Assembly: GCA_015488885.1 (NCBI GenBank)
Contig: WFMW01000065.1
Location: 1 to 37,879, forward strand
DNA: 37,879 nt
Direction: 5' to 3'
Source of the DNA: Gammaproteobacteria bacterium
GTDB lineage: Bacteria > Pseudomonadota > Gammaproteobacteria > SZUA-229
The notes under the pieces are model-generated. The model worked only from the letters and a program-made list of their open reading frames with translations, was not told the DNA's origin and ran no database searches. A program made the translations under genes and the position numbers. Below, piece after piece: positions 1-37,879 of the stretch (within the stretch, counting starts at the first letter, position 1; every line of letters starts with the position of its first letter).

Positions 1-202
1 GAGAATAGATAGCCTACTGCGGAAAAGTGGAATTTGGTCATATTTTCCTCTATTTATCGTTAAATAGCCGTGCTATTCTCCTCAAAATAGTGAAAAATAT
101 GCCTCAAATCCACTTCCCCTCGCTACGGCTCCTATTCTCGGACAGGCTCCTGGCTGATTCCCGGGTTTTACCTGATAAATTTTTATCTGATAATTCTTTT
201 TT
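1..202. other. smc upstream region
   Basis: No convincing gene here; the only open frame runs across the smc start and has no recognisable features. A short perfect inverted repeat, AATAGC-CGT-GCTATT, sits at 63-77. GAGAATAG at 1-8 is matched in inverse by CTATTCTC at 73-80 and again at 132-139. CTGATAA occurs twice just before smc. No clear Shine-Dalgarno precedes the smc ATG. The region probably holds the smc promoter, but I cannot place -35/-10 boxes with confidence. Confidence 0.35.
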
Positions 203-3200
203 ATGCGGCTAAGTAAAATCAAACTGGCGGGTTTTAAATCTTTCGTTGACCCGACGACCATTAATTTTCCGAGCAACCTGACCGGTATTGTCGGTCCTAA
301 TGGTTGTGGTAAGTCGAATACCATTGATGCGGTACGTTGGGTGATGGGGGAATCGTCGGCCAAAAACCTGCGTGGTACCTCTATGGATGATGTTATTTTT
401 AACGGTTCAACGGCACGTAAACCGGTTGGTATGGCCACGGTTGAGCTGATTTTCGATAACAGTGACGGCAAGATGGGCGGGCAATACGCACAGTATGCTG
501 AAATTTCAGTCAAACGTTCTGTAACCCGTGATGGTGCCTCAAAATACACGCTCAATGGTACCCGTTGCCGACGTCGTGATGTGGCTGACCTGTTTCTCGG
601 CACTGGTCTGGGGCCGCGTAGTTATGCGATTATTGAACAGGGGATGATTTCACGTTTAATTGATGCCAAACCGGAAGAGCTGCGTACTTTTCTGGAGGAA
701 GCTGCCGGTATCTCTAAATATAAAGAACGTCGTCGGGAAACCGAAAATCGCATTCGTCATACCCGGGAGAATCTCGAACGGTTGACGGATTTACGTGAAG
801 AAATCGACAAACAACTGGCGCGTCTGCAACGTCAGAGTCGCAGTGCCGAGCGCTATAAAGACTATAAACAGCAGGAACGGGTGTTAAAAGCCGAGCATCT
901 GGTCTTGCACTGGCAGGCATTAACCGCAAAACTGTCAAACCACGACCAGGCGATTTCACAGCTGGAAACCGAGCTGGAAAAAGTGATCGCCGAGCAACGT
1001 GCCGCGGAATCGCAGATAGAGCAACAACGTCAGCACAATGAGTCGGCAAATAATGAACTCAATCAGGCACAGGGGGCGTATTATAGTCTGGGGGCGGATA
1101 TTTCAGCCAAAGAGCAGAACATCCAGTACCAGCAGAACCTGCAGCAACGCCAGCAGACGGATCTGGAAAGAGTGGAAAGCAGTCTGGCCGATGCACAACG
1201 GGTGCTGGAAGGTGACCGCCAGGCCCTGCAGGCTATTACGCAGCAGTTGCAAACGGATGAACCTGAACTCGATCAGTTAAAACGGCAGGAAGCGGTTGTG
1301 GCAGAACAGTTACAGACATCCGAACAGCGCATGCAAAGCTGGCAGCAATCATGGGATGAGATCAACCGGGATTATTCACAGGCCAGCCAGAAAGCACAGG
1401 TGGAGCGTTCACGCATGGAGCAACTGGAACGTCATGTTAGCCAGTTGCAACAACGCTTACAGAAAATTGACCATGAAAGACAGGCGCTTTATGCCGAAAA
1501 TCTGGATGACCAGATAAGCGATTTGCAGCATCTTCATGATAAAGCCAGTGAGGAAAAAACCGGTCTGGAACAGCAACTCAGTGAAACCTTAAATAATATC
1601 CAGCAGCAACGTGAAGCCATTGTTAAGACAGAACAGCAATCGGCACAGGCACGTCGGCATATTAATCAGTTGCAGGGGCAGTTGTCTTCGCTGGAAGCAT
1701 TACAGCAGGCAGCGCTGGGAAAAACCAATAAAGCCCTGCAGCAATGGCTGGATAAAAACGGCTTAAGCCAGAATGTCCGTGTTGCTCAACAGCTTGATGT
1801 AGAACAGGGCTGGGAACTGGCCGTTGAAACCGTACTGGGTGATACTCTGGAAGCGGTTTGTATCGAAAACCTGTCGGCGCTTGATGCCGCTTTACAGCCA
1901 GCATCACTGGAAGCTATGGCACAGAGCAATCTGTTTTTACTGGAAATGGCTGACATTCCGGTTACAGACACATCGTTGGCTGATTTATTGTTGCAAAAAG
2001 TCAACACGTCGTTACCCATCATGGCCTTTTTACAGGGAATCTATACAGCTGAAACCCTGGCTGAAGCCTTATCAAAACGTGACTCACTTAAGCCAGCAGA
2101 AAGTATTGTAACGCGTGATGGTATCTGGGTAGGGGCTAACTGGCTGCGTATCAGCCGTGATAAAGATGCACGCCAGGGGGTACTGGCACGGGAACAGACT
2201 ATCCGTGAATTACAGCAGCAACTGGCCGAACACGAAGTCATTGTGCAGCAATGGAATACAGCTCTGAGTGAATACCGGCAGGCATTACAGACAGATGAAC
2301 AGCAACGTGAGACGCTGCAAGCCTCGTTGAATACTATCCATTCACGTTTAAATGACATTCAGGCACAAATCAGTGCGCGTCAGTCACGCCAGCAACATAT
2401 TATTAAACGAACTAAAAGCCTTGATGAGGAACTGGCAGAAACCGGTACGCTAATCACCAGTGAAGAATCTGCCATTGCGCTTGCCATCCGCTCACGTAAC
2501 GAAGCACTGGCACAGGCCGAGACGATGGAAACTGCACGCAGTGAGCTGCAGAGCCAGCGTGAGCAGTTGAACCGGCAGTTACAGACACACCGTAATGCGA
2601 TGAGCCAGCAGCGTGAATCCGCGCATCAACTGGCCATTAAAATCGAAGGTTTGCGTTCACGTATGACTGGGCTGGCACATAATATTAGTCGCATGGAACA
2701 AAACTGGTCAGTGCAGCAGCAGCGCAAACAGGAGCTGGATGCTTCTTTACAGTCGGCTACTGCGCCTGTAGAAGCACTGGAGACTGAACTAAAAACACTG
2801 CTCGACAAGCGTCTACAGGCGGAACAGCATCTAAGTGAAGCACGCAAAAAGTTAGAAGCCATCACCCATAAACGAGATGAACTCGATAAGCAGCGTCTGT
2901 CATATGAACAGGCCGGGCAGCAACTGCGGAGCAAGCTTGAGCAAAAACGTCTGGATAGCCAGGAACTGCGGGTGCGAGCTAAAACCGCACTGGAACAGCT
3001 GGCTGAAACCGGTTTTGAACTTGATGAGGTAGCCGCCAGGCTGGAGCAGGGCGCTGACTGCCAGCAGTGGGAACAGAAACTGGCAGATATAAGCCAGCGC
3101 ATAGCTCGCCTGGGGCCGATTAATCTGGCGGCAATAGACGAATATAAAGAGCAGCAGACGCGTAAAATTTATCTGGATGAACAGAATAATGATGTGGTTG

Positions 3201-3730
3201 CGGCGCTGGATATTTTACAGCAGGCGATTGCCAAAATTGATAGCGAGACCCGTTCACGTTTTAAGGAAACCTACGACCATGTGAATAACCGGGTGAAGGA
3301 TATGTTTCCGCGTCTGTTTGGCGGCGGCACGGCTTATCTGGAAATGACCGGAGATGATCTATTGAATACTGGTGTGGCCATTATGGCACGTCCTCCGGGC
3401 AAGCGAATATCTAATATTCACCTGATGTCGGGTGGCGAAAAAGCCCTGACAGCGGTGGCGCTGGTATTTGCTATTTTTGAATTAAACCCGGCTCCATTCT
3501 GCATGCTTGATGAGGTCGATGCTCCGCTCGATGAAGCCAATGTGGGCCGTTTTTGCCAGCTGGTCAAGGAAATGTCTTCGCAGGTACAGTTTATTTTTAT
3601 TACCCATAATAAAAATACCATGGAAATTTCCGAGCACCTCAGTGGTGTCACCATGCGTGAATCGGGAGTTTCCAGGCTGGTGTCGGTCGATGTTGCGGAA
3701 GCCGCGACACTGGCGGGTGTAGGAGCATAA
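203..3730 (+). CDS. smc: Chromosome partition protein SMC
   Basis: Structural maintenance of chromosomes ATPase. It forms the condensin-like ring that compacts and segregates the chromosome, with ScpA/ScpB as family partners. The 1175-residue length is normal for bacterial SMC. Visible parts: Walker A GPNGCGKS at residues 31-38 in the N-terminal head; two long Q/E/R-rich coiled coils; a hinge around 515-665; the ABC signature LMSGGEK at 1074-1080; and Walker B leading into LDEVDAPLDEANV at about 1102-1112. The ATG at 203 gives the canonical start MRLSKIKLAGFKSFVDPT, although no good ribosome site is seen. zipA follows after 2 bp, so the two are almost certainly co-transcribed. The smc-zipA-ligA order is common in gammaproteobacteria. 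Confidence 0.97.
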   Translation: MRLSKIKLAGFKSFVDPTTINFPSNLTGIVGPNGCGKSNTIDAVRWVMGESSAKNLRGTSMDDVIFNGSTARKPVGMATVELIFDNSDGKMGGQYAQYAEISVKRSVTRDGASKYTLNGTRCRRRDVADLFLGTGLGPRSYAIIEQGMISRLIDAKPEELRTFLEEAAGISKYKERRRETENRIRHTRENLERLTDLREEIDKQLARLQRQSRSAERYKDYKQQERVLKAEHLVLHWQALTAKLSNHDQAISQLETELEKVIAEQRAAESQIEQQRQHNESANNELNQAQGAYYSLGADISAKEQNIQYQQNLQQRQQTDLERVESSLADAQRVLEGDRQALQAITQQLQTDEPELDQLKRQEAVVAEQLQTSEQRMQSWQQSWDEINRDYSQASQKAQVERSRMEQLERHVSQLQQRLQKIDHERQALYAENLDDQISDLQHLHDKASEEKTGLEQQLSETLNNIQQQREAIVKTEQQSAQARRHINQLQGQLSSLEALQQAALGKTNKALQQWLDKNGLSQNVRVAQQLDVEQGWELAVETVLGDTLEAVCIENLSALDAALQPASLEAMAQSNLFLLEMADIPVTDTSLADLLLQKVNTSLPIMAFLQGIYTAETLAEALSKRDSLKPAESIVTRDGIWVGANWLRISRDKDARQGVLAREQTIRELQQQLAEHEVIVQQWNTALSEYRQALQTDEQQRETLQASLNTIHSRLNDIQAQISARQSRQQHIIKRTKSLDEELAETGTLITSEESAIALAIRSRNEALAQAETMETARSELQSQREQLNRQLQTHRNAMSQQRESAHQLAIKIEGLRSRMTGLAHNISRMEQNWSVQQQRKQELDASLQSATAPVEALETELKTLLDKRLQAEQHLSEARKKLEAITHKRDELDKQRLSYEQAGQQLRSKLEQKRLDSQELRVRAKTALEQLAETGFELDEVAARLEQGADCQQWEQKLADISQRIARLGPINLAAIDEYKEQQTRKIYLDEQNNDVVAALDILQQAIAKIDSETRSRFKETYDHVNNRVKDMFPRLFGGGTAYLEMTGDDLLNTGVAIMARPPGKRISNIHLMSGGEKALTAVALVFAIFELNPAPFCMLDEVDAPLDEANVGRFCQLVKEMSSQVQFIFITHNKNTMEISEHLSGVTMRESGVSRLVSVDVAEAATLAGVGA

Positions 3731-3732
3731 AG

Positions 3733-4452
3733 ATGGAATTATTACGCTGGATATTACTGCTTGTCGGCATTGTTTTCATTGTGCTTGTCTATCTTTTCGG
3801 ACGCAAACGTCGGCAACGCAAACAGCAGCAGGAAACCGAGCCTGATAACGATCTGCCAGAATTCAGTGCCCGTGACTGGGATGATTTTGATGAAGGTGTT
3901 GGCCCGGTGAGAGTGATTACTGGTGCTGGCCCGGATGGAGATGCTCTATTATCGGACAGTATCGCCAATGCCACAGCACCCGGTTCTACAAACACTGATT
4001 CTACAATAGAAGGTTCATCAGCCAATGCGGGTGCACACCCCGACATTATTATTTTATTTATCCTGCCCAAAATGCAGACTAAATTTTCCGGCTCGCAAAT
4101 AAACAGTTCGGTGCAGGCGATGGGCTTAAAATTTGGTGAAATGAATATTTACCATTATTATAAAATTGAAAATAACCGACAGCGTACGGTTTTTAGCCTG
4201 GCAAATATGATTGAACCTGGATCCTTTAATCCTGACACCATACATGATATGCAATCACCGGGGCTAACTGTTTTTATGCAGATTAATCCCTCAGATGAAG
4301 TAGATGCCATGGATGATCTGACAGAAATGCTGCAACGCAGTTATCAGCTTGCCGGTCTGTTAGAAGGGCGTATATGTAATCACCTGCGTCAGCCCCTGAC
4401 CGAGCAGGATGCGGAAAATTACCGTAATCAGGTACAACTGATTCGTGCCTGA
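3733..4452 (+). CDS. zipA: Cell division protein ZipA
   Basis: Inner-membrane division protein that tethers FtsZ polymers to the membrane and stabilises the Z ring. The sequence has the expected plan: an N-terminal membrane helix (about residues 4-22, rich in L/I/V), a basic stop-transfer stretch (GRKRRQRKQQQ), an acidic and Ser/Thr/Ala-rich linker to about residue 105, and a C-terminal FtsZ-binding domain from about 106 to 235. That domain includes an SQINSSVQAMGLKFGEM segment and the FSLANMIEPGSFNP segment typical of ZipA. At 239 residues it is shorter than E. coli ZipA (328), mainly because the linker is short. It starts 2 bp after smc and precedes ligA, which supports the assignment. Confidence 0.93.
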   Translation: MELLRWILLLVGIVFIVLVYLFGRKRRQRKQQQETEPDNDLPEFSARDWDDFDEGVGPVRVITGAGPDGDALLSDSIANATAPGSTNTDSTIEGSSANAGAHPDIIILFILPKMQTKFSGSQINSSVQAMGLKFGEMNIYHYYKIENNRQRTVFSLANMIEPGSFNPDTIHDMQSPGLTVFMQINPSDEVDAMDDLTEMLQRSYQLAGLLEGRICNHLRQPLTEQDAENYRNQVQLIRA

Positions 4453-4478
4453 TTGCAGGTTTCCGGGTGCCATCATAG

Positions 4479-6515
<2,037 letters not shown>

Positions 6516-6543
6516 GCGTTCTTACACTGGTAAGGCAAATCAA

Positions 6544-6628
6544 AGGATGGTTGTTCAAAACACGCTGTCAAAATATAGATGCAAGCTAGCCCGCACCTCT
6601 GCGGCTGATAGTCTTGAACAACCATCCT
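6544..6628. repeat. 85-bp inverted-repeat element after ligA
   Basis: A perfect 15-bp inverted repeat: AGGATGGTTGTTCAA at 6544-6558 and its reverse complement at 6614-6628, separated by 55 nt. Inside the loop is a second, bulged hairpin (AGCCCGCA-CCTC-TGCGGCT, about 6588-6606). There is no T-run, so it does not look like a simple rho-independent terminator, though it could act as a transcript 3' end between the convergent ligA and lipoprotein genes. It could also be a small palindromic mobile repeat. No second copy was seen in this window. Confidence 0.55.
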
Positions 6629-6640
6629 GCTTAAACTTTT

Positions 6641-7087
6641 TTATTTGTGTTCAACAGTCACCACACGGCCACCGTTGGTAATAATTTTAACTTCTTCACC
6701 AACAGCAAAACTTTTGCCTTTGGCTATCACAACAACAGAATTACCATTATCCAGTTTAACCATGAGTTGTTGTGCATTTGCCTTGCCGATTTCATTACCA
6801 GCATAAGCACCTGCCAGACCGCCACCCAGTGTAGTCAGTGTGTTACCGCGTCCGCCACCCATCGTGGAGCCAAGTACCGCACCGGTTAATGCGCCCAAAA
6901 ATGTACCCGCCCCTGAATCCTTGATAACGACGGGTTTAATCTCAGTAATGATACCGGTTTTGGCATGCATAATGTAAGCGCTGGAACCTGCTTCAACCTC
7001 ATTGCCGCCATTCGTCGCGCAGGCACCAAGGCCAAGAAAAGTGATACTGAAGAAAATGATAAAAAGTTTATTTATGATGTGTTTCAT
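6641..7087 (-). CDS. Glycine-zipper lipoprotein (SlyB/Pcp-like)
   Basis: Small outer-membrane-type lipoprotein of 148 residues. I chose the ATG at 7087 because it gives a lipoprotein signal peptide (MKHIINKLFIIFFSITFLGLGAC, lipobox LGAC) and is preceded by AGGA; the open frame extends further upstream, but that part looks non-coding. The middle is a glycine-zipper region (GTFLGALTGAVLGSTMGGG followed by GGGLAGAYAGNEIG), as in the SlyB/Pcp/17-kDa antigen family. The C-terminal part is a small beta-rich domain (VKLDNGNSVVVIAKGKSFAVGEEVKI) common in this family. Members are thought to span or stabilise the outer membrane and often respond to envelope stress. The specific function here is unknown. 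It is convergent with ligA. Confidence 0.8.
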   Translation of the reverse strand: MKHIINKLFIIFFSITFLGLGACATNGGNEVEAGSSAYIMHAKTGIITEIKPVVIKDSGAGTFLGALTGAVLGSTMGGGRGNTLTTLGGGLAGAYAGNEIGKANAQQLMVKLDNGNSVVVIAKGKSFAVGEEVKIITNGGRVVTVEHK

Positions 7088-7281
7088 AGTAGGAGTTCCT
7101 GTTGAAATTTTTCCAGAAATGACATAGTAGATTCTGCCCTGATGCCACCAGTTCCCGATTTTAGAAATCACTGTTTTGTAGTAGTTCCATGTGTAGGATG
7201 TTTTTTTTAATCGGTGCCTGGAAGGCAAAAAGGACATTGATTATATCATAAGCTGTAACGACGTTTATCGCAGCAAAATTT

Positions 7282-7296
7282 TAGGGAAAACCCCTA
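7282..7296. promoter_or_regulatory. Candidate operator TAGGG-AAAAC-CCCTA
   Basis: A perfect 5-bp inverted repeat with a 5-bp spacer lies 62 bp before the Hsp20 start. Short half-sites with this geometry suit NarL/LuxR-type dimers, and a NarL-type regulator is encoded 560 bp downstream. That link is inference from position only. Confidence 0.3.
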
Positions 7297-7358
7297 TGGT
7301 GTAATGAGGATAATGAGGGCATGATTACCTCGTAAATCCTGATAGAGGGTTAGACATT

Positions 7359-7787
7359 ATGTTAGAAGTAAGGGAAAATAATATGGCTATTTATATTACA
7401 AAAAACACAGAGACACCGCGATACAGTCAGGAACATTTTGTCAATACTTCCAGAATGCGTATGCCAAAAGTTAATGTGATTGACTGTGATAATGAAATAA
7501 TGATAAAAGCTGAATTGCCTGGTGTAAGCAATGAGGATATTGATGTTTCAGTTACTAATAATATTCTAACGATCAAGGCCGGTTTGAGTAAATCAGCAAG
7601 TGTGGAAAGGTGCTATTATTACCGTAGCGAGATTCCGCAGGGCAGTTTTAGCCGTAGTCTATCGTTACCGGCTGAAGTTGATATTGACAATTCGCAAGTC
7701 AGTTTCACTAATGGATTACTTGATCTGAGGTTACTAAAAATAAATCATGTTAAGCATATCAATGGCAGGGAGAGAATCGAAACATAG
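7359..7787 (+). CDS. Small heat-shock protein, Hsp20/alpha-crystallin family
   Basis: ATP-independent holdase chaperone that binds unfolding proteins in the cytoplasm. The 142-residue product has a short N-terminal arm and an alpha-crystallin domain from about residue 40 (PKVNVIDCDNEIMIKAELPGVSNEDIDVSV), with the family-typical A-x-LPG-V segment and NNILTIKAG. A late F-x-NGLLDLRL strand resembles the G-x-L motif near the family C-terminus. The ATG at 7359 has GAGGG 9 nt upstream; the in-frame ATG at 7383 has AAGGGA upstream and is a credible alternative. It precedes a response regulator and a histidine kinase on the same strand with short gaps, so a stress-related operon is likely. Upstream lies the palindrome at 7282-7296. 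Confidence 0.88.
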   Translation: MLEVRENNMAIYITKNTETPRYSQEHFVNTSRMRMPKVNVIDCDNEIMIKAELPGVSNEDIDVSVTNNILTIKAGLSKSASVERCYYYRSEIPQGSFSRSLSLPAEVDIDNSQVSFTNGLLDLRLLKINHVKHINGRERIET

Positions 7788-7845
7788 CTTTGCGTATGGT
7801 TTAGCAGTGCTGTCTCTGGTCTTCTGATGTGGTCCGGTTATTAAG

Positions 7846-8499
7846 ATGGCTGTGCAAATAATAAATATCATGATTGTTGATGATCACCCACTGGTGCGTA
7901 GTGGTCTACGTCAACTGATTGAAACTGAACTCGACCTTCGTGTATGTTGTGAAGCAGCGTCTATGGTCGAAGCGCAACAGGTTTTTAGCAACCATTCTCC
8001 TGATTTAGCCATTATAGATTTATCACTGCCTGATGGTAGCGGTCTGGATCTCATTAAACATATACTTGCCCGGCAGCCAGACATGAAAACTCTGGTTTCA
8101 TCCATGTATGATGAAGATTTATTTGCTGTACGAGCGCTACGTGCAGGAGCAAGAGGTTATATTAATAAACAGGAGGCTGGCGAACAGGTTATTGCTGCCA
8201 TCAGGCAGGTGCTTACTGGTGAGCTTTATTTGAGTTCGCGGATGACGGAACATCTGATCGTTAATACCGCTCATAGCACAGATGACCAGAAGTATTCACC
8301 AGCACAGACATTATCTAATCGTGAACTCGAAGTTTTTGAACTGACTGGTCATGGTCTGACAACCAGTGACATCGCTGAACGTCTGCATCTTAGTGTAAAA
8401 ACTATAGAATCGCATCGTGCTAATATAAAAACCAAGCTGAGGCTTAATTCTGCCGGTGAATTGATACGCTGTGCAGTACAATGGACGCTGGATACATAA
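7846..8499 (+). CDS. NarL/FixJ-type response regulator
   Basis: DNA-binding two-component regulator of 217 residues. The receiver domain spans about 5-125, with acidic pocket residues D12 and D13, phospho-acceptor D58 (IIDLSLPDGSG) and a conserved Lys in the YINKQEAG loop. The C-terminal LuxR-type helix-turn-helix (about 150-210) carries LSNRELEVFELTGHGLTTSD followed by IAERLHLSVKTIESHRANI. The cognate partner is most likely the HisKA_3 histidine kinase encoded immediately downstream, since this regulator class pairs with that kinase class. It sits 58 bp after Hsp20. Targets are unknown; autoregulation or control of hsp20 through the palindrome at 7282-7296 is possible but unproven. Confidence 0.93.
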   Translation: MAVQIINIMIVDDHPLVRSGLRQLIETELDLRVCCEAASMVEAQQVFSNHSPDLAIIDLSLPDGSGLDLIKHILARQPDMKTLVSSMYDEDLFAVRALRAGARGYINKQEAGEQVIAAIRQVLTGELYLSSRMTEHLIVNTAHSTDDQKYSPAQTLSNRELEVFELTGHGLTTSDIAERLHLSVKTIESHRANIKTKLRLNSAGELIRCAVQWTLDT

Positions 8500-8587
8500 A
8501 TCCATTAGCTGTGCACAAAAACAGGCCAGCCCTTTTCTGTACAGGAGTCTGTCTGATTGACCTTTATTAATGGCAGGATTTTTTATA

Positions 8588-10012
8588 ATGTCCCACTCCC
8601 GAAAAAATAGTGCCTTACATCAGTCATCATCCTACAACAAGGTGATAACTAAACGTCAGACTGAACGTTTACTGGATATGGTCGAGCACTTGCCTACCGC
8701 TGCGGTGTATCGCAGAAATCACCATTTAATGATGAATCGAGCTGCTGAGGCAATCACCGGTTATAGCCGTGATGAACTCACAACCAGAGAATTATGGTTT
8801 AATAAATTATATGGTGAGCGTGCCGACGAAGTCCTGCAGCTATACCAGCATGAACGTGCAGCTGGTTTTCCTAAACAGACGGATCCTGTTGCGCATCGCT
8901 GTAAAAATGGTGAGCGACGCTATATTGAATATGCGTGTTACCAGTTCGATGATCATGAAATATGGATTTTACATGATGTTACCAAACGCTGTGAGTCCGA
9001 GATAGCTTTGCATGACCGTACCGAGCGTTTACATGCAATTATGGATAATGTGGCTGAGGCAATTGTCGTTATCAATAAGGATGGTGTAATAACAGATTTT
9101 AATCATGCAGCAGTAAAATTATTTGGTTATTCTGCAAGTGAGGCTATTGGTCAGGATGTAAAATTACTGATGCCTTCTTCCTATCATAAGGTGCATGGTA
9201 ACTCGCTGATTAATTATCAAAAAAATATTGGGGCCGCGAGTAAAATAATGGATCAGGCAAGGGAGCTGCCCGGTTGCCGTAAAGACGGATCCAGCTTTCC
9301 ACTAGAGTTAACCATTACCCAGGTTGACCATCTCGGTATTGTTATTGGTATTATGCGTGATCTTAGTGTACAGAAAAGACTGGAGAAACAGGTCGCTGAT
9401 ATTAGCACTCAGGAACAGGAACGCATCGGGCAGGAGATACATGATGGGCTGGGGCAGCAATTAACCGGTTTGAGTTTGATGGCAAGTGTTGTAAAACGGC
9501 ATCTGGAAAATCAGGATTCTGTGGCTGTTATGCAGATGGATGAGATAATTGTACAGCTACAGCAGGCAATAAAAAATGCCCGTATTCTGTCACATGGTCT
9601 GGCACCCGTTCCGGTAACGCCTGAAGGACTTAAAGATGCGCTTACTCTGTTAGCTCAAGAAGTGAATAATAATATGAAAATTGCCTGTGTTTTTCAGGCA
9701 ATCGATCCTGTAGAAGTAAAAGACCGCACCAGCGCGATGCAGATTTACCGGATTGTTCAGGAAGCGGTCAATAATGCAGTCAAGTATGCACATGCCAGTA
9801 AAATTACCATAAAACTCAAAGCCCGTAAAAATAGCTGTAAATTCAGTATTGAAGATAATGGTTGTGGTTTTTTTCTGGATAAAATAAACAATGATGGTAT
9901 GGGATTGCGTATTATGCGTTACCGTGCAGGTATTATTGGTGGTCATCTGAGCATTAAATCAAAACCAGATAATGGCACGGTGGTGAGTTTTATACAATCA
10001 GACATTTCCTAA
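8588..10012 (+). CDS. Soluble PAS-PAS histidine kinase with FixL-like haem PAS
   Basis: Cytoplasmic sensor kinase with no membrane segment, probably partnered with the adjacent NarL-type regulator. I prefer the ATG at 8588 (474 residues) because AGGA lies 10 nt upstream; the ATG at 8570 would add six residues. Numbered from 8570, PAS1 is about 36-140 and PAS2 about 150-272. The HisKA_3 dimerisation domain has [15 protein letters not shown] with phospho-His H291. The HATPase domain (about 370-480) has N-box NNAVKYA, DNGCGF and [14 protein letters not shown]2 matches FixL around the haem pocket: a [17 protein letters not shown] segment in which H209 aligns with the FixL proximal His, then R231 before [14 protein letters not shown]. 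This suggests O2 or redox sensing; haem binding is inference. Its 3' end overlaps the convergent hybrid kinase by 15 bp. Confidence 0.9.
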
Positions 10013-12751
10013 ATCAAAATCTTTTACCCGTTGAATAGCCTTGAGTAGGGTCAGCGTTTTTTCGTTCAGGTTAAATCTGGATTTATGGTTAATAAGGTTT
10101 TCCATTTCACTGCTAAGTGTTTTAAGTTCTAATGTTCCGCAGCAGCGGCTTGCCCCATGGAGTTTATGGATAATCTGTTTAAGTTTGTCTATATCATTTT
10201 CCTTAACAGCCTGGTTAATAGTATCGGTATATTCATCAAGTTCAGCGCGTAACATGGAAAAGAGTTCCAGTGCCAGTGCTTCATTGTTTCCAGTAAATTC
10301 TCTGGCAAGACTTAATGAAAAAATATTATCCTGCGGTTTCTGCTTTATGTCGGTATATAATTTTTCAGTGGTATTTTTATAGATCCACTGGTTGATAATG
10401 TTGTGCATTATATTGTCATTAACAGGTTTAATAATAATATCATTAATACCAGCCTGTTCTATTTTATCTATATCCTTTGGCATAGCGTTGGCGGTCAGAG
10501 CGATAATAATACTGTTATGATTTCTGGTTTGTCGTATTATACTGGTGGTTTCAAAACCATCTAATCCTGGCATATGAAGATCCATAAATATAATATCAAA
10601 AACCTTATCTCCAGCATATTTAATGGCCTGTTCTCCAGACCGAGCGGTAGTTACACCAGCATTATTTTTGTGTAATATAATTTCTGCGAGACGCAGGCTA
10701 ATGTCATTATCATCAACAACAAGAATATTCAATTTTGACCAGTCAGTATGTTGTTTAAGCTTATTTTGATCGGCAAGGTTTTTCCCCTTGCGCTGTTGCT
10801 GACTGAACAGACCGGTTAGTTTGTTATGAAGCACTTCATTTTTATCAGAAACAAAAATAGCATCGTCATAATAGTGGTCAATAAAATCATCTAGTCTTTT
10901 ATGTGAGCGTGTGCTAACAACAAGCAGGTTAGGGTGGGGAAGTGAGTGCTGATTAAGTCTGGATAAAAAGGGTTTATTATTAAAATCATTTCTACCAATA
11001 AAAATAATAATGGCATCAAACTTTATGTTATCGTTATTCGTGGCAAAAAAATCATCAGGATGAAAAATGGTTGTCTGGCATTTCCATGATACAAGAATAT
11101 TTTTAAATATCTGTTGTGCCACAGGATGAGTTGCCAGGACAGCAATCTTCTTATTAGTAAGTATGACTGATTGAGTATGAATATCGGACAGGTTATTAAC
11201 CGGTATAACAGGTATACAAAACCAGAAAGTAGAGCCATGATTCAGTGTGCTATCAAAACCGATGTCACCATGCATTAACAACGTCAATTTTCGTGATATT
11301 ACCAGACCTAAACCGGTTCCTCCAAAACGGCGTGTGATGCTTGTATCTGCCTGAGTGAAAGCTTTAAATAAATTCTTTTTAGCATTAGCATTCATGCCAA
11401 TTCCGGTATCTTCAATGGTAAACCTGATACTATATTCAGTCGTATCAAGTTGGCCGGAATCAACGCGTATGTAAACATAACCTGTTTCAGTAAACTTGAT
11501 GGCATTACCTACAAGATTAGTGATTATCTGATGTATTCGAAATGCATCTGCAACGATGGTCTGCGGAAGATTGCTGCTGATACTATAGAATAATTCGATA
11601 TTTTTTTCATAGGCAGCAGGTGTAAGCAAGTTGATAATATCTTCAATAATATCTGTCAGATTGAATTCAGTATTGTTAATTTCTGTTTTACCCGATTCGA
11701 TTTTAGACAGATCCAGAATATCGTTAATGATTTCCAGCAGGTTATTTGCTGATTTTTGTATGGTTGTTGTGTAGTCTTCCTGTTGTGGTAATAATTTTGT
11801 GCCCTGTAATAGTTCAGTAAAACCGATAATGCCACTTAAAGGTGTACGAATTTCATGGCTCATATTTGCCAGAAATTCTGATTTGGCCTTATTGGCCGAT
11901 ATGGCTCTGGATCGGGTTATATCCAGTTCTGCATTACGTATCTCCAGCTCTTCCATAGTTTCCTTAAGTTCATTGGTATAGCTGTTTAATGTCTCTTCCA
12001 GCCCGGTTTGTGCCTTACTTAATTCAGTCGCCATGTTATTAATACACGATTGAAGGATACCGATTTCGCCACTTGCATTTTCCTTTATATGCGAATTCAG
12101 GTTTCCTGAGGCAATATTTCTAACTGTCTCAGTAAGTTGTTTAATGGGGCCTGTAATAGAGTGGCTAATTCGTATTACAATAAGTGTAAAAATAATTAAA
12201 ATAACAAGGCTTATCAAGGCGCTGTTTTTTATGTAGTTTATCTTATCGTTAGTAGCATAGTAGGTTGAAAGAGTAACAATAACACGGCCAATTTTACTGC
12301 TGCCATTTTTACGTTTGGTTATATTTTTACCATTTTTATAATCTTCAACAGGTATTTTTCTTGAAATAACCGGTTCCGTATAGACAAGGTGATTTTTATC
12401 TCTGCTAAAAAAATAATTTAATATAGATTTTTTCCTTGATGATATTTTTACGGGATCATTGATATCTATAATAGAATGGTTTTCTTTGTCCAGAATCTGT
12501 ATTCTAATCACTTTCTTATTTCTGAGAATGGATTTAACCTGTGGCAGGATAAATTCTGTATTACCAGAATAGATAGCATACTCGGCTGACGGGGCCAGTT
12601 GTTTTGCTATAAATATGCCGTGTAAATTAAGAGAATGTGTTATATGTTCAAACTGAGTATGTGTAAAATATGCTGAAAGTATCAGGGTGATAAGATATAC
12701 CGGCAATATAGCAAGAATAATAACCTGTTTATTGATGCCAAAGTTTTTCAT
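9998..12751 (-). CDS. BarA/GacS-like hybrid sensor histidine kinase
   Basis: Inner-membrane tripartite kinase of 917 residues. Order of parts: TM1 (about 10-30); a periplasmic sensor region (about 31-175) with the BarA-like [16 protein letters not shown] segment; TM2 (about 177-197); HAMP (198-250); coiled coil; HisKA with H299 in [12 protein letters not shown]; HATPase (about 400-515, with DTGIGM and GGTGLGL); a degenerate receiver (about 530-650) lacking the phospho-Asp; a true receiver with D679-D681 and phospho-acceptor D724 ([13 protein letters not shown]); and a C-terminal HPt with H862 in [12 protein letters not shown]. The start overlaps the binding-protein stop as ATGA, so it is translationally coupled to that gene. 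In this context it may read a ligand presented by the binding protein, as TorS does with TorT; that is inference. It may not be the global BarA, since its neighbours suggest a dedicated role. Confidence 0.92.
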
Positions 12752-13812
12752 TTTAATCTCTCTGTCTGTTTGTCTTCAGACTTGAAGATTTTATATTTTA
12801 GATCACTGGTGTCTGGTATATCTATATCAAGAGCTCTGAATACCTGTTTGTTAATACTGATGTTAAAATCATCTGGATAATGGATTTTATTTCTATATGG
12901 ATATTTTTTATGTAGGAATTTTTTGATGATGGTTACTGCACTTTTAGCAATGCTACCTGGCTTGCTATAAATTGCTGCCAGGGCACCGGCATTAACAAAG
13001 TTTCTGGAAAAGCCTATAAGTGGTTTTCTATATCGATAGCTTGTTAGCAAAATACTTTTTGCTGTTTCGCTGTTGTATATGTTTTTATCCGGTAATGCCA
13101 GTAATAGATCAGAATGGGATAGCGCATTTCTTACTCTATTAATTAAATATCGTGGTGCACCAATATTAACTTTATATAATTCAATATTATTTTTTCTGGC
13201 ACATTTTTTCAGCGCATAGTCATCAGCCTGATGATTTTTACTCGTCAGGTAACTTATTCTATGCCATTGCCGATTGATGAGTTTTATAAACTTCAGTTGT
13301 CGACAATAGGGTTGTGTCATATACAGGATATTATTATATTTGCTATTTATTTCATTCAGGGTATGTGCTTGATCAGGGTGGCTTACTATAAGTAGCTTTT
13401 TCATTTTCGAATAGTATTCCGCAGATTTTTCTATAGCGTCCTGTCCGATAGCGATGATTAAATCTGCTTTAGGCCTGATTGCTAATGGAAATCTCTGAGT
13501 GGTTATTTTTAGTAATTTTATCTGCTTATATGTAGCAAGCATTGACGCTATTTTTTCTGCAATTTTTGTTTGTAGCAGGCTTTCTTTTGAATAGATAAGA
13601 ATAATATGCGATACATGAATATTCTTATGTTGTTTAGCTGTGTGGGGAAAATCGCTGTTGGTATAGCCTATATGGGGAATGAATAAAAAAATAGTCAGTA
13701 GCAAAAGTTCTTTTGGCCATAAGAATCTGGCTATTGAAAATCCGCCAGCTAGCAAGCTGCTGGATAACAACCTGGTAGGTATGAATCGTATCGTTGATCG
13801 CCAGTTATACAT
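12748..13812 (-). CDS. Periplasmic ABC-type substrate-binding protein (PF04392-like), orphan
   Basis: A 354-residue protein with a hydrophobic segment around 36-52 ([16 protein letters not shown]) that acts as a signal peptide or anchor after an unusually long basic N-terminus. The rest resembles the PF04392 group of ABC-transporter binding proteins: two Rossmann-like lobes, with IGQDAIEKS and [20 protein letters not shown] and a late [22 protein letters not shown] segment, in which the family typically reads as PV-G-x-S and a GAL motif. No permease or ATPase gene is nearby. It lies 47 bp downstream of a TonB receptor and is coupled (ATGA) to a membrane histidine kinase. This suggests it is a periplasmic sensor or relay rather than a transport component. 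The ligand cannot be read from sequence. Composition is AT-rich, with many Lys, Asn and Ile residues. Confidence 0.78.
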
Positions 13813-13859
13813 TAGAATTCCATATCCGATATTATATGTACTGTTGTTATATACTGTGC

Positions 13860-15911
13860 TTAAAAATTGAGCCGTAGGTCAATATAGGCGGTTTTATTCT
13901 GTATTATTCGTGGTGCCGTGGTTGTTCTTGGCCTGCTTTTGTAGTCACTGTAATCACCGGCCAGATTTTTTAATACCAGAGATATATTGCCATGAGTCTG
14001 GCCATAGTTAAAGTTTCTGCCTAATTTTAAATTTAGAATGTTATAGCTATCATGTGCAGCATCGGTCCATTTAAATGCATCAGCATAATAATAATACAGG
14101 CTGGCATTGTATTTCTCTTCAAACTGTTTACTAAGTAGCAGTGAATAACTGTGTTGTGGTGCAGAATCGGCTATAACGCCTGAATTACTGCTGATATCAA
14201 TGAGTGCACTACTTGCAATCAGCCTGAGAGTGGCATCAATATGATAGTCCAGTTCCAGCTCCAGACCACGAGTTCTACTGGTTATAGCATTGGTGAATTT
14301 TTGTATCGAATTGTCGAAGTCTTTTGCAGGGTTGTTGGTTGGCAGGCGCTGGATATCGATAAAATCAGTAATATTATCGTAAAAGAGCCTTGCATCGAAT
14401 AACAGTGTCTGGTGTATGAAGCTACCATAATAAGCCATTTCACGGCTGGTGATTTTCTGATTATGAAGGTTTGAGTTACCGGAAACAATCTGATCTTTTA
14501 CTGTTACTCCCACAGGGGAGCCACTTGTGGTTAGTGCATGTGAATAGCCTGTATTAGCCCTTTCTTCCAGAATAAATGGGCTGCGAATAGCATGGCTAAT
14601 GCCAAGGCGAATTTTATTATGATGATTAAAAACATGGATAAACGACAGACGTGGTGAAAAGGATGTGTCGGTAAAATCATTGTTTTCCAGTAGACCGCCA
14701 GTATTGATTATATTATTACGATTGATATGCCATTCAATATTGCTAAAACCACGGTATTGTTTGTGAGTGATGGTATTATCTGTACCAAGATATAAGGGGG
14801 AGTCCACCAGGTCAAACTGAGCACTTAACCCCCAGGTGAATTTGAAATTATCGGACGGATATATAAAATGGGTGAATTCAAAATTATGCCGCTGGGTTTT
14901 TATTTTTGCATTTACATTTAGTCGAAAGGTATCAACACCCGGGAAAAAACTGTTCAGGTTAATCGGGGCGGATGTATAGTTATCTTCCTTATTGGACAGG
15001 TTGTAATAATACTGTAGCAAAGTTGTATTTTTTTTATTAATAACATCTTCCCATTTTATAAACTGGTAAAAATGTGTATTTTCAACAGTACGTGCTGCTG
15101 GTAATACATCGGCATGGTTGCGATCAGTCTGCTGAAAATTAATGCCATAGCCGCCCTGATAACTCAGTGTATTTCTATCGTTATACTGGTAGTCAGCACG
15201 GTAATCTATTTTATGGCTATTGGTATCATCAGGGTTGTCAAATTGATTAGCGCTGTTTAGCCCATTATCGTTTAATGTGGAAGCGGTGATGCGATAATCA
15301 AGCTTTCCCCGGTTGCCCCCATATCGGTAGGTTAGATCAGCGATATCATGGTTGCCTATATTGGTACGTGCATACGAACCCTGGTCTTCTGCAGCAGTTC
15401 GGGTGATTATATTGATAGCGCCAAGGAAACTGTTGCCGCCATAGGTGGCAAGGTTCGGGCCACGGGAAAATTCAATGCGCTCAATATCATCAATATTTAC
15501 CGGGATGGCTTTCCATAATATGCCACCGAAAAATGGCTCATAGATGGAACGCCCGTCAATGAGTACCTGTAATTGTTTGGAATACTGGTCACTGTGTCCA
15601 TGATAGGTCACAACATATTTAGGTTCGTCACCAAATTCATTGCCACTGTAACCGACCTGAACACCCGGCACCAGGCGCAAGACTTCAGGAATGGTTCGGG
15701 CACCGGAGGCTTCGATGGTTGCGCGGTCGATAACCGAAATGGTGACTGCAGCATCCGAGACGGGTTGATCGAGACGGTTGGCGGAGAGCGCAACGGGTAT
15801 ATTAAAAAACAGGTCATTGTTTGCGGCCAGCAGAGGGGAAGAATTTATGAGTAGCCCTGTGGTTAAGAAAATAACAACAGACTGACTGGCTGAGAGTATA
15901 ATATATTTCAC
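13860..15911 (-). CDS. TonB-dependent outer-membrane receptor
   Basis: Outer-membrane beta-barrel of 683 residues with an N-terminal signal peptide (about 1-29, ending LLAAN). The plug domain (about 40-175) is clear: VSDAAVTISVIDRATIEASGA, then IPEVLRLVPGVQV, LIDGRSIYEP and IERIEFSRGPNLATYGGNSFLGAINIITR. The barrel ends in the canonical C-terminal Phe (DLRLNF). The start is GTG at 15911 with no good ribosome site; an in-frame stop a short way upstream limits other choices. It heads a three-gene minus-strand unit with the binding protein and the hybrid kinase. TonB receptors take up siderophores, metals, cobalamin or glycans; here signalling may accompany or replace uptake. The substrate is unknown. 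The intergenic region with cysM holds ordered 10-bp boxes. Confidence 0.9.
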   Translation of the reverse strand: MKYIILSASQSVVIFLTTGLLINSSPLLAANNDLFFNIPVALSANRLDQPVSDAAVTISVIDRATIEASGARTIPEVLRLVPGVQVGYSGNEFGDEPKYVVTYHGHSDQYSKQLQVLIDGRSIYEPFFGGILWKAIPVNIDDIERIEFSRGPNLATYGGNSFLGAINIITRTAAEDQGSYARTNIGNHDIADLTYRYGGNRGKLDYRITASTLNDNGLNSANQFDNPDDTNSHKIDYRADYQYNDRNTLSYQGGYGINFQQTDRNHADVLPAARTVENTHFYQFIKWEDVINKKNTTLLQYYYNLSNKEDNYTSAPINLNSFFPGVDTFRLNVNAKIKTQRHNFEFTHFIYPSDNFKFTWGLSAQFDLVDSPLYLGTDNTITHKQYRGFSNIEWHINRNNIINTGGLLENNDFTDTSFSPRLSFIHVFNHHNKIRLGISHAIRSPFILEERANTGYSHALTTSGSPVGVTVKDQIVSGNSNLHNQKITSREMAYYGSFIHQTLLFDARLFYDNITDFIDIQRLPTNNPAKDFDNSIQKFTNAITSRTRGLELELDYHIDATLRLIASSALIDISSNSGVIADSAPQHSYSLLLSKQFEEKYNASLYYYYADAFKWTDAAHDSYNILNLKLGRNFNYGQTHGNISLVLKNLAGDYSDYKSRPRTTTAPRIIQNKTAYIDLRLNF

Positions 15912-16001
15912 TGTATAAGCAATTATGAATACTGAATCTGGTCACCAGAAGTCCGACAGGGCTCCTGAAAAATTATTATTAAACAATCATTTTATTAGAT
16001 C

Positions 16002-16071
16002 TTTGCATAATTGAGGATGATTGTGCAAAAATACTCTAATAGTATAAATTATAAGACATACATTGTGCAAA
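16002..16071. promoter_or_regulatory. Three ATTGTGCAAA-type boxes between TonB receptor and cysM
   Basis: The box ATTGTGCAAA occurs at 16020-16029 and 16062-16071 in direct orientation, exactly 42 bp apart (four helical turns). A near copy in inverse, TTTGCATAAT, lies at 16002-16011, so 16002-16029 reads as an imperfect palindrome with an 8-bp spacer. This lies in the 173-bp gap between the divergent TonB receptor and cysM starts. An AT-rich TATAAAT stretch (about 16043-16049) between the boxes could be a -10 element for cysM. The regulator is unknown. Confidence 0.4.
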
Positions 16072-16084
16072 GGCCGTAAATTTA

Positions 16085-17002
16085 ATGGGCAATAAAAATT
16101 TTTCAACACTTGCCGATACTATTGGCCATACGCCGCTGGTACGTTTACAACGGTTTTCTGTTGACAACAAAAATACTAACAATAATACCATTTTGTTGAA
16201 GCTGGAAGGCAATAATCCGGCCGGTTCGGTAAAAGACCGGCCTGCGTTGAATATGCTGGAACAGGCAGAAAAACGTGGTGATATTCACCCCGGCGATACC
16301 CTGATTGAAGCCACCAGCGGTAATACCGGGATTGCCCTGGCTATGGCAGCAGCGGTGATGGGCTATCATATGATATTGATTATGCCGGATAATATGAGTG
16401 AAGAACGACGTGCAGCGATGCAGGCTTATGGTGCCGAGCTGATTTCTGTGACCACGGAACAGGGGATGGAAGGGGCACGTGATCTTGCCTTGCAGATGCA
16501 GAATGATGGTCGGGGTGTGGTGCTGGATCAGTTTAATAACCCCGATAATCCCAATGCCCATTATCTGACTACCGGCCCTGAAATATGGCAGCAAACAGCA
16601 GGTAAAATTACCCATTTTGTCAGCGCCATGGGTACCACCGGAACCATTATGGGTACCTCGCGCTACCTCAAGGAACAGTCTTCCGCGATACAGGTGGTCG
16701 GTGTACAGCCACAGCAGGGGGCAAAAATCCCCGGTATCCGGCGCTGGCCACAAGCTTATCTGCCGGGTATATTTGATGCCAGTTATGTCGATGTAACGCT
16801 GGATGTCAGTCAGCAGGAAGCCGAGCAGACGACCAGAGAACTGGCAACCCGGGAAGGTATATTCTGCGGCATTTCCTCCGGTGGTGCGCTTGCCTGTGCA
16901 TTGAGACTGGCGCAAGCCCTGGAAAATGCGGTGATTGTCAGCATTGTCTGTGACCGGGGTGACCGCTATCTTTCTACCGGTGTTTTTTCCGCGCAGGCCT
17001 GA
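16085..17002 (+). CDS. cysM: Cysteine synthase B (O-acetylserine sulfhydrylase)
   Basis: PLP enzyme that makes cysteine from O-acetylserine (or O-phosphoserine) and sulfide; CysM-type enzymes can also use thiosulfate. The 305-residue protein has the PLP lysine K50 in NPAGSVKDRPA, the substrate loop EATSGNTGIALA, the phosphate-binding GTTGTIMGTSRYL, and a late GISSGGAL. The segment PGIRRWPQAYLP favours CysM over CysK; the arginine after PGI is a CysM feature. The ATG at 16085 is preceded by an AT-rich leader without a strong ribosome site. rlmD follows after 16 bp, so they are probably co-transcribed. Together with cysG at 28969 it shows sulfur assimilation genes in the region, but they are not in one operon. 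Confidence 0.93.
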   Translation: MGNKNFSTLADTIGHTPLVRLQRFSVDNKNTNNNTILLKLEGNNPAGSVKDRPALNMLEQAEKRGDIHPGDTLIEATSGNTGIALAMAAAVMGYHMILIMPDNMSEERRAAMQAYGAELISVTTEQGMEGARDLALQMQNDGRGVVLDQFNNPDNPNAHYLTTGPEIWQQTAGKITHFVSAMGTTGTIMGTSRYLKEQSSAIQVVGVQPQQGAKIPGIRRWPQAYLPGIFDASYVDVTLDVSQQEAEQTTRELATREGIFCGISSGGALACALRLAQALENAVIVSIVCDRGDRYLSTGVFSAQA

Positions 17003-17018
17003 ACAGACTTTTTTATCT

Positions 17019-18371
17019 ATGGCTAAACATAAAAAACGCCGTCATCAGCGTTTACCGGCCGAGCCGGTCGAAGTACAGATTACCGGTTTGTCAACGGAAG
17101 GACGAGGTATTACCCATATTGACGGGCGCACGGTGTTTGTCGATCTGGCTTTGCAGGGTGAACGGGTTAAATGTAAATATACCGCCAGAACGGCAAAGTA
17201 TGCTGAAGCCGTTGCGGTGGAAATACTACAGGCCTCGCCCGACCGGGTGGAACCGGCTTGTGCCGCCTTTGCCCGTTGTGGTGGCTGTCGTCTACAACAT
17301 ATGTCATCGACGGCACAACTGAGCCTGAAACAGAAAATGTTGTTCGATCAACTTGAGCATATCGGTCAGGTAAAACCACAGCACACCCTTGAACCCCTTA
17401 CCGGGCCGACATTCGCCTATCGGTATAAAGCCCGGCTCGGGGTGCGTTATGTGGAGAAAAAAGACAAAGTACTGGTCGGGTTTCGTGAACGTGGCGGGCG
17501 TTATCTTACCGATATGGATGCCTGTGACGTTCTGCATGAGAAGGTGGGTAAAAATATCCGCGCAATCAGTGACTGTCTGTATCGATGCCATGCCCGCCGC
17601 AGCATCGCGCAGATCGAAGTCGCTATGGGTGACGAGCAGGCTGTGATGGTGTTTCGCCATCTTGAGCCGCTGGATAGCCATGATCGGAAGCTGTTAACCG
17701 ACTTAAGTCAATCATTGGCTATCACTTTCTACCTGCAGGCTGGCAAACCCACTGAACTGGAAGCCCTGTGGCCGAAAGAGCCTCCCGCACTGTTTTACAG
17801 CCTGCCAGACCATGATGTGAAAATTACCTTTCAGCCTGCCGATTTTACCCAGGTGAACCCGGTGATTAACCGCAAAATGGTAACGCTTGCACTGCACTAC
17901 CTGCAACTGAAAGCCGAAGATAAGGTGCTGGATCTGTTCAGCGGGCTGGGTAATTTTTCACTGTCTATGGCACGGCAATGTGCCAGTGTCACGGCTGTTG
18001 AAGGGTCGCTGGAAATGGTGAAAAAAGCACGTGATAATGCACGGCTGAATAATATTGAGAATGTTGAGTTTATTTTTGCCGACTTATATAACGAAGCAAT
18101 AAAGCAAATGCCCTGGATTAAACGGCAATACAACAAAATTCTACTCGATCCGCCCCGCTCGGGTGCCACAGCTATATTGCCTTTATTGAAAAAAATGCGA
18201 GCTGAAATAATTGTTTATGTCTCCTGTCATCCGGCAACGTTGGCACGTGATGCCGGGGTACTGGTCAATGAGCTGGGGTATACGCTTAAACAGACTGGCA
18301 TTATGGATATGTTTCCACATACCGCGCACGTGGAGTCCATAGCGATATTTTGCCGAATCAATAATCGATAA
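17019..18371 (+). CDS. rlmD: 23S rRNA (uracil-1939-C5)-methyltransferase RlmD
   Basis: Methylates U1939 (E. coli numbering) of 23S rRNA using SAM; it carries a [4Fe-4S] cluster. I place the start at the ATG at 17019 (450 residues, MAKHKKRRHQ). The open frame reaches back into cysM, but that part has no RlmD homology. Visible parts: a TRAM domain (about 12-72, ITGLSTEGRGITHIDGRTVF), cluster cysteines C81, C87, C90 and C169, the SAM-binding VLDLFSGLGNFSL (303-315), and the DPPRSGA motif (377-383). The catalytic cysteine is C403 in VYVSCHPATLARD. Length matches E. coli RlmD (433) with a basic N-terminal extension. It is convergent with the PP2C gene. Confidence 0.94.
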   Translation: MAKHKKRRHQRLPAEPVEVQITGLSTEGRGITHIDGRTVFVDLALQGERVKCKYTARTAKYAEAVAVEILQASPDRVEPACAAFARCGGCRLQHMSSTAQLSLKQKMLFDQLEHIGQVKPQHTLEPLTGPTFAYRYKARLGVRYVEKKDKVLVGFRERGGRYLTDMDACDVLHEKVGKNIRAISDCLYRCHARRSIAQIEVAMGDEQAVMVFRHLEPLDSHDRKLLTDLSQSLAITFYLQAGKPTELEALWPKEPPALFYSLPDHDVKITFQPADFTQVNPVINRKMVTLALHYLQLKAEDKVLDLFSGLGNFSLSMARQCASVTAVEGSLEMVKKARDNARLNNIENVEFIFADLYNEAIKQMPWIKRQYNKILLDPPRSGATAILPLLKKMRAEIIVYVSCHPATLARDAGVLVNELGYTLKQTGIMDMFPHTAHVESIAIFCRINNR

Positions 18372-18394
18372 TCATTACTTTTGTGTAAAGACTC

Positions 18395-19222
18395 CTAAGG
18401 AAAAAATAAACTCAATAAACGGGAAAACGGATGATTTCTTGCCGGAAATGATTGTACCGGTTTTGCCAGCAGAACAGAGATATTGTCTTTGCCACCCATT
18501 TTGTTTGCCTGCTGGATGATTTTAGCGGCTGCCGCAGACAGATTGTTTTTATGTTTTTGCAGAATAGTCTGAATAAGACTGTCATCGATCATGTCGGTAA
18601 CCCCATCGGAACATAACAGAAAAACATCATCCAGGCGTACGATATCTTCCTGAATATCAATCTGCACGCGGGGTTCGATACCAATCGCCCGGGTAATCAG
18701 GTTCCTGTTTGCAGTATGTTTTGCCTGCTCCGGGGTATACAGGCCCCTGTCAATTAATTCCTGGGTGACGCTGTGGTCAGAGGTCATCTGTTCCAGTGTT
18801 TTATCGCGCAGTCGATACAGGCGGGAATCGCCAACATGGGCAATGCTGCAACGATTATCGTAAAACAGTAAAACGACAACGGTGGTACCCATACCCTGAT
18901 AGCGTGCGTTTTTCTGTGATGATTCAAAAACATTTTTATTGGCCAGTGCAATAGCCTGGTGAATGGCCAGGCTTTCACCGCTGTAACCACTGTCTTCGTC
19001 AATCGGCGTTTTATCCCTGTGTTTTAACTGCTGACTCAGCGATTCCAGGATAGTGCTGACAGTGATAGCACTGGCCATTTCCCCGCCACGGTGGCCACCC
19101 ATGCCATCGGCAAGAATGGCCAGACCTATGGCTTCGTCGCAGGCAATGGCATCTTCATTATGCTCGCGAAGCTGGCCAATATCTGTCTGCCCGGTCATCT
19201 GAATTTTTCCTTTAAGATCCAT
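18395..19222 (-). CDS. PP2C-type Ser/Thr protein phosphatase (Stp1/PppA-like)
   Basis: Mn/Mg-dependent phosphatase of 275 residues. It has the family motifs in order: QLREHNEDA (with D24), LADGMGGHRGGEMAS (metal-binding D39-G40), THVGDSRLYRL-type IAHVGDSRLYRL, SDHS, LCSDGVTDMI and GGKDNISVLLA near the end. It is cytoplasmic with no signal or membrane segment. The start has AAGGA 9 nt upstream. It begins 18 bp after the CHASE2 Ser/Thr kinase gene on the same strand, so this is a kinase-phosphatase pair and it most likely reverses that kinase's phosphorylation, and perhaps its autophosphorylation. Similar phosphatases occur in type VI secretion clusters, but no such genes are present here. Confidence 0.92.
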   Translation of the reverse strand: MDLKGKIQMTGQTDIGQLREHNEDAIACDEAIGLAILADGMGGHRGGEMASAITVSTILESLSQQLKHRDKTPIDEDSGYSGESLAIHQAIALANKNVFESSQKNARYQGMGTTVVVLLFYDNRCSIAHVGDSRLYRLRDKTLEQMTSDHSVTQELIDRGLYTPEQAKHTANRNLITRAIGIEPRVQIDIQEDIVRLDDVFLLCSDGVTDMIDDSLIQTILQKHKNNLSAAAAKIIQQANKMGGKDNISVLLAKPVQSFPARNHPFSRLLSLFFP

Positions 19223-19240
19223 GGTTTTAGTATCCTTTAA

Positions 19241-21931
19241 TTAAGCTTGCCTGTGTTTTTTTTCAACCGCCATAATTTTCAGGCAGCGGTTTATATCAAT
19301 GGCCATCTGTTTTCCGCATGTATAGCGGTTTTTAAGCTCTTTGGCCAGTGCATGGTTAATGATGATACTAATACAAGGTGGCAGTGTCGGGTTGATTGTG
19401 GCAGGATTCGGGTGTGGTTTGTTACTTATCTGATACATCAGGGTTGCCATGGAATCGGCCTGAAAGGGCAGTTGCCCGAGTACCATCTGAAATAACATAA
19501 CACCCAGTGAAAACAGATCGGACTGACCACTCACTTTTTTGCCAGCAATTTGCTCAGGTGACATGTAGGCCGGGCTTCCCAGTACCAGGCCGGTTTTTGT
19601 TTTACTTGAATCGGTAATACGGGCAATGCCAAAGTCGGTAATCTTCAGGCTGTCAGAGGTTTTATCCCACATGACATTGGCGGGTTTTATATCCCGATGT
19701 ACCACATTATGCCGATGAGCATAATCCAGACCAAGCGCACAACGCTTTATAAGGGTTAGTACCTGTTCGACGGGCAACAGGGTTTTGGGTTTAATATATT
19801 GACTCAGATTATCGCCCTGCAGAAATTCCATGGCAATATAAGCCAGATCCTGTTCTTCACCGGCATCATAAATCGTGACAATATCGGGATGGGTGAGGCG
19901 ACCGGCTGTTTTCGCTTCACGGAAAAAACGTGCTTTGACATCATCGAGTTTATCGGCATCAAATTTCTGTGATAAAGCCATGGTTTTAATTGCCACAGTG
20001 CGGGAAATTTTCGGGTCTTTACCAAGATACACCGCACCCATTGCACCTTTTCCAAGCTCACGTTCAATTTCATAACGACCTAACATGGGTTTCTCGATGC
20101 CGTTGTTATCCAGATTGAGCGTGCCGCCTGTATTGTTGCTGCCGTGAAGAATAATGGTCTGTTCAAGAGATTGTGCCCGACTTGAACGCGCCTTAATATC
20201 ACGAAATTTTGGGTTTATATCACCGATATAGTCATACACGGATCTGGCCTTGTTATACTGGCGCTGGCGTTCATAATCCAGCGCCAGGTTGTAGAATATT
20301 TCCAGCACAGATTTCTCTCGAGGTAATTTACGAAATTTCTCAAATGCCATATCCAGCTGTCCCTGACCCTGTAAAGCAAGCCCCAGCATACGATTACTTT
20401 CTGCTGATTCAATATCCAGACGGGCTTTGCCTTTTTCCGTTAACAGATAACGTTTTGTAGTTAGCAGAATATGCCCGGTGATAAGCAACAGGGCTGGCAT
20501 CATTAACTGTAACCACAGGCCCTGGCGGGTCATTAACAAATATTCGCTTATCAGTAAACCACTTAACAGCAACAGGCTGATGATAAAGCCCGTTGCTGCA
20601 CCCAGTCGCGGTAATACAAACATCAGATACAACGCCAGTAGAAGGACAATACCGGTACGAACATAGATGCCCCAGGCCGGTTCAATATAAAAATCTTCAT
20701 TAAGGATACTTGAAACAGCATGTGCCAGGCTGGCAATGGCTGGCATCGTCGGATTGACCGGGGTAACGAAAGTTTCACCGACACCCAGTGCTGTTGCGCC
20801 GATCAGGACAATTTTATTGTGATACTTTTCTACAGGGATTTTACCCTGCAATACATCATAGAATGAATCAACGCTAAATACCGATCGATTTTTACTGCTC
20901 TGATAAAAGAAGCTGTGCATTTGTGAATATTTATCAGTATAAATACTGAGCCGACCGAGTTGCACTTCTTTACCCACGGTGACTTTTATATTATCAACAC
21001 CCAGATTCAGGCTTTTGGCCGCTATCAGCAAAGCAATGGAAGGGTAATAATGGCCATAATAATCAATAATCAGAGGTTCAGTTCGAATCGCGCCATCAAT
21101 ATCGGCTAAGTTGACCGATGCCCCGATGGCGTTTGCCGATTGACCAATCTGAGGAATGGGGGGCAGGGCTTTCACTGCTGTAAGAGGCGTTGCCCCATCA
21201 GGATTTGTCGCCGTGGTATTGATGATATTAGCGGGTGGAATCTGGTTACGGGTAATATAATCAGCGAATTCGCTATCTGGCTTGCCATAAGCCATACCAG
21301 GAATAAATGGCATATTTAGAATAACATTGCCTGCCTTGCGAATGCTTGTTGCCAGGGTTTTATCGGTATCAAGAGCCATTTCAGCGCTATTAACCTGCTT
21401 GCGAAAAGTTTTAATGTCTATGGCTAGCTGGTGACTGTTGGGTGATTCTTTCAGCGCACGAATAATCTGTCTGCTGGCCAGACGAGTTTGAGGATCTTTT
21501 TTATGACGTAGTCGTTGAAGATTCTGTTTAATGCGGGTATTAAGGGTATTCATCCATGCAGGGATACGGGAAATACTGCTTTGTTCAAAAACCTGTTTAA
21601 GTTGATGAATGTATTGTAAACCGGGGTCAATCTGTGGCTCGGAAAAAAATACTGTTTCAGCAACCACTTTTGCGCCACCCTGTTTGAGTCGATCCAGCAT
21701 TTTTGCCTGAATATCACGCGGCCAGGGCCAGCGACCAATATTTTCAATACTTTGATCATCAATGGCAATGATAGCGATATTGCTGGTAGCCGTTCGAGTT
21801 GAAGAGCGAACCGCATAATCATAGGCATTACGTTCGAGGCTGCCAATAAAACGGCTGTTAGCAAAGGCTAGCAATAACAGGGTAATGACCAGTCCCGTCA
21901 ACCAGTCACTTGTCCAGATCCCCGTTTTCAT
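19241..21931 (-). CDS. CHASE2-domain membrane Ser/Thr protein kinase
   Basis: Membrane receptor kinase of 896 residues with its catalytic domain at the C-terminus. I choose the ATG at 21931, which has AGAGGG five nt upstream; a GTG two codons earlier would sit too close to that site. Order of parts: TM1 (about 10-26); an extracytoplasmic CHASE2 domain (about 30-395, with IAIIAIDDQSIENIGRWPWPR and KIVLIGATALGVGETFVTPV); three TM helices (about 405-485); a TPR-like stretch (about 505-570, MLGLALQGQGQLDMAFEKF); and a Hanks-type kinase from about 616. The kinase has GKGAMGAVY, ATP lysine K649, HRDIKPANV with catalytic D747, DFG as ITDFGIARI, and SPAYMSPEQ. All catalytic residues are present. The PP2C gene follows after 18 bp. 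The external signal and substrates are unknown. Confidence 0.93.
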   Translation of the reverse strand: MKTGIWTSDWLTGLVITLLLLAFANSRFIGSLERNAYDYAVRSSTRTATSNIAIIAIDDQSIENIGRWPWPRDIQAKMLDRLKQGGAKVVAETVFFSEPQIDPGLQYIHQLKQVFEQSSISRIPAWMNTLNTRIKQNLQRLRHKKDPQTRLASRQIIRALKESPNSHQLAIDIKTFRKQVNSAEMALDTDKTLATSIRKAGNVILNMPFIPGMAYGKPDSEFADYITRNQIPPANIINTTATNPDGATPLTAVKALPPIPQIGQSANAIGASVNLADIDGAIRTEPLIIDYYGHYYPSIALLIAAKSLNLGVDNIKVTVGKEVQLGRLSIYTDKYSQMHSFFYQSSKNRSVFSVDSFYDVLQGKIPVEKYHNKIVLIGATALGVGETFVTPVNPTMPAIASLAHAVSSILNEDFYIEPAWGIYVRTGIVLLLALYLMFVLPRLGAATGFIISLLLLSGLLISEYLLMTRQGLWLQLMMPALLLITGHILLTTKRYLLTEKGKARLDIESAESNRMLGLALQGQGQLDMAFEKFRKLPREKSVLEIFYNLALDYERQRQYNKARSVYDYIGDINPKFRDIKARSSRAQSLEQTIILHGSNNTGGTLNLDNNGIEKPMLGRYEIERELGKGAMGAVYLGKDPKISRTVAIKTMALSQKFDADKLDDVKARFFREAKTAGRLTHPDIVTIYDAGEEQDLAYIAMEFLQGDNLSQYIKPKTLLPVEQVLTLIKRCALGLDYAHRHNVVHRDIKPANVMWDKTSDSLKITDFGIARITDSSKTKTGLVLGSPAYMSPEQIAGKKVSGQSDLFSLGVMLFQMVLGQLPFQADSMATLMYQISNKPHPNPATINPTLPPCISIIINHALAKELKNRYTCGKQMAIDINRCLKIMAVEKKHRQA

Positions 21932-22029
21932 AAACACCCTCTTGTTATGGCTTTATCAGAGAGTTTAGTCTGAAAATAATAAACTGCTATAAGGTGGTAT
22001 TAAAATGGCGCATAATTAAAGCAGGGTAG

Positions 22030-22055
22030 GTTGGAAGAGCGAATCGTCATCCGAC
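22030..22055. repeat. Palindromic repeat copy A
   Basis: Imperfect hairpin with GTTGGA and TCCGAC arms. The 28-nt stretch from 22029 matches copy C at 22169-22196 in 23 of 28 positions, so these are two copies of a dispersed palindromic element. I recall similar GTTGGATGACG-type intergenic repeats from other proteobacterial genomes, but I cannot verify that here. Confidence 0.6.
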
Positions 22056-22096
22056 ACAATACAGCTGAACCGTTAAATATTGGTTACAAACCTGAC

Positions 22097-22117
22097 GGAA
22101 TACGCTATCGCTATTCC
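22097..22117. repeat. Palindromic repeat copy B (GGAATA...TATTCC)
   Basis: Near-perfect palindrome with GGAATA and TATTCC arms around CGCTATCGC. It has the same overall style as copies A and C (short G-rich arms around a CG-rich core) but a different sequence, so it is a second repeat type in the same gap. Confidence 0.55.
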
Positions 22118-22169
22118 ATCCTACGTTCAGGGAGTGCCCACAATGCCGGGTTGGACTGCGATTTTACAG

Positions 22170-22195
22170 GTCGGAAGAGTGAAATGTCATCCAAC
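22170..22195. repeat. Palindromic repeat copy C
   Basis: Hairpin with GTCGGA and TCCAAC arms, related to copy A as described there. Its right end runs into the 18-bp tandem duplication at 22186-22221. Confidence 0.6.
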
Positions 22196-22221
22196 ATGAT
22201 TAAGTCATCCAACATGATTAA
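22186..22221. repeat. 18-bp perfect tandem duplication
   Basis: GTCATCCAACATGATTAA occurs twice head to tail, at 22186-22203 and 22204-22221. It duplicates the right arm of palindrome copy C, which suggests slippage or repair at the hairpin. Confidence 0.85.
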
Positions 22222-22244
22222 TCTGCACCGGTTAACGTGTACAG

Positions 22245-23198
22245 TTACCGTGCAACCGGCACGGCAAGTTGCTGGCTTAACTCACTGCTAATCGCTTGTG
22301 ACATGGTTGTTCCCAACTTGCCGGCAAAACGTTCCAGTAAATCATCTTTGACAGTGTAGTTCACCATGGTTTGTTCGCCAATAATTTTTCTGGCAACATA
22401 ACTGGCACTACCTAGCCCGTCAATCAGACCAATTTTAACCGCATCTGCACCCGTCCAGATCAGGCCGGAAAACAGACCGTCAACCGATGTGTCCAGACGT
22501 TTTCCCCGGCCTTTTTCAACCGAGTGAATGAATTGCTGATGAATTTCATCCAGCATCGCCTGTACTTTCTTTTTCGCGGTTTCATTAACTGGTAAAAACG
22601 GGTCGAGCAGCGCCTTGTTCTTGCCTGCCGTTAAAGTGCGGCGTTCAATACCAATTTTTTTCATCACATCAACAAAACCAAAATTATCCATGCGTACCCC
22701 GATGGAACCGACAATGCTGGCTTTATCGGCATAAATTTTATCAGCTGCCGAGGCGATATAATAACAGCCGGATGCGCAGATATCGCTGACTACTGCATAC
22801 AGGTGGATATCAGGGTGCAGTTTGCGTAAACGTTTTATTTCATCATAGATATAACCTGACTGAACCGGTGAACCACCAGGGCTGTTGGCACGCAGGATAA
22901 CGCCGACCGTTTTATCATTATCAAAGGCATCACGTAACGCGGTGATAATGTTGTCGGCGCTGGCAGGCTCTTTATCGGCAATGACACCATTTAAATCAAC
23001 AACTGCCGTATGAGGTTTGATAGCCGAAACATTGGTCAGGCTGGTGAGGCTGGAGAAATAGAAAAAAATACCAATATAAGTAAAGGTGAGTAATTTAAAG
23101 AAAATACCCCAGCGACGTGAGCGGCGTTTTTCGATGAGGCTGGATTCTGCCAGCCGGGTTACCAGGTTTTTTTCCCAGTCCGGGTTGTTGTCGTTCAT
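22245..23198 (-). CDS. SppA-like S49 signal peptide peptidase
   Basis: Inner-membrane serine protease of family S49 that degrades cleaved signal peptides; short form, 317 residues. It has a basic N-terminal tail, one TM segment (about 31-52) and a protease domain from about 62. Visible motifs: GVILRANSPGGSP (substrate strand), VSDICASGCYYIASAADKIYA with nucleophile S143, and SIVGSIGVRM. The general base is probably K195 in TAGKNKALLDPF, 52 residues after the serine as in the Bacillus SppA dyad. The ATG at 23198 is supported by the TM position. It lies 116 bp after rluC on the same strand. The rluC-sppA neighbourhood is common in gammaproteobacteria, usually with a HAD-family gene between, which is absent here. 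Confidence 0.92.
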   Translation of the reverse strand: MNDNNPDWEKNLVTRLAESSLIEKRRSRRWGIFFKLLTFTYIGIFFYFSSLTSLTNVSAIKPHTAVVDLNGVIADKEPASADNIITALRDAFDNDKTVGVILRANSPGGSPVQSGYIYDEIKRLRKLHPDIHLYAVVSDICASGCYYIASAADKIYADKASIVGSIGVRMDNFGFVDVMKKIGIERRTLTAGKNKALLDPFLPVNETAKKKVQAMLDEIHQQFIHSVEKGRGKRLDTSVDGLFSGLIWTGADAVKIGLIDGLGSASYVARKIIGEQTMVNYTVKDDLLERFAGKLGTTMSQAISSELSQQLAVPVAR

Positions 23199-23314
23199 TA
23201 TTATGCCTGTGTATGCGTAAAAGGGTAAGCCTGCTATAGTTTACCGGAAACAGGGATTTTTACACAGAGGTTTTCTGTTCCTTGTTCTCTGTTCCAGAGT
23301 AGATGCCCGGCCTG

Positions 23315-24262
23315 TTACTTTGTTGCGCTTAAGGTCTGCAGGCATTTTTCCAGTTCCGGACTTAAGGGTGCGCTGAGTCTGATACCGGCCTGCAAGGGCA
23401 GGTACAGACTACTGGCATGCAGAAACAGGCGTTTTAAACCCAGAGTGCGTAAATGCCGGTTATATTTTTTGTCACCATATTTAGTATCGCCAGCCACAGG
23501 GTGCTGACAGTGCATGGCATGGACGCGAATCTGGTGCATTCTGCCGGTCTCAATTTTAATACGCACAAGGGTATAGTCTTTAAAGGTTTCAACCGGTTCA
23601 AAGTGGCTGATGGCGGTCAGGCCATTATCGTCTACATGCATCCGGTGTTCGCCACTCTGGCAGATTTTACTGATAGCAGCATCGATCCGCTCGGTGCCTG
23701 GTGGCCAGTGTCCACAGACCAGCGCGTAATAGATTTTCTCTATCTGTGGCAGTGTTCTGTCCTGATGATCCTGCTGGAACAGGCGGTGGATGTCGGTCAG
23801 GGCATGACGGTTCTTTGTCATCAATAAAACGCCGCTGGTTTCACGGTCGAGGCGATGCACCAGTTCAAGTGTTATGTCAGGCATTAGCTGGCGGCAAGCT
23901 TCAATTACGCCAAAACGTAATCCGCTACCACTGTGGACGGCAATGCCTGAAGGTTTGTTAATGGCCAGCAGGTTATCATCCTGATAAATAATGCTTTCAG
24001 CCAGCTGCTGCAGTACGTTATCGGGCACCAGGATTCGTTCACGTTGTTCCAGCTGGAGGGGCGGGACGCGTAGTCTGTCACCACCATTTAATTTATATGA
24101 TGGTTTTTTACGGCCACTGTTAACCCGTACCTGACCACTGCGAAGCAAGCGATAAATATGACTTTTTGGTACATTTTTCAGATGCTTAAGCAGAAAATTG
24201 TCAACACGTTGGCCTTCCTGGCTGTCGCTTATTTCGATAATTCGGGCAGGCTGCTTTTTCAA
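23315..24262 (-). CDS. rluC: 23S rRNA pseudouridine synthase RluC
   Basis: Isomerises uridines 955, 2504 and 2580 of 23S rRNA (E. coli RluC numbering). The 315-residue protein has an N-terminal S4 RNA-binding domain (about 18-80, QRVDNFLLKHLKNVPKSHIY), the RluA/C/D catalytic motif HRLDRETSG at 136-144 with catalytic D139, and a late GRMHQIRVHAMHCQHPVAGD. The start codon is TTG at 24262 (MKKQPARIIEI), with no clear ribosome site and no upstream ATG. The divergent placement against rne matches the E. coli arrangement, which favours RluC over RluA or RluD. It could be co-transcribed with the downstream sppA gene. Confidence 0.92.
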   Translation of the reverse strand: MKKQPARIIEISDSQEGQRVDNFLLKHLKNVPKSHIYRLLRSGQVRVNSGRKKPSYKLNGGDRLRVPPLQLEQRERILVPDNVLQQLAESIIYQDDNLLAINKPSGIAVHSGSGLRFGVIEACRQLMPDITLELVHRLDRETSGVLLMTKNRHALTDIHRLFQQDHQDRTLPQIEKIYYALVCGHWPPGTERIDAAISKICQSGEHRMHVDDNGLTAISHFEPVETFKDYTLVRIKIETGRMHQIRVHAMHCQHPVAGDTKYGDKKYNRHLRTLGLKRLFLHASSLYLPLQAGIRLSAPLSPELEKCLQTLSATK

Positions 24263-24876
24263 GGTGTTATTTTCGGTTATCGGTTATAGTTAAAAGGGTT
24301 ATAGTATCTGGGTTTTGGGTATAGTATTTTGTTTCGGGTATAGTCTTTTTTAAGGGTCGTAGATCGTTAGCATAATAAACCTTGACCCGACGGTTACATT
24401 TTGACAGACTATATGCCTGTTTAAATATTATACCAGAGGTATATTGCTTTCATTAACTCGATTATATCGTTAATAATGTAAGGTAAAAAATGCAAGGTAA
24501 CAGACCAGTTTTTATAATTTGTAGCTGTTTTTGTCATTGACTACAGATAGCATGCTACCAATCATCGATGTCAGGGTGCCTGAGTCATCGAATAGAAAAA
24601 ATAGCAATAAACCAGATAATCATAACAAACAAGTGTTAATAACCCATTTCATCCCCCTATTTTACTTAATCACACCCACAGAACAGGTTGTCCTGTTTAC
24701 CGTCATGGTTATCATGGCAGCTGGTGTCATTCTGGCGCAGTTATATTCGCAGCTGTATTTTTCACAGCTATTTTTAATCAGCGATTTAATTGTCGATAGC
24801 TATCGAAGCACTGGTTTTGTGCGGGTTCGTATGCTACTGCGGTGTGTATTAAGTCACCATTCAGGTTTTACTGTAA
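24263..24876. promoter_or_regulatory. 614-bp divergent rluC-rne region, probable long rne leader
   Basis: In E. coli, rne has a long 5' UTR that mediates autoregulation and is divergent from rluC; the same layout is seen here. The left part has four copies of (G)GGT(T)ATAGT at 24281-24290, 24296-24305, 24317-24325 and 24336-24344, each containing a -10-like TATAGT. An open frame from 24531 (TTG) or 24552 (ATG) includes a hydrophobic stretch but runs out of frame into rne and has no recognisable homology, so I do not call it a gene. I could not identify the E. coli-type hp2 hairpin by eye. Confidence 0.5.
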
Positions 24877-27378
24877 ATGAAAAGAATTTTAATCAATGCC
24901 GTCCAGAAAGAAGAAATACGTGTTGCCATGGTCGATGGCCAGGTATTATACGATCTGGACGTAGAAGTCCCCTCCCACGAGCAAAAGAAATCCAATGTAT
25001 ACAAAGGTAAAATTACCCGCGTAGAACCCAGTCTGGAAGCCTGTTTTGTTGATTATGGTGCTGAGCGCCATGGTTTTTTGCCGTTCAAGGAAATTTCCCG
25101 TCAATATTTTACCGAAGAGGCGTTAAAAGCCGGTGGCCGACCTGATATCCGTACCGCGATTAAAGAAGGCCAGGAAGTTGTTGTTCAGGTAGAAAAAGAA
25201 GAGCGGGGAAACAAAGGCGCGGCCATTACCACTTTTGTCAGCCTCGCCGGACGCTATCTGGTACTTATGCCAAATAACCCGCGTGCGGGTGGTGTTTCCC
25301 GCCGTATTGCCGGTGAAGACCGTAATCTGATTCGTGAGGCTTTAAGTCAGCTTGAAGTACCGGAAGGTATGGGGCTTATTGTACGCACTGCGGGTGTTGG
25401 GCGCAGTGCAGAAGAACTGCAGTGGGATTTAAACTATCTGTTGCAACTCTGGTCTGCGTTTGAACAGGCGGCAGCTGAGCGTTCGGCACCGTTTCTGATT
25501 TATCAGGAAAGCGATGTTACCACGCGTGCCTTACGCGATTATTTTCGTAGTGATATCAATGAAGTTCTGATTGATTCCGAGGATGTGTATAACGCCGCCA
25601 TGGAATTTGTGCAGCAGGTCATGCCTAACAGCGTGAACCGGATCAAACGCTATGATGATACCGTACCATTATTCAATCGCTTCCAGATTGAGAACCAGAT
25701 CGAATCAGCTTATCGGCGCGAGGTATCGTTACCCTCGGGTGGAGCCATTGTTATTGACCATACCGAAGCCTTGATCTCCATTGACATTAACTCGGCACGT
25801 TCAACCAAAGGCAGTGATATTGAAGAAACGGCCACCAATACCAATCTTGAAGCAGCAGATGAAATTGCCCGTCAGTTACGCTTGCGCGACCTGGGTGGGC
25901 TGATCGTTATCGATTTTATCGATATGCTGAATAATAAAAATCAGCGTGCCGTTGAAAATCGTTTGAATAGCGCTGTGCAACTGGATCGGGCACGGGTACA
26001 AATTGGTCGTATTTCCCGTTTTGGCCTGCTGGAAATGTCACGCCAGCGTCTCAAGCCCTCGTTAGGTGAATCGACACAAATTGTTTGTCCGCGTTGTAAT
26101 GGCCAGGGTACTATTCGTACCGTTGAGTCTCTGTCTTTATCGCTGGTTCGGGTGATAAAGGAAGAAGCATTAAAAAACAGTTCCACCCGGGTGGATTTAC
26201 ATGTGCCCGTTGATGTGGCTACCTTTCTGTTAAATGAAAAACGCCGGGCTATTGCTGACGTTGAAAAACAAACTGGTGTACAAATACTGGTTATTGCTAA
26301 TCCGACACTGGAAACACCACAATATAAAGTCGAACGTATTCGTAAAAATGACTATGATGATAATGAAGGCAAAGCCAGTTATCAGCGTGCAGAAGTGGAA
26401 AGCGAATATCAGCTCGAAATGCTTAAGGAAAAACCAATTCAGCCAGAACAGGCGGCAGTAAAAGGGATAAAGCCGGGACAACGTCCAGCACCGAAACCAA
26501 AACCAGCTACATCAGAGGGAGAAAAAACCGATAAACGACAACCTAAAGGATTTCTTGGGAAACTGGTTTCAATTTTTAGCGGTGAGACGGAATCAGCGGA
26601 CGAAACGGCTAAAAAACCACCGCGCGCGCGTCAAGCACGTGGCAAAGGTTCACGTGTGGGACAACGCAATAATACTGGCCAGGGGCGTGGTCGTGGTCGC
26701 CGCAGGTCAAATACCAGGAATACAAATCAGGCTGGCAATACGGCTGCGGCTCATAATAATGCGGCTCATCATAATAACCTGGGTAATAAACGTAATAGTA
26801 AAGATACCCGTGCAAAAAATGATGATAAAAAGACCGGCAATCATCAATCAGCAACGTCAGCACAAAAAAAACCGGCCACTAAAGCGGAGAATAAAAATAC
26901 AACAGGTGCTAATAATACAGGCAGGCAGAAAGCCGCTGAGAAAAACAGTTCAAATGCCGATAAGACTAAACCCGAAAAAAATCAGGGGATAGCAAAAAAA
27001 ACCGGACAGGGACAACGTAATCGTCGGCGTAATAACCCGAAACGTTCTGCGAAAGATACTGTGGTTAGTGCACAAAATCCACCGGCTGCAAGCAATGCAG
27101 GCGCTGAGGTGTCGGCTTCTGTTAGCCCTGCCAAACCAGCAACTAATGTAAAATCAGCAGTAGCAGTACCAGAAACAAAAGCTGCAACCGGCGTTGCCGC
27201 CAGCTCAAACAAACCTGAATCAAACAAACCAGAATCAGATAGATCTGAATCAAACCAATCCAGATCAGTGCAGCAAGGAAAACCTGTCAATACAAAAACA
27301 GCCAGGCCGAAATCAGCTGAAGACAAACAGCCATTAAGCAATGAAAACCGACCGGCAACATTACCGATTGATAAGTAG
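24877..27378 (+). CDS. rne: Ribonuclease E
   Basis: Endoribonuclease that starts mRNA decay, matures rRNA and tRNA, and scaffolds the degradosome at the inner membrane. The 833-residue product begins [21 protein letters not shown]. The catalytic half (to about 520) contains the S1 domain, metal-binding D303 ([12 protein letters not shown]) and D346 (IVIDFIDML), and the Zn-link cysteines C404 and C407 (CPRCNGQGT), all at the same numbers as E. coli. [12 protein letters not shown] at 558-569 is a good candidate for the amphipathic membrane-targeting segment A. The tail from about 580 is disordered: an Arg-rich block ([12 protein letters not shown]) and a second one (NRRRNNPKR) probably bind RNA, set in Asn/Lys/Ala/Ser-rich low complexity with a short KPES-type repeat near the end. 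No PNPase or enolase binding site is recognisable. Confidence 0.96.
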
Positions 27379-27382
27379 GATG

Positions 27383-27931
27383 CTATAAGGCGGTCTCTGT
27401 TCCTGAACAGGTTTCTGAATTCTGGAAATAGCTGGTCTGCAGGTGTGTTAGCAAACCGTCTGCGGCTTCTTCAATCAGGTTCAGTACAATTTCAAAACCA
27501 TTGCCAGAGCCATAATAAGGGTCAGGTACTTCACTGGTTTCGCTCTTGCTATAGTCAAGAAACAGATGGATTTTATGTTCATAACCGGCAGGACAGATGG
27601 CGGCTAAATCTTCCCGGTTACTTTTATCCATAGCAATAATGTAGTCAAAATGAATAAAATCATCGCTGCTGACCTTGCGTGCCGACAGCGTGCTTAAATC
27701 AATATTGCGCTTTTCTGCTGCCAACTGTGCGCGTGGATCAGGTGGGTTACCAATATGGTAAGCGTGGGTACCTGCAGAGTCTGTTTTTATCCTGTCCTCA
27801 AGCCCGGCTGTTTTTACTCGATCATGAAATACACCCTCAGCAGAAGGGGAACGGCAGATGTTGCCCATGCAAACGAATAATATGGCTATTGTCGAATTTG
27901 GTATGTTTGATCTTGTTGAATCTGTATTCAT
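27383..27931 (-). CDS. Low-molecular-weight protein-tyrosine phosphatase
   Basis: Cysteine-dependent phosphatase of 182 residues. The P-loop is CMGNICRS (C21 nucleophile, R27), followed by SPSAEGVF, and the general acid is D137 in VPDPYYG; all catalytic residues are intact. It has a short Ser/Asn-rich N-terminal extension and a longer tail than the usual about 155 residues. Family members act on tyrosine kinases of exopolysaccharide systems, on arginine-phosphates or on small phosphate esters; no such partner is adjacent. It is convergent with rne, with only 4 bp between stops. An ATG further in would lose the first beta strand, so the ATG at 27931 is preferred. Confidence 0.93.
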   Translation of the reverse strand: MNTDSTRSNIPNSTIAILFVCMGNICRSPSAEGVFHDRVKTAGLEDRIKTDSAGTHAYHIGNPPDPRAQLAAEKRNIDLSTLSARKVSSDDFIHFDYIIAMDKSNREDLAAICPAGYEHKIHLFLDYSKSETSEVPDPYYGSGNGFEIVLNLIEEAADGLLTHLQTSYFQNSETCSGTETAL

Positions 27932-28011
27932 ATATGATTGTAACTACTCAGCTAACCATTGAAATAGCCGGGTTTGTCCAATTATGGCAAAATATTCTCC
28001 CGGTTCAGGTT

Positions 28012-28039
28012 TTGTTTACAGCTATTCTACAGGTATAAT
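28012..28039 (+). promoter_or_regulatory. Candidate promoter for the DUF302 gene
   Basis: TTGTTT at 28012-28017 and TATAAT at 28034-28039 are separated by 16 bp. This would start transcription near 28046, about 80 nt before the DUF302 ATG, in the gap divergent from the tyrosine phosphatase. Confidence 0.45.
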
Positions 28040-28125
28040 AGCCGATTATTCAATTGCATGACATCCTTTCCGGGGGGTAGTTTTCGAACAGATTCCTCGC
28101 AAACCCACTTACTGGAGTTATTACT

Positions 28126-28512
28126 ATGAGTTACTATTTTGCAAAAACCCTTGATACCGATTTTGATGAAGTTATTAAACAGGTAACGGAACAGCTTGCA
28201 GCGTCAGGTTTCGGTATATTAACCACGATTGATGTCAGTGCGACATTAAAAAAGAAACTGGATGCTGATCTCAAGCGTTATACCATTCTTGGTGCCTGCC
28301 ATCCACAATCTGCCTATCAAGCCATTCAGGCAGAAAATAAAATTGGTGTGATGTTGCCGTGTAATGTTCTGGTACGTGAAACCGATGATGGTAAAGTGGA
28401 AGTTGCAGCGGTTGATCCCATTGCCTCAATGTCAGCAGTACAGAATGAATCACTGGGCGGTATTGCAACAGATGTGCAGGAAAAATTAAAAAATGTTGTT
28501 GAAAGCCTGTAA
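28126..28512 (+). CDS. DUF302-family protein
   Basis: Small cytoplasmic protein of 128 residues with no signal peptide. It matches the DUF302 family: YYFAKTLDTDFDEVIKQVTEQLAASGFGILTTIDV at the start, then a YTILGACHPQSAYQA segment and IGVMLPCNVLVRE, followed by a DPIASM motif. These are the usual landmarks, including the Cys in GACHP and the Cys in PCN. The molecular function of the family is not established; some members have been linked to metal or sulfur metabolism, which I cannot confirm here. The ATG at 28126 has GGAG 8 nt upstream. It precedes a glutaredoxin and cysG on the same strand, so a redox or sulfur-related operon is possible. Confidence 0.9.
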   Translation: MSYYFAKTLDTDFDEVIKQVTEQLAASGFGILTTIDVSATLKKKLDADLKRYTILGACHPQSAYQAIQAENKIGVMLPCNVLVRETDDGKVEVAAVDPIASMSAVQNESLGGIATDVQEKLKNVVESL

Positions 28513-28595
28513 AAATAGCTGTTGAAAGCCAGTAAACATATGTGGCTGAAAATGGATTAAATATTTTTTCATTGTTCCTGGTTAATGGATTCAAA

Positions 28596-28629
28596 TTTTA
28601 TGACACAACCAATTTTATGACACAACCAA
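28596..28629 (+). repeat. 17-bp tandem duplication over the glutaredoxin start
   Basis: TTTTATGACACAACCAA is present twice head to tail, at 28596-28612 and 28613-28629. Each copy contains the start codon and the first codons (Met-Thr-Gln-Pro) of the glutaredoxin. Because 17 is not a multiple of three, the first copy is out of frame. It encodes MTQPIL and stops at TGA 28618-28620, overlapping the true ATG at 28617 as ATGA. Confidence 0.9.
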
Positions 28630-28880
28630 AGATTATAATGTATTCCGGCCGCTTTTGCGGTTACTGTAAAGCGGCGGAACGTTTGCTACAGAGCAAAAAA
28701 CTTGACTATAAGTTAGTTAAAGTGGATGAAGATCCTGCTTTATTTGAGCATATGATGGAAATTACCGGTCGTCGTACCATCCCGCAAATTTTTATCGGGG
28801 AGTATCATGTAGGCGGCTTTGATGATCTGACTGCATTAAATAAAAATGGCAAACTTGATGCGCTATTAAATCCTTCCTGA
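28617..28880 (+). CDS. grxC: Glutaredoxin, GrxC type
   Basis: Glutathione-dependent thiol oxidoreductase of 87 residues. I choose the ATG at 28617 because the product then begins MTQPKIIMYSGRFCGYCKAA, matching GrxC. The open frame extends upstream from a GTG at 28542, but that part has no family match. The redox site is CGYC, a dithiol form with Gly where E. coli GrxC has Pro. The cis-Pro motif is RTIPQIFIG, followed by the glutathione-binding GGFDDL. It lies 104 bp after the DUF302 stop and upstream of cysG. Its start region has been duplicated, which creates a six-codon upstream reading frame coupled to it by ATGA. Confidence 0.92.
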   Translation: MTQPKIIMYSGRFCGYCKAAERLLQSKKLDYKLVKVDEDPALFEHMMEITGRRTIPQIFIGEYHVGGFDDLTALNKNGKLDALLNPS

Positions 28881-28882
28881 TC

Positions 28883-28912
28883 CAGCAACAGCAACAGCAA
28901 CAGCAACAGCAG
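28883..28912. repeat. Hexanucleotide repeat (CAGCAA)4-CAGCAG
   Basis: Four perfect CAGCAA units plus a variant lie just after the glutaredoxin stop and 57 bp before cysG. It is a simple sequence repeat that could vary by slippage. It is not within a promoter or coding sequence that I recognise. Confidence 0.85.
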
Positions 28913-28968
28913 ATATGAATGTCCTGTCTAGTCTGCCGGTTTTTTATACACGCAAAGGCTAAATAACG

Positions 28969-30396
28969 ATGCAGTATTTACCTATATTTCTACAGATTAA
29001 ACAACGCCACTGCCTGGTTGTAGGTGGTGGTAAAATTGCTGCCAGAAAAGTTGCATTATTGCAAAAAGCCCAGGCAGATGTAACCGTGGTTGCGCCACAA
29101 TTATGTGATGAGTTATCCAGCCTGTTTGCGGACAATCAGATTAGCTATCAGGCGCGTGAATTTGAGCCTGCTGATCTGGATGACTGTGTTCTGGTGATTG
29201 CTGCCACGGATAATACCGGGGTTAACGAGCAGGTTTCGCGTCTTGCTCAACAGCTAAAATTACCGGTTAATGTGGTGGATAACCCGGCCTTATGTAGTTT
29301 TATTATGCCTTCGATCATAGACCGGTCACCCGTGGTAATAGCGGTTTCTACCGGTGGGGCCTCACCGGTACTGGCACGCCTGATTCGTACCAAACTTGAA
29401 GGTAGCATACCGGCGGCTTATGGCCGTCTGGCAAAACTGGTTGAGGGGTTTCGCACAAAAGTAAAAACCACTTTTCCCGATGTGAGTTCACGGCGGAATT
29501 TCTGGGAAAAGATTCTTGTTGGCAGTGTGGCGGAACGGGTTTTCAGCGGCCATGAAGATGAAGCCCGGCAATTGCTGGATGCGGCGATTGATGAACAGGC
29601 AGTCACACCGGCAAGCAGTGGTGAAGTCTATCTGGTAGGTGCCGGCCCGGGCGATCCTGATTTACTCACTTTCCGCGCCCTGCGTTTAATGCAGCAGGCC
29701 GATGTGGTGGTGTATGACCGGCTGGTATCACCGGCTATTATGGAACTGGTGCGTCGCGATGCCGAAATCATCTATGTGGGCAAGGCGCGTAACCGGCACA
29801 CCATGGCACAGGAAAATATTAATCAGCTGCTGGTGAGGCTGGCTAAAGAGGGTAAACGTGTGCTGCGCTTAAAAGGCGGTGACCCGTTTATTTTTGGCCG
29901 CGGCGGTGAAGAGATTGAATTACTGGCACAGAATGGTGTGCCTTTTCAGGTCGTTCCCGGTATTACCGCTGCCAGCGGCTGTTCAACCTACGCGGGTATT
30001 CCATTGACGCATCGTGATTATGCACAGTCCTGTGTGTTTGTTACCGGTCACCTGAAAGATGGTTCGGTTGATCTCAACTGGCAGGCGCTGGCACAACCAC
30101 ACCAGACGGTAGTATTTTATATGGGGCTGCATGGTGCCCCCGCCTTATGTCGGGAAATGATGGCTCATGGTCTTCCAGCAACCACGCCGGTTGCACTGGT
30201 TGAGCAGGGCACAACACCCCAGCAGCGTGTCTATACCGCAACACTGGATACTTTACTGGAAGTGATTGCAAACAAACAGATAAAACCGCCTACCCTGATT
30301 ATTGTCGGGGAAGTGGTTCGCCTACGTGAGAAACTGACCTGGATGGAAGAGCGTTATATTGAAAATGCCGAGGGTGTGTTTGCCTATAAACAGTAG
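28969..30396 (+). CDS. cysG: Siroheme synthase CysG (trifunctional)
   Basis: Converts uroporphyrinogen III to siroheme, the cofactor of sulfite and nitrite reductases. The 475-residue protein is a full-length fusion. The N-terminal CysG-B half (to about 210) is the NAD-dependent precorrin-2 dehydrogenase/ferrochelatase, with [11 protein letters not shown] (NAD loop), D104, and S127 in [14 protein letters not shown], which aligns with the phosphorylated Ser128 of E. coli. The C-terminal CysG-A half is the SAM uroporphyrinogen methyltransferase, with [11 protein letters not shown] (224-234), YDRLVSP and [17 protein letters not shown]. It follows grxC by 88 bp. Siroheme fits the cysteine synthase in the window, but whether it serves assimilation or dissimilation is not decided by this sequence. 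Confidence 0.96.
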
Positions 30397-30410
30397 TCAG
30401 TCATATTTCA

Positions 30411-30465
30411 TCAATAACGGCTATCAACAACAGATCATCAACAACAGTTCGTCAATAACAGGTCG
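30411..30465. repeat. Degenerate 14-bp tandem repeat after cysG
   Basis: Units of the form TCAAYAACAGNTCR repeat at 30424-30437, 30438-30451 and 30452-30465, with a 13-bp variant at 30411-30423 and a decayed unit after 30466. It lies in the non-coding 3' region of cysG. The open frame over it has no features of a real gene. Confidence 0.65.
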
Positions 30466-30569
30466 TCAATATCCGAAGCTGTTCCAGGGGTGGCCGATAG
30501 TGAATCAAAAAAAGCAGGAGTCGGCCTTGGCTTTTCCACAAAAAAAATTCACTACCAGCCATATCATAA

Positions 30570-30601
30570 ACCGGGTAAACAGACTTTGTTATTTACCCGG
30601 T
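30570..30601. terminator. Bidirectional terminator between cysG and porin
   Basis: A perfect 10-bp stem, ACCGGGTAAA and TTTACCCGGT, with a 12-nt loop lies between the convergent cysG and porin genes, 10 bp past the porin stop. T-rich sequence (ATTTTCTTATT) follows on the plus strand; on the minus strand TTATGAT follows, which is weaker. Confidence 0.7.
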
Positions 30602-30610
30602 ATTTTCTTA

Positions 30611-31861
30611 TTACTGGCTAAATTTATAATCCAGCATGACCCAGAATACGTTCTTGTCAGTTGCCAGTTTAGTAGTATTGCCTTCAGCAACACTGTCACC
30701 GCCGCGGTAGATTGCGGCTTTTACCAGACCAGTTAGATGCTTAACGTTTGGAATACCTCTTTTATACAACAGGTCAAATTCAGTACCATAGTTAATGCTT
30801 TTTTCATCACTGGAAAAATCATGATAAATCGCTTTGGCGACGCCGAAAGTTTTGGTTTTATAGCCAAGCATCACATTTACATCAACCAGTCCTGCAGTAG
30901 GTGTTCCTAGAAATTCATCGGCCCAGCCGTTTTGTGCGTGCAGGGTGGCTAATGGGGTGCTAAAGGCGGTTTTATTGTCTGTGCCATTACTGCCACTTAA
31001 CAGTTCATACTGAACGCCAGCCAGTAGACTGGACATTTTCATCCCCAGTTTAAGATTAAAATAATCAGCATCTACATTGGGTTTACCCTGATTTTGTGTT
31101 TCCAGGGTAGGATCATTTTGGGTTGCATATTCAGCCCGATACTTAAATCCCATACCACTGGCAGCTATTTTACCAGTTGCAGCCAGACCAAAGGTATTGT
31201 GGACGGAACCAATCATATAGCCATATCCAGTTAATGTCAGCGCATCCATGACTTTATACCTGGCATGTAATAGTACGGTTTTGGTTGGATAATCACCTGA
31301 ATTGCTGGTTTTTACCGTATTAACCTGAGTAACATAAGCTGCCAGTAAGCTCAGGTTATCAATAGAGTGATCAACTAACGCATACGCATTAAAGGATTGC
31401 GGCATCTGACGCCAGTTAACCGAACCGATAAAACGCAGATTATCCAGATTAACAATTTGACGTCCAGCTCTAAACAGGGTTTTATTGTATTTAAAATCCA
31501 GATAGGACTGGGTGAGGCGCGTCTGCCCGGGGTCGGCGACAACCGAATTTCCGCTACGACCATTATCTGTACTATTGTAGTTATTGTTCAAGGCATGGAC
31601 ATCGGTCATCTGGGCATAGCCGGATAGCCAGTCGGTGCCAAACAGGTCGGCTTTTACGCCGATTGACAGACGATTAGTGAATGCATTGGCATTCGCTTTT
31701 GCATTGTCTTCATCCACTCTTTCATAACGTGGACGTAGCTCACCATTGACTTTTATGTTATTTAAAAATCCGCTGCCACTATCATTGGCCTGTACCGGCG
31801 ACATGGTAAAACTCATTAAAATGGCGCTTGCCAATGTGGTTTTCATTATGGTTTTCATCAT
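30611..31861 (-). CDS. Outer-membrane beta-barrel porin (Opr/alginate-export-like)
   Basis: Secreted beta-barrel of 416 residues. The signal peptide is MMKTIMKTTLASAILMSFTM and ends at SPVQA-N. After it come GELRPRYERVDEDNAKANANAFTNRLSIGVKADLFG and SYLDFKYNKTLFRAGRQIVNLDN, which is the style of porins annotated as Opr-type or alginate-export-like. The alternating hydrophobic strands with many Gly, Asn and aromatic residues fit a barrel. The chain ends YKFSQ rather than a terminal Phe, which is slightly unusual. Two adjacent ATGs (31861 and 31858) are possible; GAGGG lies upstream. The substrate is unknown. Transcription probably depends on the FNR-like palindrome at 31943-31962. Confidence 0.85.
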   Translation of the reverse strand: MMKTIMKTTLASAILMSFTMSPVQANDSGSGFLNNIKVNGELRPRYERVDEDNAKANANAFTNRLSIGVKADLFGTDWLSGYAQMTDVHALNNNYNSTDNGRSGNSVVADPGQTRLTQSYLDFKYNKTLFRAGRQIVNLDNLRFIGSVNWRQMPQSFNAYALVDHSIDNLSLLAAYVTQVNTVKTSNSGDYPTKTVLLHARYKVMDALTLTGYGYMIGSVHNTFGLAATGKIAASGMGFKYRAEYATQNDPTLETQNQGKPNVDADYFNLKLGMKMSSLLAGVQYELLSGSNGTDNKTAFSTPLATLHAQNGWADEFLGTPTAGLVDVNVMLGYKTKTFGVAKAIYHDFSSDEKSINYGTEFDLLYKRGIPNVKHLTGLVKAAIYRGGDSVAEGNTTKLATDKNVFWVMLDYKFSQ

Positions 31862-31918
31862 TTTTCCCTCATGGTTATTAAATGTGGTTATTAAAAAATT
31901 GTTACGTTTCGACAGACC

Positions 31919-31962
31919 ATAATAATTAATCAGACGGTAATTGATTTGACTTAGGTCAAATC
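31919..31962 (-). promoter_or_regulatory. Porin promoter with FNR/ANR/DNR-like box
   Basis: A perfect 8-bp palindrome, GATTTGAC-TTAG-GTCAAATC (31943-31962), contains TTGACTTAGGTCAA at 31946-31959, close to the FNR/ANR consensus TTGAT-N4-ATCAA. On the minus strand a TATTAT -10 hexamer lies at 31924-31919. This predicts a start near 31912 and centres the box at about -41, the class II activator position. The control of the porin by a CRP/FNR family protein is therefore inferred. Confidence 0.6.
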
Positions 31963-32143
31963 AGTTTAAAATATGCTAAATTACTTATATTGTTGGAATG
32001 TATCCAGTTTTTTAGTGATTAATATCAATATCCGGTGGTAAAATGTGCTGATTACGCCATAATACACCGCTCTTTTTTTATAATATGTCGCATAATTTGT
32101 TATAGTTAGGCGACCTTGGTTTTACTTAAAGTGATCGAGAACA

Positions 32144-32851
32144 ATGATTAATATTCGAATACCTGTTATCAGTTTTTTAATTTTGGGTAGTACCGTGTTG
32201 TTTGGCGTACTAACCAGTGAACCTGCTTTTGCCGCAACGGTACGCTATGTCAGTGATCAGTTAACTATTCCCATGCGTTCAGGTGCCTCAACGCAGTATC
32301 GTATTATAAAGTTTATCTACAGTGGTACGGCATTAACGGTAACGGATACTTCGGATGATGGTAAATATCTGCATGTCACCACACCAAAAGGACTGTCCGG
32401 CTGGGTTGAAGTAAAAAAAGTGATGGCTCAGCCTAGTGCGCGTGCCCGCATTGTCACCTTAAATAAAAAGATGGGTCAATATGCAGAAACCGTCGCCCAG
32501 CTGAAAAAAAATATTGCCGATCTGAATGCGAAGAATCGTCAGCTAAGCAGTCAGTATAAGGGGCTTGAAAGTGATAAGCAGACGCTGGCTAATGCTTATG
32601 ATGATTTAAAAGTAAAAGCTTCCAACCCGCTGGCGATTGCGCGAAAAAACAAACAGTTGCAACGTGATCTTGATCAGGCACAGGCTACTGCGGCGCATTT
32701 TGAACAGGAAAATCAGCACCTGCGCGATAATGTCATGCAGACCTGGTTCCTCATCGGCGCGGGTGTGTCACTGGGCAGTCTGTTATTGGGGTTGATTATT
32801 ACCCGGATTAACTGGCGTCGAAAACGCAATAGCTGGGGCGACAGTTTTTAA
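32144..32851 (+). CDS. SH3-domain membrane protein (YgiM-like, TIGR04211 type)
   Basis: A 235-residue envelope protein. It has an N-terminal signal peptide (about 1-30, ending AFAAT), a bacterial SH3 domain (about 31-100, VRYVSDQLTIPMRSGASTQY through GLSGWVEVKKVM), a coiled coil (about 108-195) and a C-terminal TM helix (about 200-222) followed by a basic tail. This is the layout of E. coli YgiM and the TIGR04211 family; the role is not established and is presumed to involve the cell envelope. A TATAAT at 32079-32084 is a possible -10 element. Its TAA stop overlaps the convergent senA stop by 4 bp (32848-32851). It is not obviously linked to selenoneine synthesis. Confidence 0.85.
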   Translation: MINIRIPVISFLILGSTVLFGVLTSEPAFAATVRYVSDQLTIPMRSGASTQYRIIKFIYSGTALTVTDTSDDGKYLHVTTPKGLSGWVEVKKVMAQPSARARIVTLNKKMGQYAETVAQLKKNIADLNAKNRQLSSQYKGLESDKQTLANAYDDLKVKASNPLAIARKNKQLQRDLDQAQATAAHFEQENQHLRDNVMQTWFLIGAGVSLGSLLLGLIITRINWRRKRNSWGDSF

Positions 32852-34143
32852 GCTGAAGTCAGTCGGCAGCTTCTGAATCCGGCAAATACATCATTTCTGT
32901 CGGCACCATAATAATTGCGCCAGGTGTTGCGTATCATCCGTGAGCGTGTTGGCCAGGCGCCACCACGCAGGACTCTGGTTTTGCCAAATAAAGGCTGTGA
33001 ATAATCTGCGTACATATCCGGGGTGAAGCCGGGGTAGGGCTGGAAGGTATCTGCGGTCCATTCCCATACATTGCCCAGCATTTGCCGGCAGCCAAAATAG
33101 CTGTCACTGGCAGGCAGCGCGCCGACATCAATGGTTGCCATGGCTCGACCATCCATATTGACGGTATCAGTTGCAGGCGGGGTATCACCCCAGGGCCAGG
33201 TGGATGTTGCATCGCTATCAGCGGAAGCGGATGCCGCCCGTTCCCATTCAGCTTCCGTAGGCAGGCGCCGGTTGGCCCAGCGGCACCAGGCACTGGCTTC
33301 ATACCAGTTGACATGTACCACCGCAGCGTGGGGGCGCATGGCTTCCCAGTGGTCGAAGTTTTTGATTAACCATTTTCCGTTGCTGGCTTTTTTCCAGCCG
33401 TTCGGGCCGCTGATATGGTTATGTTGCAGCCATGCCCAGCCTTCCTCATCCCAGAACGGGCGCTGCTGGTATCCCCCGTCGTCAACAAATTCGGCGAACT
33501 GTTGATAACTGGTCGCGCCACGGGCGATACTAAATGCTTGCAGGGTGACCGGATGCTGCCATTTTTCATTATCAAAACAGAAACCATTGTGCGGTTTTGT
33601 GCCCAGCATAAAGTTACCGCCCGGAATTGTCACATCACCATCCAGCGGGCCGGCGTGGTAGGCTTCATTATCGATGACTGCATTGGCAAAAACGGGGGCA
33701 GGGTAGTTCAGGGTGCGTCGGGTATAGGTGAAAGCTTCAGTATGCATGTCTTCATGAAACAGGGCGTAACGGGTAAGGTAGATATCTTCATCGCTCAGGG
33801 CACCGGTCTGTAAACGTTCAATAACCGCCTGTTGTACCTGCTGCATATAATTTCTGGTTTCGCCTGGCGATAATAAAGGCAGCTGCCAGCGGTCATTATG
33901 AGCAATATGGATAGAATCATAAAGTTCATCGGCATGGCTTATTACGGGCCTGCGTTTATCGCGGTGACGTAACAGCCAGAACTCATAAAAATAGGCGACA
34001 TGACCAATTTCCCACAATAGCGGATTAACAATAGCCAGTTGCGGTCCCATCAATTGATCATGGTTCAGGCCTTCAATCAGTTCGAAGGTGCGTTGGCGGC
34101 TGTCATTCAGGTCGCTGATTAATGGCTCAATGATTGTTTGCAT
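32848..34143 (-). CDS. senA: Selenoneine synthase SenA (EgtB-like non-haem iron enzyme)
   Basis: Probable SenA. It joins a selenosugar to hercynine in an O2-dependent reaction at a non-haem iron centre, on the way to selenoneine. The 431-residue protein has an N-terminal DinB-like domain with the three-His iron site H48, H130 and H134 (motif HEDMHTEAF; E136 next to it). A C-terminal FGE-sulfatase/C-type-lectin-like domain (about 170-430) has RLPTEAEWERA, MLGNVWEWTAD and VLRGGAWPTR. The end, NTWRNYYGADRNDVFAGFRSC, matches the C-terminal signature of the EgtB-related group to which SenA belongs. EgtB itself would use gamma-glutamylcysteine or cysteine. The divergent SenB-type gene 84 bp away decides in favour of SenA. 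The ATG at 34143 gives the usual N-terminus. Confidence 0.85.
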   Translation of the reverse strand: MQTIIEPLISDLNDSRQRTFELIEGLNHDQLMGPQLAIVNPLLWEIGHVAYFYEFWLLRHRDKRRPVISHADELYDSIHIAHNDRWQLPLLSPGETRNYMQQVQQAVIERLQTGALSDEDIYLTRYALFHEDMHTEAFTYTRRTLNYPAPVFANAVIDNEAYHAGPLDGDVTIPGGNFMLGTKPHNGFCFDNEKWQHPVTLQAFSIARGATSYQQFAEFVDDGGYQQRPFWDEEGWAWLQHNHISGPNGWKKASNGKWLIKNFDHWEAMRPHAAVVHVNWYEASAWCRWANRRLPTEAEWERAASASADSDATSTWPWGDTPPATDTVNMDGRAMATIDVGALPASDSYFGCRQMLGNVWEWTADTFQPYPGFTPDMYADYSQPLFGKTRVLRGGAWPTRSRMIRNTWRNYYGADRNDVFAGFRSCRLTSA

Positions 34144-34227
34144 GGTTGCTTGAGTAGTCGGTTAAAAGAATGACCTGGCAGTGGTGTATAGCAGGCATAA
34201 AGGTTACTTTTTCGGTTATTATACGCT
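34144..34227. promoter_or_regulatory. Shared senA/senB divergent promoter region
   Basis: Only 84 bp separates the two start codons. On the plus strand TATTAT at 34217-34222 lies 5 bp before the senB ATG; if it is the -10 element, transcription would begin at or next to the start codon and senB would be leaderless. On the minus strand TATACA (about 34185-34190) is a possible senA -10. Neither has a strong -35. Confidence 0.3.
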
Positions 34228-35202
34228 ATGCATATTGGAATCATAACACCTGCTGCAGCAAAATCCCTGAACGGAAACCGTGCCACTGCGCAACGCTGGG
34301 CGGGTATTTTACGTCAGCTCGGCCACAAGGTGAGCATTGCAGTAAACTGGCAGGGTTGCCATTACGATATGATGCTGGCCTTGCATGCCTGGCGTAGCGC
34401 AGAGGCGATTGCCGGTTTCCGGGCGCGGTTTCCCGCGCAGCCATTAATTGTGGCCTTAACCGGTACCGATCTGTACCGTTTTATGTATAGCCATCCACAG
34501 ACTACCCTGCGTTCGATTGAACTGGCTGATTATCTGGTGGTATTGCATGACCGGGCAATACGTATTATTCCCCCGGCATCACAGGCCAGGGTAAGAGTGA
34601 TTTACCAGTCAGCACAGGCATTACCGGCACCGTCCAGGCGTTCGGTACGATCCTTTGATATTTGCGTAGCCGGGCATTTGCGTGATGAAAAAGACCCCTT
34701 GCGCACCGCTTACGCAGTACGTGACCTGCCTGCCGACAGCCGTATTCGGGTGTTGCATTTTGGCAAGGTACATAATGAAAAATGGGCAGCTCGCGCCGAA
34801 CATGAAATGCATATCAACCCGCGCTATCACTGGTTTGGCGAAGTCCCACACTGGCAGGTGAGGCGGGCATATGGTCGCTGTCATCTTATGGTGCTGTCAT
34901 CGCTGATGGAAGGCGGGGCGAATGTAATCTCGGAAGCCTGTGTCGCGGGTTTGCCGGTAATTGCCTCAGATATTGATGGTTCGGTGGGGCTGCTGGGTGA
35001 GGATTATATCGGCTATTATCCGGTGGAAGACACCACCGCATTGCGTGCCCTGCTGCTAAAGGCAGAAGGTTTACCATCAGCCGGGCAGGGTGATTATCTA
35101 CGGACTCTGCAAGCCATGTGTCAGCAACGGGCGGGGGTGTTCACGCTACAGGCCGAAACCCAACGCTGGGCGGATTTACTGGCCGAAACAGGCTTGTCCT
35201 GA
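34228..35202 (+). CDS. senB: Selenosugar synthase SenB (TIGR04348-type glycosyltransferase)
   Basis: GT-B fold glycosyltransferase of 324 residues. It matches the TIGR04348 family, which was identified as SenB: it makes a C-Se bond by joining selenophosphate to a UDP-sugar. The N-terminal IGIITPAAAKSLNGNRATAQRW and GHKVSIAV are typical; then come DMMLALHAWRSAEAI, LTGTDLYR and a late SSLMEGGANVISEACVAGLPV. In the last, E228 and E236 form the E-x7-E nucleotide-sugar motif. There is no signal or membrane segment, so it is cytoplasmic. It is divergent from senA across 84 bp. The substrates are assigned from family knowledge, not from the sequence alone. The selenophosphate donor enzyme (SenC/SelD) is not in this window. 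Confidence 0.87.
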   Translation: MHIGIITPAAAKSLNGNRATAQRWAGILRQLGHKVSIAVNWQGCHYDMMLALHAWRSAEAIAGFRARFPAQPLIVALTGTDLYRFMYSHPQTTLRSIELADYLVVLHDRAIRIIPPASQARVRVIYQSAQALPAPSRRSVRSFDICVAGHLRDEKDPLRTAYAVRDLPADSRIRVLHFGKVHNEKWAARAEHEMHINPRYHWFGEVPHWQVRRAYGRCHLMVLSSLMEGGANVISEACVAGLPVIASDIDGSVGLLGEDYIGYYPVEDTTALRALLLKAEGLPSAGQGDYLRTLQAMCQQRAGVFTLQAETQRWADLLAETGLS

Positions 35203-35222
35203 ATCGTTTACACAGGCATAGA

Positions 35223-36155
35223 CTATTTTTTTTCCGGTATCTGCTCGGCAATGGCGGTGGTGTTTCTGCCCGCCTGTTTTGCGGCATAGACGGCACTGTC
35301 AGCACGTTCAAAAAAGGCCTGTGCCGTTTCATCCGGTAATAAAGTTGCCACCCCCAGGCTCACAGTGGTATGAATTTTTATGCTGTTTATCTGCCGGATG
35401 GCCTCAATATTTTTACGGATACGTTCCGCCAGTAAATGGGCGCCATTGGATACGGTCTGGCTGGTTAAGACAACAAATTCTTCACCACCAAAACGAAACA
35501 GCAAATCACTACCGCGAATGGTAGTATTGATGGTATCGGCAATGGTTTTTAATACGGCATCGCCATAAGCGTGGCCATAGGTATCATTGAACTGCTTGAA
35601 ATTATCCGCATCAAGAATAAGCATGGACAGGGGAGATTGCTTACGGTGTGCCAGTTCCACTTCACGCTGTAAAGTGATATCCATGGTGCGTCGATTCTGC
35701 ACCCCGGTTAACGCGTCATACGAAGCCATTTCCATTGCATGTTGATAATCAAGGGCATTATGCAGTGGATAAACCAGTGCGCTTAACATGTTTTCCAGCA
35801 GTTCTATTTCCTTGCTGGAAAAAGTCCTGTCCCGATAAAAATGCACACTGCCAAGGTTAGTCTGTTCCAGCTTTAAATCATAGGTTGCGCGGTGGGTACT
35901 CAGGGTGCCAATCTTACGGTTAACTTTTTCATCCGGCGACTGATAATCCAGCCCATCCAGTTTTATGTATTTAGTCAGTTTGTCGGCAAACAGCTCAATC
36001 AGTTTAGTCTGTTCTAATGTGGTCTGTAAGACACTGGTTAATTCCTGCACCCGGGCATTCATCGATTGCGTAAATGGCGCTGCAACCGTTCGGTGCAGAT
36101 GATAAGGTTTTACCAGTGAAAGATGGCTGGACTGAAATGAACTCATAGTTTGCAT
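35223..36155 (-). CDS. Diguanylate cyclase (GGDEF domain)
   Basis: Makes the second messenger cyclic di-GMP from GTP. The 310-residue soluble protein has an N-terminal GAF-like region (about 35-135, no clear ligand motif) and a C-terminal GGDEF domain (about 142-308). The active site is GGEEF at 223-227 (LLFRFGGEEFVVL), so it is predicted to be active. The product-inhibition I-site RxxD is intact as R214-GS-D217, five residues before GGEEF. The ATG at 36155 has AGGA 8 nt upstream; an ATG three codons later is also possible. It is convergent with senB. Raised cyclic di-GMP would fit the downstream surface-protein genes, but no direct link is seen. Confidence 0.94.
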   Translation of the reverse strand: MQTMSSFQSSHLSLVKPYHLHRTVAAPFTQSMNARVQELTSVLQTTLEQTKLIELFADKLTKYIKLDGLDYQSPDEKVNRKIGTLSTHRATYDLKLEQTNLGSVHFYRDRTFSSKEIELLENMLSALVYPLHNALDYQHAMEMASYDALTGVQNRRTMDITLQREVELAHRKQSPLSMLILDADNFKQFNDTYGHAYGDAVLKTIADTINTTIRGSDLLFRFGGEEFVVLTSQTVSNGAHLLAERIRKNIEAIRQINSIKIHTTVSLGVATLLPDETAQAFFERADSAVYAAKQAGRNTTAIAEQIPEKK

Positions 36156-36299
36156 AATTATTATCCTGATCGGTAGCGTGACTGACAGTGTTACCGGTTA
36201 ATTAAGCGAAACCCGTGCCAGTTTTTATATTTATATAAAAAACAATTAGTTATAGTGTTATATTGTTAATATGCCGAAATTTTGTCGTCATTTACCGGT

Positions 36300-36328
36300 A
36301 CTATATTGCCGCTTGGCGGCAATATAGT
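36300..36328. repeat. Perfect 13-bp hairpin without T-run
   Basis: ACTATATTGCCGC, loop TTG, then the exact complement GCGGCAATATAGT. It has no following T-run on the plus strand and lies 145 bp upstream of the diguanylate cyclase start. It could be a terminator read in the minus direction from the exosortase-substrate genes, an RNA structure or an operator. Confidence 0.6.
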
Positions 36329-36402
36329 GTTGTGCTATGGGTACCGACGCAGAGTGTAAGAGCAGAAATTGTTGGAAGGGGCGGGTTTTGATAACAGATA
36401 TT

Positions 36403-36429
36403 AAAAAGCCTCACACTGTGAGGCTTTTT
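36403..36429. terminator. Rho-independent terminator, bidirectional
   Basis: A perfect 12-bp stem, AAAAAGCCTCAC and GTGAGGCTTTTT, around a 3-nt loop, with T-run and A-run symmetry, lies 27 bp beyond the stop of the exosortase-substrate gene on the minus strand. It is a strong intrinsic terminator in both directions. Confidence 0.85.
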
Positions 36430-36455
36430 AAAAAATTTAATTAAACGCTTTTGAG

Positions 36456-36998
36456 CTAGGCAGTGCGGCGTCTTGCAATACCAACCAGACCAAGCAGTCC
36501 CGAACCAAATAACCAGACAGCGGCAGGTACAGGAACTGTTTGTATAGACATATTATATGATGACAGGCTGGCAGTAGAAAAAGACCAGGTTGCATTTGTA
36601 TCTAAATAATTTGTACCACTTAAAATACCATTGCCTTTAAGTGACAGTAAAGTAGATGTTTGGTCGATGACCGTCAACGATGTAAGTTGGAAATTCCAGC
36701 CTTCAATACTAAAAAAGTTATTACCGGTTAATGAGCCAGTCAGGTTTTCAGCAGCGCCACCACTACCTGTGGAGAAAAATGTAACGTTTGAAGTATCATT
36801 GCTGCCTGTATAACTACCAAATACTGTAGATAAAGCAATGGCAGAAACTGCAGTTAAATCAGAAGGCGCTGTCGGAGTTGTAGTCAGTGCGCCAGTGATG
36901 CCAAATGAGCCATTGATTGGTAAGACTGAAATAGCATTTGCATTTAACGATATTATCGATAAAAAACATATTGAAATAACTTTTATTACACTTTTCAT
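36456..36998 (-). CDS. VPxPA-CTERM sorting-domain surface protein
   Basis: Secreted protein of 180 residues: signal peptide MKSVIKVISICFLSIISLNANA, an adhesin-like Ser/Thr/Asn/Gly-rich body, and a C-terminal exosortase-type tripartite signal, VPVPAAVWLFGSGLLGLVGIARRR. That signal is a VPxPA motif, a TM helix and a basic tail. Exosortase substrates are usually cut at the motif and moved to the cell surface or extracellular matrix. The exosortase gene is not in this window. The gene starts 26 bp after a paralogue on the same strand; both share a G-x-F...LTS(L/V)T core and an ATWSFS / ASWHFS strand, so this is a tandem duplication with diverged sorting motifs. Function of the body is unknown. 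A terminator follows. Confidence 0.87.
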   Translation of the reverse strand: MKSVIKVISICFLSIISLNANAISVLPINGSFGITGALTTTPTAPSDLTAVSAIALSTVFGSYTGSNDTSNVTFFSTGSGGAAENLTGSLTGNNFFSIEGWNFQLTSLTVIDQTSTLLSLKGNGILSGTNYLDTNATWSFSTASLSSYNMSIQTVPVPAAVWLFGSGLLGLVGIARRRTA

Positions 36999-37024
36999 AA
37001 TTCACATCCATCCTGATTATTGAT

Positions 37025-37582
37025 TTAATATTTTATTTTTTTACGTAGTCCAAGACCAATGAGTCCAATAGACAGTAAGGCCAGTATTCCCGGTTCAGGG
37101 ATACTGGTTGCCGATTTGGCTGACCAGCTAAATCCGCCATTCCCTGTGATGTCACTGGAAAAATGCCAGCTTGCAGGCGTGTTGTCAAAATTGAGAGCGC
37201 GGATAATGCCGGTTCCATTTAATACAAGAAATGCACTCGGATCATTAGAAGTAATTTGGGTTACGCTGGTTAAATCAAATGAATACCCGCCAATTGTCCA
37301 GAAATTTGCCATGGGACCGGTAAAAGAGGCAAATGCTAAATTTTGTATATTGCCAATATTTCCAACTAGCGCAGTAAAATCACCATCTGCTGCTAATACC
37401 CGAAAGTTATTTGGTCTGAAATTAATGGCGACTGCTAATGATGCATCATTTATAGTATGTCCTGTTGCATCTGATAAATAAGCGCCACCGCCCATATCAA
37501 AAGTACCCACTATCGGCACAGCATACGTGTTTAATGATATTAACGAAACTAGACCGATCAAAATCAATTTGAATTTATTCAC
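37025..37582 (-). CDS. PEP-CTERM sorting-domain surface protein
   Basis: Secreted protein of 185 residues: signal peptide MNKFKLILIGLVSLISLNTYA, a Gly/Asn/Ser/Ala-rich body, and a C-terminal PEP-CTERM signal, IPEPGILALLSIGLIGLGLRKKIKY. The start codon appears to be GTG at 37582, with GGAG 8 nt upstream. The body is paralogous to the downstream VPxPA protein: GTFDMGGGAYLSD aligns with GSFGITGA, and FWTIGGYSFDLTSVTQI with FFSIEGWNFQLTSLTVI. It has no recognised catalytic domain. This is the first gene of a two-gene minus-strand unit. It probably contributes to surface or biofilm matrix material through an exosortase encoded elsewhere. Confidence 0.87.
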   Translation of the reverse strand: MNKFKLILIGLVSLISLNTYAVPIVGTFDMGGGAYLSDATGHTINDASLAVAINFRPNNFRVLAADGDFTALVGNIGNIQNLAFASFTGPMANFWTIGGYSFDLTSVTQITSNDPSAFLVLNGTGIIRALNFDNTPASWHFSSDITGNGGFSWSAKSATSIPEPGILALLSIGLIGLGLRKKIKY

Positions 37583-37879
37583 AATATTATCTCCATCTCC
37601 TTTATTTGTATCTGCTTTCAGTGCTTAACTTAAATTGTCTGTTTTTATATTTTGCAAGTATAAACCCAATACTTTTATCCAGGCTATTCATTTTTTCTTC
37701 CTTATCTGGTTAATAAATAATATAACTAAAGTCTGCAAACTTTAGTCATATCAAATCTATAAGCAACTAGTGTGCCATAATTATTGCTTTCTATATAAAA
37801 CAATAACATAGATTGTTGGAATAGCCGTAGCTTTTCATTTTTGGTCGGTTTTTAATATGATATTAGTCAATATGTAAAA
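37583..37879. other. Right-edge upstream region of the PEP-CTERM gene
   Basis: AT-rich, with no convincing open reading frame. It likely holds the promoter of the PEP-CTERM pair; TATACT (about 37659-37664 on the minus strand) is a possible -10 element. GAATAGCCGTAGC near 37820 resembles, in inverse, the CGCTACGGCTCCTATTC sequence near 120-137 in the smc upstream region; the similarity is short and may be chance. Confidence 0.35.

Follow-up and report, generated by a model that had tools for sequence, protein, structure and literature searches.

Does the divergent pair of genes at 32848-35202 of this 37,879-nucleotide stretch of gammaproteobacterial DNA (the window) encode selenoneine synthesis, and if so, which enzyme supplies the selenophosphate? 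The initial annotation had read an EgtB-like protein and its glycosyltransferase neighbor as a probable SenA/SenB pair. Family scores, the SenB active site, the diagnostic residues of SenA, and the presence of egtD and two selD genes in the genome all agree with this reading. We consider it very probable that the locus holds senA and senB as the core of a selenoneine pathway, with the remaining genes dispersed. Both open reading frames are present and divergent as first described (Table 1). It had also been noted that no SenC or SelD gene adjoins the pair. This holds within the window, and both selD genes are found on other contigs.

Table 1. Features of the locus and selenium-related genes elsewhere in the same genome (C numbers are contigs of the window's genome)
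Feature	Position	Strand	Properties
senA	32848..34143	-	431 aa; NF041186 487.8 bits (cut-off 420), TIGR04373 79 bits (cut-off 71); predicted non-haem iron selenoneine synthase
intergenic region	34144..34227	.	84 bp between start codons, divergent
senB	34228..35202	+	324 aa; TIGR04348 397 bits (cut-off 300); predicted selenosugar synthase, GT-B fold family
egtD	contig C4:32719-33627		399 bits (cut-off 290.9)
stand-alone SelD	contig C31		347 aa, HGAGCGCK; 424.7 bits (cut-off 125)
oxidoreductase-SelD (NDH-SelD) fusion	contig C20		764 aa, CGGCGAK; 301.2 bits (cut-off 125)
mnmH-like gene	contig C35:8977-9831		306-aa open frame

The glycosyltransferase is of the TIGR04348 type, as proposed, and belongs to the SenB family with its catalytic residues intact. 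The closest solved structures are all SenB, and the protein shares 40% identity with SenB of V. paradoxus (VpSenB, 8jjn), on whose structural paper the residue roles given here are based (PMC10891094). The catalytic lysine is kept (K155, equivalent to K158 in VpSenB), as are the sugar-selectivity residues N17/T20/E228 (N20/T23/E231), the selenophosphate pocket H53/R56/T78/T80/R152 (H58/R61/T83/T85/R155) and the ribose contact E236 (E239). Among the other mapped VpSenB contacts, Q131 is retained and V157, L209 and T214 are changed. The VpSenB motif EGGAHV reads EGGANV in the window protein (H235 to N232); H235 touches the sugar C4 and its mutants retain partial activity (PMC10891094).

The SenA candidate has a DinB-like N-terminal domain and an FGE-sulfatase C-terminal domain, and the EgtB-related C-terminal signature noted initially is recovered by TIGR04373. 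The iron triad H48/H130/H134, also noted at that stage, corresponds in alignment to H51/H134/H138 of the EgtB from M. thermoresistibile and does not vary among 33 SenA homologs. The Se-type residues are H82/R85/M133. EgtB carries R87 and Q137 at the positions of H82 and M133; the H/M pair is found in 33/33 SenA homologs, in VpSenA and in OvsA, and in none of ten EgtB sequences. The predicted structure (pLDDT 86, pTM 0.88) matches those of OvsA, EgtB and SenA along almost the entire chain (Z about 40-46), and structural rank does not tell the three apart. A quick maximum-likelihood tree, which carried a long-branch warning, placed window SenA within a 31-row SenA-like clade, well apart from ten EgtBs of related genomes that are linked to egtD. 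VpSenA and OvsA branched outside this clade in a weakly supported mutual order, with OvsA on a long branch nearer to the window clade (weak support, 86); only part of the VpSenA sequence was used, reconstructed from a printed alignment, and its position is therefore less sure. Window SenA is about 40% identical to VpSenA, no closer than to OvsA. The candidate groups with SenA/OvsA and separately from EgtB.

The profile check borne out for both proteins (NCBIfam models, Table 1) is not decisive for the SenA product, because OvsA of Halomonas utahensis passes the same SenA model (435.8 bits against 420). OvsA couples a selenosugar to histidine, and N-methylation then leads to ovoselenol. It is the best PDB match of window SenA by sequence (40% identity) and tied for the best structural match (Z 45.8), and it shares the Se-type H/R/M residues. 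The two proteins differ at the three positions that determine the substrate: OvsA has M401/Q430/A431 for histidine, whereas the window protein has Y381/N410/Y411, the state of SenA, EgtB and the engineered hercynine-binding OvsA. PDB entry 8ux5 is titled as the OvsA variant M401Y/Q430N/A431F, hercynine-binding and with selenoneine-biosynthetic activity. Among the 33 SenA homologs, position 381 is always Y, position 410 is N in 25 and T in eight, and position 411 is Y or F in all. OvsA also falls below the TIGR04373 cut-off, which window SenA exceeds, and egtD accompanies the pair in the window genome and in all seven relatives with SenA and SenB. We regard ovoselenol as an improbable product of this locus. 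Judged from sequence, selenoneine and ovoselenol enzymes would be told apart by the residue triad together with egtD and not by HMM.

The rest of the predicted selenoneine pathway was searched for in the window's genome (2.63 Mb in 72 contigs, estimated 100% complete). The search for egtD found the gene on C4, and that for selD/senC found two selenophosphate synthases, on C31 and C20, both of which keep the motif with the catalytic Cys and Lys. A profile search found one SenA only and no second EgtB-family enzyme in this genome; the same search recovers EgtB in many relatives. No selA was found in the genome. The mnmH-like gene on C35 covers just positions 3-273 of the 311 in the model, and the protein is about 371 aa or longer in most relatives; the C35 gene is possibly truncated or frameshifted. 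The surroundings of the stand-alone selD on C31 include, at a distance of about 2.7 kb, genes for a PhnD-like substrate-binding protein and a hybrid histidine kinase (L156:692-4207). Going by the characterized homologs, SenA and SenB would be active enzymes and the route would run as follows. EgtD would trimethylate histidine to hercynine, and a selenophosphate synthase, most likely the oxidoreductase-SelD fusion acting as SenC, would make selenophosphate. SenB would convert selenophosphate and a UDP-sugar to a selenosugar. SenA, an O2-dependent non-haem iron enzyme, would attach the selenosugar at C2 of hercynine, giving a selenoxide that would break down and then be reduced to selenoneine. 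The best UDP-sugar of a characterized SenB enzyme is UDP-GlcNAc.

Whether the fusion is SenC was assessed in 369 genomes from the class. Of these, 22 have SenB over cut-off and 49 have TIGR03169, the N-terminal oxidoreductase domain of the fusion, so far named only 'Nterm_to_SelD'. TIGR03169 is present in 21 of the 22 SenB genomes (Fisher p about 9e-20), which makes the fusion the likely SenC, and in 17 genomes the coordinates of SenB and TIGR03169 place them no more than a few kb apart. The domain also has other uses, since 28 of its 49 carriers are without SenB. In relatives, the fusion sits next to senAB. From this co-location and co-occurrence, the fusion rather than the stand-alone SelD most likely feeds SenB. 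The selenophosphate synthase fusion has been known since 2008; to our knowledge, its partner domain has no established role. The NADH-oxidoreductase-SelD fusion has been noted before, was proposed to supply reduced selenium and was tied to the uses then known (PMC2432076, PMC4561486). The literature searched, which did not include the original sen paper, contained no paper linking the fusion to selenoneine. The oxidoreductase domain would, we infer, act by reducing a selenium precursor. The association of this domain with SenB also bears on an alternative in which the pair would form a thiosugar and, from it, sulfur products, such as ergothioneine via thiophosphate or thiosugar, and not selenium compounds. 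Enzymes of this kind are commonly promiscuous for S and Se (PMC10702425), and the SenA structure 8k5i was solved with thioglucose bound. Against this stand the lack of a known thiophosphate-making partner and the oxidoreductase domain of SelD fusions that follows SenB in 21/22 genomes; a sulfur product appears highly improbable.

Among 58 related genomes, SenA and SenB are over cut-off in the identical seven (Fisher p about 3e-9), and chance pairing of the two genes is excluded. All seven carry egtD (Fisher p 6e-4). An EgtB making ergothioneine next to an unrelated glycosyltransferase would fit the shared fold, the 314 bits against TIGR03440 and the presence of egtD, but the score lies under the cut-off of 360, R87 and Q137 are missing, SenA and SenB share an identical distribution over the genomes, and true EgtBs of the relatives adjoin egtD without SenB and are 26-28% identical to window SenA, so that this explanation deserves hardly any credence. 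To return to selenoneine and its selenium supply, SelD is over cut-off in six of the seven relatives with SenA and SenB; in the seventh, the contig breaks off within the oxidoreductase half of the would-be fusion. Stand-alone SelD travels with the selenouridine synthase gene mnmH, which is present in 10/10 genomes with a stand-alone SelD over cut-off among the 58 relatives (p 6e-8). One relative (G012) has SenAB and the fusion without mnmH, so SenB would be the one known use of the fusion there. For three further SenAB genomes (G004, G015 and G025) the fusion is the sole SelD and must serve both purposes alone; the division of labor between the SelDs is thus not absolute. Two close relatives (G010, locus L157; G035, locus L158) have the NDH-SelD fusion, but neither senA nor senB exceeds its cut-off in them. 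The fusion of G010 is beside egtD, and a different ORF fills the expected place of senB in that genome. This pattern suggests loss of senAB or another use of the fusion. The full proposal, to which we give an even chance, has the fusion acting as SenC in this lineage: with NAD(P)H, its flavin domain would convert a selenium precursor directly to selenide for making selenophosphate, and the stand-alone SelD would serve tRNA selenouridine.

Gene order was compared in 80 public SenA loci with fetched flanks, 37 of them from Gammaproteobacteria. The divergent layout had been taken initially as a departure from the senABC operon. This does not hold: senB and senA are divergent in 36 of the 37 gammaproteobacterial loci and the remaining one is cut by a contig end, so that divergence is normal in this class. 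In Acidobacteria and others the order is senA-senB-(egtD) in a single direction. The NDH-SelD fusion lies in the fetched flank of 27 gammaproteobacterial loci, and the oxidoreductase part alone or cut in four more; egtD is in the flank of 15. For all 80 loci the counts are 36 for egtD and 28 for the fusion. The distinctive trait of the window locus is the dispersal of senC and egtD to other contigs and not the divergence. On the senA side, loci L068-L072 share the SH3 (TIGR04211) and cysG neighbors of the window. On the senB side, L069, L071 and L072 carry NDH-SelD and egtD, and in the window a GGDEF gene is found there instead. This is most simply read as a rearrangement immediately past senB by which senC and egtD were moved elsewhere. 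Pathway genes are likewise dispersed in G015 (contigs C4, C47 and C53 of that genome). Beyond the GGDEF gene, the window encodes two small adjacent exported proteins (36456-36998 and 37025-37582) with PEP-CTERM-like C-terminal sorting signals.

The 84-bp gap presumably carries the promoters of both senA and senB. No promoter-like match was found in it; the sole match across 34000-35400 falls within senB, and the count of matches is at the shuffled level. A conserved regulatory motif in the gap was considered and rejected, as the aligned gaps of nine relatives are conserved only at the coding edge.

A search for recurrent neighbors turned up transporters of two kinds close to senAB elsewhere among the genomes and nothing further at the window locus. 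PhnCDE-like ABC transporter genes lie beside senAB in nine loci (L088, L089, L091, L097, L103, L120, L128, L139 and L142) and are a candidate system for selenium-oxyanion uptake. An OpuBC/EgtU-like fused permease-binding protein adjoins senA in mostly non-proteobacterial loci (L111, L114, L121, L124, L125, L127, L138 and L140-L142) and may transport selenoneine, ergothioneine or hercynine. Two Poribacteria loci have senB divided into two adjacent reading frames (L106:9427-10446 and L142:9445-10461) and encode an unfused SelD in between senA and senB.

Compared with V. paradoxus senABC (SenA 8k5i/8ryz, SenB 8jjn/8fbx), the window proteins belong to the same families at about 40% identity each, with the same iron triad, Se-type residues, catalytic lysine and selenophosphate pocket. 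The differences are that senC and egtD of the window genome are on other contigs, that its likely SenC is an oxidoreductase-SelD fusion, and that window SenA residues ~305-356 have aligned counterparts in OvsA and EgtB and none in VpSenA. A further close arrangement is that of gammaproteobacterial clusters with divergent senB and senA plus NDH-SelD and egtD (for example L069, L071 and L148-L150), whose SenA is 63-68% identical; the window locus has lost the NDH-SelD/egtD side, and these genes are on C20 and C4. The annotated senA/senB pair of Methylorubrum populi plasmid pMPOP01 (L165) shows the same divergence, with 46% (SenA) and 50% (SenB) identity, but is plasmid-borne with no SelD or egtD nearby. 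In the plasmid locus senA is truncated at its 3' end by an IS6 element, with loss of a C-terminal part that carries two of the three hercynine-triad residues.

It was concluded that the window locus is an ordinary member of the recently discovered selenoneine pathway. A gammaproteobacterial lineage resembling sulfur bacteria thereby joins the organisms expected to make selenoneine. The three-residue check separates selenoneine from ovoselenol loci where HMM annotation alone fails. The SelD fusion is tied to a specific use, its partner domain being present in 21 of the 22 SenB-bearing genomes of the class. If the proposed roles of the two SelD proteins are true, selenophosphate supply would be divided between two synthases by pathway.
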